Shown here in pieces: positions 1 to 64,000 of a stretch of 64,000 bases of DNA (position 1 is the stretch's first letter; every line of letters starts with the position of its first letter). The stretch comes from Thiobacillus sp. Lineage in GTDB: Bacteria; Pseudomonadota; Gammaproteobacteria; Burkholderiales; Thiobacillaceae. Location: the NCBI RefSeq assembly GCF_018780105.1, contig NZ_JADMKC010000005.1, forward strand, positions 142,482 to 206,481, read 5' to 3'. The notes beneath the pieces were generated by a model, which worked only from the letters and a program-made list of their open reading frames with translations, searched no databases and was not told the origin of the DNA. The position numbers and the translations under genes are program-made.

Positions 1-1
1 A

Positions 2-373
2 CGCGCCGGCGATTTCCTGCGACAGGCGCCGAAAGACTTTGCGCTCTACAGCGGCGACGATGCCTCGGCGATGCCCTTCATGCTTTTGGGCGGGCATGGT
101 GTGATTTCGGTGACGGCCAACGTTGCACCGAAGCTGATGCATGAAATGTGCGTCGCCGCTTTCGCAGGGAACCTGGTGCGTGCGCGTGAACTCAATAACG
201 CGTTGCTGCCCCTGCATAACAAGCTGTTTGTCGAGGCCAATCCGATCCCGGTCAAGTGGGCCTGTGCGGAACTGGGATTGATACCCGCCGGTTTGCGCTT
301 GCCGCTTACCCCCTTGTCAGCCGGATTACACGAGACCCTGCGCAGCGCGATGCGTCACGCAGGGCTGCTCTGA
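2..373 (+). CDS. dapA: 4-hydroxy-tetrahydrodipicolinate synthase, C-terminal part (gene enters from the left edge)
   Basis: This is the last ~123 codons of DapA, which condenses pyruvate with aspartate semialdehyde in the diaminopimelate/lysine pathway in the cytoplasm. The frame is open from base 2, and the ORF-track ATG at 71 is internal. The segment [10 protein letters not shown] followed by [15 protein letters not shown] is the characteristic end of the TIM barrel, followed by the C-terminal helical domain ([16 protein letters not shown]). The catalytic Lys and Tyr lie outside the window. bamC follows after 20 bp, the usual dapA-bamC pairing of beta- and gammaproteobacteria. Confidence 0.93.
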
Positions 374-393
374 GAATTTGCTTTAGGACTCTT

Positions 394-1503
394 ATGCGTT
401 TACTGCCCCTATTTTTGTTTGCCAGCTTGATCGTTTCGGGCTGCAGCATGGAATCGAAAAAAATCGATTACAAATCAGCCGAAAAGCTGCCCACCCTGGA
501 ACTGCCGCCCGACCTGACGGCGCCGACAGGCGACAACCGCTACACCATTCCCGATGCACCGGGAGGCGCTGCGACGCTGTCGACCTACAGCAAGGACCGC
601 AAGACCACGCCAGCCACTGCAGGGGCGCTGCTGCCGGCGCAGGACAAGGTGCGGATCGAAAAATCGGGTTCGCAGCGCTGGCTGGTGGTGCAGGCCACAC
701 CGGAGCAGGTGTGGCCGGTGGTCAAGGATTTCTGGCAGGAAAACGGCTTCATCATCAATCTGGAATCGCCCGAAACCGGCGTGATGGAAACCGATTGGGC
801 GGAAAACCGCGCCAAGATTCCGCAGGACGGGATCAGGAACCTGTTGGGCAAGGTGATGGAAGGCATGTATTCCACGCCCGAGCGCGACAAATTCCGCACC
901 CGCATCGAGGCCGGTGCGGGCGGGGCGGGGCTGCCCAGCACCGAGATCTACGTCAGTCATCGCGGCATGATGGAAATTTACACGACGGAGTTCAAGGATC
1001 AGACCAAGTGGCAGCCGCGCCCGCCCGATCCCGATCTCGAAGCTGAAATGCTGCGTCGTCTGATGGCGCGCTTCGGCGTCGCAGAACAACAGGCGGATGC
1101 CTTGCTGGCCAAGCAGCAGACGCCCGAGCAGGCGCGCATCGTCACGCAAGCCGGCGGATCGGTGCTGGAAATGGACGAAAGCTTCGATCGCGCCTGGCGT
1201 CGGGTCGGACTGTCGCTGGATCGGATCGGTTTCGCCGTGGAAGACCGCGACCGTTCCAAGGGCATCTATTTTGTACGCTACATTGACCCGGAAATCGACA
1301 ACGCCAGCAAGAAGGATGAAGGCTTTCTGAGCAGCCTGGCCTTCTGGAACAGCAAGAAGCTGCAAACCTCGCCGCAATTGCAGATCGTGGTCACCGAGAC
1401 GGGCGACAAGAGCCGCGTGACCGTAGCGCCAGCCGAGGGCAAGACGCTCGAGGCGGAGACGCGGAACCGCATCATCAAACTGCTGTACATGGATCTGAAG
1501 TGA
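394..1503 (+). CDS. bamC: Outer membrane protein assembly factor BamC (NlpB-like lipoprotein)
   Basis: BamC is a lipoprotein subunit of the BAM complex that inserts beta-barrel proteins into the outer membrane. I start at ATG 394 rather than the longer ORF-track start at 256, because 394 begins a clean lipoprotein signal (MRLLPLFLFASLIVSGCS) with the lipobox ending in Cys18. The product is 369 residues, slightly longer than E. coli BamC (~344). A proline-rich N-terminal region (LPTLELPPDLTAP, as in BamC proteins that bind BamD) precedes two helix-grip-like domains. It sits just after dapA, as in many proteobacteria. The upstream 115 codons of the longer ORF overlap dapA in another frame and are not real coding sequence. 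Confidence 0.9.
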   Translation: MRLLPLFLFASLIVSGCSMESKKIDYKSAEKLPTLELPPDLTAPTGDNRYTIPDAPGGAATLSTYSKDRKTTPATAGALLPAQDKVRIEKSGSQRWLVVQATPEQVWPVVKDFWQENGFIINLESPETGVMETDWAENRAKIPQDGIRNLLGKVMEGMYSTPERDKFRTRIEAGAGGAGLPSTEIYVSHRGMMEIYTTEFKDQTKWQPRPPDPDLEAEMLRRLMARFGVAEQQADALLAKQQTPEQARIVTQAGGSVLEMDESFDRAWRRVGLSLDRIGFAVEDRDRSKGIYFVRYIDPEIDNASKKDEGFLSSLAFWNSKKLQTSPQLQIVVTETGDKSRVTVAPAEGKTLEAETRNRIIKLLYMDLK

Positions 1504-1519
1504 CGCGAAAGCCGGTGTG

Positions 1520-2278
1520 ATGCGGTTTGCCAGTCTCGGTAGCGGCAGCGATGGCAATGGCCTGGTGGTCGAGGCCGGTTCCACCCGGGTGTTGATGGAT
1601 TGTGGTTTCGGACTGGCCGACAGCATTGCACGGCTGGCACGGCTGAAGCTGGAAGTGTCGGATCTGGCGGGTATCGTGGTAACGCACGAGCATGGCGACC
1701 ATATCGGCGGCGTCGGGCGGCTGGCGCGCAAGCACCGCTTGCCGGTGTGGCTGACCGCGGGCACGCTGGCCATGGCGCAAGATCTCGACGGCGTGGCCGT
1801 GCAGGTTATCGACAGCCATGCGGCCTTTGCTGTCGACGACCTGGAAATCCAGCCCTACCCAGTGCCGCACGATGCGCGCGAGCCGGTGCAGTTCGTCTTT
1901 GGCGACGGTCAGCGCAGGCTTGGTGTGCTGACCGATGTGGGATGCAGTACACCACATATCGAGGCGACCTTGAGCGGCGTCGACGCGCTGGTGCTGGAAT
2001 GCAACCACGACGCGGCCATGCTGGACCAGGGGCCGTATCCCGCAGGGCTCAAGCGGCGGGTGGGCGGACGCTTCGGCCATCTGGAAAACGCGCAGTCGGC
2101 TGCCTTGCTGCACACGCTGCGCCACGACAAGTTGCAATGCGTGATGGCCGCGCATGTTTCGCGCACCAACAACACCGATGCGCTGGCGCGGCGTGCACTG
2201 GCCGAAGTGTTGAACTGCGCGGACGAGGAAGTGCGGGTCGCCTGCCAGACGGCGGGCTTTGACTGGATCTGTATTTAA
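1520..2278 (+). CDS. MBL-fold metallo-hydrolase (YycJ/PhnP-like, COG1235 type)
   Basis: A 252-residue metallo-beta-lactamase-fold hydrolase, presumably cytoplasmic as no signal peptide is visible. The N-terminus FASLGSGSDGNGLVV resembles the FxxLGSGSxGN opening of the YycJ/WalJ group. The metal motif THEHGDH is at about residue 55, followed by a later metal Asp (LTDVG) and a C-terminal AAHVSRTNN. The true substrate is unknown; relatives include phosphodiesterases and nucleases. ATG 1520 is used, although a GTG three bases upstream (1517) is possible. It lies 16 bp after bamC and is probably cotranscribed. Confidence 0.82.
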   Translation: MRFASLGSGSDGNGLVVEAGSTRVLMDCGFGLADSIARLARLKLEVSDLAGIVVTHEHGDHIGGVGRLARKHRLPVWLTAGTLAMAQDLDGVAVQVIDSHAAFAVDDLEIQPYPVPHDAREPVQFVFGDGQRRLGVLTDVGCSTPHIEATLSGVDALVLECNHDAAMLDQGPYPAGLKRRVGGRFGHLENAQSAALLHTLRHDKLQCVMAAHVSRTNNTDALARRALAEVLNCADEEVRVACQTAGFDWICI

Positions 2279-2318
2279 GGCTGGGGGTGTTCCCTGCTGG
2301 AATTTTACTGGATGGACT

Positions 2319-3728
2319 TTGACCACTTTTGCTGAACTGGGACTTGCGCCCGACATCCTGCGTGCCCTCGACGACATGGGCTACGCCACGCCAACGCCGA
2401 TTCAGGAGCAGGTGATTCCGCTTGCGCTGCAGGGGGGCGACATTCTTGGTGCAGCGCAGACCGGAACCGGCAAGACGGCTGCTTTCGCGCTGCCCTTGCT
2501 GCAGCGCCTGCTGCCGTTTGCCAACAACGGCACCTCACCGGCCAAGCACCCGATTCGCGCCCTGATCCTGACCCCCACGCGCGAGTTGGCGATTCAGGTC
2601 GAGGAGAGCGTCAAGGCGTATTGCAAGCACATCCCGCTGCGCTCGCTGGTGGTTTACGGCGGGGTCAATATCAATACGCAGATTCCAATCCTGAAAACCG
2701 GCATCGAGATCCTGGTGGCGACGCCCGGCCGCCTGCTCGACCACGTGCAAAACAAGACCCTGATGCTGAACCAGGTGAACACCCTGGTACTCGACGAGGC
2801 AGATCGCATGCTCGATATGGGCTTCATGCCCGATCTCAAACGCATTGTTGCGCTGTTGCCAGTGCAGCGCGTGAACATGATGTTCTCGGCCACATTTCCG
2901 GAAGAAATCCGCAAGCTTGCCGACAGCATCCTCAACAATCCGACCTTCATCGAAGTGGCGCGCAACGCCACAGCGGTGAACGTGACGCAGGTAGTGCACC
3001 CGGTGCACCACGAGCGCAAGCGGCAATTGCTGACGCATCTGATCAAGACGCGCGACCTCAAGCAGGTGCTGGTGTTCACCGGTACCAAGCTGGGCTGCAA
3101 CCGGCTCGCCAACGAACTCAACAAGCTTGGCCTGCATGCGGACGCCATCCATGGCGACAAGACCCAGCAGGAACGCATCAAGGCGCTCGACGCGTTCAAG
3201 GCCGGTACGCTGCGCGTGCTGGTCGCCACCGACGTCGCCGCGCGTGGGATCGACATTGAAGCCCTGCCTTTTGTGGTGAATTATGATCTGCCGCACAGCG
3301 CCGAGGATTATGTGCACCGCATCGGCCGTACCGGCCGCGCGGGCGCCATGGGTGAGGCGATCTCGCTGGTGAGCGAATCGGAAACGCGCTATCTGAGGGA
3401 TATCGAAAAGTTGATCGGCTCGCCGCTGGCAACCACTATCGTTCCCGGTTTCGAGCCGGGAGCAGCCGATGTGCCCGCGTATCAGCCGCGTTCGCCGCGT
3501 CCTGAGCGCGCAGTGGAGCCCGTAGTCGAACGACCGATCGAGCGCGCCCCCGAGCAACGCAGTGCGCCGCGCAGCAAGCCCGCCGCATCGCGCGATAGCT
3601 TGTTCGATGCGCCCTATGTTCCGGGCACGGCAGCAACTGTCGCGCCGGTGGCAAACCGTCAGCCGCCCAAGAAGCAGGTGGCGGCCTTGTTCCGTAGTCC
3701 GGTCAAACCTGAATCTGCCGAGCAATGA
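2319..3728 (+). CDS. rhlE: DEAD-box ATP-dependent RNA helicase, RhlE type
   Basis: A DEAD-box RNA helicase involved in ribosome assembly or mRNA turnover. In order it has the Q motif (TPTPIQEQVIP), Walker A AQTGTGKT, PTRELAIQ, DEAD in VLDEADRMLDMGF, SAT in MFSATFP, and the C-terminal lobe with ATDVAARGID and HRIGRTGRAG. A Pro/Arg-rich low-complexity tail follows from about residue 385. I place the start at TTG 2319 (MTTFAELGLAPD), which matches RhlE-type N-termini; the ATG at 2259 would overlap the preceding gene by 20 bp and add 20 unconserved residues. RhlE is the most likely subgroup, though RhlB/DbpA-type naming cannot be excluded. Confidence 0.85.
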   Translation: MTTFAELGLAPDILRALDDMGYATPTPIQEQVIPLALQGGDILGAAQTGTGKTAAFALPLLQRLLPFANNGTSPAKHPIRALILTPTRELAIQVEESVKAYCKHIPLRSLVVYGGVNINTQIPILKTGIEILVATPGRLLDHVQNKTLMLNQVNTLVLDEADRMLDMGFMPDLKRIVALLPVQRVNMMFSATFPEEIRKLADSILNNPTFIEVARNATAVNVTQVVHPVHHERKRQLLTHLIKTRDLKQVLVFTGTKLGCNRLANELNKLGLHADAIHGDKTQQERIKALDAFKAGTLRVLVATDVAARGIDIEALPFVVNYDLPHSAEDYVHRIGRTGRAGAMGEAISLVSESETRYLRDIEKLIGSPLATTIVPGFEPGAADVPAYQPRSPRPERAVEPVVERPIERAPEQRSAPRSKPAASRDSLFDAPYVPGTAATVAPVANRQPPKKQVAALFRSPVKPESAEQ

Positions 3729-4069
3729 GCTGGGAAATCATCCTGTTGGTCGGCTCAGGCGCAGTGGCCTGGTACTGGTATGACGGGATGAACGTGCGCG
3801 AACAGGCTGTTGCCGTAGGGCGTCGCGCCTGCAGCGAGGGCAAACTGCAGTTTCTCGATGACAGTGTCGCCCTGAGCCGCACCCGTTTTGCCCGCAACAG
3901 CCTCGGCCAGCTGCAATTCCTGCGCGACTACCGTTTCGAGTTTTCGGACACGGGCAACAACCGCCGTCCCGGTGTGGTGCGCATGCTGGGGAACCGCGTC
4001 GAATGGGTGAGCCTGGATGGGGAGTGGCAGCCGGGGCAAACCGCCAGCGTTACCCGCCTGCCCGACTGA
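3725..4069 (+). CDS. DUF3301 family protein
   Basis: A 114-residue protein with one N-terminal membrane segment (MSWEIILLVGSGAVAWYWYD), then the DUF3301 pattern of REQAVAVGRRACSE, a QFLDDSVALSR-like stretch, and a small beta-rich domain ending in VSLDGEW. The family is widespread in gamma- and betaproteobacteria and its function is unknown. It is probably an inner-membrane-anchored protein. Its ATG overlaps the helicase stop by 4 bp (ATGA), so the two are likely translationally coupled. Confidence 0.8.
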   Translation: MSWEIILLVGSGAVAWYWYDGMNVREQAVAVGRRACSEGKLQFLDDSVALSRTRFARNSLGQLQFLRDYRFEFSDTGNNRRPGVVRMLGNRVEWVSLDGEWQPGQTASVTRLPD

Positions 4070-4075
4070 CTCGCC

Positions 4076-5011
4076 TCACTGCTGTTCGATCTCCAGCACG
4101 GCCAGGCTGATCTGCTTGCCGACCGCATCATCGAAGCCGTTCCATTTCTGGTAAACGGCCAGTTTCCTGACCACATCCGGTTTCATTTCGAAGTCGCTCT
4201 TGCCGGCATCGTATTCAACCCTGACCGCATCGAGCAGCGCCTGGAAGTAATCGCGCTGGGCTTTCAGTATGGCGGGCTTGCCGGGATTACCGTGCCCCGG
4301 GACCACCACTTTGACGGGCAAATCCAGCACCCGCTCGATCGCCTTGATGTTACCGCTGAAGGTGCCGTCGTCCATGCGCGCAACGCGCTGGTTGAGCACG
4401 TTGTCGCCGGTGAACAGCACGCCGTTGTCGATCTCGATCATGATGTCGGTCTTGCTGTGGGCGTCGTTGGACGAGTAGATCCTGAACGTGCGGTTGCCGT
4501 GTTTCCTGACCATGCCGTCGGTGGTGGCGACCGTGGGAATCACGGCCTGGGTGCCGTCGGTATAGCCCTTGGTCAGGCTGCTCATCAGGTTGACCCAGTT
4601 GGCTGCTTCGCCGGCGTGAGCTTTGGCGATCATGTCGGGATGCGCGATCAGCACGGCTTTGGGCCAGGCTTCGAGGATGGCCTGATTGCCCAGCCAGTGG
4701 TCGCCGTGCACATGGGTGTTGTACACGGCCGTAACGGGCAACCGGGTGGTTTTCTGGATCGCTTTCACCACCATGCGCCCGGCCTGAACGCTGGAACCGG
4801 GATCGATGACGATGACCTGGTCGCCGGCGATGATCCAGGCGGGATTGTTCATGAAACTCTGATTCTCGACCGAAGGCTCGCCCAGCGGACCGGTAATGAC
4901 CCAGGTGTCGGGCGCGACCTGTTTGGCCGGGTGGGGTTTGACGCTATCGGTGGGGCCGGCGTGGGCGCTGAGGGCGAGGCTGGCGGCGAAGAGGAGGGCA
5001 GTCAGGCGCAT
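4076..5011 (-). CDS. Exported MBL-fold metallo-hydrolase
   Basis: A 311-residue metallo-beta-lactamase-fold protein with a cleavable signal peptide (MRLTALLFAASLALSAHAG), so it acts in the periplasm. Visible metal motifs are THVHGDHW at about residues 99-106, a HSKTD stretch near 187 and GHGNPG near 247. It resembles SoxH-like or quinoprotein-relay MBL hydrolases seen in sulfur oxidisers and methylotrophs, but the substrate cannot be read from the sequence. It is convergent with the DUF3301 gene (stops 6 bp apart), and the minus-strand cluster upstream contains a reductase and msrB. The reverse-strand SD GGAG sits just before the ATG. Confidence 0.8.
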   Translation of the reverse strand: MRLTALLFAASLALSAHAGPTDSVKPHPAKQVAPDTWVITGPLGEPSVENQSFMNNPAWIIAGDQVIVIDPGSSVQAGRMVVKAIQKTTRLPVTAVYNTHVHGDHWLGNQAILEAWPKAVLIAHPDMIAKAHAGEAANWVNLMSSLTKGYTDGTQAVIPTVATTDGMVRKHGNRTFRIYSSNDAHSKTDIMIEIDNGVLFTGDNVLNQRVARMDDGTFSGNIKAIERVLDLPVKVVVPGHGNPGKPAILKAQRDYFQALLDAVRVEYDAGKSDFEMKPDVVRKLAVYQKWNGFDDAVGKQISLAVLEIEQQ

Positions 5012-5097
5012 GGCAAACTCCAGGTTGTGATGTGTTGCTAGATTAGTGTGGAGGGGACGATCGGGCGATGGTACGAAAGGCTGGCCCGGTCAAACCG

Positions 5098-5802
5098 CTA
5101 CCACCACTTTTCGAAAATGATCCGGCTCATCGGTACGCCCAGCCCATGCAGCAGCGTGCTCATGTCTTCGACCATGCCCTTGGGGCCGCACAAGTAATAC
5201 AACGTGTCGTCCGGTACGTCGAGCGCATGCAGCTTGACCGGGTCGATGCGGCCGGTGAGGCCATGCCAGTGCGGGTCGGGCTGGGTGACGGTGATGCTGA
5301 GATGCAGGTTGTCGTGAGTGTGGGCGGCCTGCTCGAGTTCGTCGCGAAACAGGATCTCGCTGCTGTCCGACACGCTGTAGACCAGATGCGCCCGGGTGGT
5401 CAGCCTGGCATCGCGTACGTGGCGGAAGATCGAGAGCAGCGGGGTGATTCCGACGCCGCCGCCGATCAGCACCACGTTGTCGCTCATTTCCGGCAGGTAA
5501 ACGAAGGGCCCCTGCGCCTGCGAAACTTTGACCGGGTCGCCGACGCGCGCCTTTTCGTGCACCCAGCGTGCCACGGGGTGGCGTGCGCTGGCCTTGATCG
5601 CCAGTTCGATGCTGCCCTGATGCAGGGGCGAGGTGGTGATGGAGTAGCCGGCCGTGTGGACGTTGCCATCAACCGAGATGCTCAGATCCACCCATTGCCC
5701 CGGCAGAAAGCGGAAGCCGGCGTCGGGGATGGCCAGCTGTAGCGCATGAATGCTGGGCGTGGCGGGGGAGATCGCCGTGATGCGGGCGTCAAAAATATGC
5801 AA
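5098..5802 (-). CDS. FAD/NAD(P)-binding ferredoxin reductase-family oxidoreductase
   Basis: A 234-residue ferredoxin-NADP+ reductase-family protein: an N-terminal FAD-binding barrel followed by a NAD(P)-binding domain with GGGVGITPLLSIF (about residues 119-131) and the C-terminal LYYLCGPKGMVEDM. No 2Fe-2S domain is attached, so it needs a separate electron partner. One oddity is that the usual RxYS FAD motif reads AGYS here, losing the Arg. It starts 3 bp downstream of msrB, so the two are probably cotranscribed. The electron donor and acceptor are unknown. Confidence 0.82.
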   Translation of the reverse strand: MHIFDARITAISPATPSIHALQLAIPDAGFRFLPGQWVDLSISVDGNVHTAGYSITTSPLHQGSIELAIKASARHPVARWVHEKARVGDPVKVSQAQGPFVYLPEMSDNVVLIGGGVGITPLLSIFRHVRDARLTTRAHLVYSVSDSSEILFRDELEQAAHTHDNLHLSITVTQPDPHWHGLTGRIDPVKLHALDVPDDTLYYLCGPKGMVEDMSTLLHGLGVPMSRIIFEKWW

Positions 5803-5805
5803 GGT

Positions 5806-6222
5806 TCAGTCCTGTTTCGGCGTCGGGTGTTCGGCTTCAAAATTCAGCGAGGCCGAGTTGATGCAATAGCGCATGCCGGTGGGTGCGGGGCCGTCCGGGA
5901 AAACATGGCCGAGATGCGATCCGCAGCGGCGGCACAAGGCCTCGGTGCGCGTCATGCCGTGGCTGGCGTCTGTTTTTTCCGCTACCGCGTCGGCGTTGAT
6001 CGCCTGGTAAAAGCTCGGCCAGCCGGTGCCGGAATCAAATTTGGTGCCGGAGGCAAAGAGCGGCTCGCCGCAGGCGGCGCAACGGTATTCTCCGGCCGCG
6101 TGGTTGTTCCAGTACTGGCCGGTAAAAGCGCGTTCGGTGCCATGCTCACGCAGAATGCGGTATTGCTCGGGGCTCAGTTCGGCGCGCCATTCGGCGTCGG
6201 ATTTAGTTTTATCGAAAGTCAT
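5806..6222 (-). CDS. msrB: Peptide-methionine (R)-S-oxide reductase MsrB
   Basis: MsrB reduces methionine-R-sulfoxide in oxidised proteins. The 138-residue product has both zinc-binding CxxC pairs (RCAACGEPL and [10 protein letters not shown]), the substrate region GTGWPSF, and the catalytic Cys in [11 protein letters not shown]. The start at 6222 is preceded by AGGAG on the minus strand; the ORF-track start at 6270 would add 16 unconserved residues. It appears cytoplasmic because no signal peptide is visible. It is transcribed away from the rubrerythrin cassette, placing two oxidative-damage functions back to back. Confidence 0.93.
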
Positions 6223-6312
6223 GTCAGTCTCCTGCTGTGGCGGAAGTTTACCTCTTGAGGCAGGCCGCATGCCGCTTTATCCCTATGCCAGGAATGGATG
6301 TTTGTTGCGCGG

Positions 6313-6342
6313 TTGACAGCGTCATTGCGTCGGGTCTATTCT
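6313..6342 (+). promoter_or_regulatory. Candidate sigma-70 promoter for the rubrerythrin cassette
   Basis: A perfect -35 TTGACA (6313-6318) is followed by an 18-bp spacer and TATTCT (6337-6342). The 15-bp palindrome at 6354-6368 lies immediately downstream, where an operator would block initiation or early elongation. A leader of about 130 nt would precede the rubrerythrin ATG. Assignment is from the sequence only. Confidence 0.55.
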
Positions 6343-6353
6343 TCGTTCAGGTA

Positions 6354-6368
6354 TTAGACTTAGTCTAA
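6354..6368. promoter_or_regulatory. Perfect 7-1-7 palindrome TTAGACTTAGTCTAA, probable operator
   Basis: TTAGACT-T-AGTCTAA is a perfect inverted repeat just downstream of the candidate -10. The 7-1-7 geometry is shared with Fur/PerR-type boxes, but the bases do not match the known Fur consensus. A near-identical copy sits upstream of ftsH at 22957. The cognate regulator is unknown. Confidence 0.6.
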
Positions 6369-6477
6369 AAACCATCCATCCTCAACTGGGGAACCAGTCA
6401 GGGGATGAGCATTTCAGGGCTGAAAAGCATCTGCTTCAGGCATCTCAACCAAGCACATCAATCAAGGAGATAGGGTT

Positions 6478-6897
6478 ATGCAACTTAAGGGCTCAAAAAC
6501 TGAAGATCATCTGAAAGCCGCTTTCGCGGGCGAATCACAGGCCAATCGCCGTTACCTTTACTTCGCAGCAAAAGCTGACGTGGAAGGCTATAACGATGTC
6601 GCTTCGGTATTCCGTTCCACGGCTGAAGGTGAAACCGGCCACGCGCACGGCCACCTGGAATACCTGGAAAAATGCGGCGATCCCGCTACCGGCATGGCTT
6701 TTGGCCCCACCGCCGACAACCTGAAGACCGCGATCGCAGGCGAAACGCACGAGTACACCGACATGTATCCGGGCATGGCCAAGGATGCACGTGCCGAAGG
6801 TTTCGACGAAATCGCCGACTGGTTCGAGACGCTGGCCAAGGCCGAGCGTTCGCACGCCAACAAGTTCCAGAAAACGCTGGACACTCTGGGCGCGTAA
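6478..6897 (+). CDS. Rubrerythrin family protein without rubredoxin domain
   Basis: A 139-residue ferritin-like diiron protein. It has the rubrerythrin four-helix signature: [17 protein letters not shown], the ExxH pair in [10 protein letters not shown], then [17 protein letters not shown] and [11 protein letters not shown]. The C-terminal rubredoxin domain (two CxxC) found in ~190-residue rubrerythrins is missing, so electrons must come from another protein. Rubrerythrins reduce peroxide with diiron chemistry. The SD AAGGAG precedes the ATG. A strong terminator follows, but the next genes (Fe-S oxidoreductase and DUF3501) form a commonly conserved cassette with it. Confidence 0.9.
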
Positions 6898-6909
6898 TTC
6901 TGTCCACGC

Positions 6910-6940
6910 AAAAAGCGGGTCGGATTCGGCCCGCTTTTTT
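6910..6940 (+). terminator. Intrinsic terminator after rubrerythrin
   Basis: AAAAAGCGGG pairs with CCCGCTTTTT around a 10-nt loop and ends in six T. It would uncouple high rubrerythrin expression from the downstream Fe-S oxidoreductase unless read-through occurs; only 48 bp separate the terminator and the next ATG. Confidence 0.85.
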
Positions 6941-6988
6941 AATTCCGGAAATTGAAAGCCACCCCGCAAAAATGACACAGGAGTTCGC

Positions 6989-8320
6989 ATGAGCACTCGA
7001 GAAGGCAACCTCGAAGCCCCCACCCGTCACCCGCTCAACTGGAAAGCTCCGGATTTCTATGACGAAGGGAAGCTCAATCACGAGCTGGAGCGTGTTTTTG
7101 ACGCCTGTCATGGCTGCCGTCGTTGCGTGTCGCTGTGTACCGCGTTCCCGACACTGTTCGATCTGGTGGACAACTCCTCGACACAGGAAGTGGATGGCGT
7201 CGCCAAGGCCGACTATGCGAAGGTGGTGGACGAGTGCTACCTGTGCGATCTCTGTTACATGACCAAATGCCCCTACGTGCCGCCGCATCCGTGGAACATT
7301 GATTTTCCGCACCTGATGCTGCGTGCCAAGGCGCTCAAATTCAAGCAAGGCGGCACGACATTCCGCGACAAGCTGCTGTCCAGTACCGATGCGATGGGCA
7401 AGCTCGCTTCGATTCCCGTCGTCGTGCAGGCAGTCAATGCCAGCCTGAAGAGCAAACCGATCCGCAAGATGGTCGCTAGCGTGCTGCACATTCATCCCGA
7501 CCGCCAGCTGCCCGAATACGACAGCGAAAAATTCCGTTCCACTGCCAAACCGCGCAGTGATTTCGCGGTCAAGCCCGGGGCGAAAACGCCTGGCAAAGTG
7601 GCGATCTACGCGACCTGCTATGTGAATTACAACGAGCCCGACATCGGCCATGATTTGCTGAAACTGCTGGCGCACAACGAAATTCCCGCCGTGCTGGTGG
7701 ATAAGGAAGCCTGTTGTGGCATGCCCAAACTCGAGCTGGGCGATCTTGACGCAGTGCAGAAACTGAAAGAAATCAACATTCCGCATCTGGCGAAACTGGC
7801 GCATGAGGGCTATGCGATCCTGGCCGCTGTGCCGTCCTGCACCTTGATGTACAAGCAGGAGCTGCCGCTGATGTTCCCCGATGACGCCGATGTGCTGGCC
7901 GTCAGGGACGCGATGTGGGATCCCTTCGAATACCTGATGGCGCGCAATGTCGACGGACTGTTGAAGACCGATTTCAACTCGCCGCTCGGCAAGGTTGCCT
8001 ATCACGTGCCCTGCCACCAGCGGGTGCAGAACATCGGCAACAAGACGCGCGACGCCCTGCAACTGGCGGGCGCCAAGGTAACGATGGTCGAGCGCTGTTC
8101 GGGCCACGACGGCACCTGGGGCGTGAAATCGGAGTATTTCGACAAGTCGATGAAAATTGGCAAGCCGGTGTTCCGCCAGATGGCCGAGCCGCAACCTGAT
8201 TACGTCAGCTCGGACTGTGCGATTGCCGCGCGCCACATCCTGCAGGGAATGGGCGAGAGCGCCACCGCCGAAAAGCGGCACCCGATCACGCTGTTGCGCA
8301 TTGCATACGGCCTCGAATAA
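6989..8320 (+). CDS. Heterodisulfide reductase-related Fe-S oxidoreductase (GlpC/HdrD-like)
   Basis: A 443-residue protein with two 4Fe-4S motifs near the N-terminus (CHGCRRCVSLC at about 40-50 and CYLCDLCYMTKC at about 82-93) and two CCG-type cysteine-rich modules (EACCGMPK; PCHQRVQ...ERCSGHDG). This is the architecture of GlpC/HdrD/LutA-like electron-transfer subunits. It is found next to rubrerythrin and DUF3501 in several betaproteobacteria, so it may deliver electrons to the rubredoxin-less rubrerythrin. That role is inferred from neighbourhood. No membrane segment is obvious. A weak SD (CAGGAG) precedes the ATG. Confidence 0.83.
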   Translation: MSTREGNLEAPTRHPLNWKAPDFYDEGKLNHELERVFDACHGCRRCVSLCTAFPTLFDLVDNSSTQEVDGVAKADYAKVVDECYLCDLCYMTKCPYVPPHPWNIDFPHLMLRAKALKFKQGGTTFRDKLLSSTDAMGKLASIPVVVQAVNASLKSKPIRKMVASVLHIHPDRQLPEYDSEKFRSTAKPRSDFAVKPGAKTPGKVAIYATCYVNYNEPDIGHDLLKLLAHNEIPAVLVDKEACCGMPKLELGDLDAVQKLKEINIPHLAKLAHEGYAILAAVPSCTLMYKQELPLMFPDDADVLAVRDAMWDPFEYLMARNVDGLLKTDFNSPLGKVAYHVPCHQRVQNIGNKTRDALQLAGAKVTMVERCSGHDGTWGVKSEYFDKSMKIGKPVFRQMAEPQPDYVSSDCAIAARHILQGMGESATAEKRHPITLLRIAYGLE

Positions 8321-8342
8321 TCCGTTGAGTCAGGAGAAGAAC

Positions 8343-8927
8343 ATGCCCCAGATTACCCGTGACAGCCTGATGAGCCTGGAAAGCTATGCCAAGGTTCGTC
8401 CGGCCTATCGCAGCGAGATGATCGCGCACAAGAAAAACCGCTCTGTGGCGTTGGGCGGGCACGTGACGCTGATTTTCGAAGACGAGAAAACCATGCGTTA
8501 CCAGATTCAGGAAATGCTGCGCGCCGAGCGAACCTTCGAAGACGCGGGTATCCAGGACGAACTGGATGCCTACAACCCGCTGATTCCGGATGGCAGCAAC
8601 TGGAAGGCGACCATGATGATCGAGTACCCCGATCCGGACGAGCGCCAGCTCGCCCTCGGGAAACTGAAGGGGATCGAGGACAGGGTGTGGGTTCAGGTGG
8701 CGGATCAGCCGCGGGTCTACGCCATCGCGGACGAAGACATGGAACGCGAGAACGCGGAGAAAACGTCGGCGGTGCACTTCTTGCGTTTTGAGCTCGATGC
8801 CACCTCGGCCGCGGCAGCCAAGTCGGGCGCGGCCATCCGCATGGGGATAGACCTCGTTGCCTATCCGGTGGAAGCAATCACCCTGGCAGAGAACGCGCGT
8901 GCTGCGCTGGTGGCCGATCTGGCCTAA
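8343..8927 (+). CDS. DUF3501 family protein
   Basis: A 194-residue protein starting at ATG 8343 behind AGGAGA; the ORF-track start at 8157 lies inside the Fe-S gene. It matches DUF3501 (ITRDSLMSLESYAKVRPAYRSEMIAHKKNR, then MRYQIQEMLRAER and YNPLIPDGSNWKATMMIEYPD). DUF3501 proteins almost always accompany the rubrerythrin/Fe-S oxidoreductase pair, and no biochemical function is known. It is cytoplasmic by appearance, with no Cys cluster or signal. It lies 22 bp after the Fe-S gene and is probably cotranscribed. Confidence 0.82.
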   Translation: MPQITRDSLMSLESYAKVRPAYRSEMIAHKKNRSVALGGHVTLIFEDEKTMRYQIQEMLRAERTFEDAGIQDELDAYNPLIPDGSNWKATMMIEYPDPDERQLALGKLKGIEDRVWVQVADQPRVYAIADEDMERENAEKTSAVHFLRFELDATSAAAAKSGAAIRMGIDLVAYPVEAITLAENARAALVADLA

Positions 8928-8983
8928 ATTCAAAGCAGGCGCGTAAACCCCAAACCTGGCGCCTTTTATTCCGGGAGGGCGCG

Positions 8984-10189
8984 ATGCTGGATCAATTGCT
9001 GGTTCATCAGGTACGGCGGCGGCTGGAAACATCCGGTTTGCCGCTGGTGGTTGAGCTGTGGAATGGCGAACGGCTCGGAGCGGTTGCGGATGCCAGCGTG
9101 CGTTTGCGCCTGCATCGTCCAACCAGTCTCAAGGCCATGGCCGATCCCAGCCTGGGCGTCCTGGCGCGAGCGTATGTCGAGGGGGCACTCGATCTGGAGG
9201 GCGACATCCGCGATATCCTGGCGCTCGGCGATCGCCTCTGCAACGCCAGCGCATGCACGCCGAAACCGGATTCGGAAGGCTGGAAGTGGTGGCGCCACAC
9301 GCGTAATCAGGACCGCAAGAACATCCAGTATCACTATGACGTATCCAACGATTTTTACGGTCTGTGGCTGGACGCCCGGCGGGTATATTCCTGCGCGTAT
9401 TTCAAGACCCCGGACATGAGCCTGGATGCCGCACAGGAAGCCAAACTCGATCACATCTGCCGCAAGCTCGACCTCAGATCGGGTGAACGCTTTCTCGATA
9501 TCGGCTGTGGTTGGGGCGGGCTGGTCCTGCATGCCGCCGAACGCTACGGCGTACAGGCGGTGGGCATCACCCTGTCGGATGACCAGCATGCCTATGTCAG
9601 CCAGCTGATCGAATCACGTGGATTGACGGGCCGCGTCGAGGTCCGCAAGCTGGATTACCGCGACGTTCCGGAGCGGGACGGCTATGACAAGATCGCCAGC
9701 GTCGGCATGTTCGAACACGTCGGTCGTGCCAATCTCATGGCGTATTTCGATCAGATCGCCGCGCTGCTGAAGCCCGGCGGCCTGGCGCTCAACCACGGTA
9801 TCACCGCAGCCACCCCTGCAGCAGGCGGTCTGGGCAGCGGTATTGCCGAGTTCGTCGAAGACTATGTGTTCCCAGGCGGTGAACTGGTTCATGTGTCGGA
9901 CGTGTTACGTACCGCGTCAGGCAGCGGCCTGGAATGTCTGGATGCCGAAAATCTGCGCCCGCATTACGGGAAAACGCTGTGGCACTGGGTGGCCCGGCTG
10001 GAACAGCATGCCGACGCCGCCAGCCGCCTGATAGGCGAACAAAAGTACCGTATCTGGCGTGTCTACCTGGCAGGTTCCGCTCATGCTTTCGATCGCGGCT
10101 GGCTGGAGTTGTGGCAGGTGCTGGCCGGCAAGGGTGTGAGCGGCGAGCAGCCGAACTATCGGTTCAGCCGGGAATATCAATACCGCTGA
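8984..10189 (+). CDS. cfa: Cyclopropane-fatty-acyl-phospholipid synthase
   Basis: A 401-residue SAM-dependent enzyme that adds a methylene bridge to unsaturated phospholipid acyl chains. Visible are the N-terminal lipid-binding domain, then YHYDVSNDFYGLWLD, YSCAYF and the SAM motif FLDIGCGWGGL at about residue 170. The active-site region FEHVGRANLMAYFD and the C-terminal WRVYLAGSAHAFDRGW complete the family pattern. Length fits the family (380-420). It stands alone between the DUF3501 gene and a bidirectional terminator. The conserved Cys involved in bicarbonate binding is plausibly that in YSCAYF. Confidence 0.9.
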   Translation: MLDQLLVHQVRRRLETSGLPLVVELWNGERLGAVADASVRLRLHRPTSLKAMADPSLGVLARAYVEGALDLEGDIRDILALGDRLCNASACTPKPDSEGWKWWRHTRNQDRKNIQYHYDVSNDFYGLWLDARRVYSCAYFKTPDMSLDAAQEAKLDHICRKLDLRSGERFLDIGCGWGGLVLHAAERYGVQAVGITLSDDQHAYVSQLIESRGLTGRVEVRKLDYRDVPERDGYDKIASVGMFEHVGRANLMAYFDQIAALLKPGGLALNHGITAATPAAGGLGSGIAEFVEDYVFPGGELVHVSDVLRTASGSGLECLDAENLRPHYGKTLWHWVARLEQHADAASRLIGEQKYRIWRVYLAGSAHAFDRGWLELWQVLAGKGVSGEQPNYRFSREYQYR

Positions 10190-10219
10190 TACGGGGCGGG
10201 CAGGTTCGAGGGCGAAAAA

Positions 10220-10247
10220 AACGGCAACGCACATGCGTTGCCGTTTT
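10220..10247. terminator. Bidirectional intrinsic terminator
   Basis: AACGGCAACGCA and TGCGTTGCCGTT form a perfect 12-bp stem, with A-rich sequence on the left and T-rich on the right, so it can terminate both the cyclopropane synthase (+) and the convergent PEP-CTERM gene (-). Confidence 0.88.
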
Positions 10248-10265
10248 GCTGAAGCCGGGTTGGAC

Positions 10266-11084
10266 TCAGGCGTGCGCTTTGCGGCGACGCATCATGCCCA
10301 TGCTGGCCAGGCCGAGCCCCACCAGCGCAAGAGAAGCGGGCTCGGGGATCGGATTGGGGTTGACCACCTGACCGTTGCGGACAGTAAAGATGTATTGGCC
10401 GTTGGTGTTCGAGTTCCGCGAGCCGTGGATCAGGCCGCTTGCGCTGGAGTCGAGGAAAGCGCGGTTGACCCGCGAACCAACGAACTCGAAGAAGGTGGAT
10501 GCGCCGTTGGAGTAGCCAGCCGCGGCAGAGATGCCGCCGAAACCGTTAGTGCCGCCGCTGGAGCTACCGGTTTCCCACAGGATAGTGTCGTAATTGAATT
10601 CGAAATCGAAGTTGCCGGCGCCGGTGTCGGCGCGCTCGGTGATGATGAGCTGGATGCTGTTGAGTTTGTCGGCCTGGCTGCTGAAGTAGCCGACATTGAT
10701 CCAGTTCACGCCGAACACGTTGTGGCCGCCGATGACGTCCTGGCCGTATTGCACGACGCCGCTCGCTGCGTTGCGGGTGTCGATATCGGCAAAGAAGGGG
10801 GCGAGCATGGGCGTCGAGCCGGATTTAATCGCAAACGGCGTAAAAGTGGTCAACGGCCCATTGAACGTGACGTTGCCGTTGTTGTTGACGAACAGGTTGG
10901 AGTGATTGATGCCGTTGAAATTCAGGGCGAAGCCAATCGCCACGGAGCCTGTCGACTGGTCGTCGTTGCGTGCAAGCGTGTTGTCGGTGAACAGGGCGGC
11001 GTCGTGGATTGCGCCGGCTTGTGCCTGTGCGGCAGAGAACAGGGTGATGCCCGCAAGCGCGAGGCTGAGTAAGGTTTGGTTCAT
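10266..11084 (-). CDS. NIDO-domain PEP-CTERM sorting domain protein
   Basis: A 272-residue exported protein: signal peptide (MNQTLLSLALAGITLFSAAQAQAG), a nidogen-like (NIDO) region (NGNVTFNGPL, APFFADIDTRN, IQLIITER), and a C-terminal PEP-CTERM signal (PIPEPASLALVGLGLASMG followed by MRRRK). PEP-CTERM proteins are cut and anchored by exosortase and are linked to exopolysaccharide and floc formation. No exosortase lies in the window, so it must be encoded elsewhere. It is convergent with cfa and has GGAG before the ATG. A probable sigma-54 promoter lies about 65 bp upstream. Confidence 0.85.
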   Translation of the reverse strand: MNQTLLSLALAGITLFSAAQAQAGAIHDAALFTDNTLARNDDQSTGSVAIGFALNFNGINHSNLFVNNNGNVTFNGPLTTFTPFAIKSGSTPMLAPFFADIDTRNAASGVVQYGQDVIGGHNVFGVNWINVGYFSSQADKLNSIQLIITERADTGAGNFDFEFNYDTILWETGSSSGGTNGFGGISAAAGYSNGASTFFEFVGSRVNRAFLDSSASGLIHGSRNSNTNGQYIFTVRNGQVVNPNPIPEPASLALVGLGLASMGMMRRRKAHA

Positions 11085-11148
11085 GTTTTAAGAAACTCCG
11101 TTATTTATATTGATTGAGAATGGTCTGTGCGACCACATCCGAATCATT

Positions 11149-11164
11149 AGCAAGCAGCATGCCA
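11149..11164 (-). promoter_or_regulatory. Probable sigma-54 (-24/-12) promoter for the PEP-CTERM gene
   Basis: On the minus strand the sequence reads TGGCAT-N5-TTGCT, one base off the RpoN consensus TGGCAC-N5-TTGCW. Initiation about 12 bp downstream gives a ~50-nt leader before the ATG at 11084. A CGTGA-N5-TCACG dyad at 11232-11246, about 70-80 bp upstream, could bind the required enhancer-binding protein. Confidence 0.6.
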
Positions 11165-11346
11165 TTTCTGGAATGTGGTTATTTTGTCTTTTTATTTCAT
11201 GGTGTTGCAGAGTTCTGTGCTGAATTTTATGCGTGAGGAAATCACGTTTCTGTAAAAAAAATCGACATGCCTTATTTGTGACTGTTGTCGCAAGTCCGGT
11301 ATCTGGGCGAAGACTTTCCCGTGCCGAGCCCATACAATTGGCGCGC

Positions 11347-11844
11347 ATGAAAAAGCCTTTGATGTTTTTGCTGTATCTGCCCCTGCTAGCCCACGCTGAG
11401 TGGGGGACAATCGAACAGGATTTCGAACAGGACAAACCCTGGGTCGAGGTGGCCGCGCAGTTGCCAGCCTATCCCCGGACCGAAAATCTGCTGCCTTTTT
11501 CCGTTTCCGCCGCGACCAGGCATCGTTATTTCATCGACGCGGTATCGATCAGCGTGAGCGAAGATCATGTGGTTCGCTATACGGCCGTGATCGAAACGGT
11601 TGGTGGCGCAAAAAACATTTCGTTCGAAGGATTGCGCTGCGAAACCGGCGAAAGCCGTCTGTACGCTTATGGGCATCCTGACGGTAGCTGGTCCAAGGCC
11701 CGTGATGCCGGTTGGAAGGACATCCAGTTTCGTTCGCCGCTTTCATACCAGAGAGCCCTGTATGAGGGATTTTTCTGCCCCGACGGGATTGCCGTTAAAG
11801 ACGTGAAAACTGCCGTGAGCAATCTGCAGCAGGGGGCGCGATGA
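11347..11844 (+). CDS. CNP1-like family protein
   Basis: A 165-residue secreted protein starting at ATG 11347 ([20 protein letters not shown], a short signal peptide); the ORF-track start at 11233 adds 38 unconserved residues. The mature part matches the CNP1-like family: [33 protein letters not shown], the [13 protein letters not shown] stretch and a C-terminal GFFCPDG. The two conserved Cys could form a disulfide in the periplasm. Function is unknown. Its stop overlaps the proB start by 4 bp, and this obg/CNP1/proB neighbourhood recurs in betaproteobacteria. Confidence 0.82.
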
Positions 11845-12965
11845 ATACGTCGATCGTCAAGGATGCGCGGCGTATTGTCGTCAAGGTCGGATCGAGTCTG
11901 GTCACCGCCGAGGGCCGCGGGCTCGATCATGCCGCCCTGGCGCGTTGGGCCGAGCAGATTGCTGCGCTTGCCGAACAGGGCAGGGAGGTCGTGCTGGTGT
12001 CCTCGGGTGCGATTGCCGAGGGAATCGCGCGGCTGGGCTGGAGCAAGCGCCCCAAGGCAGTCAATGAACTGCAGGCAGCGGCTGCGGTCGGCCAGATGGG
12101 GCTGGTACAGGCGTATGAATCCATTTTTCGCACCCACAATCTACATGCTGCACAAGTTTTGCTGACCCACGAAGATCTGGCTGACCGCACGCGCTATCTG
12201 AATGCGCGCTCAACCTTGCGCACATTGCTGGAACTGAAGGTGGTGCCGATCATCAACGAAAACGACACGGTCGCCACCGATGAAATCCGCCTCGGCGACA
12301 ATGACACGCTGGGCGCGCTGGTCACCAATCTGATCGAGGCCGACTGCCTGATCATTCTGACCGACCAGACCGGCTTGTATACCGCCGACCCGCGCCGCGA
12401 TGTGACAGCGACCCTGGTGAGCGATGCCCTGGCGGGGGACCCCGAACTCGAACGTATGGCAGGCGGGGCAGGCAGCAGCGTGGGAACGGGCGGCATGCTG
12501 ACCAAGATTCTTGCCGCCAAACGTGCGGCGCGTAGCGGCGCGCATACCGTGATCTGCAGCGGGCGTGAAGAACGCGTGTTGTTGCGTCTGGCTGCAGGGG
12601 AGACGATCGGCAGCCAGCTGGTGGCGCGCCAGGCGCCGCTCGCGGCACGACGCCAGTGGCTGGCTGACCATCTGCAATTGCATGGCGGCGTGGTGCTGGA
12701 CGAGGGGGCCGTGCGAGCCTTGCGCGACGAGGGAAAAAGCCTGTTGCCGGTTGGGGTGAAATGCGTTGTCGGTGAATTCGAGCGCGGTGAAGTCGTTACC
12801 GTAAGCGACATGAACGGACGCGAAATTGCGCGCGGGCTGGCCAATTACAGCGCCAGCGAAGCGCGGCGAATAGCCGGCAAACCCAGCAGCGCGATCGAGT
12901 CCGAGCTGGGCTATATGGATGAACCCGAGCTGATCCATCGCGATAATCTGGTGGTGCTGGCATGA
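11841..12965 (+). CDS. proB: Glutamate 5-kinase
   Basis: ProB phosphorylates glutamate in the first step of proline synthesis. The 374-residue protein has the amino-acid kinase domain ([60 protein letters not shown]) and a C-terminal PUA domain from about residue 280 ([16 protein letters not shown]). It overlaps CNP1 upstream and the phosphatase downstream by 4 bp each, giving a tightly coupled four-gene run. proA is not in the window. Confidence 0.94.
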
Positions 12966-13558
12966 GCGTAACGCTGGACTTGATGCGTCATGGCGAGCCA
13001 GTGGGTGGACGCAAATACCGGGGGCAGATCGACGATCCACTATCGGAAAAGGGCTGGGCGCAGATGCATGCGGCAGTGGGCGATCAGGCGCCATGGACGC
13101 GGATCGTGTCGTCGCCTTTATCGCGTTGCCGCGCCTTTTCAGAAATGTTGGCCGAGCGTCACAAGCTGCCGCTTGCGTTCGATCCACGCTTGCAGGAAGT
13201 GGGGTTTGGCGTGTGGGAAGGCAAGACCGCTGCCGAAATCGAACTGGAGGCGCCCGGAACCCTGGCGCGTTTCAAGGGTGATCCCGTCCACGCGCGCCCG
13301 CAAGGCGCCGAGCCGCTGGCAGACTTTCAGGCACGGGTGGCCGCCGGCCTCGATGCCGTGGTGTCGCAGAGCCCCGACCAGCATGTGCTGGTGGTGGGGC
13401 ATGCCGGTGTGGTGCGCATGGCGCTGGCCTGGGCGCTGCATATCCCGCTGCAGCATGCCTACCGGATTGAAGTGGCAAGCGCATCGATGACGCGTCTGCG
13501 CTTCAGTAGAGGATTCGCCAGCCTGATCTTCCACGGCGGAAGCTTGCCCGGGCGGTGA
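12962..13558 (+). CDS. Histidine phosphatase family protein (alpha-ribazole phosphatase/CobC-like)
   Basis: A 198-residue phosphoglycerate-mutase-fold phosphatase with the catalytic LMRHGEP near residue 10, the second Arg in [11 protein letters not shown], the Glu in [12 protein letters not shown], and the distal His in [10 protein letters not shown]. The RHGEP opening and size resemble CobC, which dephosphorylates alpha-ribazole phosphate in cobamide assembly. The next gene is a BtuF-like cobalamin-binding protein, which supports a B12 link, but a general phosphatase role cannot be ruled out. It is translationally coupled on both sides. Confidence 0.78.
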
Positions 13559-14433
13559 TCCGCTTCCTGTTTGTTTGCCTGTGCGCGTTGCTGGCATGGC
13601 CAGCGCAGGCCGCGATGATCGAAGTGCGCGACGATGCCGGACAGATGCTCGCATTTGCCCGCCCGCCGCAGCGCATTATTTCCCTGACGCCCCACCTGAC
13701 CGAACTGCTGTTTGCCGTTGGCGCGGGCCCGCAGATCGTGGGCGTCGATAGTGCCAGCGATTATCCGCCCGCTGCTCAGGCGTTGCCACGCATCGGTGAT
13801 TTCAGCCGGGTGAATTTCGAACGCGTCCTGGCGCTGAAACCCGACCTGGTGCTTGTATGGCTGGACGGCAATCGCGCCGTCGATATTCATGGCCTGAAGA
13901 AAATGGGGGTGCCGGTTTTGCAAACCCGTGCCACCCGGCTTGACGACGTTGCACGCCTGCTGCGTATGCTTGGCGTGGCGACCGGCCATGAGGAACAGGG
14001 CGAGGCTGCGGCAAAGGCATACCGGACACGGCTGGCTGCGTTGCAAATGAGAAATCCCGGGCAGCCTCCGCTCAAGGTGTTTTATCAGGTGTGGGATCGG
14101 CCGCTGATGACGGTGGGCGGGGCGCACTGGATCAGCGATGCGCTGCAGCTGTGTGGCGCACTCAACGTGTTTGCCGATCTGCCCGGGTTGTCGCCGGTGG
14201 TGTCACGCGAGGCTGTGTTGCAGCGTGCGCCGGAGGTGGTCGTGAGTGGCAGCGATGCGCCGGACATGCGCGCGCAGTGGCAAGGGTTTCCGGGGCTGCC
14301 TGCAGTGAAAAGGCAGGCCTTCGTGCGCATTGATGCGGATCGTCTGCACCGTCCGACGCCACGTTTGGTTGAGGGGGTGGCCGCGCTGTGCAATGTACTC
14401 CAGCCCGCGATACGGCACTCCGGTCAGCGTTGA
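13555..14433 (+). CDS. Periplasmic cobalamin/siderophore ABC substrate-binding protein (BtuF-like)
   Basis: A 292-residue exported binding protein with GTG start overlapping the phosphatase by 4 bp and signal sequence [17 protein letters not shown]. Class III binding-protein features are [30 protein letters not shown], a [11 protein letters not shown] stretch and a C-terminal [11 protein letters not shown]. The phosphatase neighbour favours vitamin B12 or cobamide as ligand. No permease or ATPase genes are adjacent, so partners must be elsewhere. Its 3' end overlaps the convergent fur gene by 10 bp. Confidence 0.8.
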
Positions 14434-14870
14434 CGCGCTGGGCTCGGCTTGCGGTTGGGGCAGTTTTCCTTGATGCAATCGGCGTAGATCTGCAGCGAAT
14501 GATCGTGGATGGCGAAGCCGCGTTCCTTGGCGATCCGGTGCTGGCGCTTCTCGATTTCGGCGTCGATGAATTCCTCGACCTTGCCGCATTGCATGCAAAC
14601 CAGATGGTCGTGATGGTCGCCGTGATTGAGTTCAAAAACCGCCTTGTCGCTATCGAAATGATGGCGCATCAACAAACCTGCCTGTTCGAACTGCGTCAGC
14701 ACGCGATACACCGTTGCCAGGCCAATATCCTGGCCATCGTCAGTCAGCAGTCGATACACCTCTTCTGCCGTCATGTGACGCTTGTCGCTTTGCTCAAATA
14801 AATCGAGGATTTTCAGCCGTGGCAGCGTGGCTTTGAGACCGATGTTTTTGAGATCGGAGGGGTTGCTCAA
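14424..14870 (-). CDS. fur: Ferric uptake regulator Fur
   Basis: A 148-residue iron-responsive repressor. Visible are the winged-helix DNA-binding domain ([42 protein letters not shown]), the HHDH-containing metal motif ([13 protein letters not shown]) and the CxxC zinc site in [12 protein letters not shown], with a further C-terminal Cys pair (CIKENC). Divergent transcription from bamE is the usual fur-bamE arrangement of betaproteobacteria. The ATG is at 14870, 79 bp from the bamE start. Confidence 0.95.
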
Positions 14871-14949
14871 TGGGGGCTCCAGAATGGGAACACGAATACG
14901 TTATGATACGTCTTTTCACCCCCGCCTTATCCCTTCTGGCTACTTGGCT

Positions 14950-15390
14950 ATGCGTCGTGTTTTGCTTCCCGTAATATGTTTGAGCCTGCTTGCCGGGTGT
15001 TCGCTGGTTGAGCGCGTCCAGAAGTTTGGACCCTATCGTGTCAATGTGCAGCAGGGCAACGCCCTCGATGCCGAAAGCGTCGCCCGCCTGAAACCGGGAA
15101 TGAGCCGTTCGCAAGTCCGCTTTTTGTTGGGAACGCCGCTGGTGGTGGACCCCTTCCGCAACGATCGCTGGGACTACGTGTACGTCTACTATGAAGCGGG
15201 CAGCCTGGTCGAGCAAAAGCGCATCAGCCTGTTTTTTGAGGGCGATACGCTCGCACGTATCGAAGGGGATATGCCTGCGCCTCCTGCCCCGACTTCTGAC
15301 GTGCCGGGCACAACTTCTTCGGTAGAGCCCCAATCGCCAGCCGTTCCCGTTGCGACGCCGGTTCCTCCCTCACCGGGCGTACAGCCGTGA
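14950..15390 (+). CDS. bamE: Outer membrane protein assembly factor BamE (SmpA/OmlA lipoprotein)
   Basis: BamE is a small lipoprotein of the BAM complex. From ATG 14950 the 146-residue product has a lipoprotein signal with lipobox LLAGC, the core [35 protein letters not shown], and [14 protein letters not shown] Pro/Ser-rich C-terminal tail of about 35 residues ([12 protein letters not shown]...) extends beyond E. coli BamE. The ORF-track start at 14782 reads through the fur promoter and is rejected. The stop overlaps dapB by 4 bp. Confidence 0.92.
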
Positions 15391-16190
15391 CGGTGCAGGT
15401 TGCCATCGCCGGCGTGTCCGGCCGGATGGGGCGTGCCCTGATCGAGGCAGTTGCTGCGGACGCAGGGTGCGCTTTGCATGCGGCGATCGATCGTCCCGCC
15501 AGCCCCTTGCTGGGCCAGGATGCGGGTGCGGCCTGGGGCACGGCCAGCAATGTGCGGGTAACCGACGAGCTCGCGGCTGCGCTGCACAATGCGCACGTTC
15601 TGATTGATTTCACACGTCCCGAGGCGACATTTACCTATCTCGACGCCTGTTCGGCGGCTGGCGTGCCGCTGGTCATCGGCACGACGGGGTTCGATGAGGC
15701 CGGCAAGGCGCGTATTGCCGCAGCAGCGCGGCAGATCCCCATTGTTTTTGCACCCAATATGAGCGTGGGCGTGAATCTGTTGATGAAGCTTGCCGAGCTT
15801 GCCGCGCAGGTGCTGGAAGATGGCTATGACATCGAGATCATCGAGGCCCACCATCGCCACAAGGTTGATGCGCCTTCAGGAACGGCGCTCGGCTTGGGGC
15901 AGGCCGTTGCCGGGGCACTTCAACGCGATCTGGCGCAGTGCGCTGTGTACGGTCGCGAAGGCATGACCGGCGAACGCGACCCCAAAACCATCGGTTTTGC
16001 CACCGTGCGCGGCGGCGACATCGTGGGCGACCACACGCTGCTGTTTGCCGGCATCGGCGAACGTGTCGAGCTCACCCACAAGGCAAGCAGTCGTGCCACT
16101 TTTGCGCAGGGTGCGCTGCGTGCGGCCAAATGGCTGCAGGGCCGTGCCCCGGGCCTGTATGACATGCGCGATGTGCTCAATCTCAAATAA
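15387..16190 (+). CDS. dapB: 4-hydroxy-tetrahydrodipicolinate reductase
   Basis: DapB reduces tetrahydrodipicolinate precursor with NAD(P)H in the diaminopimelate pathway. The 267-residue protein starts with GTG and shows the Rossmann motif [39 protein letters not shown] and the substrate-binding [19 protein letters not shown]. Length is normal (about 270). It is coupled to bamE by a 4-bp overlap. Together with dapA at the left edge, two steps of the same pathway lie within 16 kb. Confidence 0.95.
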
Positions 16191-16209
16191 GTGAAATCCA
16201 GGAAACCCC

Positions 16210-16464
16210 ATGAACGTCGTCAAGGTATACAGCACAGGAACGTGCCCGATTTGCGTCAAAGCCAAAGCGTTTCTCGACAAGCGCGGCATCGGTTATGACG
16301 AGGTTCGAATCGACCTCGATCGTGAAGCCATGAAAGAGTTTGCAGTCGTCACCAATGGTGCGCGCACGGTCCCGCAGATCGTGATCGAGGGCAAGTGCAT
16401 CGGCGGGTTTACCGAGCTGACCGAACTCGATATGGACGGCGAACTGGATCATCTGCAGCCCTGA
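16210..16464 (+). CDS. Glutaredoxin
   Basis: An 84-residue thioredoxin-fold protein with a dithiol active site CPIC at residues 13-16 (YSTGTCPICVKAKAFL), the cis-Pro in ARTVPQIVIEGK, and the glutathione-binding IGGFTEL. CPIC differs from the common CPYC, and the length matches GrxC-type glutaredoxins. It probably reduces mixed disulfides with glutathione. It lies 19 bp after dapB with SD AGGA and is likely cotranscribed with it. Confidence 0.87.
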   Translation: MNVVKVYSTGTCPICVKAKAFLDKRGIGYDEVRIDLDREAMKEFAVVTNGARTVPQIVIEGKCIGGFTELTELDMDGELDHLQP

Positions 16465-16501
16465 ATAGTCGGCCGTATGCCCGTTTTGGCGCCACTGGCG
16501 A

Positions 16502-16530
16502 TTGAAGCGGGCTCACGAATCGGCTATAAT
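16502..16530 (+). promoter_or_regulatory. Sigma-70 promoter for carAB
   Basis: TTGAAG (16502-16507), a 17-bp spacer and a perfect TATAAT (16525-16530). Transcription would start near 16537, just before a stem-loop in the leader. Confidence 0.8.
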
Positions 16531-16540
16531 TTTGGCATTC

Positions 16541-16580
16541 AATTTCAGGCGGGTTGCGCAAGCGGCCCGCCTGAATTTTG
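16541..16580 (+). promoter_or_regulatory. Terminator-like hairpin in the carA leader (possible attenuator)
   Basis: TTCAGGCGGG pairs with CCCGCCTGAA over 10 bp around a 12-nt loop and is followed by TTTTG. It lies wholly between the promoter and the carA start, so it cannot terminate an upstream gene driven from elsewhere without also affecting carAB. It could attenuate carAB in response to pyrimidines or arginine, or simply be the end of the glutaredoxin transcript. Confidence 0.5.
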
Positions 16581-16619
16581 TCACCTGCGCCACGATCACC
16601 GTCTTTCTGGAGTCTCCCC

Positions 16620-17759
16620 TTGCCACGTACCCAGCCCGCCATCCTTGTTCTAGCTGACGGTTCTGTATTTCGCGGTCACTCGGTCGGTGCGGAAGGCATG
16701 ACTGTCGGCGAGGTGGTGTTCAACACGGCCATGACGGGATACCAGGAAATCCTCACGGATCCGTCCTACTCGCGCCAGATCGTGACGCTGACCTATCCGC
16801 ATATCGGCAACAGCGGCATCAATACCGAAGACATCGAGGCAGTTCGCATCCATGCGGCAGGCCTGGTCGTGCGCGACGTGCCCCGCCTGCATTCGAACTT
16901 TCGTGCAAACCAGCCGCTGCCGGAATATCTCAAAAGCCAGAATGTAGTGGCCATTACCGATATCGACACGCGGCGCCTGACCCGTGTGTTGCGGGAAAAA
17001 GGCGCGCAAAGCGGCTGCGTCATGGCGGGCAATCTGGACGAGGCGGCGGCGCTCGAAGCTGCGCGCGGATTTCCCGGGCTTGCCGGCATGGACCTGGCCA
17101 AGGTGGTCAGCGTGTCAACGGCATACGAGTGGAGCGAAACCGAATGGCGTCTGGGGCGTGGTTACGGCAAGCAGGACGCACCGCGTTTTCATGTGGTCGC
17201 GTTCGACTATGGCGTCAAACGCAACATCCTGCGCATGCTGGCCGAGCGCGGCTGTCGTCTGACCGTATTGCCTGCCACCGCGACTGCGGCCGACGTGCTG
17301 GCGCTCAAGCCTGATGGTGTGTTCCTGTCCAATGGCCCGGGCGACCCCGAGCCCTGCGACTACGCAATCCGTGCGATTGCCGAACTGGTCGCAGCAAAGA
17401 TCCCCGTTTTCGGAATCTGCCTTGGCCACCAGTTGCTCGCGCTCGCTTCGGGCGCCAAGACCGTGAAAATGAAATTCGGCCACCACGGCGCGAACCATCC
17501 GGTCAAGGATCTCGATAGCGGCCGGGTGGCGATCACCAGCCAGAACCATGGCTTTGCGGTTGACGCGGCGACCCTGCCGGCCAATCTGCGCAGCACCCAC
17601 GTTTCCCTGTTCGACGGTTCGCTGCAGGGCATTGCCCGCACCGATGCGCCGGCATTCAGCTTTCAGGGCCACCCTGAAGCCAGCCCCGGTCCGCACGACG
17701 TGAGTTATCTGTTCGACCGGTTTATTCAATTGATGGCCGACCACGCCCCGGTATCCTGA
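16620..17759 (+). CDS. carA: Carbamoyl-phosphate synthase small (glutaminase) subunit
   Basis: CarA hydrolyses glutamine and passes ammonia to CarB for carbamoyl phosphate, the precursor of arginine and pyrimidines. I choose TTG 16620 ([19 protein letters not shown]) with SD TGGAG seven bases upstream; the ORF-track start at 16578 lies inside the leader hairpin. The 379-residue protein has the small domain ([17 protein letters not shown]), then the class I amidotransferase with nucleophile Cys in [10 protein letters not shown] (about 266) and the His/Glu pair in [11 protein letters not shown]. carB follows after 2 bp. Confidence 0.95.
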
Positions 17760-17761
17760 CC

Positions 17762-20700
17762 ATGCCTAAGCGCACTGACCTCAAAAGCATTCTCATCATC
17801 GGCGCCGGCCCTATTGTCATCGGGCAGGCGTGCGAGTTCGACTACTCCGGTGCGCAGGCCTGCAAGGCCCTGCGTGAAGAGGGTTACAAAGTCATTCTCG
17901 TCAACAGCAATCCGGCGACGATCATGACCGACCCAGACATGGCGGACGTCACCTATATCGAGCCGATTACCTGGCAGATCGTCGAAAAGATCATCGCCAA
18001 GGAGCGCCCCGATGCGCTGCTGCCGACCATGGGGGGGCAAACTGCGCTCAACTGTGCGCTTGATCTGGCCAAGCATGGCGTGCTGGAGAAATACGCTGTC
18101 GAGATGATCGGCGCCTCCAAAGAGGCGATCGACAAGGCCGAGGACCGCGAAAAATTCAAGCATGCAATGACCAAGATCGGCCTGAGCTCGGCGCGTTCAT
18201 CGATTGCGCACAGCATGGAAGAAGCCTTGCAGGTTCAGGCCGCATTGGGTTTTCCGTCGATCATCCGGCCGTCATTCACCATGGGCGGTTCGGGCGGCGG
18301 CATTGCTTACAACCGCGATGAGTTCATCGCCATCTGCGAACGCGGACTCGAAGCCTCGCCGACCAAAGAACTGCTGATCGAAGAATCGCTGCTCGGCTGG
18401 AAAGAGTACGAGATGGAGGTGGTGCGCGACCGCAATGACAACTGCATCATCATTTGCTCGATCGAGAACTTCGACCCGATGGGCGTGCATACCGGCGACT
18501 CGATCACCGTCGCCCCGGCGCAGACGCTGACCGACAAGGAATACCAGATCATGCGCAATGCCTCGCTGGCAGTGCTGCGTGAAATTGGCGTCGAAACGGG
18601 CGGCTCCAACGTGCAATTCTCCATCAACCCGGTAGACGGGCGCATGGTGGTGATTGAGATGAATCCGCGGGTATCGCGTTCTTCGGCACTGGCGTCGAAG
18701 GCGACGGGTTTCCCCATCGCCAAGGTGGCTGCCAAGCTGGCGGTCGGCTACACCCTCGACGAGTTGCAGAACGACATCACGGGGGGTGCGACCCCGGCCT
18801 CGTTCGAGCCGTCGATCGATTACGTTGTTACCAAGATTCCGCGCTTTGCCTTCGAGAAGTTCCCGCAGGCCGACGACCGCCTGACTACCCAGATGAAATC
18901 GGTGGGCGAAGTGATGGCCATCGGCCGCAGCTTCCAGGAGTCACTGCAAAAGGCGTTGCGCGGACTCGAAGTGGGTGTGGATGGCTTCGATCCGAAAACG
19001 ACCGACCGCGACGAAATCGAGTCGGAGTTGATGTCGCCAGGTCCCGAGCGAATCTGGTATGTCGCTGATGCCTTTCGCGTCGGCATGAGCCGGCCTGAGA
19101 TATTCGACCATTCGAAAATCGATCCCTGGTTCCTCGATCAGATCCAGCAACTGATCGAGATGGAGGCCTCGCTTGCCGGCCGTGCTTTGTCCGACATTGA
19201 TCGTGATGAACTGCTGCAACTGAAGCGCGCCGGCTTCGCCGATCGCCGCCTGGCCAAACTGTTGAATACCGACCAGCATGCTGTGCGTGCGCGCCGTGCC
19301 GCGCTGGCGATTCATCCGGTTTACAAGCGGGTGGACACCTGCGCAGCGGAGTTCGCCACTCAGACTGCATACATGTATTCCACGTACGAGGAAGAGTGCG
19401 AGTCTGCGCCTTCCAATGCGAAGAAAATCATGGTGCTCGGTGGCGGACCGAACCGTATCGGGCAGGGTATCGAATTCGATTACTGCTGCGTGCATGCAGC
19501 ACTGGCGCTGCGAGAAAACGGTTTCGAAACCATCATGGTCAACTGTAATCCGGAGACCGTTTCAACCGATTACGATACGTCCGACCGTCTCTATTTCGAG
19601 CCGTTGACGCTTGAAGACGTGCTCGAAATCGTGCGTATCGAAAAGCCGTTTGGCGTGATTGTGCAATACGGCGGCCAGACGCCGCTGAAGCTGGCGCGCG
19701 ATCTGGAGCGCAATGGCGTGCCCATCATCGGCACCAGTCCCGACATGATCGATGCCGCGGAAGACCGCGAGCGTTTCCAGAACATGCTGCACGAACTGGC
19801 GTTGAAACAGCCGCCAAACCGCACCGCGCGCGATCCCGAAAGTGCGATCCGCATGGCCGAGGAAATTGGCTATCCGCTGGTGGTGCGCCCAAGCTATGTG
19901 CTGGGCGGTCGTGCAATGGAAATCGTCCGCGAAGAAGCCGATCTGCGTCGTTACATGACCGAGGCGGTGAAGGTCTCGAACAAGTCTCCCGTTCTGCTTG
20001 ACCGTTTCCTCAACGATGCAATCGAGGTTGATGTCGACGCCTTGTCGGACGGCGAACAAGTGGTCATTGGCGGCATCATGCAGCACATCGAGCAGGCTGG
20101 CGTGCACTCAGGCGACTCGGCGTGTTCATTGCCGCCATACAGCCTGTCGGCGGACGTGCAGGACGAGTTGCGGCGGCAGACGGTCGCGATGGCGAAGGCG
20201 CTCAAGGTGGTCGGCCTGATGAACGTGCAGTTCGCGATTCAGGGTGACACGGTGTATGTACTCGAAGTGAATCCACGCGCATCGCGTACCGTACCCTATG
20301 TATCCAAGGCCATCGGCGCGCCGTTGGCCAAAATTGCCGCGCGGGCGATGGCCGGCATTTCCCTGAAATCGCAGGGTTTCGAAAAGGAAATCATTCCGCC
20401 GTATTTCTCGGTGAAAGAGGCCGTTTTCCCGTTCCGCAAATTTCCGGGTGTGGATACCATCCTGGGCCCGGAAATGAAATCGACCGGCGAAGTGATGGGC
20501 GTAGGCGACAATTTCGGCGAGGCTTTCGTCAAGTCGCAGATGGGCGCCAGTTCCGACCTGCCCAAGCCGGGTGGCCGGGCATTTGTCAGCGTACGCGCGG
20601 GCGATCGTGCCGTGGTCATCGAACTGGCCCGGGCGTTGCGGGATTTGGGCTTTTCACTGGTGGCAACGCGCGGTACTGCGCAGGCCATCGAGGCGGCCGG

Positions 20701-20968
20701 CATTCCCGTTGCGGTGGTCAACAAGGTCAAGGAAGGCCGTCCGCATATCGTCGATATGATCAAGAACGGCGATATCGACTTCATCGTCAATATCGTGGAA
20801 GACAAAAAAGCCGTGAAGGACTCCTACACCATTCGCGCCGAGGCGCTGGTGCGCCGGGTGGTGTATTTCACCACCCTTGCGGGGGCTCATGCCGCTTGCA
20901 TGGGCATGCAACATGGCAAGGAACTCGAAGTGTATTCCCTGCAAGCGCTGCACCAGCGCCTGCAATGA
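17762..20968 (+). CDS. carB: Carbamoyl-phosphate synthase large subunit
   Basis: The 1068-residue synthetase subunit with two homologous ATP-grasp halves: carboxyphosphate domain ([29 protein letters not shown]) and carbamoyl phosphate domain ([39 protein letters not shown]). A C-terminal MGS-type allosteric domain follows ([15 protein letters not shown]), where pyrimidine and ornithine effectors bind in other bacteria. Length is typical (about 1070). It forms an operon with carA and is followed closely by greA. Confidence 0.97.
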
Positions 20969-20985
20969 ACTGAAAAGGTAAGCCT

Positions 20986-21462
20986 GTGAATAAAGTTCCT
21001 CTCACCGTCGTCGGCGCGGAAAGGCTCCGTGTTGAGTTGCAGCACATGAAAAGTGTCGAACGTCCCGCTGTGATTCAGGCAATTGCAGAAGCACGGGCCC
21101 AGGGCGATCTGTCGGAAAATGCCGAGTACGACGCTGCCAAGGAAAAGCAGGGTTTCATCGAAGGCCGCATTGCCGATCTGGAAGGCAAGCTGGCCAACGC
21201 CCAGATCATCGACCCAACCTTGCTTGATGCGGAAGGCCGGATTGTTTTCGGTGCAACGGTCGAGCTTGAAGAGGTCAATACCGGTAATGCCGTGACTTAC
21301 CAGATCGTCGGAGAAGACGAGGCGGACATCAAGGAAGGCAAGATTTCCGTGTCATCGCCGATCGCACGCGCCCTGATCGGTAAGTATGCCGGTGACAACG
21401 TCGATGTGCAGGCGCCAGGCGGGATCCGTCAGTACGAAGTGCTCGACGTCATTTACAAATAG
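20986..21462 (+). CDS. greA: Transcription elongation factor GreA
   Basis: GreA rescues backtracked RNA polymerase by stimulating transcript cleavage. The 158-residue protein begins at GTG 20986 behind AAAGGTA. It has the N-terminal coiled coil ([36 protein letters not shown]), whose acidic tip DLSENAEYD acts in the polymerase secondary channel, and the FKBP-like C-terminal domain ([23 protein letters not shown]). It sits 17 bp after carB, the usual carAB-greA order. Confidence 0.96.
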
Positions 21463-21464
21463 GC

Positions 21465-21923
21465 ATGCGGCGATTCTGGGATGGCCTGGCCGGGGTGGCG
21501 CTGGTTCTGTGGATCGGCGGCATGTGGGCGATCGGCTATGTTGCTGCGCCGGTGTTGTTTGCCAACCTGGATGACAAGCAGCTGGCCGGTTTGCTGGCTG
21601 GGAAATTGTTTGAGTTGATGGCGTGGATCGCAATTGCGGCAGCGAGCTACCTGTTGATTTATCGGGTTGTCCGCGACGGGGGCACTGCACTGAAAACATT
21701 TTTTTTCTGGGCGGTGGCGCTGATGCTGGCATTGACCCTGGCAGGTCATTTCGGCATTCAGCCAATCATGCAAAGCCTGAAAGACCAGGCCATGCCGCAT
21801 GCAGTGATGCAGAGTGTGTTTGCCGACCGTTTCGCGCGCTGGCATGGCGTGTCGAGCATTCTTTATCTGATCCAGAGTGCGTTGGGACTGCTGCTGATCT
21901 GGCGTTCGGGACTGGCGCGATAA
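21465..21923 (+). CDS. DUF4149 family membrane protein
   Basis: A 152-residue inner-membrane protein with about four hydrophobic segments (roughly residues 8-30, 50-66, 79-95 and 132-148). The opening MRRFWDGLAGVALVLWIGGMWAIGYVAAPVLF matches DUF4149, found beside greA and yhbY in many betaproteobacteria. Function is unknown. It starts 2 bp after greA and is very likely cotranscribed. Confidence 0.8.
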   Translation: MRRFWDGLAGVALVLWIGGMWAIGYVAAPVLFANLDDKQLAGLLAGKLFELMAWIAIAAASYLLIYRVVRDGGTALKTFFFWAVALMLALTLAGHFGIQPIMQSLKDQAMPHAVMQSVFADRFARWHGVSSILYLIQSALGLLLIWRSGLAR

Positions 21924-21939
21924 GCCCCTCTGATTGTGT

Positions 21940-22236
21940 TTACTTGGGCAGGGTGATCGCGGGTTTGCTGCCTGCGCGATAAATCACCAGAACTTTGCCG
22001 ATTTGTTGTACCGGCGCAGCCCCGCTTGAGGCACAGATTTCCGCCATCCATGCACGGCGTGTTTCAAGCTCATTGCTAGCCGCCTTGATCTTGATCAGCT
22101 CGTGCGCATTGAGTGCAAGCTCGATTTCCTTTAAAACGGCAGGGGTCAGGCCGTGATTTCCTATCATGACGACAGGTTGGCGATTGTGCGCCAGACCTTT
22201 TAGATACTGCTTTTGTTCGGTGGTAAGCGTTTTCAT
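21940..22236 (-). CDS. yhbY: Ribosome assembly RNA-binding protein YhbY (CRM domain)
   Basis: A 98-residue protein consisting of one CRM domain (LTTEQKQYLKGLAHNRQPVVMIGNHGLTPAVLKEIELALNAHELIKIK) with the typical GxxG-like loop IGNHG. YhbY associates with pre-50S ribosomal subunits. It is divergent from rlmE, another 50S maturation factor, with only 40 bp between the two start codons, so the promoters overlap. Confidence 0.9.
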   Translation of the reverse strand: MKTLTTEQKQYLKGLAHNRQPVVMIGNHGLTPAVLKEIELALNAHELIKIKAASNELETRRAWMAEICASSGAAPVQQIGKVLVIYRAGSKPAITLPK

Positions 22237-22276
22237 GCATGTTCCTTAAACTGAGCGGGGATTGTAGCCGATAGAG

Positions 22277-22954
22277 ATGGGCCAGAAAGCGAAGCGAACC
22301 AAATCGGGCAGCGCCTGGATGCACGAGCACGTAACCGATCCCTATGTGAAAAAAGCGCAGCAGGACGGATATCGCTCACGCGCTGCATACAAGTTGCTGG
22401 AAATTGACAAGCGCGACCATGTGCTGCGTGCCGGCATGACGGTGGTGGATTTAGGGGCGGCGCCAGGAAGCTGGTGCCAGGTTGCAGTACAAAAGCTTAA
22501 AAAACAGGGGCGGGTGCTGGCGATCGATTTGCTGCCAGTAGCGCCGATGCCGGGCGTCGAGAGTCTGGAGGGTGATTTTACCGAGCCTTCCGCTCTGGGT
22601 TGGCTGGAAGACAAGTTGAAATCCGGGCGGGTTGACCTTGTATTAAGTGACATGGCACCCAATATCAGCGGAGTGATGCTGCGGGATCAGGCGCGGCATT
22701 ATGAATTGTGCGAGTTGGCGCTGGATTTTGCGAAAAGCTGGTTGAAACCAGACGGGGCGTTTCTGGTCAAAGTATTTCAAGGCGTTGGCTTTGAAGATTT
22801 CCGGACGCAGATGCGACAGGCTTTCAGGCAAGTGCATATCCGCAAACCTGATTCCTCGCGCGATCGCAGCACTGAGGTGTATTTGCTGGGGCGGGGGCCG
22901 CTTGAAAACGCCGCGGCAGTCGATGAAGCGATCGTGACAAATTTGCAGGAGTAG
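22277..22954 (+). CDS. rlmE: 23S rRNA (uridine-2'-O)-methyltransferase RlmE (FtsJ/RrmJ)
   Basis: RlmE methylates U2552 of 23S rRNA in the 50S subunit. The 225-residue Rossmann-fold enzyme shows SRAAYKLLEIDKR, the SAM motif DLGAAPGSWCQV, LLSDMAPNISG-like VLSDMAPN, and the K-D-K-E catalytic pattern (Lys in SRAAYKL, Asp in LSDMAPN, Lys in LVKVFQG, Glu near STEVYLLG). Length is typical. It precedes ftsH, the conserved rlmE-ftsH pair, but a palindrome in the 64-bp gap suggests separate control of ftsH. Confidence 0.95.
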   Translation: MGQKAKRTKSGSAWMHEHVTDPYVKKAQQDGYRSRAAYKLLEIDKRDHVLRAGMTVVDLGAAPGSWCQVAVQKLKKQGRVLAIDLLPVAPMPGVESLEGDFTEPSALGWLEDKLKSGRVDLVLSDMAPNISGVMLRDQARHYELCELALDFAKSWLKPDGAFLVKVFQGVGFEDFRTQMRQAFRQVHIRKPDSSRDRSTEVYLLGRGPLENAAAVDEAIVTNLQE

Positions 22955-22956
22955 GC

Positions 22957-22971
22957 TTAGAATGAGTCTAA
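22957..22971. promoter_or_regulatory. Second copy of the 7-1-7 palindrome, upstream of ftsH
   Basis: TTAGAAT-G-AGTCTAA matches the operator-like TTAGACT-T-AGTCTAA at 6354 in 13 of 15 positions and keeps the outer TTAGA/TCTAA dyad. It begins 2 bp after the rlmE stop and 48 bp before the ftsH start. Confidence 0.5.
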
Positions 22972-23018
22972 ATATCTGCTTGTATGAGATGTGCTGAACA
23001 TGGCACGAAGGAGTGATT

Positions 23019-24914
23019 TTGAACAATTTGCCTAAAAACATCGCCATCTGGCTGATCGTTGCCGTTGTCCTGATGACGGTGTTCAATCAGTTTGGTGCTC
23101 AGCGTACTGCGCAGACGCAGATGCCGTATTCGCAGTTCATCGAGGCGGTGCGCTCGCAGGAAATTACCAAGGTGGTGATCGAAGGCAACGTGCTGAAGGG
23201 TGAGCGGGCTGACGGCCAGCGTTTCACCAGTTATGCGCCGAGCGATCCCTGGATGGTGTCTGACCTGCTTAAAAACGGCGTGTCGGTTGAAGCCAAGCCG
23301 GAAGAGCAGCCCTCTTTCCTGATGAGCCTGTTTATTTCATGGTTCCCCATGCTGTTGCTGATCGGGGTATGGATCTTTTTTATGCGGCAGATGCAGGGCG
23401 GCGGCAAAGGCGGTGCGTTTTCGTTCGGCAAGAGCCGTGCCCGTCTGCTCGACGAAAACACCAATCCGGTCACGTTCGCGGATGTGGCGGGGTGCGACGA
23501 AGCCAAGCAGGATGTGGCTGAACTGGTCGATTTTCTGAAAGACCCCACAAAATTCCAGAAGCTTGGTGGCCGGATTCCGCGCGGCGTACTGCTGGTCGGT
23601 TCGCCCGGTACCGGTAAAACCCTGCTTGCCCGTTCGATTGCGGGTGAGGCCAAGGTGCCGTTTTACAGCATTTCAGGTTCCGATTTCGTCGAGATGTTTG
23701 TCGGCGTGGGCGCATCGCGTGTGCGCGATATGTTTGAGCAGGCTAAAAAGAGTGCGCCCTGTATTATTTTCATCGACGAGATTGATGCGGTGGGTCGCCA
23801 GCGCGGTGCGGGCTTGGGCGGTGGCAATGACGAACGCGAGCAGACATTGAATCAGCTGCTGGTCGAAATGGACGGCTTCGAGGGGGCGAGCGGCGTCATT
23901 GTGATTGCGGCAACCAACCGCCCTGACGTGCTTGACCCGGCCTTGTTGCGTCCTGGCCGGTTTGACCGCCAAGTGGTGGTTGCGCTACCGGATATTCGTG
24001 GCCGCGAGCAGATTCTGCTGGTGCACATGCGCAAGGTGCCGGTCGCGCCTGATGTGCGCGCAGACATTCTGGCGCGCGGTACGCCGGGCATGTCGGGTGC
24101 GGACCTCGCCAATCTGGTCAATGAAGCTGCCCTCTTTGCCGCGCGTGGCAACAAGCGGCTGGTCGATATGGAAGACTTCGAACAGGCCAAGGACAAAATC
24201 TTCATGGGCGCCGAGCGCAAGTCCATGGTGATTACGCTTGAAGACAAGAAAAAAACCGCCTATCACGAGTCGGGTCATGCTGTGATCGGCATGACCCTGC
24301 CGGGCTGCGATCCGGTGCACAAGGTCACGGTGATTCCGCGCGGTCGTGCGTTGGGCGTGACAATGTCGCTGCCGGAAACAGATCGCTTCAGCCTGTATCA
24401 GGATCAGATGCTGGCGCAGATCAGCATGTTGTTCGGCGGACGCGTGGCGGAAGAAATTTTTGTCGGCAGCATTTCCACCGGCGCATCCAACGACTTCGAG
24501 CGCGCAACCAATATTGCGCGTGACATGGTGACGCGTTATGGCATGTCGGCTGCCTTGGGTCCGATGGTGTATGGCGAAAATGAAGGCGAAGTGTTTCTGG
24601 GGCGTTCGGTGACGACGCACAAGAACATGAGCGAAACCACGATGCAGAAGGTGGATGCTGAAATTCGCCGCATTCTCGACGAGCAGTATGCGTTGGCGAC
24701 CAAAATCCTGACCGAGAGCCGCGACAAGGTTGAGGCGATGACTGCCGCTCTGCTGGAATTTGAAACCATCGATGCCGACCAGATCGGCGATATCATGGCC
24801 GGCCGCACGGTGCGTCCGCCCAAGCCCTCCTCTGCAACGCCCCAGCCGCCGGCAAGCGGCGGCGATAAACCCAGCGCCCCTGCGCCAACCGTTCAGCCGG
24901 CACAGGAAACCTGA
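23019..24914 (+). CDS. ftsH: ATP-dependent zinc metalloprotease FtsH
   Basis: FtsH is the membrane-anchored AAA+ protease that degrades misfolded membrane proteins and regulators. I use TTG 23019 ([22 protein letters not shown]) because AAGGAG lies 5 bp upstream; the GTG at 23013 overlaps that SD. The 631-residue protein has two N-terminal membrane segments (about 7-25 and 100-120), Walker A GSPGTGKT (about 193), Walker [13 protein letters not shown], the SRH region and the zinc site HESGH (about 415). The C-terminal tail is Pro/Ala-rich. A terminator follows. Confidence 0.95.
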
Positions 24915-24941
24915 ACGGCGCGATCGGGTTTGACGCACTAC

Positions 24942-24970
24942 AATAGAGGGGCTTCGGCTCCTCTATTTTT
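24942..24970 (+). terminator. Intrinsic terminator with UUCG loop after ftsH, abutting folP
   Basis: AATAGAGGGGC and GCTCCTCTATT pair around a TTCG tetraloop (one G-T wobble) and are followed by TTTTT, ending at the very base before the folP ATG. Confidence 0.85.
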
Positions 24971-25798
24971 ATGTCCGTTCTCCACGCAGGCCCGTACCGC
25001 CTTTCCCTGCTCAAGCCGCTCATCATGGGCATCGTCAATGCCACGCCGGACTCGTTTTCGGATGGCGGACGCTGCCAGGATGCGCGTTCTGCCATTCAGC
25101 ATGCCCTTCAGCTTCGTGACGAAGGTGCCGATATCCTCGACGTCGGTGGGGAGTCCACCCGCCCGGGTGCAGAGCGCGTGCCCGTGAACGAAGAAATCAG
25201 CCGTGTGGTGCCTGTCATCGAGGCGCTCGCATATCAGGGTTGTGTGGTGTCAGTCGATACCAAAAAACCGGAAGTGATGCGGGCAGCCCTGGAGGCAGGT
25301 GCGGTCATGGTGAACGATGTAATGGCCTTGCAGGCGCCCAGTGCGCTGGAAGCCGTGGCGAAGTCAGGGGCGGCAGTCTGTTTGATGCATATGCAGGGCG
25401 AGCCGCAAACCATGCAGCAGGCGCCCGTCTATGGAAATGTTGTGGACGAAGTGCTGCAGTTTTTAGAGGGCAGGGTGCGAGCCTGTGAAGCAGCCGGCAT
25501 CCCGCGAACGCGGTTGCTGGTTGATCCGGGCTTCGGTTTTGGTAAAACCCTGCAACACAATCTAGCCTTGCTTCAGCATCTGGAGCGGCTACTTGAACTG
25601 GATGTGCCGTTGCTGGTGGGGATGTCGCGCAAGTCGATGTTGGGTCAATTGACCGGGCGAGAGATCGATCAACGTGAGTTTGCCGGTGTGGCAGCTCACC
25701 TGATGGCGGTGGTGCGCGGTGCGCGCGTGCTGCGGGTTCATCAAGTTGCGGCCATGCGGGATGCGCTGGCTATTTGGAACGCTGTTGAGGGGACATAA
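24971..25798 (+). CDS. folP: Dihydropteroate synthase
   Basis: FolP joins p-aminobenzoate to dihydropterin pyrophosphate in folate synthesis. The 275-residue TIM barrel shows IMGIVNATPDSFSDGG, the DVGGESTRPGA loop, VVSVDTKKPEVM, LMHMQGEP, VDPGFGFGKT and LLVGMSRKSMLG. The ATG fits the family N-terminus but sits directly on the U-tract of the ftsH terminator, with no SD in the usual window. Translation may rely on read-through transcripts or be leaderless. glmM starts 3 bp downstream. Confidence 0.94.
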   Translation: MSVLHAGPYRLSLLKPLIMGIVNATPDSFSDGGRCQDARSAIQHALQLRDEGADILDVGGESTRPGAERVPVNEEISRVVPVIEALAYQGCVVSVDTKKPEVMRAALEAGAVMVNDVMALQAPSALEAVAKSGAAVCLMHMQGEPQTMQQAPVYGNVVDEVLQFLEGRVRACEAAGIPRTRLLVDPGFGFGKTLQHNLALLQHLERLLELDVPLLVGMSRKSMLGQLTGREIDQREFAGVAAHLMAVVRGARVLRVHQVAAMRDALAIWNAVEGT

Positions 25799-25801
25799 AT
25801 A

Positions 25802-27166
25802 ATGGGACGTAAATATTTCGGGACGGATGGAGTGCGTGGCAAGGTTGGGGAGTCGCCGATTACACCTGAATTCGTCATGCATCTGGGCTACGCCGCTGGA
25901 CAGGTACTGGTGGCTGACCGCGGCAGCCTGCCGCCAAATCAGCATCCGACGGTATTGATCGGCAAGGACACCCGTATCTCGGGTTACATGCTGGAAGCTG
26001 CGCTGGAAGCGGGGTTTACCGCTGCCGGAGTGAACGTCCTGATGACTGGGCCGATGCCCACACCTGCGGTGGCGTATCTGACGCGTGCATTGCGCTTGCA
26101 GGCTGGGGTGGTGATCTCAGCCTCGCACAATCCGTTTGAAGACAACGGCATCAAGTTCTTTTCGGCCAGCGGGCAAAAGCTGCCGGACAGCGTGGAAGAA
26201 GCAATCGAAGCGCGGCTGGATTTCCCGATTGTGACGGTTGAAGCGCGCCAGTTGGGGCGTGCGCGGCGCATTGAGGATGCCGCCGCGCGTTACATCGAGT
26301 TTTGCAAGAGTACCTACCCGAATAACCTCGACCTGCGCGGGATGCGCATCGTGGTCGATTGTGCGCATGGTGCGACTTATCACGTCGCACCGCATGTGTT
26401 GCATGAGCTGGGGGCCGAGGTGATTGCCATCGGCAATGAACCCAATGGCTTCAATATCAATGACGAGTGCGGTGCCACCTATACCAAGACTTTGGCGGAT
26501 GCGGTACGGACCCATCGTGCCGATGTGGGGATTGCGCTGGATGGGGACGGCGATCGCCTCATGATGGCCGACGCACAGGGTCGGATCTACGATGGCGACC
26601 AGCTGGTTTATGTGATCGCGCGTCACCGCATCCAGACCGGTTACATGAAGGGCGGCGTAGTCGGCACCTTGATGACCAATCTGGGTACGGAGCATGCACT
26701 TGGGCGCGCCCAGGTTCCGTTCGAGCGTGCCAAGGTGGGCGACCGCTATGTGATGGAACGCCTGCTGGCCAATGGCTGGACGCTGGGCGGGGAAACCTCG
26801 GGACATATCCTGTGTCTGGACAAACACACGACAGGGGACGGTATTGTTTCTGCCCTGCAAGTGTTGCGCGCATTGCGTGAAACGGGCGAATCGCTGGATA
26901 CCATTACGGCTGATCTGGAGACTTATCCCCAGGTCATGATCAATGTGCCGATCGTCAAAGGCTTCAAGCTGGATGCTTCGCCCGCGGTTAGTGCCTCCGT
27001 CGCCGAGGCGGAATCGGTACTGAATGGGACCGGGCGGGTGGTTTTGCGTGCCTCCGGAACCGAACCGCTGATTCGGGTCATGGTGGAAGGTCGCGATGCG
27101 GATCAGGTTCGCCGCACGGCCGAAACGATTGCCGAGGTGGTCAAGCAAGCTGCAATGGGCGGATAA
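25802..27166 (+). CDS. glmM: Phosphoglucosamine mutase
   Basis: GlmM converts glucosamine-6-phosphate to glucosamine-1-phosphate for UDP-GlcNAc and hence peptidoglycan and LPS. The 454-residue protein has the opening [21 protein letters not shown], the active-site phosphoserine in [12 protein letters not shown] (about 104), the metal loop DGDGDRLMM (about 246), GGETSGH for sugar binding, and the phosphate-binding [12 protein letters not shown]. The ftsH-folP-glmM order is a conserved bacterial cluster. Confidence 0.96.
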
Positions 27167-27200
27167 GCCAGGAGGGGTGATTTTCCGACCTGAAATATAA

Positions 27201-27218
27201 CTGTAATATTCGGTCGTT
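27201..27218 (+). promoter_or_regulatory. Candidate Pho box upstream of pstS
   Basis: CTGTAAT-ATTC-GGTCGTT has the 7-4-7 layout of PhoB boxes (CTGTCAT-N4-CTGTCAT) with about nine of fourteen consensus bases in the repeats. It lies about 50 bp before the pstS ATG. phoB is not in the window, so this is a position-supported guess. Confidence 0.42.
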
Positions 27219-27269
27219 AATATGACGCGGTCGCCCATGCGGCAATGTCTATTACTACTGGAGATAATC

Positions 27270-28289
27270 ATGCAAAAACTCAACAAACTGGCTCAAGGCG
27301 CTCTGGCCGTGGCCATGGGTCTGGCTTTTTCGGTTGGCGCACTGGCCGCTGACATTACCGGCGCGGGCGCAACCTTCCCCTACGCCGTTTACACCAAATG
27401 GGCTGAAGCCTATCAAACCGCAACTGGCAACAAGGTCAATTACCAGGGCATCGGTTCGTCGGGCGGCGTCAAGCAGATCAAGGCCAAAACCGTTGATTTC
27501 GGCGGCTCCGATGCGCCGGTTAAAGAGGCCGATCTGGATGCAGCCGGCCTGATTCAGGTGCCGACCGTGATGGGCGGCGTGACCATCGTCATGAACGTCC
27601 CGGGTATTGCGTCCGGCAAGCTGAAGCTGGATGGCGTGACTGCAGCCAACATTTTCCGTGGCGCCATCACCAAGTGGAATGACCCTGCCATCGCCAAGCT
27701 GAACCCCGGCGTTGCTCTGCCGGATATGGCTATCACCGTGGCGCACCGTTCGGATGGTTCCGGCACCACCTATGCGTTCACCAACTATCTGGCCAAGCAG
27801 TCGGCTGATTTCCTGCGTGACGTCGGTGCGGGCAATACCGTGAACTGGCCGGCCAACGCGCTGGGTGGCAAGGGTAACCCCGGCGTTGCGGCTAACGTGC
27901 AGAAGATCAAGGGCACGATCGGTTATGTTGATATCGCTGACGCGATGAAAAACAAGATGGACTTTGTCGCGCTGAAGAACAAGGCCGGCAACTATATCGT
28001 GCCGAACCAGGATGCGGTGGCGGATGCGGCTGCAGGAGCCAACTTCAAGGTCAAGGGCATGGCCCCCGACCTGCTGGATCAAACCCACAAAAACGCATGG
28101 CCCATCACCAGTGCTACTTATATGCTGGCGTATGAAAAAGGCAGCGATGCCGCCAAGCAAAAAGGCGTAGTCGACTTCTTTACCTGGTCGCTGAACAACG
28201 GCCAGAAAATGGCTGAAGAACTGGGCTTTGTGCCGTTGCCTGCCAGCGTGGTGAAGATGGTTGAAGCAGAGATGAAAAACATCAAATAA
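27270..28289 (+). CDS. pstS: Phosphate ABC transporter substrate-binding protein PstS
   Basis: PstS binds inorganic phosphate in the periplasm for the PstCAB permease. The start is ATG 27270 with SD TGGAG, giving a clear signal peptide (LAQGALAVAMGLAFSVGALAA) cut before DITGAGATFPYAVY. The 339-residue product contains the phosphate-binding regions GSSGGVKQIKAKTVDFGGSDAP and HRSDGSGTTYAFTNYL. It is the first gene of pstSCAB and is separated from pstC by two strong hairpins, as expected when the binding protein is made in excess. Confidence 0.95.
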   Translation: MQKLNKLAQGALAVAMGLAFSVGALAADITGAGATFPYAVYTKWAEAYQTATGNKVNYQGIGSSGGVKQIKAKTVDFGGSDAPVKEADLDAAGLIQVPTVMGGVTIVMNVPGIASGKLKLDGVTAANIFRGAITKWNDPAIAKLNPGVALPDMAITVAHRSDGSGTTYAFTNYLAKQSADFLRDVGAGNTVNWPANALGGKGNPGVAANVQKIKGTIGYVDIADAMKNKMDFVALKNKAGNYIVPNQDAVADAAAGANFKVKGMAPDLLDQTHKNAWPITSATYMLAYEKGSDAAKQKGVVDFFTWSLNNGQKMAEELGFVPLPASVVKMVEAEMKNIK

Positions 28290-28305
28290 GCAAGCTTGAT
28301 GTTTT

Positions 28306-28372
28306 GCCGGGAGAGGCTTCACTCCCGGCGTTCTGCGAAAGAGGCTGTCCATGCGGACGGCCTCTTTCGCAG
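28306..28372 (+). other. Two consecutive hairpins between pstS and pstC
   Basis: Hairpin 1 pairs GCCGGGAG (28306-28313) with CTCCCGGC (28322-28329). Hairpin 2 pairs CTGCGAAAGAGGC (28333-28345) with GCCTCTTTCGCAG (28360-28372), extended inward by GTCC/GGAC. Neither is followed by a long T run, so they look more like mRNA-stabilising or processing structures (or leaky terminators) than full terminators. Confidence 0.75.
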
Positions 28373-28401
28373 ATAACAAACCGAACCGATAGGCGCCAAA
28401 C

Positions 28402-29379
28402 GTGAGCGAACCCAGTACAGTACCCGGACTCGATTTACAGGCCGAGCAGATTCGAAAATTTCGGTTTCAGGACAGGCTTTTTCACCATACCACCCAGCTT
28501 TTTGCAGTGCTCCTGCTGGCGGCGTTGTTGGGGATACTGATTGCGCTTGGCCTGGATGCCTGGCCCAGTATCAAGGAGTTCGGTCTGCCATTCTTGTGGA
28601 CGAATATCTGGAGCGTGCCGGATGACCAGTACGGGGCGCTGGCTGCCATTTACGGCACGGTGGTGACGTCAGTGCTGGCGCTGCTGTTCGCGGTTCCGGT
28701 GAGCTTCGGGATCGCCTTTTATCTGACCGAATCCTGTCCGCCTTGGCTGCGCCGTCCACTGGGCACGGCGATCGAGTTGCTGGCCGGTGTGCCTTCGATC
28801 GTGTACGGCATCTGGGGACTGTTCATTTTTGCCCCGCTGTTTGCGGAATATATTCAACCGCCCATGCAGGTTGTGCTGGGTAATGTGCCGGTTATCGGAG
28901 GCTGGTTCTCCGGGCCGCCGATCGGTGTCGGCATTCTCACGGCCAGCATCGTGCTGGCGATGATGGTGATTCCTTTTATTGCGTCAGTGATGCGCGACGT
29001 GTTCGATACCGTGCCGCACGTGTTGAAAGAGTCGGCGTACGGCATTGGCTGTACCAAATGGGAAGTGATGCGCAACATCGTGCTGCCCTACACCCGCGTG
29101 GGCGTGATCGGCGGAATCATGCTGGGGCTGGGGCGTGCGCTGGGCGAGACCATGGCCGTGACCTTCGTGATCGGTAATGCCAACCGCATCAACGGCAGTT
29201 TGTTTGCACCGGGTACGTCCATCGCATCCACGCTGGCGAATGAGTTCGGCGAGGCCGATCCCGGTTTGCATATCTCCGCTCTGTTCGAGTTGGGGCTGGT
29301 GCTGTTCGTCATTACATTTATCGTGCTGGCAATTTCACGCTGGCTTATCAGCCGCAGCATGGGCTCCGAGGGCTTGTGA
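28402..29379 (+). CDS. pstC: Phosphate ABC transporter permease PstC
   Basis: A 325-residue inner-membrane permease with about six hydrophobic segments and the EAA-type cytoplasmic loop ([28 protein letters not shown]) that contacts PstB. The start is GTG 28402. The N-terminal cytoplasmic stretch of about 30 residues precedes the first membrane segment ([19 protein letters not shown]). It follows the intergenic hairpins and overlaps or abuts pstA. Confidence 0.93.
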
Positions 29380-29381
29380 TC

Positions 29382-30227
29382 ATGATGGACCTGTATAGCC
29401 GCCGGCTTTGGGCCAATCGTGTCGGGATCGCCTTGTCCATGGTGGCCATGAGCGTGGGCTTGGCCGTTTTGTTGTGGATTTTGTGGACGCTGTTTTCCAG
29501 GGGATTTGCTGCCCTGAGTCTGGACATGTTTACACAGGACACGCCTGCTCCGGGATCCGAAGGCGGGGGCTTGCGCAACGCTATTGTCGGTAGCGGCCTG
29601 ATTCTGCTTTTCTCCATGCTGATCGCAACACCGATTGGCATTCTGGCGGGTATTTATCTGGCCGAGTATGGGCGCGTGTCCAAGTTTGCTTCATTTACCC
29701 GCTTCATGACGGACATCATGTTGTCGGCGCCGTCCATCGTGATCGGTCTGTTCGTTTATGCCCTGTTTGTCGCGACCACCGGTGGGTTTTCTGGATGGGC
29801 CGGCGCACTGGCTTTGGCCTTGATCGCCATTCCGGTGGTGGTGCGTACTACTGAAAACATGTTGAAATTGGTCCCCACCAGTTTGCGCGAAGCGGCGTTT
29901 GCGGTGGGTGCGCCGCGCTGGCAGGTCTCGCTCAAAATTACCTTGCGCGCGGTCAAATCGGGCGTGGTGACGGGGGTGTTGCTGGCGATGGCGCGTATCA
30001 CTGGCGAAACGGCTCCTTTGCTGTTTACTGCCCTGAACAATCAGTTTTTCAGCACCAATATGGCTGAACCGATGGGCAATCTGCCTGTCGTGATTTACCA
30101 GTTTGCGCTCAGCCCATACGACAACTGGGTCAATTTGGCCTGGGGCGGTGCGTTGCTGATCGCCCTGTTTGTCCTGGCGATCAATATTGGCGTGCGCGTT
30201 GCTTTCCGCAATAAAGATCACAACTGA
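29382..30227 (+). CDS. pstA: Phosphate ABC transporter permease PstA
   Basis: The second membrane subunit of the phosphate importer, 281 residues with about six hydrophobic segments and the EAA loop (LVPTSLREAAFAVGAPRWQVSLKITL). Three starts are possible: GTG 29376 (overlapping the pstC stop), ATG 29382 and ATG 29385; I use 29382. The sequence LAEYGRVSKFASFTRFMTDIML and PSIVIGLFVYALFV are typical of PstA. Confidence 0.92.
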   Translation: MMDLYSRRLWANRVGIALSMVAMSVGLAVLLWILWTLFSRGFAALSLDMFTQDTPAPGSEGGGLRNAIVGSGLILLFSMLIATPIGILAGIYLAEYGRVSKFASFTRFMTDIMLSAPSIVIGLFVYALFVATTGGFSGWAGALALALIAIPVVVRTTENMLKLVPTSLREAAFAVGAPRWQVSLKITLRAVKSGVVTGVLLAMARITGETAPLLFTALNNQFFSTNMAEPMGNLPVVIYQFALSPYDNWVNLAWGGALLIALFVLAINIGVRVAFRNKDHN

Positions 30228-30263
30228 TCCTGCGCTTAATTAAAAACCCTATTCAATCAAGCC

Positions 30264-31055
30264 ATGCCCACTATGCCCAATCAAGCCGTGCCCACTGGCG
30301 AAAACGCTGCCTTGCAGATCCGCAATCTGGATTTTTTCTACGGCGATTTCAAAGGCATTAAAAATGTCAATATGGACATTGCCGACAACAAGGTGACCGC
30401 TTTCATCGGGCCGTCGGGCTGTGGCAAATCCACCTTGCTGCGCACATTCAATCGTATGTATGACCTGTACCCAGGCCAGCGCGCGGAGGGCCAGATCATG
30501 TTTCACGGCAAGAACCTGCTGGATAAATCGCAGGACGTGAACATGGTGCGTGCCAAGATCGGCATGGTGTTCCAGAAGCCCACTCCGTTCCCGATGACGA
30601 TTTATGAAAACATTGCGTTCGGTGTCCGGCTGTATGAACGGCTGTCGAAGAGCGCAATGGACGATCGCGTCGAATGGGCGCTCAACAAGGCCGCTTTGTG
30701 GACCGAGGTCAAGGACAAGCTGCAGCAGAGCGGATTGTCGCTTTCCGGCGGCCAGCAACAGCGACTCTGCATCGCACGCGCGGTCTCGGTCAAACCCGAG
30801 ATTGTGCTGCTGGACGAACCGACTTCAGCGCTGGATCCGATTTCCACCGCCAAAATCGAAGAGCTCATCAACGAACTCAAAAGCGAATACACGATTGCCA
30901 TCGTGACCCACAACATGCAGCAGGCTGCGCGGATATCCGATTTCACTGCCTTCATGTACCTGGGTGAGCTGATCGAATTCAACGAAACCGGCACGATTTT
31001 CATGCGTCCGGGCAAGAAACAGACCGAAGACTACATTACCGGTCGTTTTGGCTGA
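30264..31055 (+). CDS. pstB: Phosphate ABC transporter ATP-binding protein PstB
   Basis: The 263-residue ATPase of the Pst system. Visible are [15 protein letters not shown], Walker [18 protein letters not shown], the Q-loop in [16 protein letters not shown], the signature [14 protein letters not shown], Walker B with [14 protein letters not shown] and the switch His in [12 protein letters not shown]. It ends with the family tail EDYITGRFG. phoU, which usually follows pstB, is absent here; tpiA follows instead. Confidence 0.96.
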
Positions 31056-31083
31056 TTCTCCAGCCGGAGAAGGGTCTCTGCGG

Positions 31084-31112
31084 TTGACCAAGGGGCGCGT
31101 TGCGCTTAATAT
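31084..31112 (+). promoter_or_regulatory. Sigma-70 promoter for tpiA-secG
   Basis: TTGACC (31084-31089), a 17-bp spacer and TAATAT (31107-31112), 28 bp upstream of the tpiA ATG. A short TTCTCC...GGAGAA hairpin just after the pstB stop separates it from the pst operon. Confidence 0.65.
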
Positions 31113-31139
31113 CGCGCACTTTTGTCTGGCGGACTCCCA

Positions 31140-31886
31140 ATGCGTAAAAAGCTCGTAGCCGGTAACTGGAAAATGCACGGTAGCCTGGCTGAAAATGCCG
31201 CGCTGCTGGCTGCACTCAAGCCCGCTTTGGAAGGCATCAAAGCTGTCGTGTGCGTGCCATTTCCTTATCTGGCGCAAGCGCAGGCAGCATTGGCAGGTTC
31301 ATCCATTGCCTGGGGCGCACAAAATCTCTCCGAGCAGAGCAAGGGCGCATTCACGGGCGAGGTGTCGGCTTCCATGCTGCTGGATTTTGGCTGCCAGTAC
31401 GTAATTGTCGGACACTCCGAGCGACGCAGTCTGTACGGCGAGTCCGATGAGTTGGTTGCGAGCAAGTATGTGGCCGCCCAGGCAGCCGGATTGACCCCCA
31501 TTCTGTGCGTCGGTGAATCGTTGGACGAGCGTGAGTCGGGCGTGACCGAGGCGGTCGTTGCGCGTCAACTGGATGCGGTAATCAAGCTTGCTGGCGTAGG
31601 TTCTCTGGCCAAAGCGATTGTCGCGTATGAGCCGGTGTGGGCCATCGGGACTGGCAAGACGGCCTCGCCTGAACAGGCGCAAGCCGTGCACGCATTCATT
31701 CGAAGCAAGATTGCCGCCCTCGATGCAGACATTGCCAAACAGTTGGTGATTCAGTATGGGGGTAGCGTAAAAGCTGCAAATGCGGCAGAATTAATGGCTC
31801 AGCCCGATATTGATGGCGGCCTGATTGGCGGTGCTTCTCTGGTTGCCGATGAGTTTGTGGCAATTTGCCGGGCAGCAGCCAAGTAA
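31140..31886 (+). CDS. tpiA: Triose-phosphate isomerase
   Basis: TpiA interconverts dihydroxyacetone phosphate and glyceraldehyde-3-phosphate. From ATG 31140 the 248-residue TIM barrel has the substrate Lys in VAGNWKMHGS, the catalytic His in IVGHSERRSLYGE, the catalytic Glu in VAYEPVWAIGTGKTAS (start of loop 6), and the phosphate-binding IQYGGSVKAANA. The six extra codons in the ORF track lie upstream of this start. It is followed by secG after 12 bp, a widespread pair. Confidence 0.97.
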   Translation: MRKKLVAGNWKMHGSLAENAALLAALKPALEGIKAVVCVPFPYLAQAQAALAGSSIAWGAQNLSEQSKGAFTGEVSASMLLDFGCQYVIVGHSERRSLYGESDELVASKYVAAQAAGLTPILCVGESLDERESGVTEAVVARQLDAVIKLAGVGSLAKAIVAYEPVWAIGTGKTASPEQAQAVHAFIRSKIAALDADIAKQLVIQYGGSVKAANAAELMAQPDIDGGLIGGASLVADEFVAICRAAAK

Positions 31887-31898
31887 GAGTCGAAGAAT

Positions 31899-32243
31899 AT
31901 GGAAACACTGGTTTGGGTCGTTCACATTATCGTTTCAGTCGCTGTAATCGGCCTGGTGCTGTTGCAGCATGGCAAGGGAGCGGATATGGGGGCGGCATTC
32001 GGTAGCGGCTCTTCCGGGAGCCTGTTCGGTGCCACGGGTTCGGCCAATTTTTTGAGCCGCAGCACGGCAATACTGGCCACCTTGTTTTTCCTGACCAGCC
32101 TCGGCTTGGCGTACTTTGGTCTGCAGCAACATAAGCCGGATAGCGTTCTGGATCTGACCGCGGCACCGGCGAAGTCGGGTCAACCCGCCGTTCCGGTGCC
32201 GGCGCAGAACAGCGGTTCCAAAGCTGCGGATATCCCGCAGTAA
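31899..32243 (+). CDS. secG: Preprotein translocase subunit SecG
   Basis: SecG is the small SecYEG translocon subunit. The 114-residue protein has two membrane segments (METLVWVVHIIVSVAVIGLVLLQ and about residues 52-70), the conserved linker HGKGADMGAAFGSGSSGSLFGATGSANFLS, and a Pro/Ala-rich C-terminal extension. It follows tpiA and precedes a tRNA-Leu gene, the same tpiA-secG-tRNA-Leu-nuo order seen in many betaproteobacteria. Confidence 0.94.
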   Translation: METLVWVVHIIVSVAVIGLVLLQHGKGADMGAAFGSGSSGSLFGATGSANFLSRSTAILATLFFLTSLGLAYFGLQQHKPDSVLDLTAAPAKSGQPAVPVPAQNSGSKAADIPQ

Positions 32244-32302
32244 GTTTCGGTAGCAAAAACCTCGTAATACCTAGCAGTACACAATTGGGTGCAAACCCAT
32301 TG

Positions 32303-32387
32303 GCCGTCGTGGTGGAATTGGTAGACACGCTATCTTGAGGGGGTAGTGACTTCGGTTGTGCGAGTTCGAGTCTCGCCGACGGCACCA
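32303..32387 (+). tRNA. tRNA-Leu (anticodon GAG)
   Basis: A complete 85-nt class II tRNA. The acceptor GCCGTCG pairs with CGACGGC, followed by encoded ACCA. The anticodon stem CTATC/GGTAG encloses TTGAGGG with anticodon GAG at 32337-32339, reading CUC/CUU. A variable arm around GACTTCGGTTGT and the T-arm GCGAG-TTCGAGT-CTCGC are present. A CAATTGGGT/ACCCATTG imperfect hairpin lies just upstream. Confidence 0.95.
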
Positions 32388-32427
32388 TCAAATTTCCTGA
32401 TTCATTCATCAGTCAAAATCATCAAAT

Positions 32428-32447
32428 AACTTATTGATCCATAAGTT
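32428..32447. repeat. AACTTAT-N6-ATAAGTT dyad between tRNA-Leu and nuoA
   Basis: Perfect 7-bp arms (8 with the flanking T/A) around TGATCC in an AT-rich stretch, followed 10 bp later by a T6 run. It may be a weak terminator for the tRNA or a regulator site for nuo. Confidence 0.45.
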
Positions 32448-32468
32448 AAATCCGACTATTTTTTCGGC

Positions 32469-32516
32469 TTGACAGTGAGTGCGGCGCACACATAAACTGC
32501 GCCCATAATGACTCAC
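32469..32516 (+). promoter_or_regulatory. Candidate nuo operon promoter embedded in an inverted repeat
   Basis: A perfect -35 TTGACA (32469-32474) is followed at 18 bp by TAAACT (32493-32498), with an alternative -10-like CATAAT at 32504. The region between carries dyads GTGAGT/ACTCAC (32475-32480 with 32511-32516) and GGCGCA/TGCGCC inside. Start to the nuoA GTG is about 40 nt. Confidence 0.55.
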
Positions 32517-32541
32517 CCCGCAAAGGGGCGCCGGAGGATCA

Positions 32542-32898
32542 GTGCTGGAGAATTACCTCCCCATTCTGTTGTTCATACTGGTCGGCTTGGCCTTTGGCAT
32601 TGGCCCGATCGTCGCGGGTTCCCTGCTGGCGCCGAATCGTCCGGACAGCGAAAAACTCTCTCCTTATGAATGCGGCTTCGAGGCGTTTGAGGATGCACGC
32701 ATGAAGTTTGACGTGCGGTATTACCTCGTTGCCATCCTGTTCATCCTGTTCGATCTTGAAATCGCCTTTCTTTTTCCGTGGGCCATCGTGCTGGAGGAAA
32801 TCGGCCTGGCCGGATTCGTCGCCATGATGGTGTTTCTCGGTATTCTGGTGGTCGGCTTCATCTACGAGTGGATGAAGGGCGCACTGGAATGGGAATGA
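32542..32898 (+). CDS. nuoA: NADH-quinone oxidoreductase subunit A
   Basis: NuoA is a small membrane subunit of respiratory complex I. The 118-residue protein starts with GTG 32542 behind GGAGG and has three hydrophobic segments. The signature between segments 1 and 2 is [38 protein letters not shown], including the family Cys and the acidic residues near the quinone channel. It is the first gene of a complete nuoA-N operon. Confidence 0.96.
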
Positions 32899-33016
32899 GG
32901 CATTTGAGCCAGCGGGGGATGGAGCAGTCGCGCAGCATGCGGATTGGCTCGACGAAAAGGCCTGACGGTGCTGCGCAGGTGGTGGGTTCTGAAACAAGAT
33001 TTTCGGAGCGGGCAGA

Positions 33017-33493
33017 ATGAGCATCGAAGGCGTCCTCGAGCAAGGCTTTGTCACGACCCAGGCCGACCAGCTCATCAATTACATGCGCACCGGCTCGATG
33101 TGGCCGATGACCTTCGGGCTGGCTTGTTGCGCGGTTGAAATGATGCAGGCCGGCGCGTCACGCTATGACCTGGACCGTTTCGGGATCGTGTTTCGCCCGA
33201 GCCCGCGTCAGTCCGATGTGATGATTGTTGCCGGCACGCTGTGCAACAAGATGGCCCCGGCATTGCGCAAGGTTTACGATCAAATGGCCGAGCCGCGCTG
33301 GGTGATTTCCATGGGGTCTTGTGCCAACGGCGGTGGTTACTACCACTATTCCTACTCGGTGGTGCGCGGCTGCGACCGCATCGTGCCAGTTGATATTTAC
33401 GTCCCGGGTTGCCCGCCCACCGCAGAGGCACTTTTGTTCGGCATCATCCAGTTGCAGAACAAAATCAAGCGTACCAACACAATCGCCCGTTAA
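33017..33493 (+). CDS. nuoB: NADH-quinone oxidoreductase subunit B
   Basis: NuoB carries the terminal 4Fe-4S cluster N2 that hands electrons to quinone. The 158-residue protein has the CC pair in [11 protein letters not shown], the third Cys in [23 protein letters not shown] and the last in [13 protein letters not shown]. The 118-bp gap from nuoA is longer than between most genes in this operon, and I find no conserved ORF in it. The ATG follows GGAGCGGGCAGA. Confidence 0.97.
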
Positions 33494-33499
33494 GAATTG

Positions 33500-34102
33500 A
33501 TGACACAGACTGTGGAAGCCCTCTCTTTGTCGATTGAAACCGTGCTGGGCGATGCGTTGGCGCAGTCGTTTGTCCGTCTAGGCGAGTTGACCTTGATTAT
33601 CAAATCGCAGCATTACGCTGCAGCGATGCTTGCCTTGCGCGATCACCCCGAGTGCCGTTTTGAACAGCTGATTGATTTGTGCGGCATGGACTATTCCGGC
33701 TTTGGTGGGGAAGGTGAATGGGACGCTGCGCGCTTTGCGGTGGTGGTGCATCTGTTGTCGGTCTCGAACAATCAGCGCGTGCGTGTGCGCGTGTTCTGTC
33801 CGGATGAGGATTTGCCGGTTGTGGCCTCGATGGTCGATATCTGGCCCGCCGCCAACTGGTTCGAGCGCGAGGCGTTCGACTTGTACGGCATTGTGTTCGA
33901 AGGGCATCCGGACCTGCGTCGCATATTGACCGACTATGGTTTTATCGGTCATCCCTTCCGCAAGGATTTCCCGCTGTCGGGCAATGTTGAAATGCGCTAC
34001 GACCCGACGCAGCGGCGGGTGATTTACCAGCCGGTGTCGATCGAGCCGCGTGAGATCGTACCGCGTATCGTGCGTGACGAAAGCTATGGAGCGGGGCGCT
34101 GA
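33500..34102 (+). CDS. nuoC: NADH-quinone oxidoreductase subunit C
   Basis: A 200-residue peripheral-arm subunit with the 30-kDa family signature [27 protein letters not shown] followed by [12 protein letters not shown]. The ORF track starts at TTG 33497, but ATG 33500 directly after it is the likely start. NuoC and NuoD are separate here, not fused as in E. coli. A 71-bp gap without a recognisable ORF precedes nuoD. Confidence 0.95.
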
Positions 34103-34173
34103 CATGGCCCCGGTTCAAACCAAAATGGCCCGCAACTACGCTAGATTAATGGGTGTCGTCCCGGAGCATTTAA

Positions 34174-35427
34174 ATGGCTGAAATCCGGAACTACACCATG
34201 AACTTCGGCCCGCAGCACCCGGCTGCGCACGGCGTGCTGCGTCTGGTGCTGGAACTCGACGGCGAAGTGATCCAGCGTGCCGACCCGCACATCGGTCTAC
34301 TGCATCGCGCCACCGAGAAACTGGCCGAGCACAAGACCTTCATCCAGTCGGTTCCTTACATGGATCGTCTCGACTACGTGTCGATGATGGTCAACGAACA
34401 TGCCTATGTAATGGCGATCGAAAAGCTGCTCGGCATCCAGGTGCCGGAGCGGGCGCAGTACATCCGCGTGATGTTCGATGAAATCACCCGCGTGCTGAAC
34501 CACTTGCTGTGGCTTGGGGCGCATGCGCTCGACGTCGGTGCGATGACGGTGTTTCTGTATGCCTTCCGCGAGCGCGAAGACCTGATGGACTGCTACGAAG
34601 CGGTGTCGGGCGCGCGTCTGCATGCGGCTTACTATCGCCCCGGCGGCGTGTATCGCGACCTGCCGGACACGATGCCGCAATACCAGGCGCAGCACACCCG
34701 CAACGCAGAAACGATGAAGTCGATGAATGCGAACCGTCAGGGGTCGTTGCTGGATTTCATCGATGACTTCACGCAGCGTTTTCCCGCTTATGTCGACGAG
34801 TACGAAACCCTGCTGACCGACAATCGCATCTGGAAACAGCGTACCGTCGGTATCGGGGTGGTGTCGCCCGAGCGCGCACTGGCACTGGGCTTCACCGGTC
34901 CAATGTTGCGCGGTTCAGGCGTGGAATGGGACCTGCGCAAGAAGCAGCCCTATGAAGTCTACGACCGCATGGATTTCGATATTCCGGTCGGCACCAACGG
35001 CGATTGCTACGACCGCTATCTGGTGCGGATCGAGGAATTCCGGCAGTCCAACCGCATCATTAAGCAATGCGTGGACTGGCTGCGCAAGAATCCCGGCCCG
35101 GTGATTGTCGACAACCACAAGGTTGCGCCCCCTTCACGGATCGACATGAAGCAGAACATGGAAGAGCTGATCCACCATTTCAAACTCTTCACCGAAGGCA
35201 TGCATGTCCCGGCAGGCGAGGCATTCGCTTCGGTTGAACATCCCAAGGGTGAATTCGGTATTTATCTGGTCTCGGACGGCGCCAACAAACCTTACCGGCT
35301 GAAGATCCGCGCGCCGGGCTATGCACATCTGGCTGCGCTCGATGAAATGAGCCGGGGCCACATGATTGCCGACGTCGTCGCCATCATCGGCACGCAAGAT
35401 ATCGTTTTCGGGGAGATTGACCGCTGA
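34174..35427 (+). CDS. nuoD: NADH-quinone oxidoreductase subunit D
   Basis: The 417-residue 49-kDa subunit forms much of the quinone-binding site with NuoB. It opens with [27 protein letters not shown] (the family His pair) and contains [34 protein letters not shown]. The C-terminal [18 protein letters not shown] is also canonical. Related to NiFe hydrogenase large subunits but lacking the nickel-binding CxxC motifs. The last base of its stop is the first of the nuoE ATG. Confidence 0.97.
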
Positions 35428-35900
35428 TGTTGTCTTCAGAATCACTCGCGCTCATCGATCTGGAAATTGCCAAATATCCAGCCGAGCAAAAGCAGTCCGC
35501 CGTGATGGGCGCGCTGCGCATTGCGCAGACGGAAAAAGGCTGGCTCAAATCCGACGTGGTCGAGTTTGTTGCGGCGTATCTCGACATGCCCGCGATTGCG
35601 GCTTACGAGGTGGCGACGTTCTACAACATGTACGACACCCAGTCGGTGGGGCGCAACAAGATCACGCTGTGCACCAATTTGCCGTGTGCCTTGATGGGCG
35701 CCAACGAGATTGCCGAGCACCTCAAGAAAAAACTGGGCATCGGTTTTGGCGAAACCACTGCCGACGGTCGCTATACTCTGAAAGAGGGCGAGTGCATGGG
35801 TGCATGCGGCGATGCGCCGATGTGTCTGCATAACAACCACTGCATGCACACCCGCCTGACGCCCGAGAAAATAGACGAATTGCTGGAGCAGCTGAAATGA
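35427..35900 (+). CDS. nuoE: NADH-quinone oxidoreductase subunit E
   Basis: The 157-residue 24-kDa subunit holds 2Fe-2S cluster N1a in a thioredoxin-like fold. The cluster Cys are visible in [14 protein letters not shown] and [15 protein letters not shown]. The N-terminal helical part has [20 protein letters not shown]. It overlaps nuoD by 1 bp and nuoF by 4 bp. Confidence 0.96.
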
Positions 35901-37177
35901 GTCTGCTTGTGCCCAGCGTCAAGGTCTGTTCCTGGACTCAGGAACTCGACAACCCGGCATCGCTTGCGACTTATGTGGCGAATGGCGGCTATCAGGCCTT
36001 GCGTCGCATCATTACCGAAAACGTGCCGGGCGACGACATCATTGCCCAGCTCAAGCTTTCTGCCCTGCGCGGACGCGGCGGCGCAGGGTTCCCGACCGGG
36101 CTTAAATGGAGCTTCATGCCGCGTGCCTTTCCCGGCGACAAATACATCGTCTGCAACAGCGACGAAGGCGAGCCGGGCACCTTCAAGGATCGCGACATCA
36201 TGCGCTACAACCCGCACCAGCTGATCGAAGGCATGGCGATCGCGGGCTATGTGCTGGGCGCCAAGGTGGGCTACAACTACATCCACGGAGAGATTTTCGA
36301 CGTCTATACGTCCTTCGAGCGCGCGCTGGCCGAGGCGCGCGCAGCGGGTTATCTGGGCGACAAATTGTTCGGCACCGACTTCAGCTTCCAGCTGCATGCG
36401 CATCACGGCTACGGCGCTTACATCTGCGGCGAGGAAACGGCGCTGCTCGAATCACTCGAAGGCAAAAAGGGCCAGCCGCGCTTCAAGCCGCCGTTCCCGG
36501 CAAGTTTCGGGCTGTACGGCAAACCGACGACGATCAACAACACCGAAACCCTGGCGAGCGTGCCGTGGATCATGCAACACGGCGGCCAGGCTTTCCTGGA
36601 GTTGGGCAAACCCAACAATGGTGGGTCCAAGCTGTTCTCCGTGTCGGGTCACGTCAACAAACCGGGCAACTATGAAGTGCCGCTCGGCACGCCGTTCAGC
36701 GAGCTGCTGGCAATGGCCGGTGGGGTGCGCAACGGCCACAAACTGAAAGCCGTGATCCCCGGCGGATCGTCGGCGCCGGTACTGCCAGGCCATGTCATGA
36801 TGGACTGCACCATGGATTTCGATTGCGTTGCCAAAGCCGGTTCGATGCTGGGTTCGGGTGCGGTGATCGTGATGGACGAAACCGTTTGCATGGTGCGTGC
36901 GCTGGAGCGCCTGTCGTATTTCTATCATGAGGAGTCGTGCGGCCAGTGCACGCCGTGCCGTGAGGGTACCGGCTGGATGTATCGCATGATTCACCGCATC
37001 GAGCATGGTCAGGGGCGTCCGGACGATCTTGAGTTGCTCAATAGCGTGGCAGGAAAAATCGGCGGCTATACCATCTGCGCGCTCGGTGACGCTGCGGCGA
37101 TGCCGGTGCAAAGTTTTCTCAAGCATTTTGGCGATGAGTTCGCGTACCACGTCGAGCACAAGCGCTGCATGGTCTGA
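35897..37177 (+). CDS. nuoF: NADH-quinone oxidoreductase subunit F
   Basis: The 426-residue 51-kDa flavoprotein binds NADH and FMN and holds cluster N3. Visible are the NADH/FMN loop [47 protein letters not shown], and the N3 ligands in [15 protein letters not shown] with a distal Cys in ICALGDAA. It is in the nuoEFG electron-input module. nuoG follows after 17 bp. Confidence 0.97.
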
Positions 37178-37194
37178 CGGGACAGGTAAAGGCT

Positions 37195-39570
37195 ATGGCT
37201 ACGCTGAACATCGAAATTGACGGTCGCGCGATTCAGGTCGAAAGCGGCGACACCATCATGGATGCGGCCAATCAGGCCGGTATCGCGATCCCGCATTTCT
37301 GTTATCACAAAAAGCTTTCCATCGCGGCCAACTGCCGTATGTGCCTGGTACAGGTAGAGAAGGCGCCGAAGCCACTGCCTGCTTGTGCCACCCCGGTGAC
37401 GGACGGCATGAAGGTGCAGACCCGATCCGATTACGCCGTCAACGCGCAGAAGGCCGTGATGGAGTTCCTGCTGATCAATCACCCGCTCGACTGCCCGATC
37501 TGCGATCAGGGCGGCGAATGCATGCTGCAGGATATGGCGGTGGGCTATGGCGCATCGTCTTCGCGCTATCAGGAAGAAAAGCGCGTGGTGAGCGAGAAGA
37601 ATCTCGGTCCGCTGATCGCTACCGACATGACGCGCTGCATTCACTGCAGCCGCTGCGTGCGATTCGGCCAGGAAATCGCGGGCGTGATGGAGCTCGGCAT
37701 GGCGGGGCGGGGCGAACACACCGAGGTGATGCCCTTTCTGGCGCAACAAGTTGCGTCCGAGTTGTCGGGCAACATCATCGACCTGTGCCCGGTGGGCGCG
37801 CTCACTAGCAAACCGTTCCGTTATTCGGCTCGTGCCTGGGAGCTGGGACGGCGGTTCTCGATCAGTCCGCACGACAGCCTGGGGTCCAACCTCACCGTGC
37901 ACGTCAAGGACAACAAGGTGATGCGCGTGCTGCCGCGCGAGAACGAGGACGTCAACGAATGCTGGCTGGCTGACCGCGACCGTTTTTCTTACGAAGGGCT
38001 GAATACCGCCGAGCGTCTGACCCAGCCGATGATCAAGCAGGGCGGGCAGTGGGTGGAGACAACCTGGCAGACCGCGCTCGAATTCATCGCGGACAAACTG
38101 AAAGCGATACCCGCAGAGCAGATTGGCGCATTGTCGACACCGTACCGTCCGGCGGAAGAGCTTTTCCTGCTGCAAAAACTGATGCGCGGCATGGGCAGCG
38201 GCAACGTCGATCACCGCCTGCGGCAATCGGACTTCACGCTGGACACCAAGGCGCACGGCGGCTTCTGGCTGGGCATGCCGGTGACCTACATGTCGCGTCT
38301 CAACCGCATGCTGGTGGTGGGATCGAACCTGCGCAAGGACCATCCGTTGATGGCGCACCGCATCCGCGAATCGGTGCGCTGGTATGGACAGCTCAACCTG
38401 ATCAATGCGCACGAGGACGAATTCCTCGGCAAGGTGCACGCCAAGCGCATCGTCGCGCCGTCGCAACTCGCCACGGCGCTGGCAGGCGTCTGCGTTGCGC
38501 TGGCCGAACTGAAAAACCTGCCGGTGCCCGACATCGCCGCGCACGGTGTAGCAGACGACACGGCACGCAAGATGGCCGAGAGCCTGTCCGGCGGCGGACA
38601 GGGCGCTTCCGGCGTGGAAGCGCGCGCCGTCTTTTTGGGCAACATGGCGCAGCACCATCCCAGTTATTCGCATATCCACGCGCTGGCGCAGGCTGTGGCG
38701 AAACTCGCGGGCGCCAGCTTCGGCGTACTGGGCGAAGCCGCCAACAGCGTCGGGGCGGTGGCTGTCGGTGCGATTCCGGTATGCGGTCCGCTGGGACAGC
38801 CTGCGGTCAAGGGGCTGAACGCGCAGCAGATGTTGGCGCAACCCCTGCGCGCTTACCTGATGCTGGGCGTCGAGGCCGAACTCGATACCCACGATCCGGT
38901 GACTGCGATGAAGAGTATCAACGCGGCCGAGTTCGTCGTGGTGATGTCGCCGTACAAGGGCAAGTCGCTTGACTATGCCGATGTACTGCTGCCGATTGCG
39001 CCCTGGACTGAAACCTCGGGCACCTTCGTCAATACCGAAGGCCGGGTGCAGAGCTTCAATGCCGTGGTGAAACCGCTTGGCGAGACTCGCCCCGCGTGGA
39101 AAGTGCTGCGTGTGCTGGGCAATCTGCTGGGCTTGGCTGGGTTTGATCACAACGATTCCAAGGACGTGCTGCGCGATGCCTTGGGCGACACGCCCATCGG
39201 CAATGTGCAGGCCTATCTGAATAATGAAATTAGCGGCGTCACGGTCGTTCCGGAACAAGCCTGGTCAGGTCTGGAACGGGTGGCCGAAGTACCGATTTAT
39301 CAAACCGATGCGGTGGTGCGCCGCTCGCCTTCGCTGCAGATGACGCTCGATGCCGCCCTGCCGGTTGCGCGCATGCACAGCCGGCTGATCGCCAAGCTGG
39401 GACTTACAGAAAACGGCCGCGTATCGGTACGGCAAACGGCCTCCGCGCTGACCCTCAAAGTGCAGCGCGACGATCTGCTGCCCGATAATTGCGTGCGCAT
39501 CCCCAGCGGTCATCCGCTGACTGCAGGCCTCGGCCCGATGTTCGGCCCGATTACGGCGGAGCCCGTCTGA
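37195..39570 (+). CDS. nuoG: NADH-quinone oxidoreductase subunit G
   Basis: The 791-residue 75-kDa Fe-S subunit. The N-terminal 2Fe-2S domain has [15 protein letters not shown]...PACATP, then the His/Cys cluster N5 ([18 protein letters not shown]) and 4Fe-4S ligands in [11 protein letters not shown] and DLCPVGAL. A long molybdopterin-oxidoreductase-like domain without evident cofactor ligands makes up the rest. I see no MFCxxC-type N7 motif at the start of that domain, so cluster N7 is probably absent as in many species. Confidence 0.96.
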
Positions 39571-40586
39571 TGATGGACATGAACCTGGACTGGACAGCCA
39601 TACAAGCCGTGGTCTGGACGCTGATCAAGATCATGGCATTGGTGGTGCCGCTGATGCTCGGCGTTGCTTACCTCACTTATGCCGAACGCAAGATCATCGG
39701 CTGGATGCAGGTGCGTATCGGCCCCAACCGCGTCGGTTTCCAGGGCCTGCTGCAACCGATTGCCGACGCTGTGAAATTGCTGATGAAGGAAATCATCATT
39801 CCTTCCGGCGCCAACAAGGGGCTGTTCATCCTCGGCCCCATCCTGGTGATTGCCCCCGCACTGGCGGCATGGGCCGTGATCCCGTTCACCGACACGCTGG
39901 TGCTGGCCAATATCAACGCCGGTTTGCTGTATGTCATGGCGATCACCTCGATGGGCGTGTATGGCGTGATCGTCGCCGGCTGGGCTTCCAACTCCAAATA
40001 CGCCTTCCTCGGTGCGATGCGTTCGGCGGCCCAGATCGTGTCGTATGAAATCGCCATGGGCTTCGCGCTGGTCGGTGTGTTGATGGCGGCGCAGTCGCTG
40101 AACCTGATCGATATTGTGCAGGGCCAGTCGGGCGGGGTGCACCAGTGGTATATCTGGCCGCTGTTTCCGCTGTTCATGGTGTATCTGATCGCCGGCGTGG
40201 CCGAGACCAACCGCGCGCCGTTCGACGTGGCCGAGGGTGAATCCGAGATCGTCGCGGGTTTCCACGTCGAATATTCCGGCATGGCCTTCGCGGTATTCTT
40301 CCTCGCGGAGTATGCCAACATGATCCTGGTGGCCGCGCTGTGCACGCTGATGTTCCTCGGCGGCTGGCTGTCGCCAGTGACCTTCCTGCCCGATGGCATC
40401 GTCTGGTGGCTGGCAAAAACCGGTTTTGTGCTGTTCCTCTTTCTGTGGTTCCGCGCCACTTTCCCGCGCTATCGCTACGACCAGATCATGCGGCTGGGCT
40501 GGAAAGTGTTCATCCCCATCACCATCGTCTGGATCGTCGTCGTCGGCGCCATGATGCAGACGCCGTATGGTTATCTCTTCCATTGA
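39570..40586 (+). CDS. nuoH: NADH-quinone oxidoreductase subunit H
   Basis: The 338-residue membrane subunit at the base of the quinone tunnel, with eight or so hydrophobic segments. The signature [33 protein letters not shown] and [26 protein letters not shown] loops are intact. ATG 39570 overlaps the nuoG stop by 1 bp; the ORF-track start at 39489 lies inside nuoG. Confidence 0.97.
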
Positions 40587-40593
40587 GCGCGCC

Positions 40594-41082
40594 ATGAAAC
40601 GACTCGCCCAATTCTTCGGCAGCCTGCTCCTGATCGAGCTCCTGCGCGGCATGATGCTCACCGGGCGTCACCTGTTCGCGCGCAAGATCACGGTGCAATA
40701 CCCCGAAGAGAAAACCCCGCAATCGCCACGTTTCCGCGGTCTGCACGCGCTGCGCCGCTATCCCAACGGCGAGGAGCGCTGCATCGCCTGCAAACTGTGC
40801 GAAGCGGTGTGCCCGGCGCTCGCCATCACCATCGAATCGGAAAAGCGCCAGGACGGCACCCGCCGCACCACGCGTTACGACATCGACCTGACCAAGTGCA
40901 TCTTTTGCGGCTTCTGCGAGGAATCCTGCCCGGTCGATTCCATCGTCGAGACCCGCATCCTCGAGTACCACGGCGAAAAACGCGGCGACCTGTATTACAC
41001 CAAGTCCATGCTGCTGGCGATCGGCGACCAGCATGAAGCGCAGATCGCGAAAGACCGCGCACAGGATGCGAAGTATCGATAA
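40594..41082 (+). CDS. nuoI: NADH-quinone oxidoreductase subunit I
   Basis: The 162-residue TYKY subunit with two 4Fe-4S clusters (N6a/N6b): [16 protein letters not shown] and [16 protein letters not shown]. An amphipathic N-terminal stretch ([20 protein letters not shown]) lies along the membrane surface. The start is ATG 40594, seven bases after nuoH; the track start at 40567 overlaps nuoH. Confidence 0.96.
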
Positions 41083-41113
41083 TGAATACAGCGCGAAGCA
41101 TTGTTAGACCTCT

Positions 41114-41755
41114 ATGACCTACACGACCGCGATCTTTTATTTCTTCGCTGCCATCCTGGTGTTTGCCGGCTTGCGCGTGATCACTGCGCGCAACCCGGTG
41201 CATGCCGCATTGTTCCTGGTGCTGGCGTTTTTTACCGCAGCCGGGCTGTGGATGCTGCTGGAGGCCGAATTCCTCGCCATCACGCTGGTGCTGGTTTACG
41301 TTGGCGCGGTGATGGTGCTGTTCCTGTTCGTGGTGATGATGCTCGACATCAACCTCGACAAATTGCGCGAAGGTTTCTGGGATTACCTGCCGCTGGCCGG
41401 TTTCGTTTCGGTGCTGCTGGTGATCGAGATGGTACTGATACTCGGCAGCCGCCATTTTGGGCTCGATGTCATGGGCGCCCCTGCGCCGCATCCAGCCGAT
41501 TACAGCAACACCAAGGAACTTGGCCGGCTGCTGTATACCGATTATGTCTATGCGTTCGAACTCGCCGCCGTGATCCTGCTGGTGGCGATTGTCGCCGCCA
41601 TCGCGCTGACGCTGCGCCGCCGCAAGGACAGCAAGTACATCGACCCGGCCGAACAGGTGAAGGTCAAGCGCAATGACCGTCTGCGGATTGTAAAAATGCC
41701 AGCCGTCAAAATGCAGGCCACGCAGAAGCCGCAAGCCGGGGAGGGTGAGGCATGA
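41114..41755 (+). CDS. nuoJ: NADH-quinone oxidoreductase subunit J
   Basis: A 213-residue membrane subunit with five hydrophobic segments ([22 protein letters not shown] onwards). It contains the family stretch [53 protein letters not shown] charged C-terminal extension of about 40 residues ([18 protein letters not shown]...) is longer than in E. coli. It overlaps nuoK by 4 bp. Confidence 0.95.
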
Positions 41756-42057
41756 TTTCCCTGTCGCATTATCTGGTGCTGGGCGGCATCCTGTTCGCCA
41801 TCGCCGTGCTGGGCATTTTCCTCAATCGCAAGAACGTGATCATCCTGTTGATGGCGATCGAATTGATGCTGCTGGCGGTGAACATGAACTTCATCGCCTT
41901 TTCGCACTATCTGGGCGACATCCACGGCCAGATCTTCGTCTTCTTCATCCTCACCGTCGCCGCCGCCGAGTCCGCCATCGGCCTGGCGATCCTGGTGGTG
42001 CTGTTCCGCAACTTGCACACCATCAATGTCGATGACCTCGACCATCTGAAAGGCTGA
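41752..42057 (+). CDS. nuoK: NADH-quinone oxidoreductase subunit K
   Basis: A 101-residue MrpC-like subunit with three membrane segments. The proton-path Glu residues lie in [16 protein letters not shown] and [19 protein letters not shown]. It overlaps nuoJ by 4 bp and nuoL by 1 bp. Confidence 0.96.
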
Positions 42058-44072
42058 TGCGGATGGACATGCAGATGCTCTATCTCATCGTGCCACTGGC
42101 CCCGCTGCTGGGTGCGATCGTCGCAGGCTTTTTCGGCAAGCTGATCGGCCGGACCTTGTCGCACGTCGTCACCATCGCAGGCGTGGCGGTGTCGCTCGCT
42201 GCCTCGGTGCTGGTGTTCCAGGATGTGCTCGCCGGCCATACTTACAACGGTACGGTCTACACCTGGATGGTGCTGGGCGACCTGCGCTTCGAAGTCGGTT
42301 TTCTGATCGACTCGCTGACCACGATGATGATGCTGGTCGTCACCTTCGTGTCGCTGATGGTGCACATCTACACCATCGGCTACATGCACGACGATCCCGG
42401 TTACCAGCGTTTCTTCAGCTACATCTCGCTGTTCACCTTCTCGATGCTGATGCTGGTGATGAGCAACAATTTCCTGCAGCTGTTCTTCGGCTGGGAAGCG
42501 GTCGGTCTGGTGTCCTATCTGCTGATCGGCTTCTGGTATACGAAAGAGACGGCGATCTACGCCAACCTCAAGGCCTTCATGGTCAACCGCGTGGGCGACT
42601 TCGGTTTCATCCTCGGCATCGGCCTGGTGCTGGCACATTTTGGTTCGCTGGATTACGCCACGGTGTTTGCCAGGGCGCCCGAGCTTGCGAATGAAACGAT
42701 CACCATTTGGTTCGACACGCCCTGGATGTTGATGAGCGTGATCGGGATACTTTTATTTATCGGCGCGATGGGCAAATCCGCGCAGTTCCCGCTGCACGTC
42801 TGGCTGCCCGATTCGATGGAAGGCCCGACGCCGATCTCGGCGCTGATCCATGCCGCGACGATGGTGACTGCGGGCATTTTCATGGTCGCGCGCATGTCGC
42901 CGCTGTACGAACTGTCGGATACCGCCTTGAGCTTCATCATGGTGATCGGCGCCATTACCGCGCTGTTCATGGGTTTTCTCGGAATCGTGCAGAACGACAT
43001 CAAGCGCGTGGTGGCCTATTCGACGCTGTCGCAGCTGGGTTACATGACGGTTGCGCTCGGCGCTTCTGCGTACTCGGTCGCGGTATTCCACCTGATGACG
43101 CACGCTTTCTTCAAGGCGCTGCTGTTTCTTGCCGCGGGCAGCGTCATCATCGCCATGCACCACAATCAGGACATCCGCTACATGGGCGGCCTGAAGAAAT
43201 ACATGCCGATCACCTGGATCACCTCGCTGATCGGATCGTTGGCGCTGATCGGTACGCCTTTCCTGTCGGGCTTCTATTCCAAGGAAAGCATCATCGAGGC
43301 GGTCAAGCTGTCGCACCTGCCGGTGGCCGACATCGCCTACTGGGCGGTGCTGGCCGGCGTCTTCGTCACTGCGTTCTATTCCTTCCGCATGTACTTCCTG
43401 GTATTCCACGGCAAGGAACGTTTCCATAACGCGCACCATCATGGCGACGACAGCCACGGGCAGGATGAGCATGGCGATGCGCACAGTCATGGCGCCGGCA
43501 CGCCGCACGAAACGCCGTGGGTGGTGACCGGCCCCTTGCTCGCGCTGGCGCTGCCTTCGCTGGCAATCGGCTACATGACCATTGAGCCGATGCTGTTCGG
43601 CGACTTCTTCGGCAATGCGATTTATGTTGCCGATCGCCATCCGGTGATGGTCGAGCTCAACCAGCATTTCCACGGCGCGATGGCGATGGGACTGCACGCC
43701 ATCACCACCTTGCCGTTCTGGCTGACGGCGGCAGGGGTAGGGCTGTCGGCTTACTTCTATCTCAAACGTCCGGATATTCCGGCAGCGATCCAGCAACGCT
43801 TCAGTTTCATCCACAGCATGCTCGTCAACAAATACTGGTTCGACGAACTCTATAGCTGGCTGTTTGCCGGTGGTGCGCGCCTGCTGGGGGGCGGTCTGTG
43901 GCGCGGCGGCGACCAGGCCGTCATCGACGGTACGATCAACGGCACCGCGCGGCTGGTCGAGCGCGTCGCCCGGCTGCTGCGCGCCTTCCAATCCGGCTAT
44001 ATCTACCACTACGCTTTCGCCATGCTGATCGGGGTGTTTGCCCTGGTGACCTGGTTTGCCCGTCTGAACTGA
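42057..44072 (+). CDS. nuoL: NADH-quinone oxidoreductase subunit L
   Basis: The 671-residue distal antiporter-like proton-pumping subunit, with many membrane segments and a C-terminal lateral helix region. Core motifs are FFGWEAVGLVSYLLIGFWY, GKSAQFPLHVWLPDSMEGPTPISALIHAATMVTAG and STLSQLGYM with nearby Lys. A His/Asp-rich loop (HHHGDDSHGQDEHGDAHSH) interrupts the region after the FHGKERFH stretch at about residues 455-485. An in-frame ATG at 42063 is an alternative start. Confidence 0.96.
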   Translation: MRMDMQMLYLIVPLAPLLGAIVAGFFGKLIGRTLSHVVTIAGVAVSLAASVLVFQDVLAGHTYNGTVYTWMVLGDLRFEVGFLIDSLTTMMMLVVTFVSLMVHIYTIGYMHDDPGYQRFFSYISLFTFSMLMLVMSNNFLQLFFGWEAVGLVSYLLIGFWYTKETAIYANLKAFMVNRVGDFGFILGIGLVLAHFGSLDYATVFARAPELANETITIWFDTPWMLMSVIGILLFIGAMGKSAQFPLHVWLPDSMEGPTPISALIHAATMVTAGIFMVARMSPLYELSDTALSFIMVIGAITALFMGFLGIVQNDIKRVVAYSTLSQLGYMTVALGASAYSVAVFHLMTHAFFKALLFLAAGSVIIAMHHNQDIRYMGGLKKYMPITWITSLIGSLALIGTPFLSGFYSKESIIEAVKLSHLPVADIAYWAVLAGVFVTAFYSFRMYFLVFHGKERFHNAHHHGDDSHGQDEHGDAHSHGAGTPHETPWVVTGPLLALALPSLAIGYMTIEPMLFGDFFGNAIYVADRHPVMVELNQHFHGAMAMGLHAITTLPFWLTAAGVGLSAYFYLKRPDIPAAIQQRFSFIHSMLVNKYWFDELYSWLFAGGARLLGGGLWRGGDQAVIDGTINGTARLVERVARLLRAFQSGYIYHYAFAMLIGVFALVTWFARLN

Positions 44073-44075
44073 CCC

Positions 44076-45554
44076 ATGGATTCCATACTTTCCCTCGTCA
44101 TCTGGGTGCCCATTCTTGCGGGCGTCGCCGTGCTCACCACCGGGTCGGATAAAAACGCGGTGCTGGCGCGCTGGCTGGCGCTGGCAGGTTCGCTTGCCGG
44201 GCTGCTCGTTGCGATCCCGCTGGCGAGCGGATTCGACACCACGACTTCGGCCATGCAGTTCGTCGAGAACACAGCCTGGATACCTGCGTTCAATATCCAT
44301 TACCACCTGGGTGTCGACGGCATTTCCATGCCACTGATCCTGCTCAACAGCTTCATTACCGTGCTGGTGGTCATCGCCGGCTGGCAGGTGATCCAGGACA
44401 AGGTCGCGCAATACATGGCGGCCTTCCTCATCATGTCCGGCCTCATCAACGGGGTGTTCGCCGCGCTCGACGGCATCCTGTTCTATGTCTTCTTCGAAGG
44501 CATGCTGATTCCGCTGTATCTGATCGTCGGCGTATGGGGCGGACCCAACCGCGTGTACGCCGCTTTCAAGTTCTTTCTCTACACGCTCGCCGGCTCCTTG
44601 CTGATGCTGGTGTCGATGATCTATCTGTACTTCCAGTCGGGCGGCAGTTTCGACATCCAGACCTGGCACACCACCACGCTGGGGATGTCGGCGCAGACGC
44701 TGATGTTTTTCGCGTTCCTGCTGGCCTTCGGCGTCAAGGTGCCGATGTGGCCGGTGCACACCTGGCTGCCCGACGCCCACGTCGAGGCGCCGACCGGCGG
44801 CTCGGTGGTGCTGGCGGCGATTACGCTCAAGGTCGGCGCCTACGGTTTCCTGCGTTTCATCCTGCCGATCCTGCCGGACGCCAGTCATGAACTCGCCTGG
44901 TTCGTCATCGCGCTGTCGCTGATCGCCGTCGCCTACATCGGTCTGGTTGCGCTGGTGCAGGCCGACATGAAAAAGCTCATCGCCTATTCGTCGATTGCGC
45001 ACATGGGCTTCGTCACCCTCGGTTTCTTCATGTTCAATCCGCTCGGCCTCGAAGGCGGGCTGGTGCAGATGATCTCGCACGGCTTTGTGTCGGCGGCGCT
45101 TTTCCTTTGCATCGGCGTAATGTACGACCGCCTGCATTCGCGCCAGATCAAGGACTACGGCGGTCTGGTCAACCGGATGCCGGTGTTCGCCGCGCTGTTC
45201 ATGCTGTTTGCCATGGCCAATGCCGGCTTGCCCGCCACCAGCGGCTTCGTCGGCGAGTTCATGGTCATCATGTCGGCCACCCAGGTGAATTTCTGGTTCG
45301 CCTTCGTCGCCGCCACCACCCTGATCCTCGGCGCGGGCTACACACTGTGGATGTACAAGCGGGTGGTGTTCGGCCAGATCACCAACCCGCACGTCGAAGA
45401 ACTCACGGACATCAACGCGCGTGAAATCCTGTTGCTCGGCGTGCTCGCCGTCTGCGTGCTCGGCATGGGCCTGTATCCCAAACCCTTCACCGACGTGATG
45501 CACGTCTCCGTCGTCGATCTCCTGGCGCACGTCGCCCAGAGCAAACTGCCATGA
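44076..45554 (+). CDS. nuoM: NADH-quinone oxidoreductase subunit M
   Basis: The 492-residue antiporter-like proton-pumping subunit. Typical stretches are [83 protein letters not shown] and [12 protein letters not shown]. About fourteen membrane segments. It starts 3 bp after nuoL and overlaps nuoN by 4 bp. Confidence 0.97.
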
Positions 45555-46990
45555 GCCTGAGTGCCTTCCTCCCCGCGCTGCCCGAAATCTTCGTATTGGC
45601 GATGGTGTCGCTGATCCTGGTGATCGATGCCGCCGTCGACGACAGCAAGCGTTATCTCGCCTACGTGTTGTCGCTGGCCACCCTGGCGGGTGCTGCTTTC
45701 CTCACTGTGCGCGATCTGTCCACCATGCCGGTTCTGGCATTGAACGGCCTGTTCATCGACGATCCGCTGTCGGACGTGCTGAAGCTGTTTCTCTACCTGA
45801 CCACCGCCGTGGTGCTGGTTTATTCGCGTGCTTACCTGCGCGAACGCGGGCTTTATAAAGGCGAGTTTTTCGTGCTGGCGCTGTTCGCCTTGCTGGGCAT
45901 GATGGTGATGATTTCCGCCAGTCACTTCCTCACCCTGTATCTCGGGCTCGAGCTGCTGTCGCTGTCGCTGTATGCCATGGTTGCGCTGCAACGCGATTCC
46001 AGCGTGGCGACCGAGGCGGCGATGAAGTATTTCGTCCTCGGCGCGCTGGCGTCCGGCATGCTGCTGTACGGCATGTCGATGGTCTACGGCGTGACCGGCT
46101 CGCTGGCGCTGGGCGATATCGCCATCGCCCTGCAGGACGGCACCGACCTGCGCATTCCACTGGTGTTCGGCATCGTTTTCCTGGTCGCCGGGCTGGCCTT
46201 CAAGCTGGGCGCCGTGCCGTTCCACATGTGGGTGCCCGACGTCTATCACGGTGCGCCCACGGCGATGACGCTGTTCATCGGCAGCGCGCCCAAGATCGCC
46301 GCGTTCGCTTTCGTGATCCGCATCCTGGGACAGGGGCTGGAATCGCAGGTCGGCGAATGGCGCGACATGCTGATCATCCTCGCCGTGCTGTCGATGGCGC
46401 TTGGCAATTTCGCAGCCATCGCGCAGAGCAACCTCAAACGCATGTTCGCTTACTCGACCATCTCGCACATGGGCTTCATGCTGCTGGGCATCCTGGCTGG
46501 TACGCAGAATGGCTATGGCAGCGCGATGTTCTACGTGCTGATCTACACGCTGATGAGCCTGGGCGGCTTCGGCATGATCCTTTTGCTGTCGCGCGCCGGT
46601 TTCGAAGCCGACCAGCTCGACGACTTCAAGGGCCTCAACCGCCGCAGCCCGTGGCTGGCCTTCCTGATGCTGCTGCTGATGTTCTCCATGGCTGGCGTGC
46701 CGCCCACCGTCGGCTTCTACGCCAAGCTGTCGGTGCTGCAGGCCGTGGTCGAACTGGGCTATGTCTGGCTGGCGGTGGCGGCGGTGCTGTTCTCGCTGGT
46801 CGGCGCGTTTTACTACCTGCGCATCGTCAAGCTGATGTATTTCGATGCGCCGCACGACACCTCGCCGATCACCCCCAGCGTTGACACCCGCATTATCATG
46901 TCGGCCAACGGTCTCGCCGTGCTGGCAATCGGTATCCTGCCGCAGCCGTTGATGGCGCTTTGCATCCACGCCATCGGCGCGTCGTTTTGA
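45551..46990 (+). CDS. nuoN: NADH-quinone oxidoreductase subunit N
   Basis: The 479-residue third antiporter-like subunit. It has [62 protein letters not shown] and [13 protein letters not shown], with the conserved Lys and Glu residues of the proton channel. It is the last nuo gene, completing A-N in the canonical order with no extra reading frames inserted. Confidence 0.97.
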
Positions 46991-47061
46991 GGCAAGTGCA
47001 GCTGAACTAAACCCCACCGGAGCAGGTCTGCTCCGGCATCATTTGGCATTTCGGATTCACC

Positions 47062-47364
47062 GTGAATTTTTCGACCACCCTGCTGCTTATCCTGGCATTC
47101 ATCGCCGCCAACCTGCCGTTCCTCGTCGAGCGCATTTTCTTTGTCGTCCAGCCCAAAGCCGCCAGCAAGAACTTCGCCTGGCGCCTGCTCGAACTGGTGA
47201 CGATGTTTTTCATCGTAGGAGGCATTGCCTGGATGCTGGAGAGCAAACTGGGCGATGTGCACAAGCAGAACTGGGAGTTCTACGCGGTCAACGCTTCCTT
47301 GTTCGTGGTGTTTGCCTACCCGGGGTTCGTGTACCGCTATCTGTGGCGGCGGCGCGGCGGCTAA
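47062..47364 (+). CDS. DUF2818 family membrane protein
   Basis: A 100-residue protein with three hydrophobic segments (FSTTLLLILAFIAANLPFLVERIFF; LLELVTMFFIVGGIAWMLE; FYAVNASLFVVFAYPGFVYRYL). It starts with GTG 47062, 71 bp after nuoN. DUF2818 members commonly follow nuoN in betaproteobacteria, suggesting a role in complex I assembly or stability, but no function has been shown to my knowledge. Confidence 0.82.
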   Translation: MNFSTTLLLILAFIAANLPFLVERIFFVVQPKAASKNFAWRLLELVTMFFIVGGIAWMLESKLGDVHKQNWEFYAVNASLFVVFAYPGFVYRYLWRRRGG

Positions 47365-47400
47365 CCGGCTGGGCAGATGCTTCCCCGCCAGTCCCGCACG

Positions 47401-47670
47401 TTACAAAAAGTAGAAAAAATAGCGGCCGGCATCAAATTCAACTGCCAGCCGCGCGCCGCGATTCAGCGCATAGTCCCACGACCCCTTGGTGGCACAGCCT
47501 TCGTGGCATTCGCTGACGCCCGCCGGAGATTCAAGATCGCGTTCGCGGTCGTACCAGCTCAATAACATCGTGTCGTCGCCCAGTTGCTGCTGGGCGATCG
47601 CGGTCGCCAGCTTGAGCGCGGCATAAAAGTCGAGGCCGAGCTCGGCGGTGTCGAGGCGCAGGGTTTTCAT
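47401..47670 (-). CDS. AF1514-like small protein (DUF5619-type)
   Basis: An 89-residue protein whose ATG (47670) overlaps the mutS stop by 4 bp, so it should be translationally coupled to mutS. The pattern [45 protein letters not shown] and a C-terminal [13 protein letters not shown] resembles the AF_1514 family first defined in Archaeoglobus. The track gives a 237-residue ORF, but the upstream part overlaps mutS in another frame and is rejected. Function is unknown; the two Cys in ECHEGC might bind metal or form a disulfide. Family assignment is from memory. Confidence 0.65.
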
Positions 47671-50249
47671 GGTGACGTGTCGGTCAACGCTTTTAGCGCG
47701 TAGAGCATATCCAGCGCGGCCTTCGGGGTGAGTGCATCGGGATCGATCTCGCGCAACTGGTCGAGCGCGGGATGCGGCGGCGGTTCGTCGTTGGGCAGGT
47801 GGGCTGCGAACAGGTCGCCTTGCGGGCCGGGTTGCAGCTGGGCGTCTTCGAGTTCGCGCAGGTGGCGGCGTGCGGCGGCGATGACCGGGCTGGGCACGCC
47901 GGCCAGACGGGCGACCTGGATGCCGTAGCTTTGCGAGGCCGGGCCTTCTTCGACGGCGTGCAGGAACACCAGATTGGCGCCGTGTTCCTTGGCATCGAGG
48001 TGGACGTTGACGAGTTGCTTGTACTCGTTGGCCAGTTGGGTCAGTTCGAAATAATGGGTGGCGAACAGGGTGAAGGCGCGCGTCGCGCTGACCAGATGCC
48101 GCGCCACCGCCCACGCCAGCGCGAGGCCGTCGAAGGTCGAGGTGCCGCGCCCGATTTCGTCGAGCAGCACCAGGCTGTTGGCGCTGGCGTTGTGCAGGAT
48201 ATGCGCGGTTTCGGTCATCTCGACCATGAAGGTGGAGCGCCCGCCGGCGAGGTCATCCGACGCGCCGATGCGGGTGAAGATCTGGTCGATGTCGCCGATT
48301 TTTGCCGAGTTCGCAGGTACCCACAGGCCGCAGCAGGCGAGCAGCGTGATCAGCGCCACTTGCCGCATGAAGGTCGATTTGCCGCCCATGTTGGGGCCGG
48401 TAATCAGCAGCATCTGCCGCGCGCGGGTGAGCTGCACGTCGTTGGGGATGAAGTGAGCCACCTGCGCTTCGACCACTGGATGACGACCGCCGCGGATGAC
48501 GATGCCGGGTTCGTCGCTGTAGTCGGGCGCACACAGCTTCAGCGTGACTACACGCTCGGCCTGGCTCGCCAGCACGTCGATTTCGGCCAGCGCAGCGGCA
48601 ATCGCCAGCAAATCCGGCACGTGCGGCGTCAGCGTCTCCAGCAAGGATTCGAACAAGGCTTTTTCGCGTGCCAGTGCGCGGTCCTGCGCCGACAGCGCCT
48701 TGTCTTCGAAGGCTTTGAGCTCGGGCGTGATGTAGCGTTCAGCGTTCTTCAGCGTCTGGCGGCGGCGATAGTCGTCGGGGACCTTGTCCGATTGCGCGCG
48801 GCTGACTTCGATGTAAAAGCCATGCACCCGGTTGTATTCGACCTTGAGGGTGGCGATGCCCGAGCGCGCGCGTTCGCGGGTTTCCAATTCGAGCAGGAAT
48901 GCGCCGGCGTCGCGCGTCAGCGCGCGCAGTTCGTCGAGGTCGGCATCGTAGCCGTCGGCGATCACGCCGCCTTCGCGCAGCACGCTGGCGGGTTCGGGCA
49001 GCACGGCGCGGGCGAGCAGTTCGTGCAGATCGGGGCGGGCGGCGAGCGCGCCTTGCAGGGTGGCCAGGTGCGCGCGATCGTCGGGCAGCGTGGCGGCGAG
49101 ATCCGGCAGCAGCGCGAGCGTGTCGCGCAGGCCGGACAAGTCGCGCGGCCGCGCATTTTTGAGCGCGATGCGGCCGCTGATGCGTTCGACATCGGCGCAG
49201 CTCTTCAGCAGACGGGTGAGTGCGGTCGCGGTGTCGGATTGCTCCGCCAGTACGCCGATGGCGTCGCGGCGCCGGCTCAGAACGCCGCGGTCGCGCAGCG
49301 GATGATGCAGCCAATGGCGCAACAGGCGTGTGCCCATGCCGGTGGCGGTGGTGTCGAGCACCGACAGCAGGGTCGGCGACGCTTCGCCGCGCAGGGTTTC
49401 GGTGAGTTCCAGATTACGCCGGGTGGCGGCGTCGAGCTGTACGAAATCGCTGTCGCGCTCGGCGTGGATGCTTTGTATATGCGGCAGCGCGGTGCGCTGC
49501 GTGGTCTGGATGTAATCGAGCAGCGCGCCCGCCGCCGCCAGCGCGAGCGGCAGGTCGGCGACGCCGAATCCGCCGAGGTCACGGCTGTCGAATTGCTGCG
49601 CCAGCCGGGTGCGCGCGCTGTCGGCGTCGAACTGCCACGGCGCGAGGCGGCGCACCGCGCAGGGCGAGCCGTTCAGCGTGAAGTCGTCGGGCGCGAGGAT
49701 TTCGGCCGGGCGTACGCGCGCCAGCAAAGCGGGCAGGGCGGCGGGAGGGATTTCGCTGATCTGAAAGCGTCCGGCAGCCAGGTTCAGCCAGGCCACGCCG
49801 ACGCTTTCCGTGTCGGGGGCTGCATTAACCCTGTCGGGGACGATCGCGAGAATCAGGGTGTCGCAGGTTTCGTCCAGCAGACCCGAATCGGTCAGCGTGC
49901 CCGGGGTGACGATGCGTGCCACCTGGCGCTCGACCGGGCCCTTGCTGGTGGCCGGGTCGCCAATCTGCTCGGCGATCACCACCGATTCGCCCAACTTCAG
50001 CAGCCGCGCCAGATACTGTTCGGCGCTGTGATACGGCACGCCGGCCATCTTGATCGGGGTGCCCGCCGACGCACCGCGCGTGGTAAGGGTGATGTTGAGC
50101 AGCCGCGCCGCTTTTTCGGCGTCGTCGAAAAACAGTTCGTAAAAATCGCCCATGCGGTAAAACAGCAGCATGTCCGGGTTTTGCGCCTTGATGCCGAGGT
50201 ACTGCTGCATCATTGGCGTGTGGGCGGCGGTTTCCTTGCTGCTGGACAT
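47667..50249 (-). CDS. mutS: DNA mismatch repair protein MutS
   Basis: MutS recognises mismatches and starts repair with MutL. The 860-residue protein has the mismatch-binding loop near the N-terminus ([26 protein letters not shown], with the Phe-x-Glu motif in MGDFYELF), a connector and lever-clamp region, and the ATPase domain with Walker [15 protein letters not shown], then [22 protein letters not shown] and FATHYFEL. Length is normal (E. coli 853). suhB lies 19 bp upstream on the same strand and the AF1514-like gene overlaps downstream. Confidence 0.97.
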
Positions 50250-50268
50250 GGGCGAACGGGCGGGTTGT

Positions 50269-51075
50269 TTAGACTTTCAGTTCAGGCGGCAAATGCGGCG
50301 CAATGATCTGCAGCATCTGCGCAAAGATTTTCGGGGTGGCGGCGACGATGTTGCCGGAGTCGAGAAAGCCTTCGTTGCCGACGAAGTTGCCGACGAATGC
50401 GCCGGACTCCTGCGCGATCAGGCTGCCGGCGGCGAGATCCCAGGGTTTCAGGTGCATTTCCCAGAAGCCGTCGTAGCGGCCGCAGCCCACATAGCAGAGG
50501 TCGAGCGCGGCGGAACCGGGGCGACGCAAGCCGGAACTGGCCAGCATCATGTCGCGGAACATGCCGAGGTAGGCGTCGGCGTAGCGGAAGTCGGTGTAGG
50601 GGAAGCCGGTGCCGATCAGGCATTCGGCGAGCTTGTTGCGCATGCTGGCGCGAATGCGGCGCTCGTTCAGGTACGCGCCACGGCCGCGGGTGGCGGTAAA
50701 CAGTTCGTTGCGTGCGGGGTCGTAGACCACGGCCTGGGTGATCTGGCCTTTTTGCTTGAGCGCGATCGAGACGGAATATTGCTGCAGGCCGTGGAGGAAA
50801 TTGGTGGTGCCGTCGAGCGGATCGATGATCCACTGATAGTCCTCGTTGTTCTTGGCTGCGGTGACGCCAGACTCCTCTGCTAAAATCCCATGGTTCGGAT
50901 AGGCGTCGAGCAGGGTTTCGATAATGACGCGTTCGGCCATCTGGTCGACTTCGCTGACGTAATCGCGATCCTGTTTGCTCCGTACGGTGAGCTGGTCGAG
51001 GTCGAGCGAGGCGCGATTGATGATCGCCCCCGCTTTGCGAGCGGCTTTCACCGCTGTATTGAGCATGGGATGCAT
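50269..51075 (-). CDS. suhB: Inositol monophosphatase family protein (SuhB)
   Basis: A 268-residue Mg-dependent phosphatase. Metal motifs are EESG (AEESGVTAA), [12 protein letters not shown] and the distal WDLAAG. SuhB is also known to bind RNA polymerase/NusA in rRNA antitermination complexes. Divergent from trmJ with 48 bp between the starts. The ORF-track start at 51075 ([16 protein letters not shown]) matches the family N-terminus. Confidence 0.93.
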
Positions 51076-51123
51076 GATGTCTGGCTACAAATTCAAAGAA
51101 CGAGCCGCCATTTTACTTGATGT

Positions 51124-51891
51124 ATGACGCGATCTGACCCAAAACTTCTCGGCAATATCCGCATCGTGCTCGCACGCACCAGCCATCCCGGCAATATCGG
51201 CGCGGCCATGCGGGCGATGAAGACGATGGGCCTGTCGCAGCTGTATCTGGTCAATCCGGCGATATTTCCCAATAGCCAGGCCGATGCGATGGCGGCAGGC
51301 GCGACCGACCTGCTGGCGCAGGCCCGGGTGTGCGCCACGCTCGAAGAGGCGCTGGCCGATACCACGCTGGTACTGGGCGTATCGGCGCGCCGCCGCGACA
51401 TCGTGACCGAGGTGCTGACCCCGCCCGAAGCCGCAAGCCGCCTGCTGACCGAGGCGCAGGCCGCACCGGTGGCGCTGGTGTTCGGCAACGAAACCAGCGG
51501 CATGTCGAACGAGGAGTTGAGCCTGTGCCAGGGACTGGTGACGATCGCCGCCAACCCGGACTACAGCTCGCTCAACCTGGCGGCGGCGGTGCAGGTGCTG
51601 TGCTACGAAATCCGCCAGGCCTGGCTGGCGCACCCGGTCTGGCCACAGCCCGCGCTGGATGCGGCCACGGGTGACGAGATCGAGCGGTTCTACACGCACC
51701 TGGAAGCCGCACTGATCGATCTGGACTTCCTCAACCACGGTTCGCCCGGAAAGTTGATGTTGAAGCTGCGCTGGCTGTTTGCGCGCACCCGGCTGGCCAG
51801 GGAAGAAGTGAACATCCTGCGTGGCATTCTGACCGCGGCGCAAGCGGCCAAGCGGGGCGTACGCCGGCAGGGAAACGCCGACGCGGAATAG
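51124..51891 (+). CDS. trmJ: tRNA (cytidine/uridine-2'-O)-methyltransferase TrmJ
   Basis: TrmJ methylates position 32 in tRNA anticodon loops. The 255-residue SPOUT enzyme has VLARTSHPGNIGAAMRAMKTMG, LVFGNETSGMSNEEL and the knot motif NPDYSSLNLAAAVQVLCYE, followed by a short C-terminal extension. It is the usual gene before cysE or the isc operon in beta- and gammaproteobacteria. Its last codons overlap an IscR-like box for cysE. Confidence 0.93.
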   Translation: MTRSDPKLLGNIRIVLARTSHPGNIGAAMRAMKTMGLSQLYLVNPAIFPNSQADAMAAGATDLLAQARVCATLEEALADTTLVLGVSARRRDIVTEVLTPPEAASRLLTEAQAAPVALVFGNETSGMSNEELSLCQGLVTIAANPDYSSLNLAAAVQVLCYEIRQAWLAHPVWPQPALDAATGDEIERFYTHLEAALIDLDFLNHGSPGKLMLKLRWLFARTRLAREEVNILRGILTAAQAAKRGVRRQGNADAE

Positions 51892-51912
51892 TTGACTCAA
51901 TTACTCGGAAAT
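51888..51912 (+). promoter_or_regulatory. IscR type-1-like box and promoter of cysE
   Basis: ATAGTTGACTCAATTACTCG followed by GAAAT matches about 21 of 25 positions of the type-1 consensus (ATASYYGACT-N5-AGTC half sites) and closely resembles the E. coli iscR operator. It contains TTGACT (51892-51897), a possible -35, with CATTCT 17 bp on. It overlaps the trmJ stop. Confidence 0.6.
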
Positions 51913-51927
51913 AGCATTCTTTAACGC

Positions 51928-52707
51928 ATGAGCCTGTTCAGCCAATTCAAGGAAGACATTGCCGTCGTATTCGACCGCGACCCGGCAGCGCGTTCGACGC
52001 TGGAAGTCATCACGCTGTATCCCGGCTTTCATGCCATCGTCATCCATCGGCTGGCGCACTGGTTGTGGCGCAAGGGCCTTAAATGGCTGGCGCGCTTTAC
52101 CTCGCATATCGCACGCTGGCTCACCGGCATCGAAATCCACCCCGGCGCCAGCATCGGCCGCCGCGTATTCATCGACCACGGCATGGGCGTGGTCGTGGGC
52201 GAAACCGCCGAGATTGGCGACGACTGCACGCTGTATCACGGCGTCACCCTAGGCGGTACCTCGTGGGACAAGGGCAAGCGCCATCCCACGCTGAAACCGG
52301 GCGTGGTGGTGGGGGCGGGTGCCAAAATCCTCGGCCCCATCGTCATCGGCGCCAATGCGCGTATCGGTTCCAACGCCGTGGTGGTGAAGGCGGTGCCGGA
52401 CAATGCGACGGCGGTAGGCATTCCTGCCCGCATCCTCGACAGCGAGACGGAAAAGCAGCGCCAGCAGCAGATGGCCAATCTGGGGCAGCGGGCCGAAAAG
52501 CTGGGTTTCTCGGCGTATGCCGTTTCCGCCGACATGAACGATCCGGTGGTGAAAGCGATTCATGGCCTGATCGACCATTCCGCGCATATCGACGAGCGCC
52601 TGGAGCAGGTTATCGCGCAGCTGCGCAAGTTGGGCGCAGAGCTGCCGGCAGGCCAGGACAAGCCGGACGATTTCGATGCGAATTATCTGAACAAAATAGT
52701 TGACTAA
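51928..52707 (+). CDS. cysE: Serine O-acetyltransferase
   Basis: CysE acetylates serine for cysteine synthesis, supplying the sulfur donor substrate used by IscS. The 259-residue hexapeptide-repeat protein has the helical N-terminus ([33 protein letters not shown]), then [44 protein letters not shown] and the active-site loop. The ATG lies about where transcription from the boxed promoter would start, and no SD is visible. The 3' end overlaps an IscR box for iscR. Confidence 0.94.
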
Positions 52708-52720
52708 AACAGTAAGGTAA
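52696..52720 (+). promoter_or_regulatory. IscR type-1-like box 1 upstream of iscR
   Basis: ATAGTTGACTAAAACAGTAA followed by GGTAA fits the type-1 consensus at about 23 of 25 positions. It overlaps the cysE stop codon. IscR with an intact cluster would repress the isc operon here. Confidence 0.72.
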
Positions 52721-52723
52721 GGA

Positions 52724-52748
52724 ATAGTTGAGCGAATCGCTCGGACAT
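52724..52748 (+). promoter_or_regulatory. IscR type-1-like box 2 upstream of iscR
   Basis: ATAGTTGAGCGAATCGCTCG followed by GACAT contains a perfect GAGCGAATCGCTC dyad and fits the consensus at about 19 of 25 positions. Its start is 28 bp from box 1, so both boxes can be on similar helix faces, as in tandem iscR operators. Confidence 0.62.
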
Positions 52749-52781
52749 TGATAAACCGGGTGTCATTCAGGAGAAACCAAG

Positions 52782-53243
52782 ATGAGGTTGACCACGAAAG
52801 GTCGTTTTGCTGTGACCGCGATGCTGGATCTGGCGCTGCGCGGCGGTAAAAATCCAGTCACGCTGGCAGGCATCAGCGAGCGTCAGGACATATCCCTGTC
52901 CTATCTGGAGCAACTCTTCAGCCGCTTGCGCCGCCATGAATTGGTGGAGAGCGTACGCGGCCCGGGCGGTGGCTATTATCTTGCCCGAACCCTGGGCAAC
53001 ATCAGCGTCGCCGACATCATCCGCGCGGTAGACGAACCTATCGACGCCACCCATTGCGGCGGCAAGGAAAACTGCCACGACGACCACCGCTGCCTGACGC
53101 ATGACTTGTGGATGGGCCTCAACGCCCATATCTACGATTATCTGGACAATGTCACCCTTGCCACGCTGGTTGCTAAGCAGGAAGAGTGTAAGGAAAAAAT
53201 AATGCAGGACCGTCGTGCGCCCAAGGCAACGCTTGCAGCTTGA
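52782..53243 (+). CDS. iscR: Fe-S cluster assembly transcriptional regulator IscR
   Basis: The 153-residue Rrf2-family repressor. It has the winged-helix opening [22 protein letters not shown], the DNA-contact region [32 protein letters not shown], and the cluster Cys in [18 protein letters not shown] (C-x5-C-x5-C). SD AGGAGA lies upstream. It is the first isc gene and probably represses itself, the operon and cysE via the boxes listed. Confidence 0.96.
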
Positions 53244-53244
53244 T

Positions 53245-53289
53245 AGTGGATTCAAGACGCCAGGATTTAAGACACCAAGATTTAAGAAA
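53245..53289 (+). repeat. Three 15-bp imperfect tandem units between iscR and iscS
   Basis: AGTGGATTCAAGACG, CCAGGATTTAAGACA and CCAAGATTTAAGAAA follow each other directly, sharing GATTYAAGA. The array starts one base after the iscR stop and ends just before the iscS SD. Confidence 0.7.
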
Positions 53290-53302
53290 CAAGGCTAACT
53301 CA

Positions 53303-54511
53303 ATGAAAACAATCTACTTTGACTACTCCGCAACCACCCCGGTCGACCCCCGCGTGGCGGCCAAGATGATTCCGTACCTGACCGAGGAGTTTGGCAACCC
53401 GGCCTCGCGCTCGCATCCGTATGGCTGGACGGCGGACAAGGCAGTCGAAGAGGCGCGTGCCGAAGTGGCCGCCCTGGTGGGGGCCGATCCGAAGGAAATC
53501 GTATTCACGTCCGGCGCGACCGAGTCGAACAACCTGGCCATCAAGGGCGCGGCGCACTTCTACGCCGGCACCAAGGGCAAGCACATCATCACCGTCATGA
53601 CCGAGCACAAGGCGGTGCTGGATACCGTGCGCGAGATGGAGCGTCAGGGTTTCGAGGCGACCTATCTGGGCGTGCAGGAAAACGGCCTGCTCGATCTCGA
53701 CGTGCTGCGCGCCGCGATGCGTCCGGACACCGTGCTGGTGTCGGTGATGGCGGTCAACAACGAAATCGGCGTGATTCAGGACCTCGAAGCGATCGGCAAT
53801 CTCTGCCGCGAAAAAGGGGTGCTGTTCCATGTCGACGCGGCGCAGGCCACCGGCAAGATGCCGATCAACCTGGCCAAACTGCCGGTCGACCTGATGTCGT
53901 TCTCCGCGCACAAGACCTACGGCCCCAAAGGCATTGGCGCGCTGTATGTGCGTCGCAAGCCGCGCGTGCGCCTGGAAGCGCAGATGCACGGCGGCGGTCA
54001 CGAGCGCGGCATGCGTTCGGGCACCCTGGCCACCCATCAGATCGTCGGCATGGGCGAAGCCTTCCGCATTGCGCGTGAAGAAATGGCCACCGAGAACGAG
54101 CGCATCCGCATGCTGCGCGACCGCCTCTACGACGGTCTGAAGGACATCGAAGAGCTGCATCTGAACGGAGACTTCGAGCGCCGCGTACCCCACAACCTCA
54201 ACGTCAGCTTCAATTTCGTCGAAGGCGAATCGCTGATCATGGCGATCAAGGACTTGGCTGTCTCCAGCGGTTCGGCTTGCACCTCGGCCAGCCTGGAGCC
54301 GTCCTACGTGTTGCGCGCGCTGGGCCGCAGCGACGAACTCGCGCACAGCTCGATCCGTTTCTCGATCGGCCGCTTTACGACCGAAGAAGAAGTCGATTAC
54401 GCCATCAAGCTCTTGCACGAAAAAATCGGCAAGCTGCGCGAACTGTCCCCGTTGTGGGAGATGTTCAAGGAAGGCGTCGACCTCAATTCCGTACAGTGGG
54501 CCGCACATTAA
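53303..54511 (+). CDS. iscS: Cysteine desulfurase IscS
   Basis: IscS takes sulfur from cysteine with PLP and passes it to IscU, tRNA thiolation and others. From ATG 53303 the 402-residue enzyme has [29 protein letters not shown], the PLP Lys in [16 protein letters not shown] and the persulfide-forming Cys in [19 protein letters not shown]. The C-terminal [17 protein letters not shown] is typical. The 21 extra codons of the track ORF cover the repeat. Confidence 0.97.
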
Positions 54512-54587
54512 CAATCCGGATTCGATTTTGTTTGTATCCTGTTGTTAAACATGTAGTTTGTTAGTTAAAGTTTGAAGGAGAACCACC

Positions 54588-54974
54588 ATGTCTTATAGCG
54601 AAAAAGTACTCGATCATTACGAAAATCCCCGCAACGTCGGATCGTTCACGAAAGACGACGATGGCGTGGGCACCGGCATGGTGGGCGCGCCCGCTTGCGG
54701 CGACGTGATGAAGCTGCAGATCAAGGTGGGTGCAGACGGCCGTATCGAAGACGCCAAGTTCAAGACCTATGGTTGCGGTTCGGCGATTGCATCGAGCTCG
54801 CTGGTGACCGAATGGGTCAAGGGCAAGACGCTCGACCAGGCGATGGAAATCAAGAACACGGCGATTGCCGAAGAGCTGGCGCTGCCGCCGGTCAAGATCC
54901 ACTGCTCGATTCTGGCCGAAGACGCGATCAAGGCCGCGGTCGCCGACTACAAGCAGAAAAAGGGTCTGGAGTAA
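54588..54974 (+). CDS. iscU: Fe-S cluster assembly scaffold IscU
   Basis: IscU is the scaffold on which 2Fe-2S clusters are built. The 128-residue protein has all three Cys motifs ([44 protein letters not shown]) and the LPPVKIHC motif recognised by HscA. A strong SD GAAGGAG precedes the ATG; the 76-bp gap after iscS is AT-rich and holds no ORF. Confidence 0.97.
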
Positions 54975-54979
54975 GCATC

Positions 54980-55303
54980 ATGGCAGTCACTCTGTCCGAG
55001 CGCGCAGCGCAACACGTCACGAATTACCTGACCAAACGCGGCAAGGGTGTCGGCATCCGTCTCGGCGTGCGCACCACGGGCTGCTCCGGCATGGCGTACA
55101 AGCTGGAGTTTGCCGATGAAGTGCCGGATGGCGACGAGGTGTTCACCAGCCATGGCGTCACCGTGTTTGTCGACCCGAAGAGCTTGGCCTATATCGACGG
55201 CACCGAGCTGGATTACGCGCGCGAAGGCCTGAACGAAGGCTTCAAGTTCAATAACCCGAACGTGAAGAACGAGTGCGGCTGCGGGGAATCATTTAACGTT
55301 TGA
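54980..55303 (+). CDS. iscA: Iron-sulfur cluster assembly protein IscA
   Basis: A 107-residue A-type carrier with Cys in [14 protein letters not shown] and the C-terminal pair CGCGESFNV. The true start is ATG 54980, five bases after the iscU stop; the track ORF from 54695 overlaps iscU. It probably accepts clusters and delivers 4Fe-4S to targets. Confidence 0.96.
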
Positions 55304-55308
55304 TTATT

Positions 55309-55425
55309 GGCAGGGGTCAGGATTCAGGGGCCAGGGGTCAGGTTTTTGTGCGGCCTTTGGCCGCGCCAATGTAAATCGCTCAGCATATTGCCCCCTGAAT
55401 CCTGATTTCTGAATCCTGGCCCCTA
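55309..55425. repeat. Intergenic inverted-repeat element between iscA and hscB
   Basis: TCAGGATTCAGGGG (55317-55330) is the exact complement of CCCCTGAATCCTGA (55392-55405). Degenerate copies of GGGGTCAGGATTCAG-like units flank both arms, and a GCGGCC-TTT-GGCCGC hairpin sits at 55350-55364. It fills nearly the whole gap and resembles dispersed palindromic elements; only this copy is visible here. Confidence 0.75.
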
Positions 55426-55427
55426 AA

Positions 55428-55955
55428 ATGGACTTCACTCAAACCTACTTCGCCCTGTTCGGCCTGCCAGCGACCTATGCGTTGAACCGCGAGCAGCTCG
55501 ACAGCGCTTACCGCGAGTTGCAGAACACCGTGCATCCCGACCGTTTTGCGGCACAGCCCGATGCCGAGCAGCGGGTGGCCATGCAGTGGGCAACCCGGGC
55601 AAACGAAGCCTATCGCACCCTGAAACACCCGGTTGACCGCGGCGTGTACCTGCTGCAGTTGCAGGGGATCGACGCGCTCGACGCACACAATACGCAGATG
55701 GCGCCGGCATTCCTGATGCAGCAGATGGCGTGGCGCGAGGCGATCGACGATGCGCGCGCGGCCAGAAGCGTGGAAGCGCTCGATACCCTGATCGACGAAT
55801 TGCGCCTCGACCACCGCCGAATTGAGACCCAACTGGCCGAACTGCTCGATGCGAGGCAGGATTTTGAGGGCGCATGCGAAGCCGTGCGCCAATTGCGATT
55901 TATGGACAAGCTCATTGCCGAAGTAGGCGATGTGTACGAAGAACTCGAAGGCTAG
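55428..55955 (+). CDS. hscB: Fe-S biogenesis J-protein co-chaperone HscB
   Basis: HscB targets IscU to HscA. The 175-residue protein has an N-terminal J domain (YFALFGLPATYALNREQLDSAYRELQNTVHPDRF) with the HPD motif, NEAYRTLKHPVDRGVYLLQL, and a C-terminal three-helix domain that binds IscU. hscA follows after 6 bp. Confidence 0.94.
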   Translation: MDFTQTYFALFGLPATYALNREQLDSAYRELQNTVHPDRFAAQPDAEQRVAMQWATRANEAYRTLKHPVDRGVYLLQLQGIDALDAHNTQMAPAFLMQQMAWREAIDDARAARSVEALDTLIDELRLDHRRIETQLAELLDARQDFEGACEAVRQLRFMDKLIAEVGDVYEELEG

Positions 55956-55961
55956 GTAGGC

Positions 55962-57824
55962 ATGGCTCTGTTGCAAATCTCTGAACCCGGCATGTCCACT
56001 GCGCCGCACCAGCACCGGCTGGCGGTCGGTATCGATCTGGGTACCACCAATTCGCTGGTCGCCTGCGTGCGTTCCGGCCTGGCGACCATCCTCGACGACG
56101 CCGAAGGCCATGCCCTGCTGCCGTCGGTGGTGCGCTATCACGCCGATGGCGCGGTGGAAGTGGGGTATCCCGCCCAGCGCGCGCAGAGCCTTGACCCGCA
56201 CAACACCCTGATTTCGGTGAAACGCTTCATGGGACGCGGCCTGTCGGACATTGACGATGCCGGCAGCCTGCCGTACCACTTTGTCGATGCGCCGGGCATG
56301 GTGCAGATCAAGACTATTGCCGGGGTCAAAAGTCCGGTCGAGGTCTCGGCTGAAATTCTCAGGCAGCTGCGTGCGCGCGCCGAAGCAGCGCTCGGCGGCG
56401 AACTGGTCGGCGCGGTCATCACCGTCCCGGCGTATTTCGACGACGCGCAACGCCAGGCCACCAAGGATTCTGCGCAGCTTGCGGGGCTCAATGTGCTGCG
56501 CCTGCTGAACGAACCGACCGCAGCGGCGATTGCCTACGGCCTCGATAACGCATCCGAAGGCGTGTATGCGGTGTACGACCTCGGCGGCGGCACCTTCGAC
56601 ATTTCCATCCTCAAACTGTCCAGGGGCGTGTTCGAAGTGCTGGCCACCAACGGCGACTCGGCCCTGGGCGGCGATGACTTCGATCAGCGCGTGTTCTGCT
56701 GGATGGTGGAAAAGGGCCGTTTCCAGCCGCTGTCGGCAGGCGACATGCGGCTGTTGCTGACCAAGGCACGCGACGCCAAGGAAGCGCTGACCGAACATTT
56801 CGAAGTGCGCGTGACGGCCGTGTTGTCGACCGGCGAAATGATGGACGCCACGCTGACCCAGACCGAATTCAACGCCATGACGGCGAGCCTGCTGAGCAAA
56901 ACCCTGACGCCCACCCGCAAGGCGCTGCGCGACGCCGGCCTCGCCGTGGACGAAGTGAAGGGCGTGGTCATGGTCGGTGGCTCCACCCGGATGCCGTGCG
57001 TGCGGCAGGCCGTGGCCGACTTCTTCAAGCAGACGCCGCTGACCAATCTGGACCCCGACAAGGTCGTTGCGCTGGGCGCGGCGATGCAGGCCGACGTGCT
57101 GGCCGGCAACCGGGCCGGCGACGACTGGCTGCTGCTCGACGTGATTCCGCTGTCGCTGGGGCTGGAAACCATGGGCGGACTGACCGAGAAGGTCATCCCG
57201 CGCAATTCCACCATCCCCACCGCGCGCGCGCAGGAGTTCACCACCTTCAAGGACGGCCAGACCGCGATGAGCGTGCACGTGCTGCAGGGCGAGCGTGAGC
57301 TGGCGGTCGATTGCCGCTCGCTGGCGCGCTTCGATTTGCGCGGCATCCCGCCGATGGTGGCGGGTGCGGCGCGTATCCGCGTCACCTTCCAGGTCGATGC
57401 CGACGGACTTTTGTCGGTATCCGCACGCGAGCTGAGCACCGGCGTCGAGACCAGCGTGCAGGTCAAGCCTGCGTACGGCCTGGCGGACGACGACATCACC
57501 CGCATGCTGAAAGAGGCGTTCACCCACGCCAAGGACGACATGTACGCGCGCGCGCTGAACGAGCAGGTCGTCGATGCCAACGGCCTGATCGCCGCGACCC
57601 GCGCAGCGGTGCAGGAAGACGGCGCGCTGCTCGAACCCGCCGAGCACGGTGCGATCGAGGCCAGCATCGCCGCACTTGAAAACCTGCTGACGCAGCCCGA
57701 TCATCAGGCAATCAAGCGCGGTATCGAGGCCCTGAATACCGCGACCACCGACTTTGCCCAGCGCCGCATGGACCAGAACGTGCGCCGTGCGATGGCCGGC
57801 CAGAAACTGGAAACGTTTAGTTAA
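55962..57824 (+). CDS. hscA: Fe-S protein assembly Hsp70 chaperone HscA
   Basis: The 620-residue Hsp70 that releases clusters from IscU. It shows [60 protein letters not shown] and a substrate-binding domain ending [15 protein letters not shown]. The N-terminal ten residues before MSTAPHQH are weakly supported, and ATG 55992 is an alternative start. Placed with hscB as expected. Confidence 0.96.
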
Positions 57825-57841
57825 TTCGGCTTGCAAACATC

Positions 57842-58615
57842 ATGTTGAACGACGCCCTTATCGAGAGCCTGCGGCTGCGGCTCGAGGCCCATCCGATCTA
57901 CGCGGCCGTCCGCACGCCGGACGATCTTCGGGTATTCATGCAGCACCACGTCTATTCGGTGTGGGACTTCATGTCCCTGATCAAATACCTGCAAAATGAA
58001 ATCGCCCCCGCACGCTGGCCGTGGACGCCGGCCGGCGATGCCTCGGTGCAGCGTTTCATCAACGAACTGGTGCTGGAAGAAGAAACCGATATTGCGCTGC
58101 CCGGCCATGAAGGCCATACCAGCCACTTCATGCTGTACCTCGCCGCGATGCGCGAAATCGGCGCCGACGCCGATTCTCCGGCGCGCTTCGTGCAGATCGT
58201 GGCGGAGCAGGGCATTGCCGCGGCGCTCGCCACCGGCCTGGCGCCCGCGCCCTCCGCCGCCTTTACCGGCACCACCTTCGATTTTCTCGACAGCGGCAAA
58301 TCGCATACCGTGGCCGCCGCCTTGGCGCTTGGCCGCGAACATGTGATTCCGTCGATGTTCCGCGCCTTTCTGTCGCGCATGGCAGTGACCGAAGCGCAGG
58401 CACCGAGCTTTCATTACTACCTCAACCGCCACGTCCATCTGGACGAGGATTTTCATGCGCCGCTGTCATTGCGTCTGCTGGCCGCCCTGTGTGGCGACGA
58501 TGCGGAAAAATGGCGCGAAGCCGAAGCCGCAGCTGAGGCGGCCGTCAATGCGCGGTTGCTTTTCTGGGACGGTGTGTTAAAAGCATTGCCCAGTCAGCAC
58601 GCTCAGGCAGCCTGA
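57842..58615 (+). CDS. DUF3050 family protein (heme-oxygenase-like fold) inserted in the isc operon
   Basis: A 257-residue, mostly helical protein that lies between hscA and fdx, a position with no gene in the standard operon. It resembles DUF3050, which I recall as a member of the TENA/heme-oxygenase-like superfamily. Candidate metal ligands are in MQHHVYSVWDFMSL, VLEEETDIALPGHEGHTSHF and RHVHLDEDFHAP. Such folds include diiron oxidases, so a non-heme iron oxygenase is possible. It starts 17 bp after hscA and fdx follows 30 bp later, so it is probably cotranscribed. Function is unknown. Confidence 0.75.
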   Translation: MLNDALIESLRLRLEAHPIYAAVRTPDDLRVFMQHHVYSVWDFMSLIKYLQNEIAPARWPWTPAGDASVQRFINELVLEEETDIALPGHEGHTSHFMLYLAAMREIGADADSPARFVQIVAEQGIAAALATGLAPAPSAAFTGTTFDFLDSGKSHTVAAALALGREHVIPSMFRAFLSRMAVTEAQAPSFHYYLNRHVHLDEDFHAPLSLRLLAALCGDDAEKWREAEAAAEAAVNARLLFWDGVLKALPSQHAQAA

Positions 58616-58645
58616 CCGAATTTCATCCCGTAGCCCCATAAAACC

Positions 58646-58984
58646 ATGCCTCAACTGATTGTTCTGCCCCACGTCGAACTCTGCCCCGAGGGCGCCGTGA
58701 TCGATGCCAAAACCGGCGACACGCTGTGCGATACCCTGCTTGCCAATGGCATCGAAATTGAACACGCCTGCGAAAAGTCCTGCGCCTGCACCACCTGTCA
58801 CGTCATCGTGCGCGAGGGCTTCAACACGCTGGCAGCGTCGACCGAAGAAGAAGACGATCTGCTCGACAAGGCATGGGGTCTGGAACCGCAATCGCGCCTG
58901 TCGTGCCAGGCACGCGTGAACGCGGCCGACCTGGTCATCGAAATCCCCAAGTACACCATCAACATGGTGAAAGAAGGACATTGA
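58646..58984 (+). CDS. fdx: ISC system 2Fe-2S ferredoxin
   Basis: A 112-residue adrenodoxin-type ferredoxin that supplies electrons to IscS/IscU. The cluster ligands are in HACEKSCACTTCHVIV with the fourth Cys in RLSCQARV. The C-terminal IPKYTINMVKE matches ISC ferredoxins. The iscX gene starts 1 bp after its stop. Confidence 0.95.
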   Translation: MPQLIVLPHVELCPEGAVIDAKTGDTLCDTLLANGIEIEHACEKSCACTTCHVIVREGFNTLAASTEEEDDLLDKAWGLEPQSRLSCQARVNAADLVIEIPKYTINMVKEGH

Positions 58985-58985
58985 C

Positions 58986-59180
58986 ATGAAGTGGACCGAC
59001 ACCCTCGACATTGCGATCGAGCTTTCCGAAGCCCATCCCGAAATTGATCCGCGTACGATCCGCTTCACCGATCTGCACCGCTGGGTCATGGAATTGCCCG
59101 AGTTCGACGATGCCCCCGAACATTCCGGCGAAAAAATTCTCGAAGCGATCCAGATGGCCTGGATCGACGAAATGGAATAA
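58986..59180 (+). CDS. iscX: Fe-S assembly protein IscX
   Basis: A 64-residue acidic protein (MKWTDTLDIAIELSEAHPEIDPRTIRFTDLHRWVMELPEF...) that binds IscS and iron and modulates cluster assembly. Full family length. It ends the isc operon. Confidence 0.95.
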   Translation: MKWTDTLDIAIELSEAHPEIDPRTIRFTDLHRWVMELPEFDDAPEHSGEKILEAIQMAWIDEME

Positions 59181-59223
59181 CAGAACGGGCGAAAAACCGA
59201 GACGCCGGGCGGCCCTGCGGGCT

Positions 59224-59649
59224 TCAGCTATCCCGGCCCGGTTTCAGGCTGCGCAGTTTCTTCGTTTCACCCAGCCGCTGCTTGCTTTCCAGGCGGCGTT
59301 TTTTTGAAGCCAGCGTCGGGCGGGTCGGGCGGCGCGGTTTGTCGACTTCGCAGGCTTCACGAATCAGTTCAATCAATCGATCCAGCGCATCGTCGCGATT
59401 GCGACGCTGGCTGCGATAGCGTTCGGCCTCGATCACCAGCACCCCGTCGCGGGTGAGCCGGCGCCCCGCCAGCGTGATCAGGCGCGCACGCACCGGTTCC
59501 GGCAGCGAAGGCGAATGCGCCACGTCAAAACGCAGCTGCACCGCAGTCGAGACCTTGTTGACGTTCTGCCCGCCCGGGCCCGAGGCGCGCACGAAGTCTT
59601 CCTGGATTTCGCGCTCGTCGAGCTCGATCTGGGGGTTGACGCGAATCAT
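59224..59649 (-). CDS. arfB: Alternative ribosome-rescue factor ArfB (YaeJ-type peptidyl-tRNA hydrolase)
   Basis: A 141-residue release-factor-like protein with the catalytic GGQ in RASGPGGQNVNKVSTAVQLRF and the basic C-terminal tail (TLASKKRRLESKQRLGETKKLRSLKPG) that enters the empty mRNA channel of stalled ribosomes. The track uses GTG 59652; ATG 59649 right after it is preferred. It is convergent with iscX. Confidence 0.92.
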   Translation of the reverse strand: MIRVNPQIELDEREIQEDFVRASGPGGQNVNKVSTAVQLRFDVAHSPSLPEPVRARLITLAGRRLTRDGVLVIEAERYRSQRRNRDDALDRLIELIREACEVDKPRRPTRPTLASKKRRLESKQRLGETKKLRSLKPGRDS

Positions 59650-59674
59650 CACGGATTATGTCAGCCGGCGGTGC

Positions 59675-60472
<798 letters not shown>

Positions 60473-60555
60473 GGGTGGCAGGATGGCGGGATGAGAAAGA
60501 CGGCATTTTACCCGCAGGGCTGCCACGCACTGCATTCTTCGGGGAGGCAGCGAGC

Positions 60556-61170
60556 ATGAGCGGCTGCGGTTGCGATTCGGTCTGCAGTACGGCGCCGCCC
60601 GATCCGGGCTACCGCCGCGCACTGTGGGTTGCGCTGGTGTTGAACGCGCTGATGTTCGGCGTCGAGCTGGCGGCGAGTTTTTCGGCGCAGTCGGTTTCGC
60701 TGCTGGCCGACGCGGTCGATTTCCTTGGCGACGCCGGCAACTACGCGATTGCCATCTTCGTGCTCGGGCTGGCGCCGGTGTGGCGCTCGCGCACCGCGCT
60801 GTGGAAGGGCTGGCTGATGGTCGGCTACGGCGTGTTCGTGCTTGGCAAGTCGGCCTGGCAGTGGAGCGCCGGCGTGGTGCCGGAGCCGTTCATTATGGGC
60901 TGGGTGAGCCTGCTGGCGCTGGTGGTCAACGTCGGTGTGGCGGCGCTGCTATACGCGCATCGCCAGGGTGACGCACAGGCGCGTTCGGTGTGGCTGTGCT
61001 CGCGCAACGACGCGCTCGGCAATCTGGCAGTGATGGGCGCGGCGGCCGGGGTATGGGCGACCGCACACGGCTGGCCGGATATCGCGGTGGCACTGGTGCT
61101 GGCCGGACTGGCGCTGACTTCGGGGGCGTCGGTGATCCGCCAGGCGCGCGAGGAATTGCGGAGGGCTTAA
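60556..61170 (+). CDS. Cation transporter (cation diffusion facilitator-like)
   Basis: A 204-residue membrane protein with five to six hydrophobic segments, starting at ATG 60556 behind GGGGAGG. The first segments (ALWVALVLNALMFGVELAASFSAQSVSLLADAVDFLGDAGNYAIAIF) match the CDF signature including the metal-binding Asp pair. The cytoplasmic C-terminal domain of full-length CDF exporters is missing, and the N-terminus has CGCDSVC, which could bind metal. Probably exports Zn/Co/Cd-type ions; substrate not determinable. Confidence 0.82.
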   Translation: MSGCGCDSVCSTAPPDPGYRRALWVALVLNALMFGVELAASFSAQSVSLLADAVDFLGDAGNYAIAIFVLGLAPVWRSRTALWKGWLMVGYGVFVLGKSAWQWSAGVVPEPFIMGWVSLLALVVNVGVAALLYAHRQGDAQARSVWLCSRNDALGNLAVMGAAAGVWATAHGWPDIAVALVLAGLALTSGASVIRQAREELRRA

Positions 61171-62225
61171 CTTTCCTGCTGGCGTGCCAGCGCCCACGTG
61201 ACATGCTCGCGTACCAGCGCCGAGGGATGCGCCAGGCGTGCGCCGAGCGCGGCAGCAATCGCGGGGGCGGGCGGTGCGTTGCCGAGCGCAACGGCGATAT
61301 TGCGCAGCCAGCGTTCATGGCCGATACGGCGGATCGGCGAACCGGCCAGGCGGTCGTTGAAATCGGCATCGCTCCAGGCGAACAGGTCGATCAGCCGCGC
61401 GCTGTCGAGTCCGTTGCGCACCTCGAAATCCGCCAATGCGGCCGTCTGCGCAAAGCGGTTCCACGGGCATACCAGCTGGCAGTCGTCGCAGCCGTAGATG
61501 CGGTTGCCCATGAGCGGCCGCAGTTCGAGCGGGATACTGCCCTTGAGCTCGATGGTCAGATAGGAAATGCAGCGCCGCGCATCGAGCGAGTAGGGGGCGA
61601 CGATGGCCCGGGTCGGACAGACGTCGATACAGGCCTGGCAGCTGCCGCAATGGCTCGTTTCGGGGGCGTCGACCGGCAGTGGCAGGTCGGTGTAGATCTC
61701 GCCCAGAAAGAACCAGGAGCCGTGTTGGCGGTTGAGCAGCAGCGTGTGCTTGCCGCGCCAGCCGAGGCCGGACTTCTCGGCGAGCGCGACTTCCAGCACC
61801 GGCGCGCTGTCGGTGAACACCCGGAAATGATGCGCCCCGGCCTCGGCGCTGATTCTTTCCGCCAACTTTTGCAGGCGGTTGCGCAGCACCTTGTGATAAT
61901 CGCGGCCCAGCGCATAGCGCGCGAGGTAGGCAGCGTCGGCGTCGGCCATCACGGCATGCGGATCGGCAGCCATCGGCGGCAAATAATCCAGCCGCGCGCT
62001 GATGATGCGCAGCGTGCCCGGCACCAGCTCGGCCGGCCGGCTGCGCTTCACGCCATGCGCCGCCATATAATCCATCTCGCCATGAAAACCCTGATCCAGC
62101 CATGCCAGCAAACCGGTTTCGGCGACGCTCAAGTCGCAGTCGGCGATGCCCACCCCGGCAAAGCCGAGTTCGCGTCCCCACTGTTTGATCTGCTGCGCCA
62201 GTTGCGCTAAAGCCGTCCCATGCAT
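61167..62225 (-). CDS. queG: Epoxyqueuosine reductase QueG
   Basis: QueG reduces epoxyqueuosine to queuosine in tRNA, using cobalamin and two 4Fe-4S clusters. The 352-residue protein has YALGRDYHKVLRNRLQKL, GWRGKHTLLLN, and cluster motifs CGSCQACIDVCPT and CDDCQLVCPWN, with a C-terminal HEAT-like region. I start at ATG 62225 (MHGTALAQLAQQ); earlier in-frame ATGs at 62237 and 62252 lie inside tsaE. Its start overlaps tsaE's by 6 bp. The B12 requirement fits the BtuF/CobC genes elsewhere in the window. Confidence 0.94.
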   Translation of the reverse strand: MHGTALAQLAQQIKQWGRELGFAGVGIADCDLSVAETGLLAWLDQGFHGEMDYMAAHGVKRSRPAELVPGTLRIISARLDYLPPMAADPHAVMADADAAYLARYALGRDYHKVLRNRLQKLAERISAEAGAHHFRVFTDSAPVLEVALAEKSGLGWRGKHTLLLNRQHGSWFFLGEIYTDLPLPVDAPETSHCGSCQACIDVCPTRAIVAPYSLDARRCISYLTIELKGSIPLELRPLMGNRIYGCDDCQLVCPWNRFAQTAALADFEVRNGLDSARLIDLFAWSDADFNDRLAGSPIRRIGHERWLRNIAVALGNAPPAPAIAAALGARLAHPSALVREHVTWALARQQES

Positions 62226-62696
62226 AAAACCGATCATACCGTGCGCTGCCATCTGGCCGACGAGGCCGCCACGCTGGCTTTCGGCGCGCGGCTGGCGCGG
62301 GAACTCAAACCGGGCATGACGTTCTACCTCGAGGGCGATCTGGGGGCGGGCAAGACGACGCTGGTGCGCGGTGTGCTGCGCGCGCTGGGGTACGCGGGCC
62401 GGGTGAAAAGCCCGACCTATACCCTAGCCGAAACCTACAGCCTGCCCGCGTTTGAGCTGTATCATTTCGACCTGTACCGGTTGCACGATCCGCGTGAATG
62501 GCTGGATGCCGGTTTCCGCGATGTCAGCGGCCAGGCAGTGAACCTGATCGAATGGCCGGACAAGGCCGCAGGCTGGTTGCCGTTGCCCGACGTGATCGTC
62601 CGTCTGAGCATTACGGACGAAGCGCGCGAGATCGAATGCGAAGCCCAAACCCCGCGCGGCGCCGAATTTCTGGAGACATGTTGTACACCTTGTTGA
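62220..62696 (+). CDS. tsaE: tRNA threonylcarbamoyladenosine biosynthesis ATPase TsaE
   Basis: TsaE is the P-loop ATPase for the t6A modification of ANN-reading tRNAs. The 158-residue protein has Walker A LEGDLGAGKTTLVRGVLRALG, then VKSPTYTLAETY, HFDLYRLHDPREW and NLIEWPDKAAGWLP. No SD is visible. The 5' end overlaps queG head to head and the 3' end overlaps amiC by 19 bp. Confidence 0.94.
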   Translation: MHKTDHTVRCHLADEAATLAFGARLARELKPGMTFYLEGDLGAGKTTLVRGVLRALGYAGRVKSPTYTLAETYSLPAFELYHFDLYRLHDPREWLDAGFRDVSGQAVNLIEWPDKAAGWLPLPDVIVRLSITDEAREIECEAQTPRGAEFLETCCTPC

Positions 62697-63994
62697 GAAC
62701 GCTTCTGTTGTGCAGTGTTGTGCTGGCCTCGGGTTGGGCGCAGGCGCTGCAGCTGTCGGCCACCCGCCTGTGGCCGTCGCCCGATTACACGCGAATCACG
62801 CTGGAAGCGACGCAGCCGGTGGCGCACAAATCGTTCAGCCTGGCCAATCCGAACCGTCTGGTGATCGATCTGGAAGGCGTCGAGCCCGGCCCGGCGGTGG
62901 ATGCGCTGGGCAGCCTGCTGGCCGCTGACGACCCCTACATTGCCGCGATCCGCGCCGGGGTGAACCGGCCCGGCGTGATGCGCGTGGTGATCGATCTCAA
63001 AACGCCGGTGAAGCCGTCGATCTTCCTGCTGCAGCCGCTGGGCCAATATGGTCACCGGCTGGTGGTCGACCTCTATCCTGCCCAGCCCAACGCGGTTCAG
63101 CCCAACGCGGTTCAGCCGAGCCCGGCTCAAGCCAATCCCGCTCAGGCAGCACCAACGCAAACCAGCCCAGCCCAAACCAATGCGACGCAGGCAGTCGTCC
63201 CCCCGCTTGCCAACCCAGCGATCGCGGCGCAGCCCGAACCGTCCAAACCGCCCAAGGCTAGCGAGCCGCGCTATGCCCGCCTGATCACGGTGGCGATCGA
63301 TGCCGGCCACGGCGGCGAAGATCCCGGCGCGAGCGGCGCTGCCGGCTCGCGTGAAAAAGATATCACGCTGGCGCTGGCGAAGAAGCTCAAGCGCAAACTC
63401 GACGTCCAGGAGAACATGCGCGGCGTACTGATCCGCGACGGCGATTATTTCGTGCCGCTCGGCCAGCGCGTGGTCAAGGCGCGCGCGCTGAAGGCCGACC
63501 TGTTCATGTCGATCCATGCCGATGCCTTCATCAAGCCGCATGCGCGCGGCTCGTCGGTGTTTGCGCTGTCGGAAAACGGCGCCACCTCGGCGGCGGCCCG
63601 CTGGCTGGCCAAGAAGGAAAACGAGGCCGACCTCATCGGCGGCATGAATATCGACGTCAAGGATCCTTCGCTCAAGCGCACCCTGATCGACCTGACGCAG
63701 ACCACCACTATCAACGACAGCATGAAGCTCGGGCATGCCGTGCTGAAGGAAATCGGCGGCATCAACACGCTGCACAAGTCGCATGTCGAGCAGGCCGGAT
63801 TCGCGGTGCTGAAGGCACCGGACATCCCATCGATCCTGGTCGAAACCGCGTTCATTTCCAATCCGGAAGAAGAGCGCCGCCTCAACGATCCCGACTATCA
63901 GGACAAGCTGGTGGACGCCATCGTCGACGGCATCAAGACCTACTTCGCCACGCATCCGCTGGCCGCACCCTCGCGCCTGACGCGCAACCCCTGA
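62678..63994 (+). CDS. amiC: N-acetylmuramoyl-L-alanine amidase AmiC
   Basis: A periplasmic amidase that splits septal peptidoglycan at cell separation. From ATG 62678 (SD TGGAGA) the 438-residue protein has a signal peptide (MLYTLLRTLLLCSVVLASGWAQA), an AMIN domain (LSATRLWPSPDYTRITLEA; PNRLVIDLEGV), a low-complexity pentapeptide linker and an Amidase_3 domain: DAGHGGEDPGASG with zinc His, SIHADAF and the catalytic Glu in VETAFISNPEEE. The tsaE-amiC-(mutL) order is standard; mutL would lie just right of the window. Confidence 0.95.
   Translation: MLYTLLRTLLLCSVVLASGWAQALQLSATRLWPSPDYTRITLEATQPVAHKSFSLANPNRLVIDLEGVEPGPAVDALGSLLAADDPYIAAIRAGVNRPGVMRVVIDLKTPVKPSIFLLQPLGQYGHRLVVDLYPAQPNAVQPNAVQPSPAQANPAQAAPTQTSPAQTNATQAVVPPLANPAIAAQPEPSKPPKASEPRYARLITVAIDAGHGGEDPGASGAAGSREKDITLALAKKLKRKLDVQENMRGVLIRDGDYFVPLGQRVVKARALKADLFMSIHADAFIKPHARGSSVFALSENGATSAAARWLAKKENEADLIGGMNIDVKDPSLKRTLIDLTQTTTINDSMKLGHAVLKEIGGINTLHKSHVEQAGFAVLKAPDIPSILVETAFISNPEEERRLNDPDYQDKLVDAIVDGIKTYFATHPLAAPSRLTRNP
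63086..63190 (+). repeat. Seven 15-bp coding repeats in the amiC linker
   Basis: The first two units (CCCAACGCGGTTCAG) are identical; five more are degenerate, encoding PNAVQ, PNAVQ, PSPAQ, ANPAQ, AAPTQ, TSPAQ and TNATQ. The array stays in frame and links the AMIN and amidase domains. Confidence 0.85.
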
Positions 63995-64000
63995 TGGCGG

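Follow-up and report, generated by a model that had tools for sequence, protein, structure and literature searches.

What reads the palindrome that stands at the rubrerythrin promoter of this Thiobacillus sp.? Its exact sequence is TTAGACTTAGTCTAA, at positions 6354-6368 of the window (the whole 64-kb stretch of DNA that was analyzed). From sequence comparison we consider it highly probable that a second Fur-family protein, a betaproteobacterial regulator of the Irr/PerR type, uses the palindrome as its operator; this confidence extends to the operator and its regulator and not to the signal.

The palindrome at the rubrerythrin promoter

The initial annotation had described a perfect 15-bp palindrome at the promoter of a rubrerythrin gene, just past a near-consensus promoter. 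Its position and the identity of the gene (rbr) were borne out, as was the promoter, in which TTGACA is followed after 18 nt by TATTCT and, with its first base 11 nt past the −10 element, by the box. This spacing puts the box at about +6 to +20 relative to the inferred start; the distance from the box to the rubrerythrin start codon is 109 nt. The locus has the following features, in window coordinates.

5806-6222, minus strand: msrB, peptide-methionine R-sulfoxide reductase, divergent from rbr
6313-6318, plus strand: −35 element TTGACA of the rbr promoter (consensus match, kept in congeners)
6337-6342, plus strand: −10 element TATTCT, inferred, with an 18-nt spacer to the −35 element
6354-6368, no strand: putative operator, the Irr/ICE-like box TTAGACTTAGTCTAA (from sequence and comparison with relatives)
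6478-6897, plus strand: rbr, short rubrerythrin of 139 aa (PF02915)
6909-6939, plus strand: terminator-like hairpin and T-run 3' of rbr (−20.5 kcal/mol)
6989-8320, plus strand: GlpC-like Fe-S/CCG-domain protein, the gene after rbr in the cluster
8343-8927, plus strand: DUF3501 protein, the third gene of the cluster

Since msrB is divergent from rbr and next to it, an adjacency found in 27 of 30 congeneric loci, the box sits in a redox-repair intergenic region. At the other end of the gene, the strong hairpin separates rbr from the GlpC-like gene and may keep rbr in surplus relative to the genes that follow.

The palindrome alone proves nothing because perfect 7-1-7 palindromes are common (5 in the 64-kb window versus 6.75 expected under a first-order Markov model), and its meaning comes from comparison. 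Among named assemblies, those nearest to this genome belong to Thiobacillus and other Thiobacillaceae/Hydrogenophilales. All 30 congeneric rbr promoters carry the box, 29 of them as a perfect match and one with 1 mismatch. Across these boxes (n = 30), 13 of the 15 columns were invariant, positions 1-6 and 9-15 carrying 2.0 bits; position 7 carried 1.79 bits, the center alone varied freely, and most of the flanking columns lay below the box columns in bits. The pattern TTAGA-N5-TCTAA also persists before rbr across many genera besides Thiobacillus. The 38 boxes found before rbr in genomes of other genera all had TTAGA and TCTA unchanged and kept the last A in 36/38, while the middle was degenerate, and in most of these promoters a TTGACA-type promoter precedes the box at a similar distance. 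Judged by these alignments, the conservation of the box as an element is far beyond chance, and the site is under strong constraint.

Within the Thiobacillus genome itself, a search allowing at most 1 mismatch gave 3 matches, which precede rbr, ftsH, and folE2, versus 0 for the reversed control pattern; the near-matches sit before genes and are not scattered through coding DNA. When up to 3 mismatches were allowed, the motif gave 13 matches and the reversed control 68, the motif being depleted relative to the control.

A Fur-family paralog that accompanies the box

The genome has three Fur-family genes. One, in the window, encodes an ordinary Fur, another a Zur-like protein, and the third, outside the window, a paralog of 136 aa. 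The features are as follows.

Window 14424-14870, minus strand: ordinary Fur (context, not the candidate regulator)
G000:C21:11804-12211, minus strand: candidate regulator of 136 aa, outside the window
C21:12234-12248, at the paralog promoter: the paralog's own box, the variant TTAGACAAAGTCCAG

The co-occurring Fur paralog that the initial annotation had proposed to look for is thus present, and it tracks the box. We searched the rbr promoters of 60 genomes outside the genus for TTAGANTNANTCTAA with at most 2 mismatches and found a box in 38/40 genomes with the paralog versus 2/20 without it (Fisher 4e-11). Counting each family once outside the own family, the figures were 17/19 with the paralog and 1/11 without (p 2e-5), these co-occurrence statistics being not fully corrected for phylogeny. 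The two genomes outside the genus that have a box and no detected paralog are both drafts (G133, 94% complete, and G088, 71%), and in G037 (86% complete) a single genus-type site occurs with no paralog detected. Altogether, the paralog was found in 100/149 of the relatives searched, or two thirds.

The paralog's own box, 3 mismatches from the motif, stood at its promoter in every one of the 30 congeners, two of which had another last base, and boxes like it precede the paralog gene in most other genera too. Divergent relatives of the paralog, with 41-51% identity, occur in G090, G107, G135, and G139 (L152, L159, L168, L181, L187, L199, L201); where examined, the rbr boxes of these genomes had 2 mismatches, possibly reflecting regulator-operator co-evolution.

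The protein has the Fur fold (PF01475, 65.5 bits). Its best hits of all in NCBIfam were IrrA (116.8 bits, cut-off 150) and Irr (112.0 bits, cut-off 170), both under the equivalog cut-offs (NF045678/NF045677), followed by PerRA, and among solved PDB structures the best match was Leptospira interrogans PerR (5nl9, 3e-18), then Bacillus subtilis PerR (1e-8). It contains an HHH motif and no cysteine, so that it lacks both the structural Cys4 zinc site and any haem motif of the Cys type. In the alignment it keeps all five metal ligands of PerR, which we take to be H37, D85, H91, H93, and D104 in B. subtilis PerR numbering, and its recognition helix has the Asn of PerR/Irr, not the Arg of Fur. The criteria for the PerR/Irr ligands and the recognition-helix Asn are those of PMC8638967. 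In a tree with weak support at several deep forks and with some rows that are fragmentary, six alphaproteobacterial Irr sequences formed their own clade (100/100), which the betaproteobacterial proteins adjoin (shared fork 82/97); the Leptospira protein lay further out than alphaproteobacterial Irr, and Fur formed a separate branch. Because of its sub-cut-off scores, its place beside the Irr clade, its lack of cysteine, and its PerR ligands, we file the paralog as neither Irr nor PerR; most likely, these features suggest, it works like one of the two.

The box, too, has a known counterpart. The consensus of the alphaproteobacterial Irr box (ICE), which we take to be TTAGAAT-N-ATTCTAA, shares with the Thiobacillus box the core TTAGA...TCTAA and differs from it at 2/14 positions, one base per half, the Thiobacillus half-site having C/G (TTAGACT); the exact ICE stands at rbr in G064 and G094. 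Alphaproteobacterial Irr resembles the paralog in belonging to the Fur family, in lacking the CxxC zinc site, and in having HxH and a similar C-terminal tail (…ID-x-x-VR-x-R…), and its rubrerythrin-related target mbfA is likewise boxed at the start site. In contrast, the paralog is betaproteobacterial, is only about 32-37% identical to plasmid-borne alphaproteobacterial Irr, has no Cys-type haem regulatory motif, and has targets that lean to peroxide defence. Irr of Brucella is reportedly autoregulatory. At S. meliloti mbfA the half-site is TTCTAA (PMC7540006), and Irr of Rhodobacter and Bradyrhizobium binds at mbfA, a rubrerythrin-like gene, whose transcript start in Rhodobacter maps inside the Irr box, which the authors found to fit repression (PMC3413700). 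According to a 2020 review, Irr is, few exceptions aside, confined to Alphaproteobacteria (PMC7762939).

Two PerR proteins were also compared. B. subtilis PerR is like the Thiobacillus system in its 7-1-7 operator, its peroxide-defence targets, and its five metal ligands, but it has the structural zinc Cys4 that the paralog lacks, and the PerR box, in the consensus that we assume, differs from the Thiobacillus box at 4/14 positions. Leptospira PerR (5nl9; NCBIfam PerRA) shares with the paralog the lack of a CxxC zinc motif and the PerR-type metal ligands, and perRA promoter sequences have been described as Irr-box-like (PMC8638967); it belongs, however, to a different phylum and branches more distantly than alphaproteobacterial Irr does, at deep forks that are weak. 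Of the initial suggestion that the palindrome could be the operator of an undescribed redox or iron regulator, the operator and its regulator gained support from the conserved site and the co-occurring Fur paralog, whereas the novelty has to be reduced, the box being one base per half from ICE and a protein of Irr/PerR type not wholly new.

Exchange with an OxyR-type site and other boxed genes

The consensus half-site of OxyR is ATAG-N7-CTAT. Outside the genus, an exact match to it was present in 12/20 unboxed rbr promoters versus 0/40 boxed ones (p 9e-8), and the two genomes that have the paralog and no box at rbr, G103 and G124, both have the OxyR-type site. In the rbr upstream region of our Thiobacillus there was no match below 2 mismatches, and of the two matches listed at 2 mismatches or fewer, one was the box itself. 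The OxyR operator at rbr is like the Thiobacillus box in serving the same gene and the same presumed signal (peroxide), but it is an activator site, whereas the box is presumed to bind a repressor, and it replaces the box mostly in relatives without the paralog. Very probably, as this pattern suggests, the paralog stands in at rbr for the usual regulator, OxyR. A search for the OxyR family gave matches in 149/149 genomes, none above the cut-off, and did not discriminate among them. Since OxyR-like LysR matches occur in every genome, the exchange seen is one at the level of the operator, and since such proteins are still present, the paralog need not be a peroxide sensor.

The list of further boxed genes derives from pattern searches. 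Genus-wide, ftsH and folE2 are boxed besides rbr, the former within the window.

22957-22971, no strand: second box TTAGAATGAGTCTAA, between rlmE and ftsH
23019-24914, plus strand: ftsH, 3' of the second box

In other genera, boxes precede mntH (G066, G073), transaldolase (G117, G133), ahpC (G131), sodB, trxB, and a ferritin-like gene (G103), families that were checked on one example each. Targets resting on one or two genomes each are suggestive only, and in some distant genomes the totals do not exceed the control (in G117, 6 matches for the pattern versus 17 for the reversed control). No haem-biosynthesis gene was among the boxed genes in these searches.

Three candidates were dropped. The match before leuA (TTAGACCATGTCTAA) runs across the start codon of a leader peptide that is conserved and rich in Leu, which may explain it; the gene of a LysM protein (L012, L224) and pheA (G122) were unsupported as targets. 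The leader, MSKQSHRSVLFSCLTNVLFGGLLLRPARAH, with its relatives before leuA (G000:C24:271188-271202, L005; L219, L220, L221), looks like a leucine attenuation leader whose start-codon region resembles the box. At G000:C13:19492-19506 (L004), TTTGACTCAGTCTCA lies a few bases 5' of the gene of a small secreted-looking protein (MKSMKTQRALLVALLVGSGVLAASAYA...).

Proposed repression and its alternatives

Our best reading is that the box would be the operator of a repressor of a small peroxide/iron regulon. Its position, about +6 to +20, predicts repression: a dimer of the paralog would sit on both half-sites around the transcription start and block RNA polymerase, and the paralog would repress its own gene by equal means. 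With less certainty, the repressor may hold Fe(II) (or Mn) at the PerR-type H/D site; H2O2 would then oxidize the metal site, the repressor would let go, and rubrerythrin would be induced along with other genes that differ between genera. Two things make us favor this PerR-like release by peroxide: the target list and the way in which the box and the OxyR-type site replace each other.

The same operator and protein may instead, as a tentative second possibility, form a true Irr system, in which the apo-protein would repress iron-consuming proteins (rubrerythrin, ferritin) when iron or haem is scarce, haem would release it, and peroxide would be secondary. The nearest families, IrrA/Irr, and the neighboring Irr clade in the tree point this way, as do the Irr box on the rubrerythrin relative mbfA, the ferritin-like target in G103, and the HHH of the paralog, within which falls the HxH that has been described as a haem site in Irr (PMC7762939). 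Yet a protein without cysteine has no Cys-based haem regulatory motif (some Irr proteins also lack it), both NCBIfam cut-offs were missed, no haem-biosynthesis gene surfaced, and targets such as mntH, ahpC, sodB, trxB, and transaldolase, together with the OxyR exchange at rbr, fit peroxide better.

It is very unlikely that the ordinary Fur reads the site as an unusual Fur box. The 7-1-7 geometry and the presence of a Fur gene in the same window would suit it, but, in keeping with the initial annotation, the bases are unlike the Fur consensus (6/14 positions differ from the 7-1-7 form that we assume), and G109 and G137 have an ordinary Fur-like gene with neither paralog nor box. A regulator of the Rrf2 family (IscR, NsrR, or RirA-like) is a very improbable reader: such proteins control redox and iron genes, and the genome has five Rrf2 genes, but we saw no link between them and the box, a variant of which stands instead at the Fur paralog. 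The IscR-like member at window 52788-53174 scored 206.8 bits, just short of the 207.55 cut-off. Scarcely probable, finally, is an element of promoter architecture or of the mRNA 5' end, where the position of about +6 to +20 would allow a small hairpin, since related sequences also precede the paralog gene, ftsH, and folE2 and whether rbr is boxed depends on a regulator gene far away in the genome.

Neither an ICE-like box nor a protein of the Irr/PerR kind is new in itself. In the open-licence literature on Irr/PerR in Betaproteobacteria, Nitrosomonas, Thiobacillus, and Gallionella, we found no description of the paralog lineage, the operator variant, the presumed regulon, or the either-or with the OxyR-type site, and the literal TTAGACTTAGTCTAA led to unrelated papers only. 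It is a nearly even question whether there is in Betaproteobacteria a widespread and as yet undescribed sensor of peroxide, from the Irr/PerR superclade and with no structural zinc or cysteine, that has been swapped with OxyR at the rubrerythrin operon; an activated gene would thereby have become a repressed one that answers the same signal. The paralog belongs to a lineage neighboring Irr, with a sharply defined operator and an apparent small peroxide/iron regulon. The choice between an OxyR site and the box at a single operon amounts to a natural experiment on the replacement of one regulator by another, and it yields a prediction for each species of the sensor that induces rubrerythrin; the paralog lineage also bears on the relation of haem-sensing Irr to peroxide-sensing PerR.
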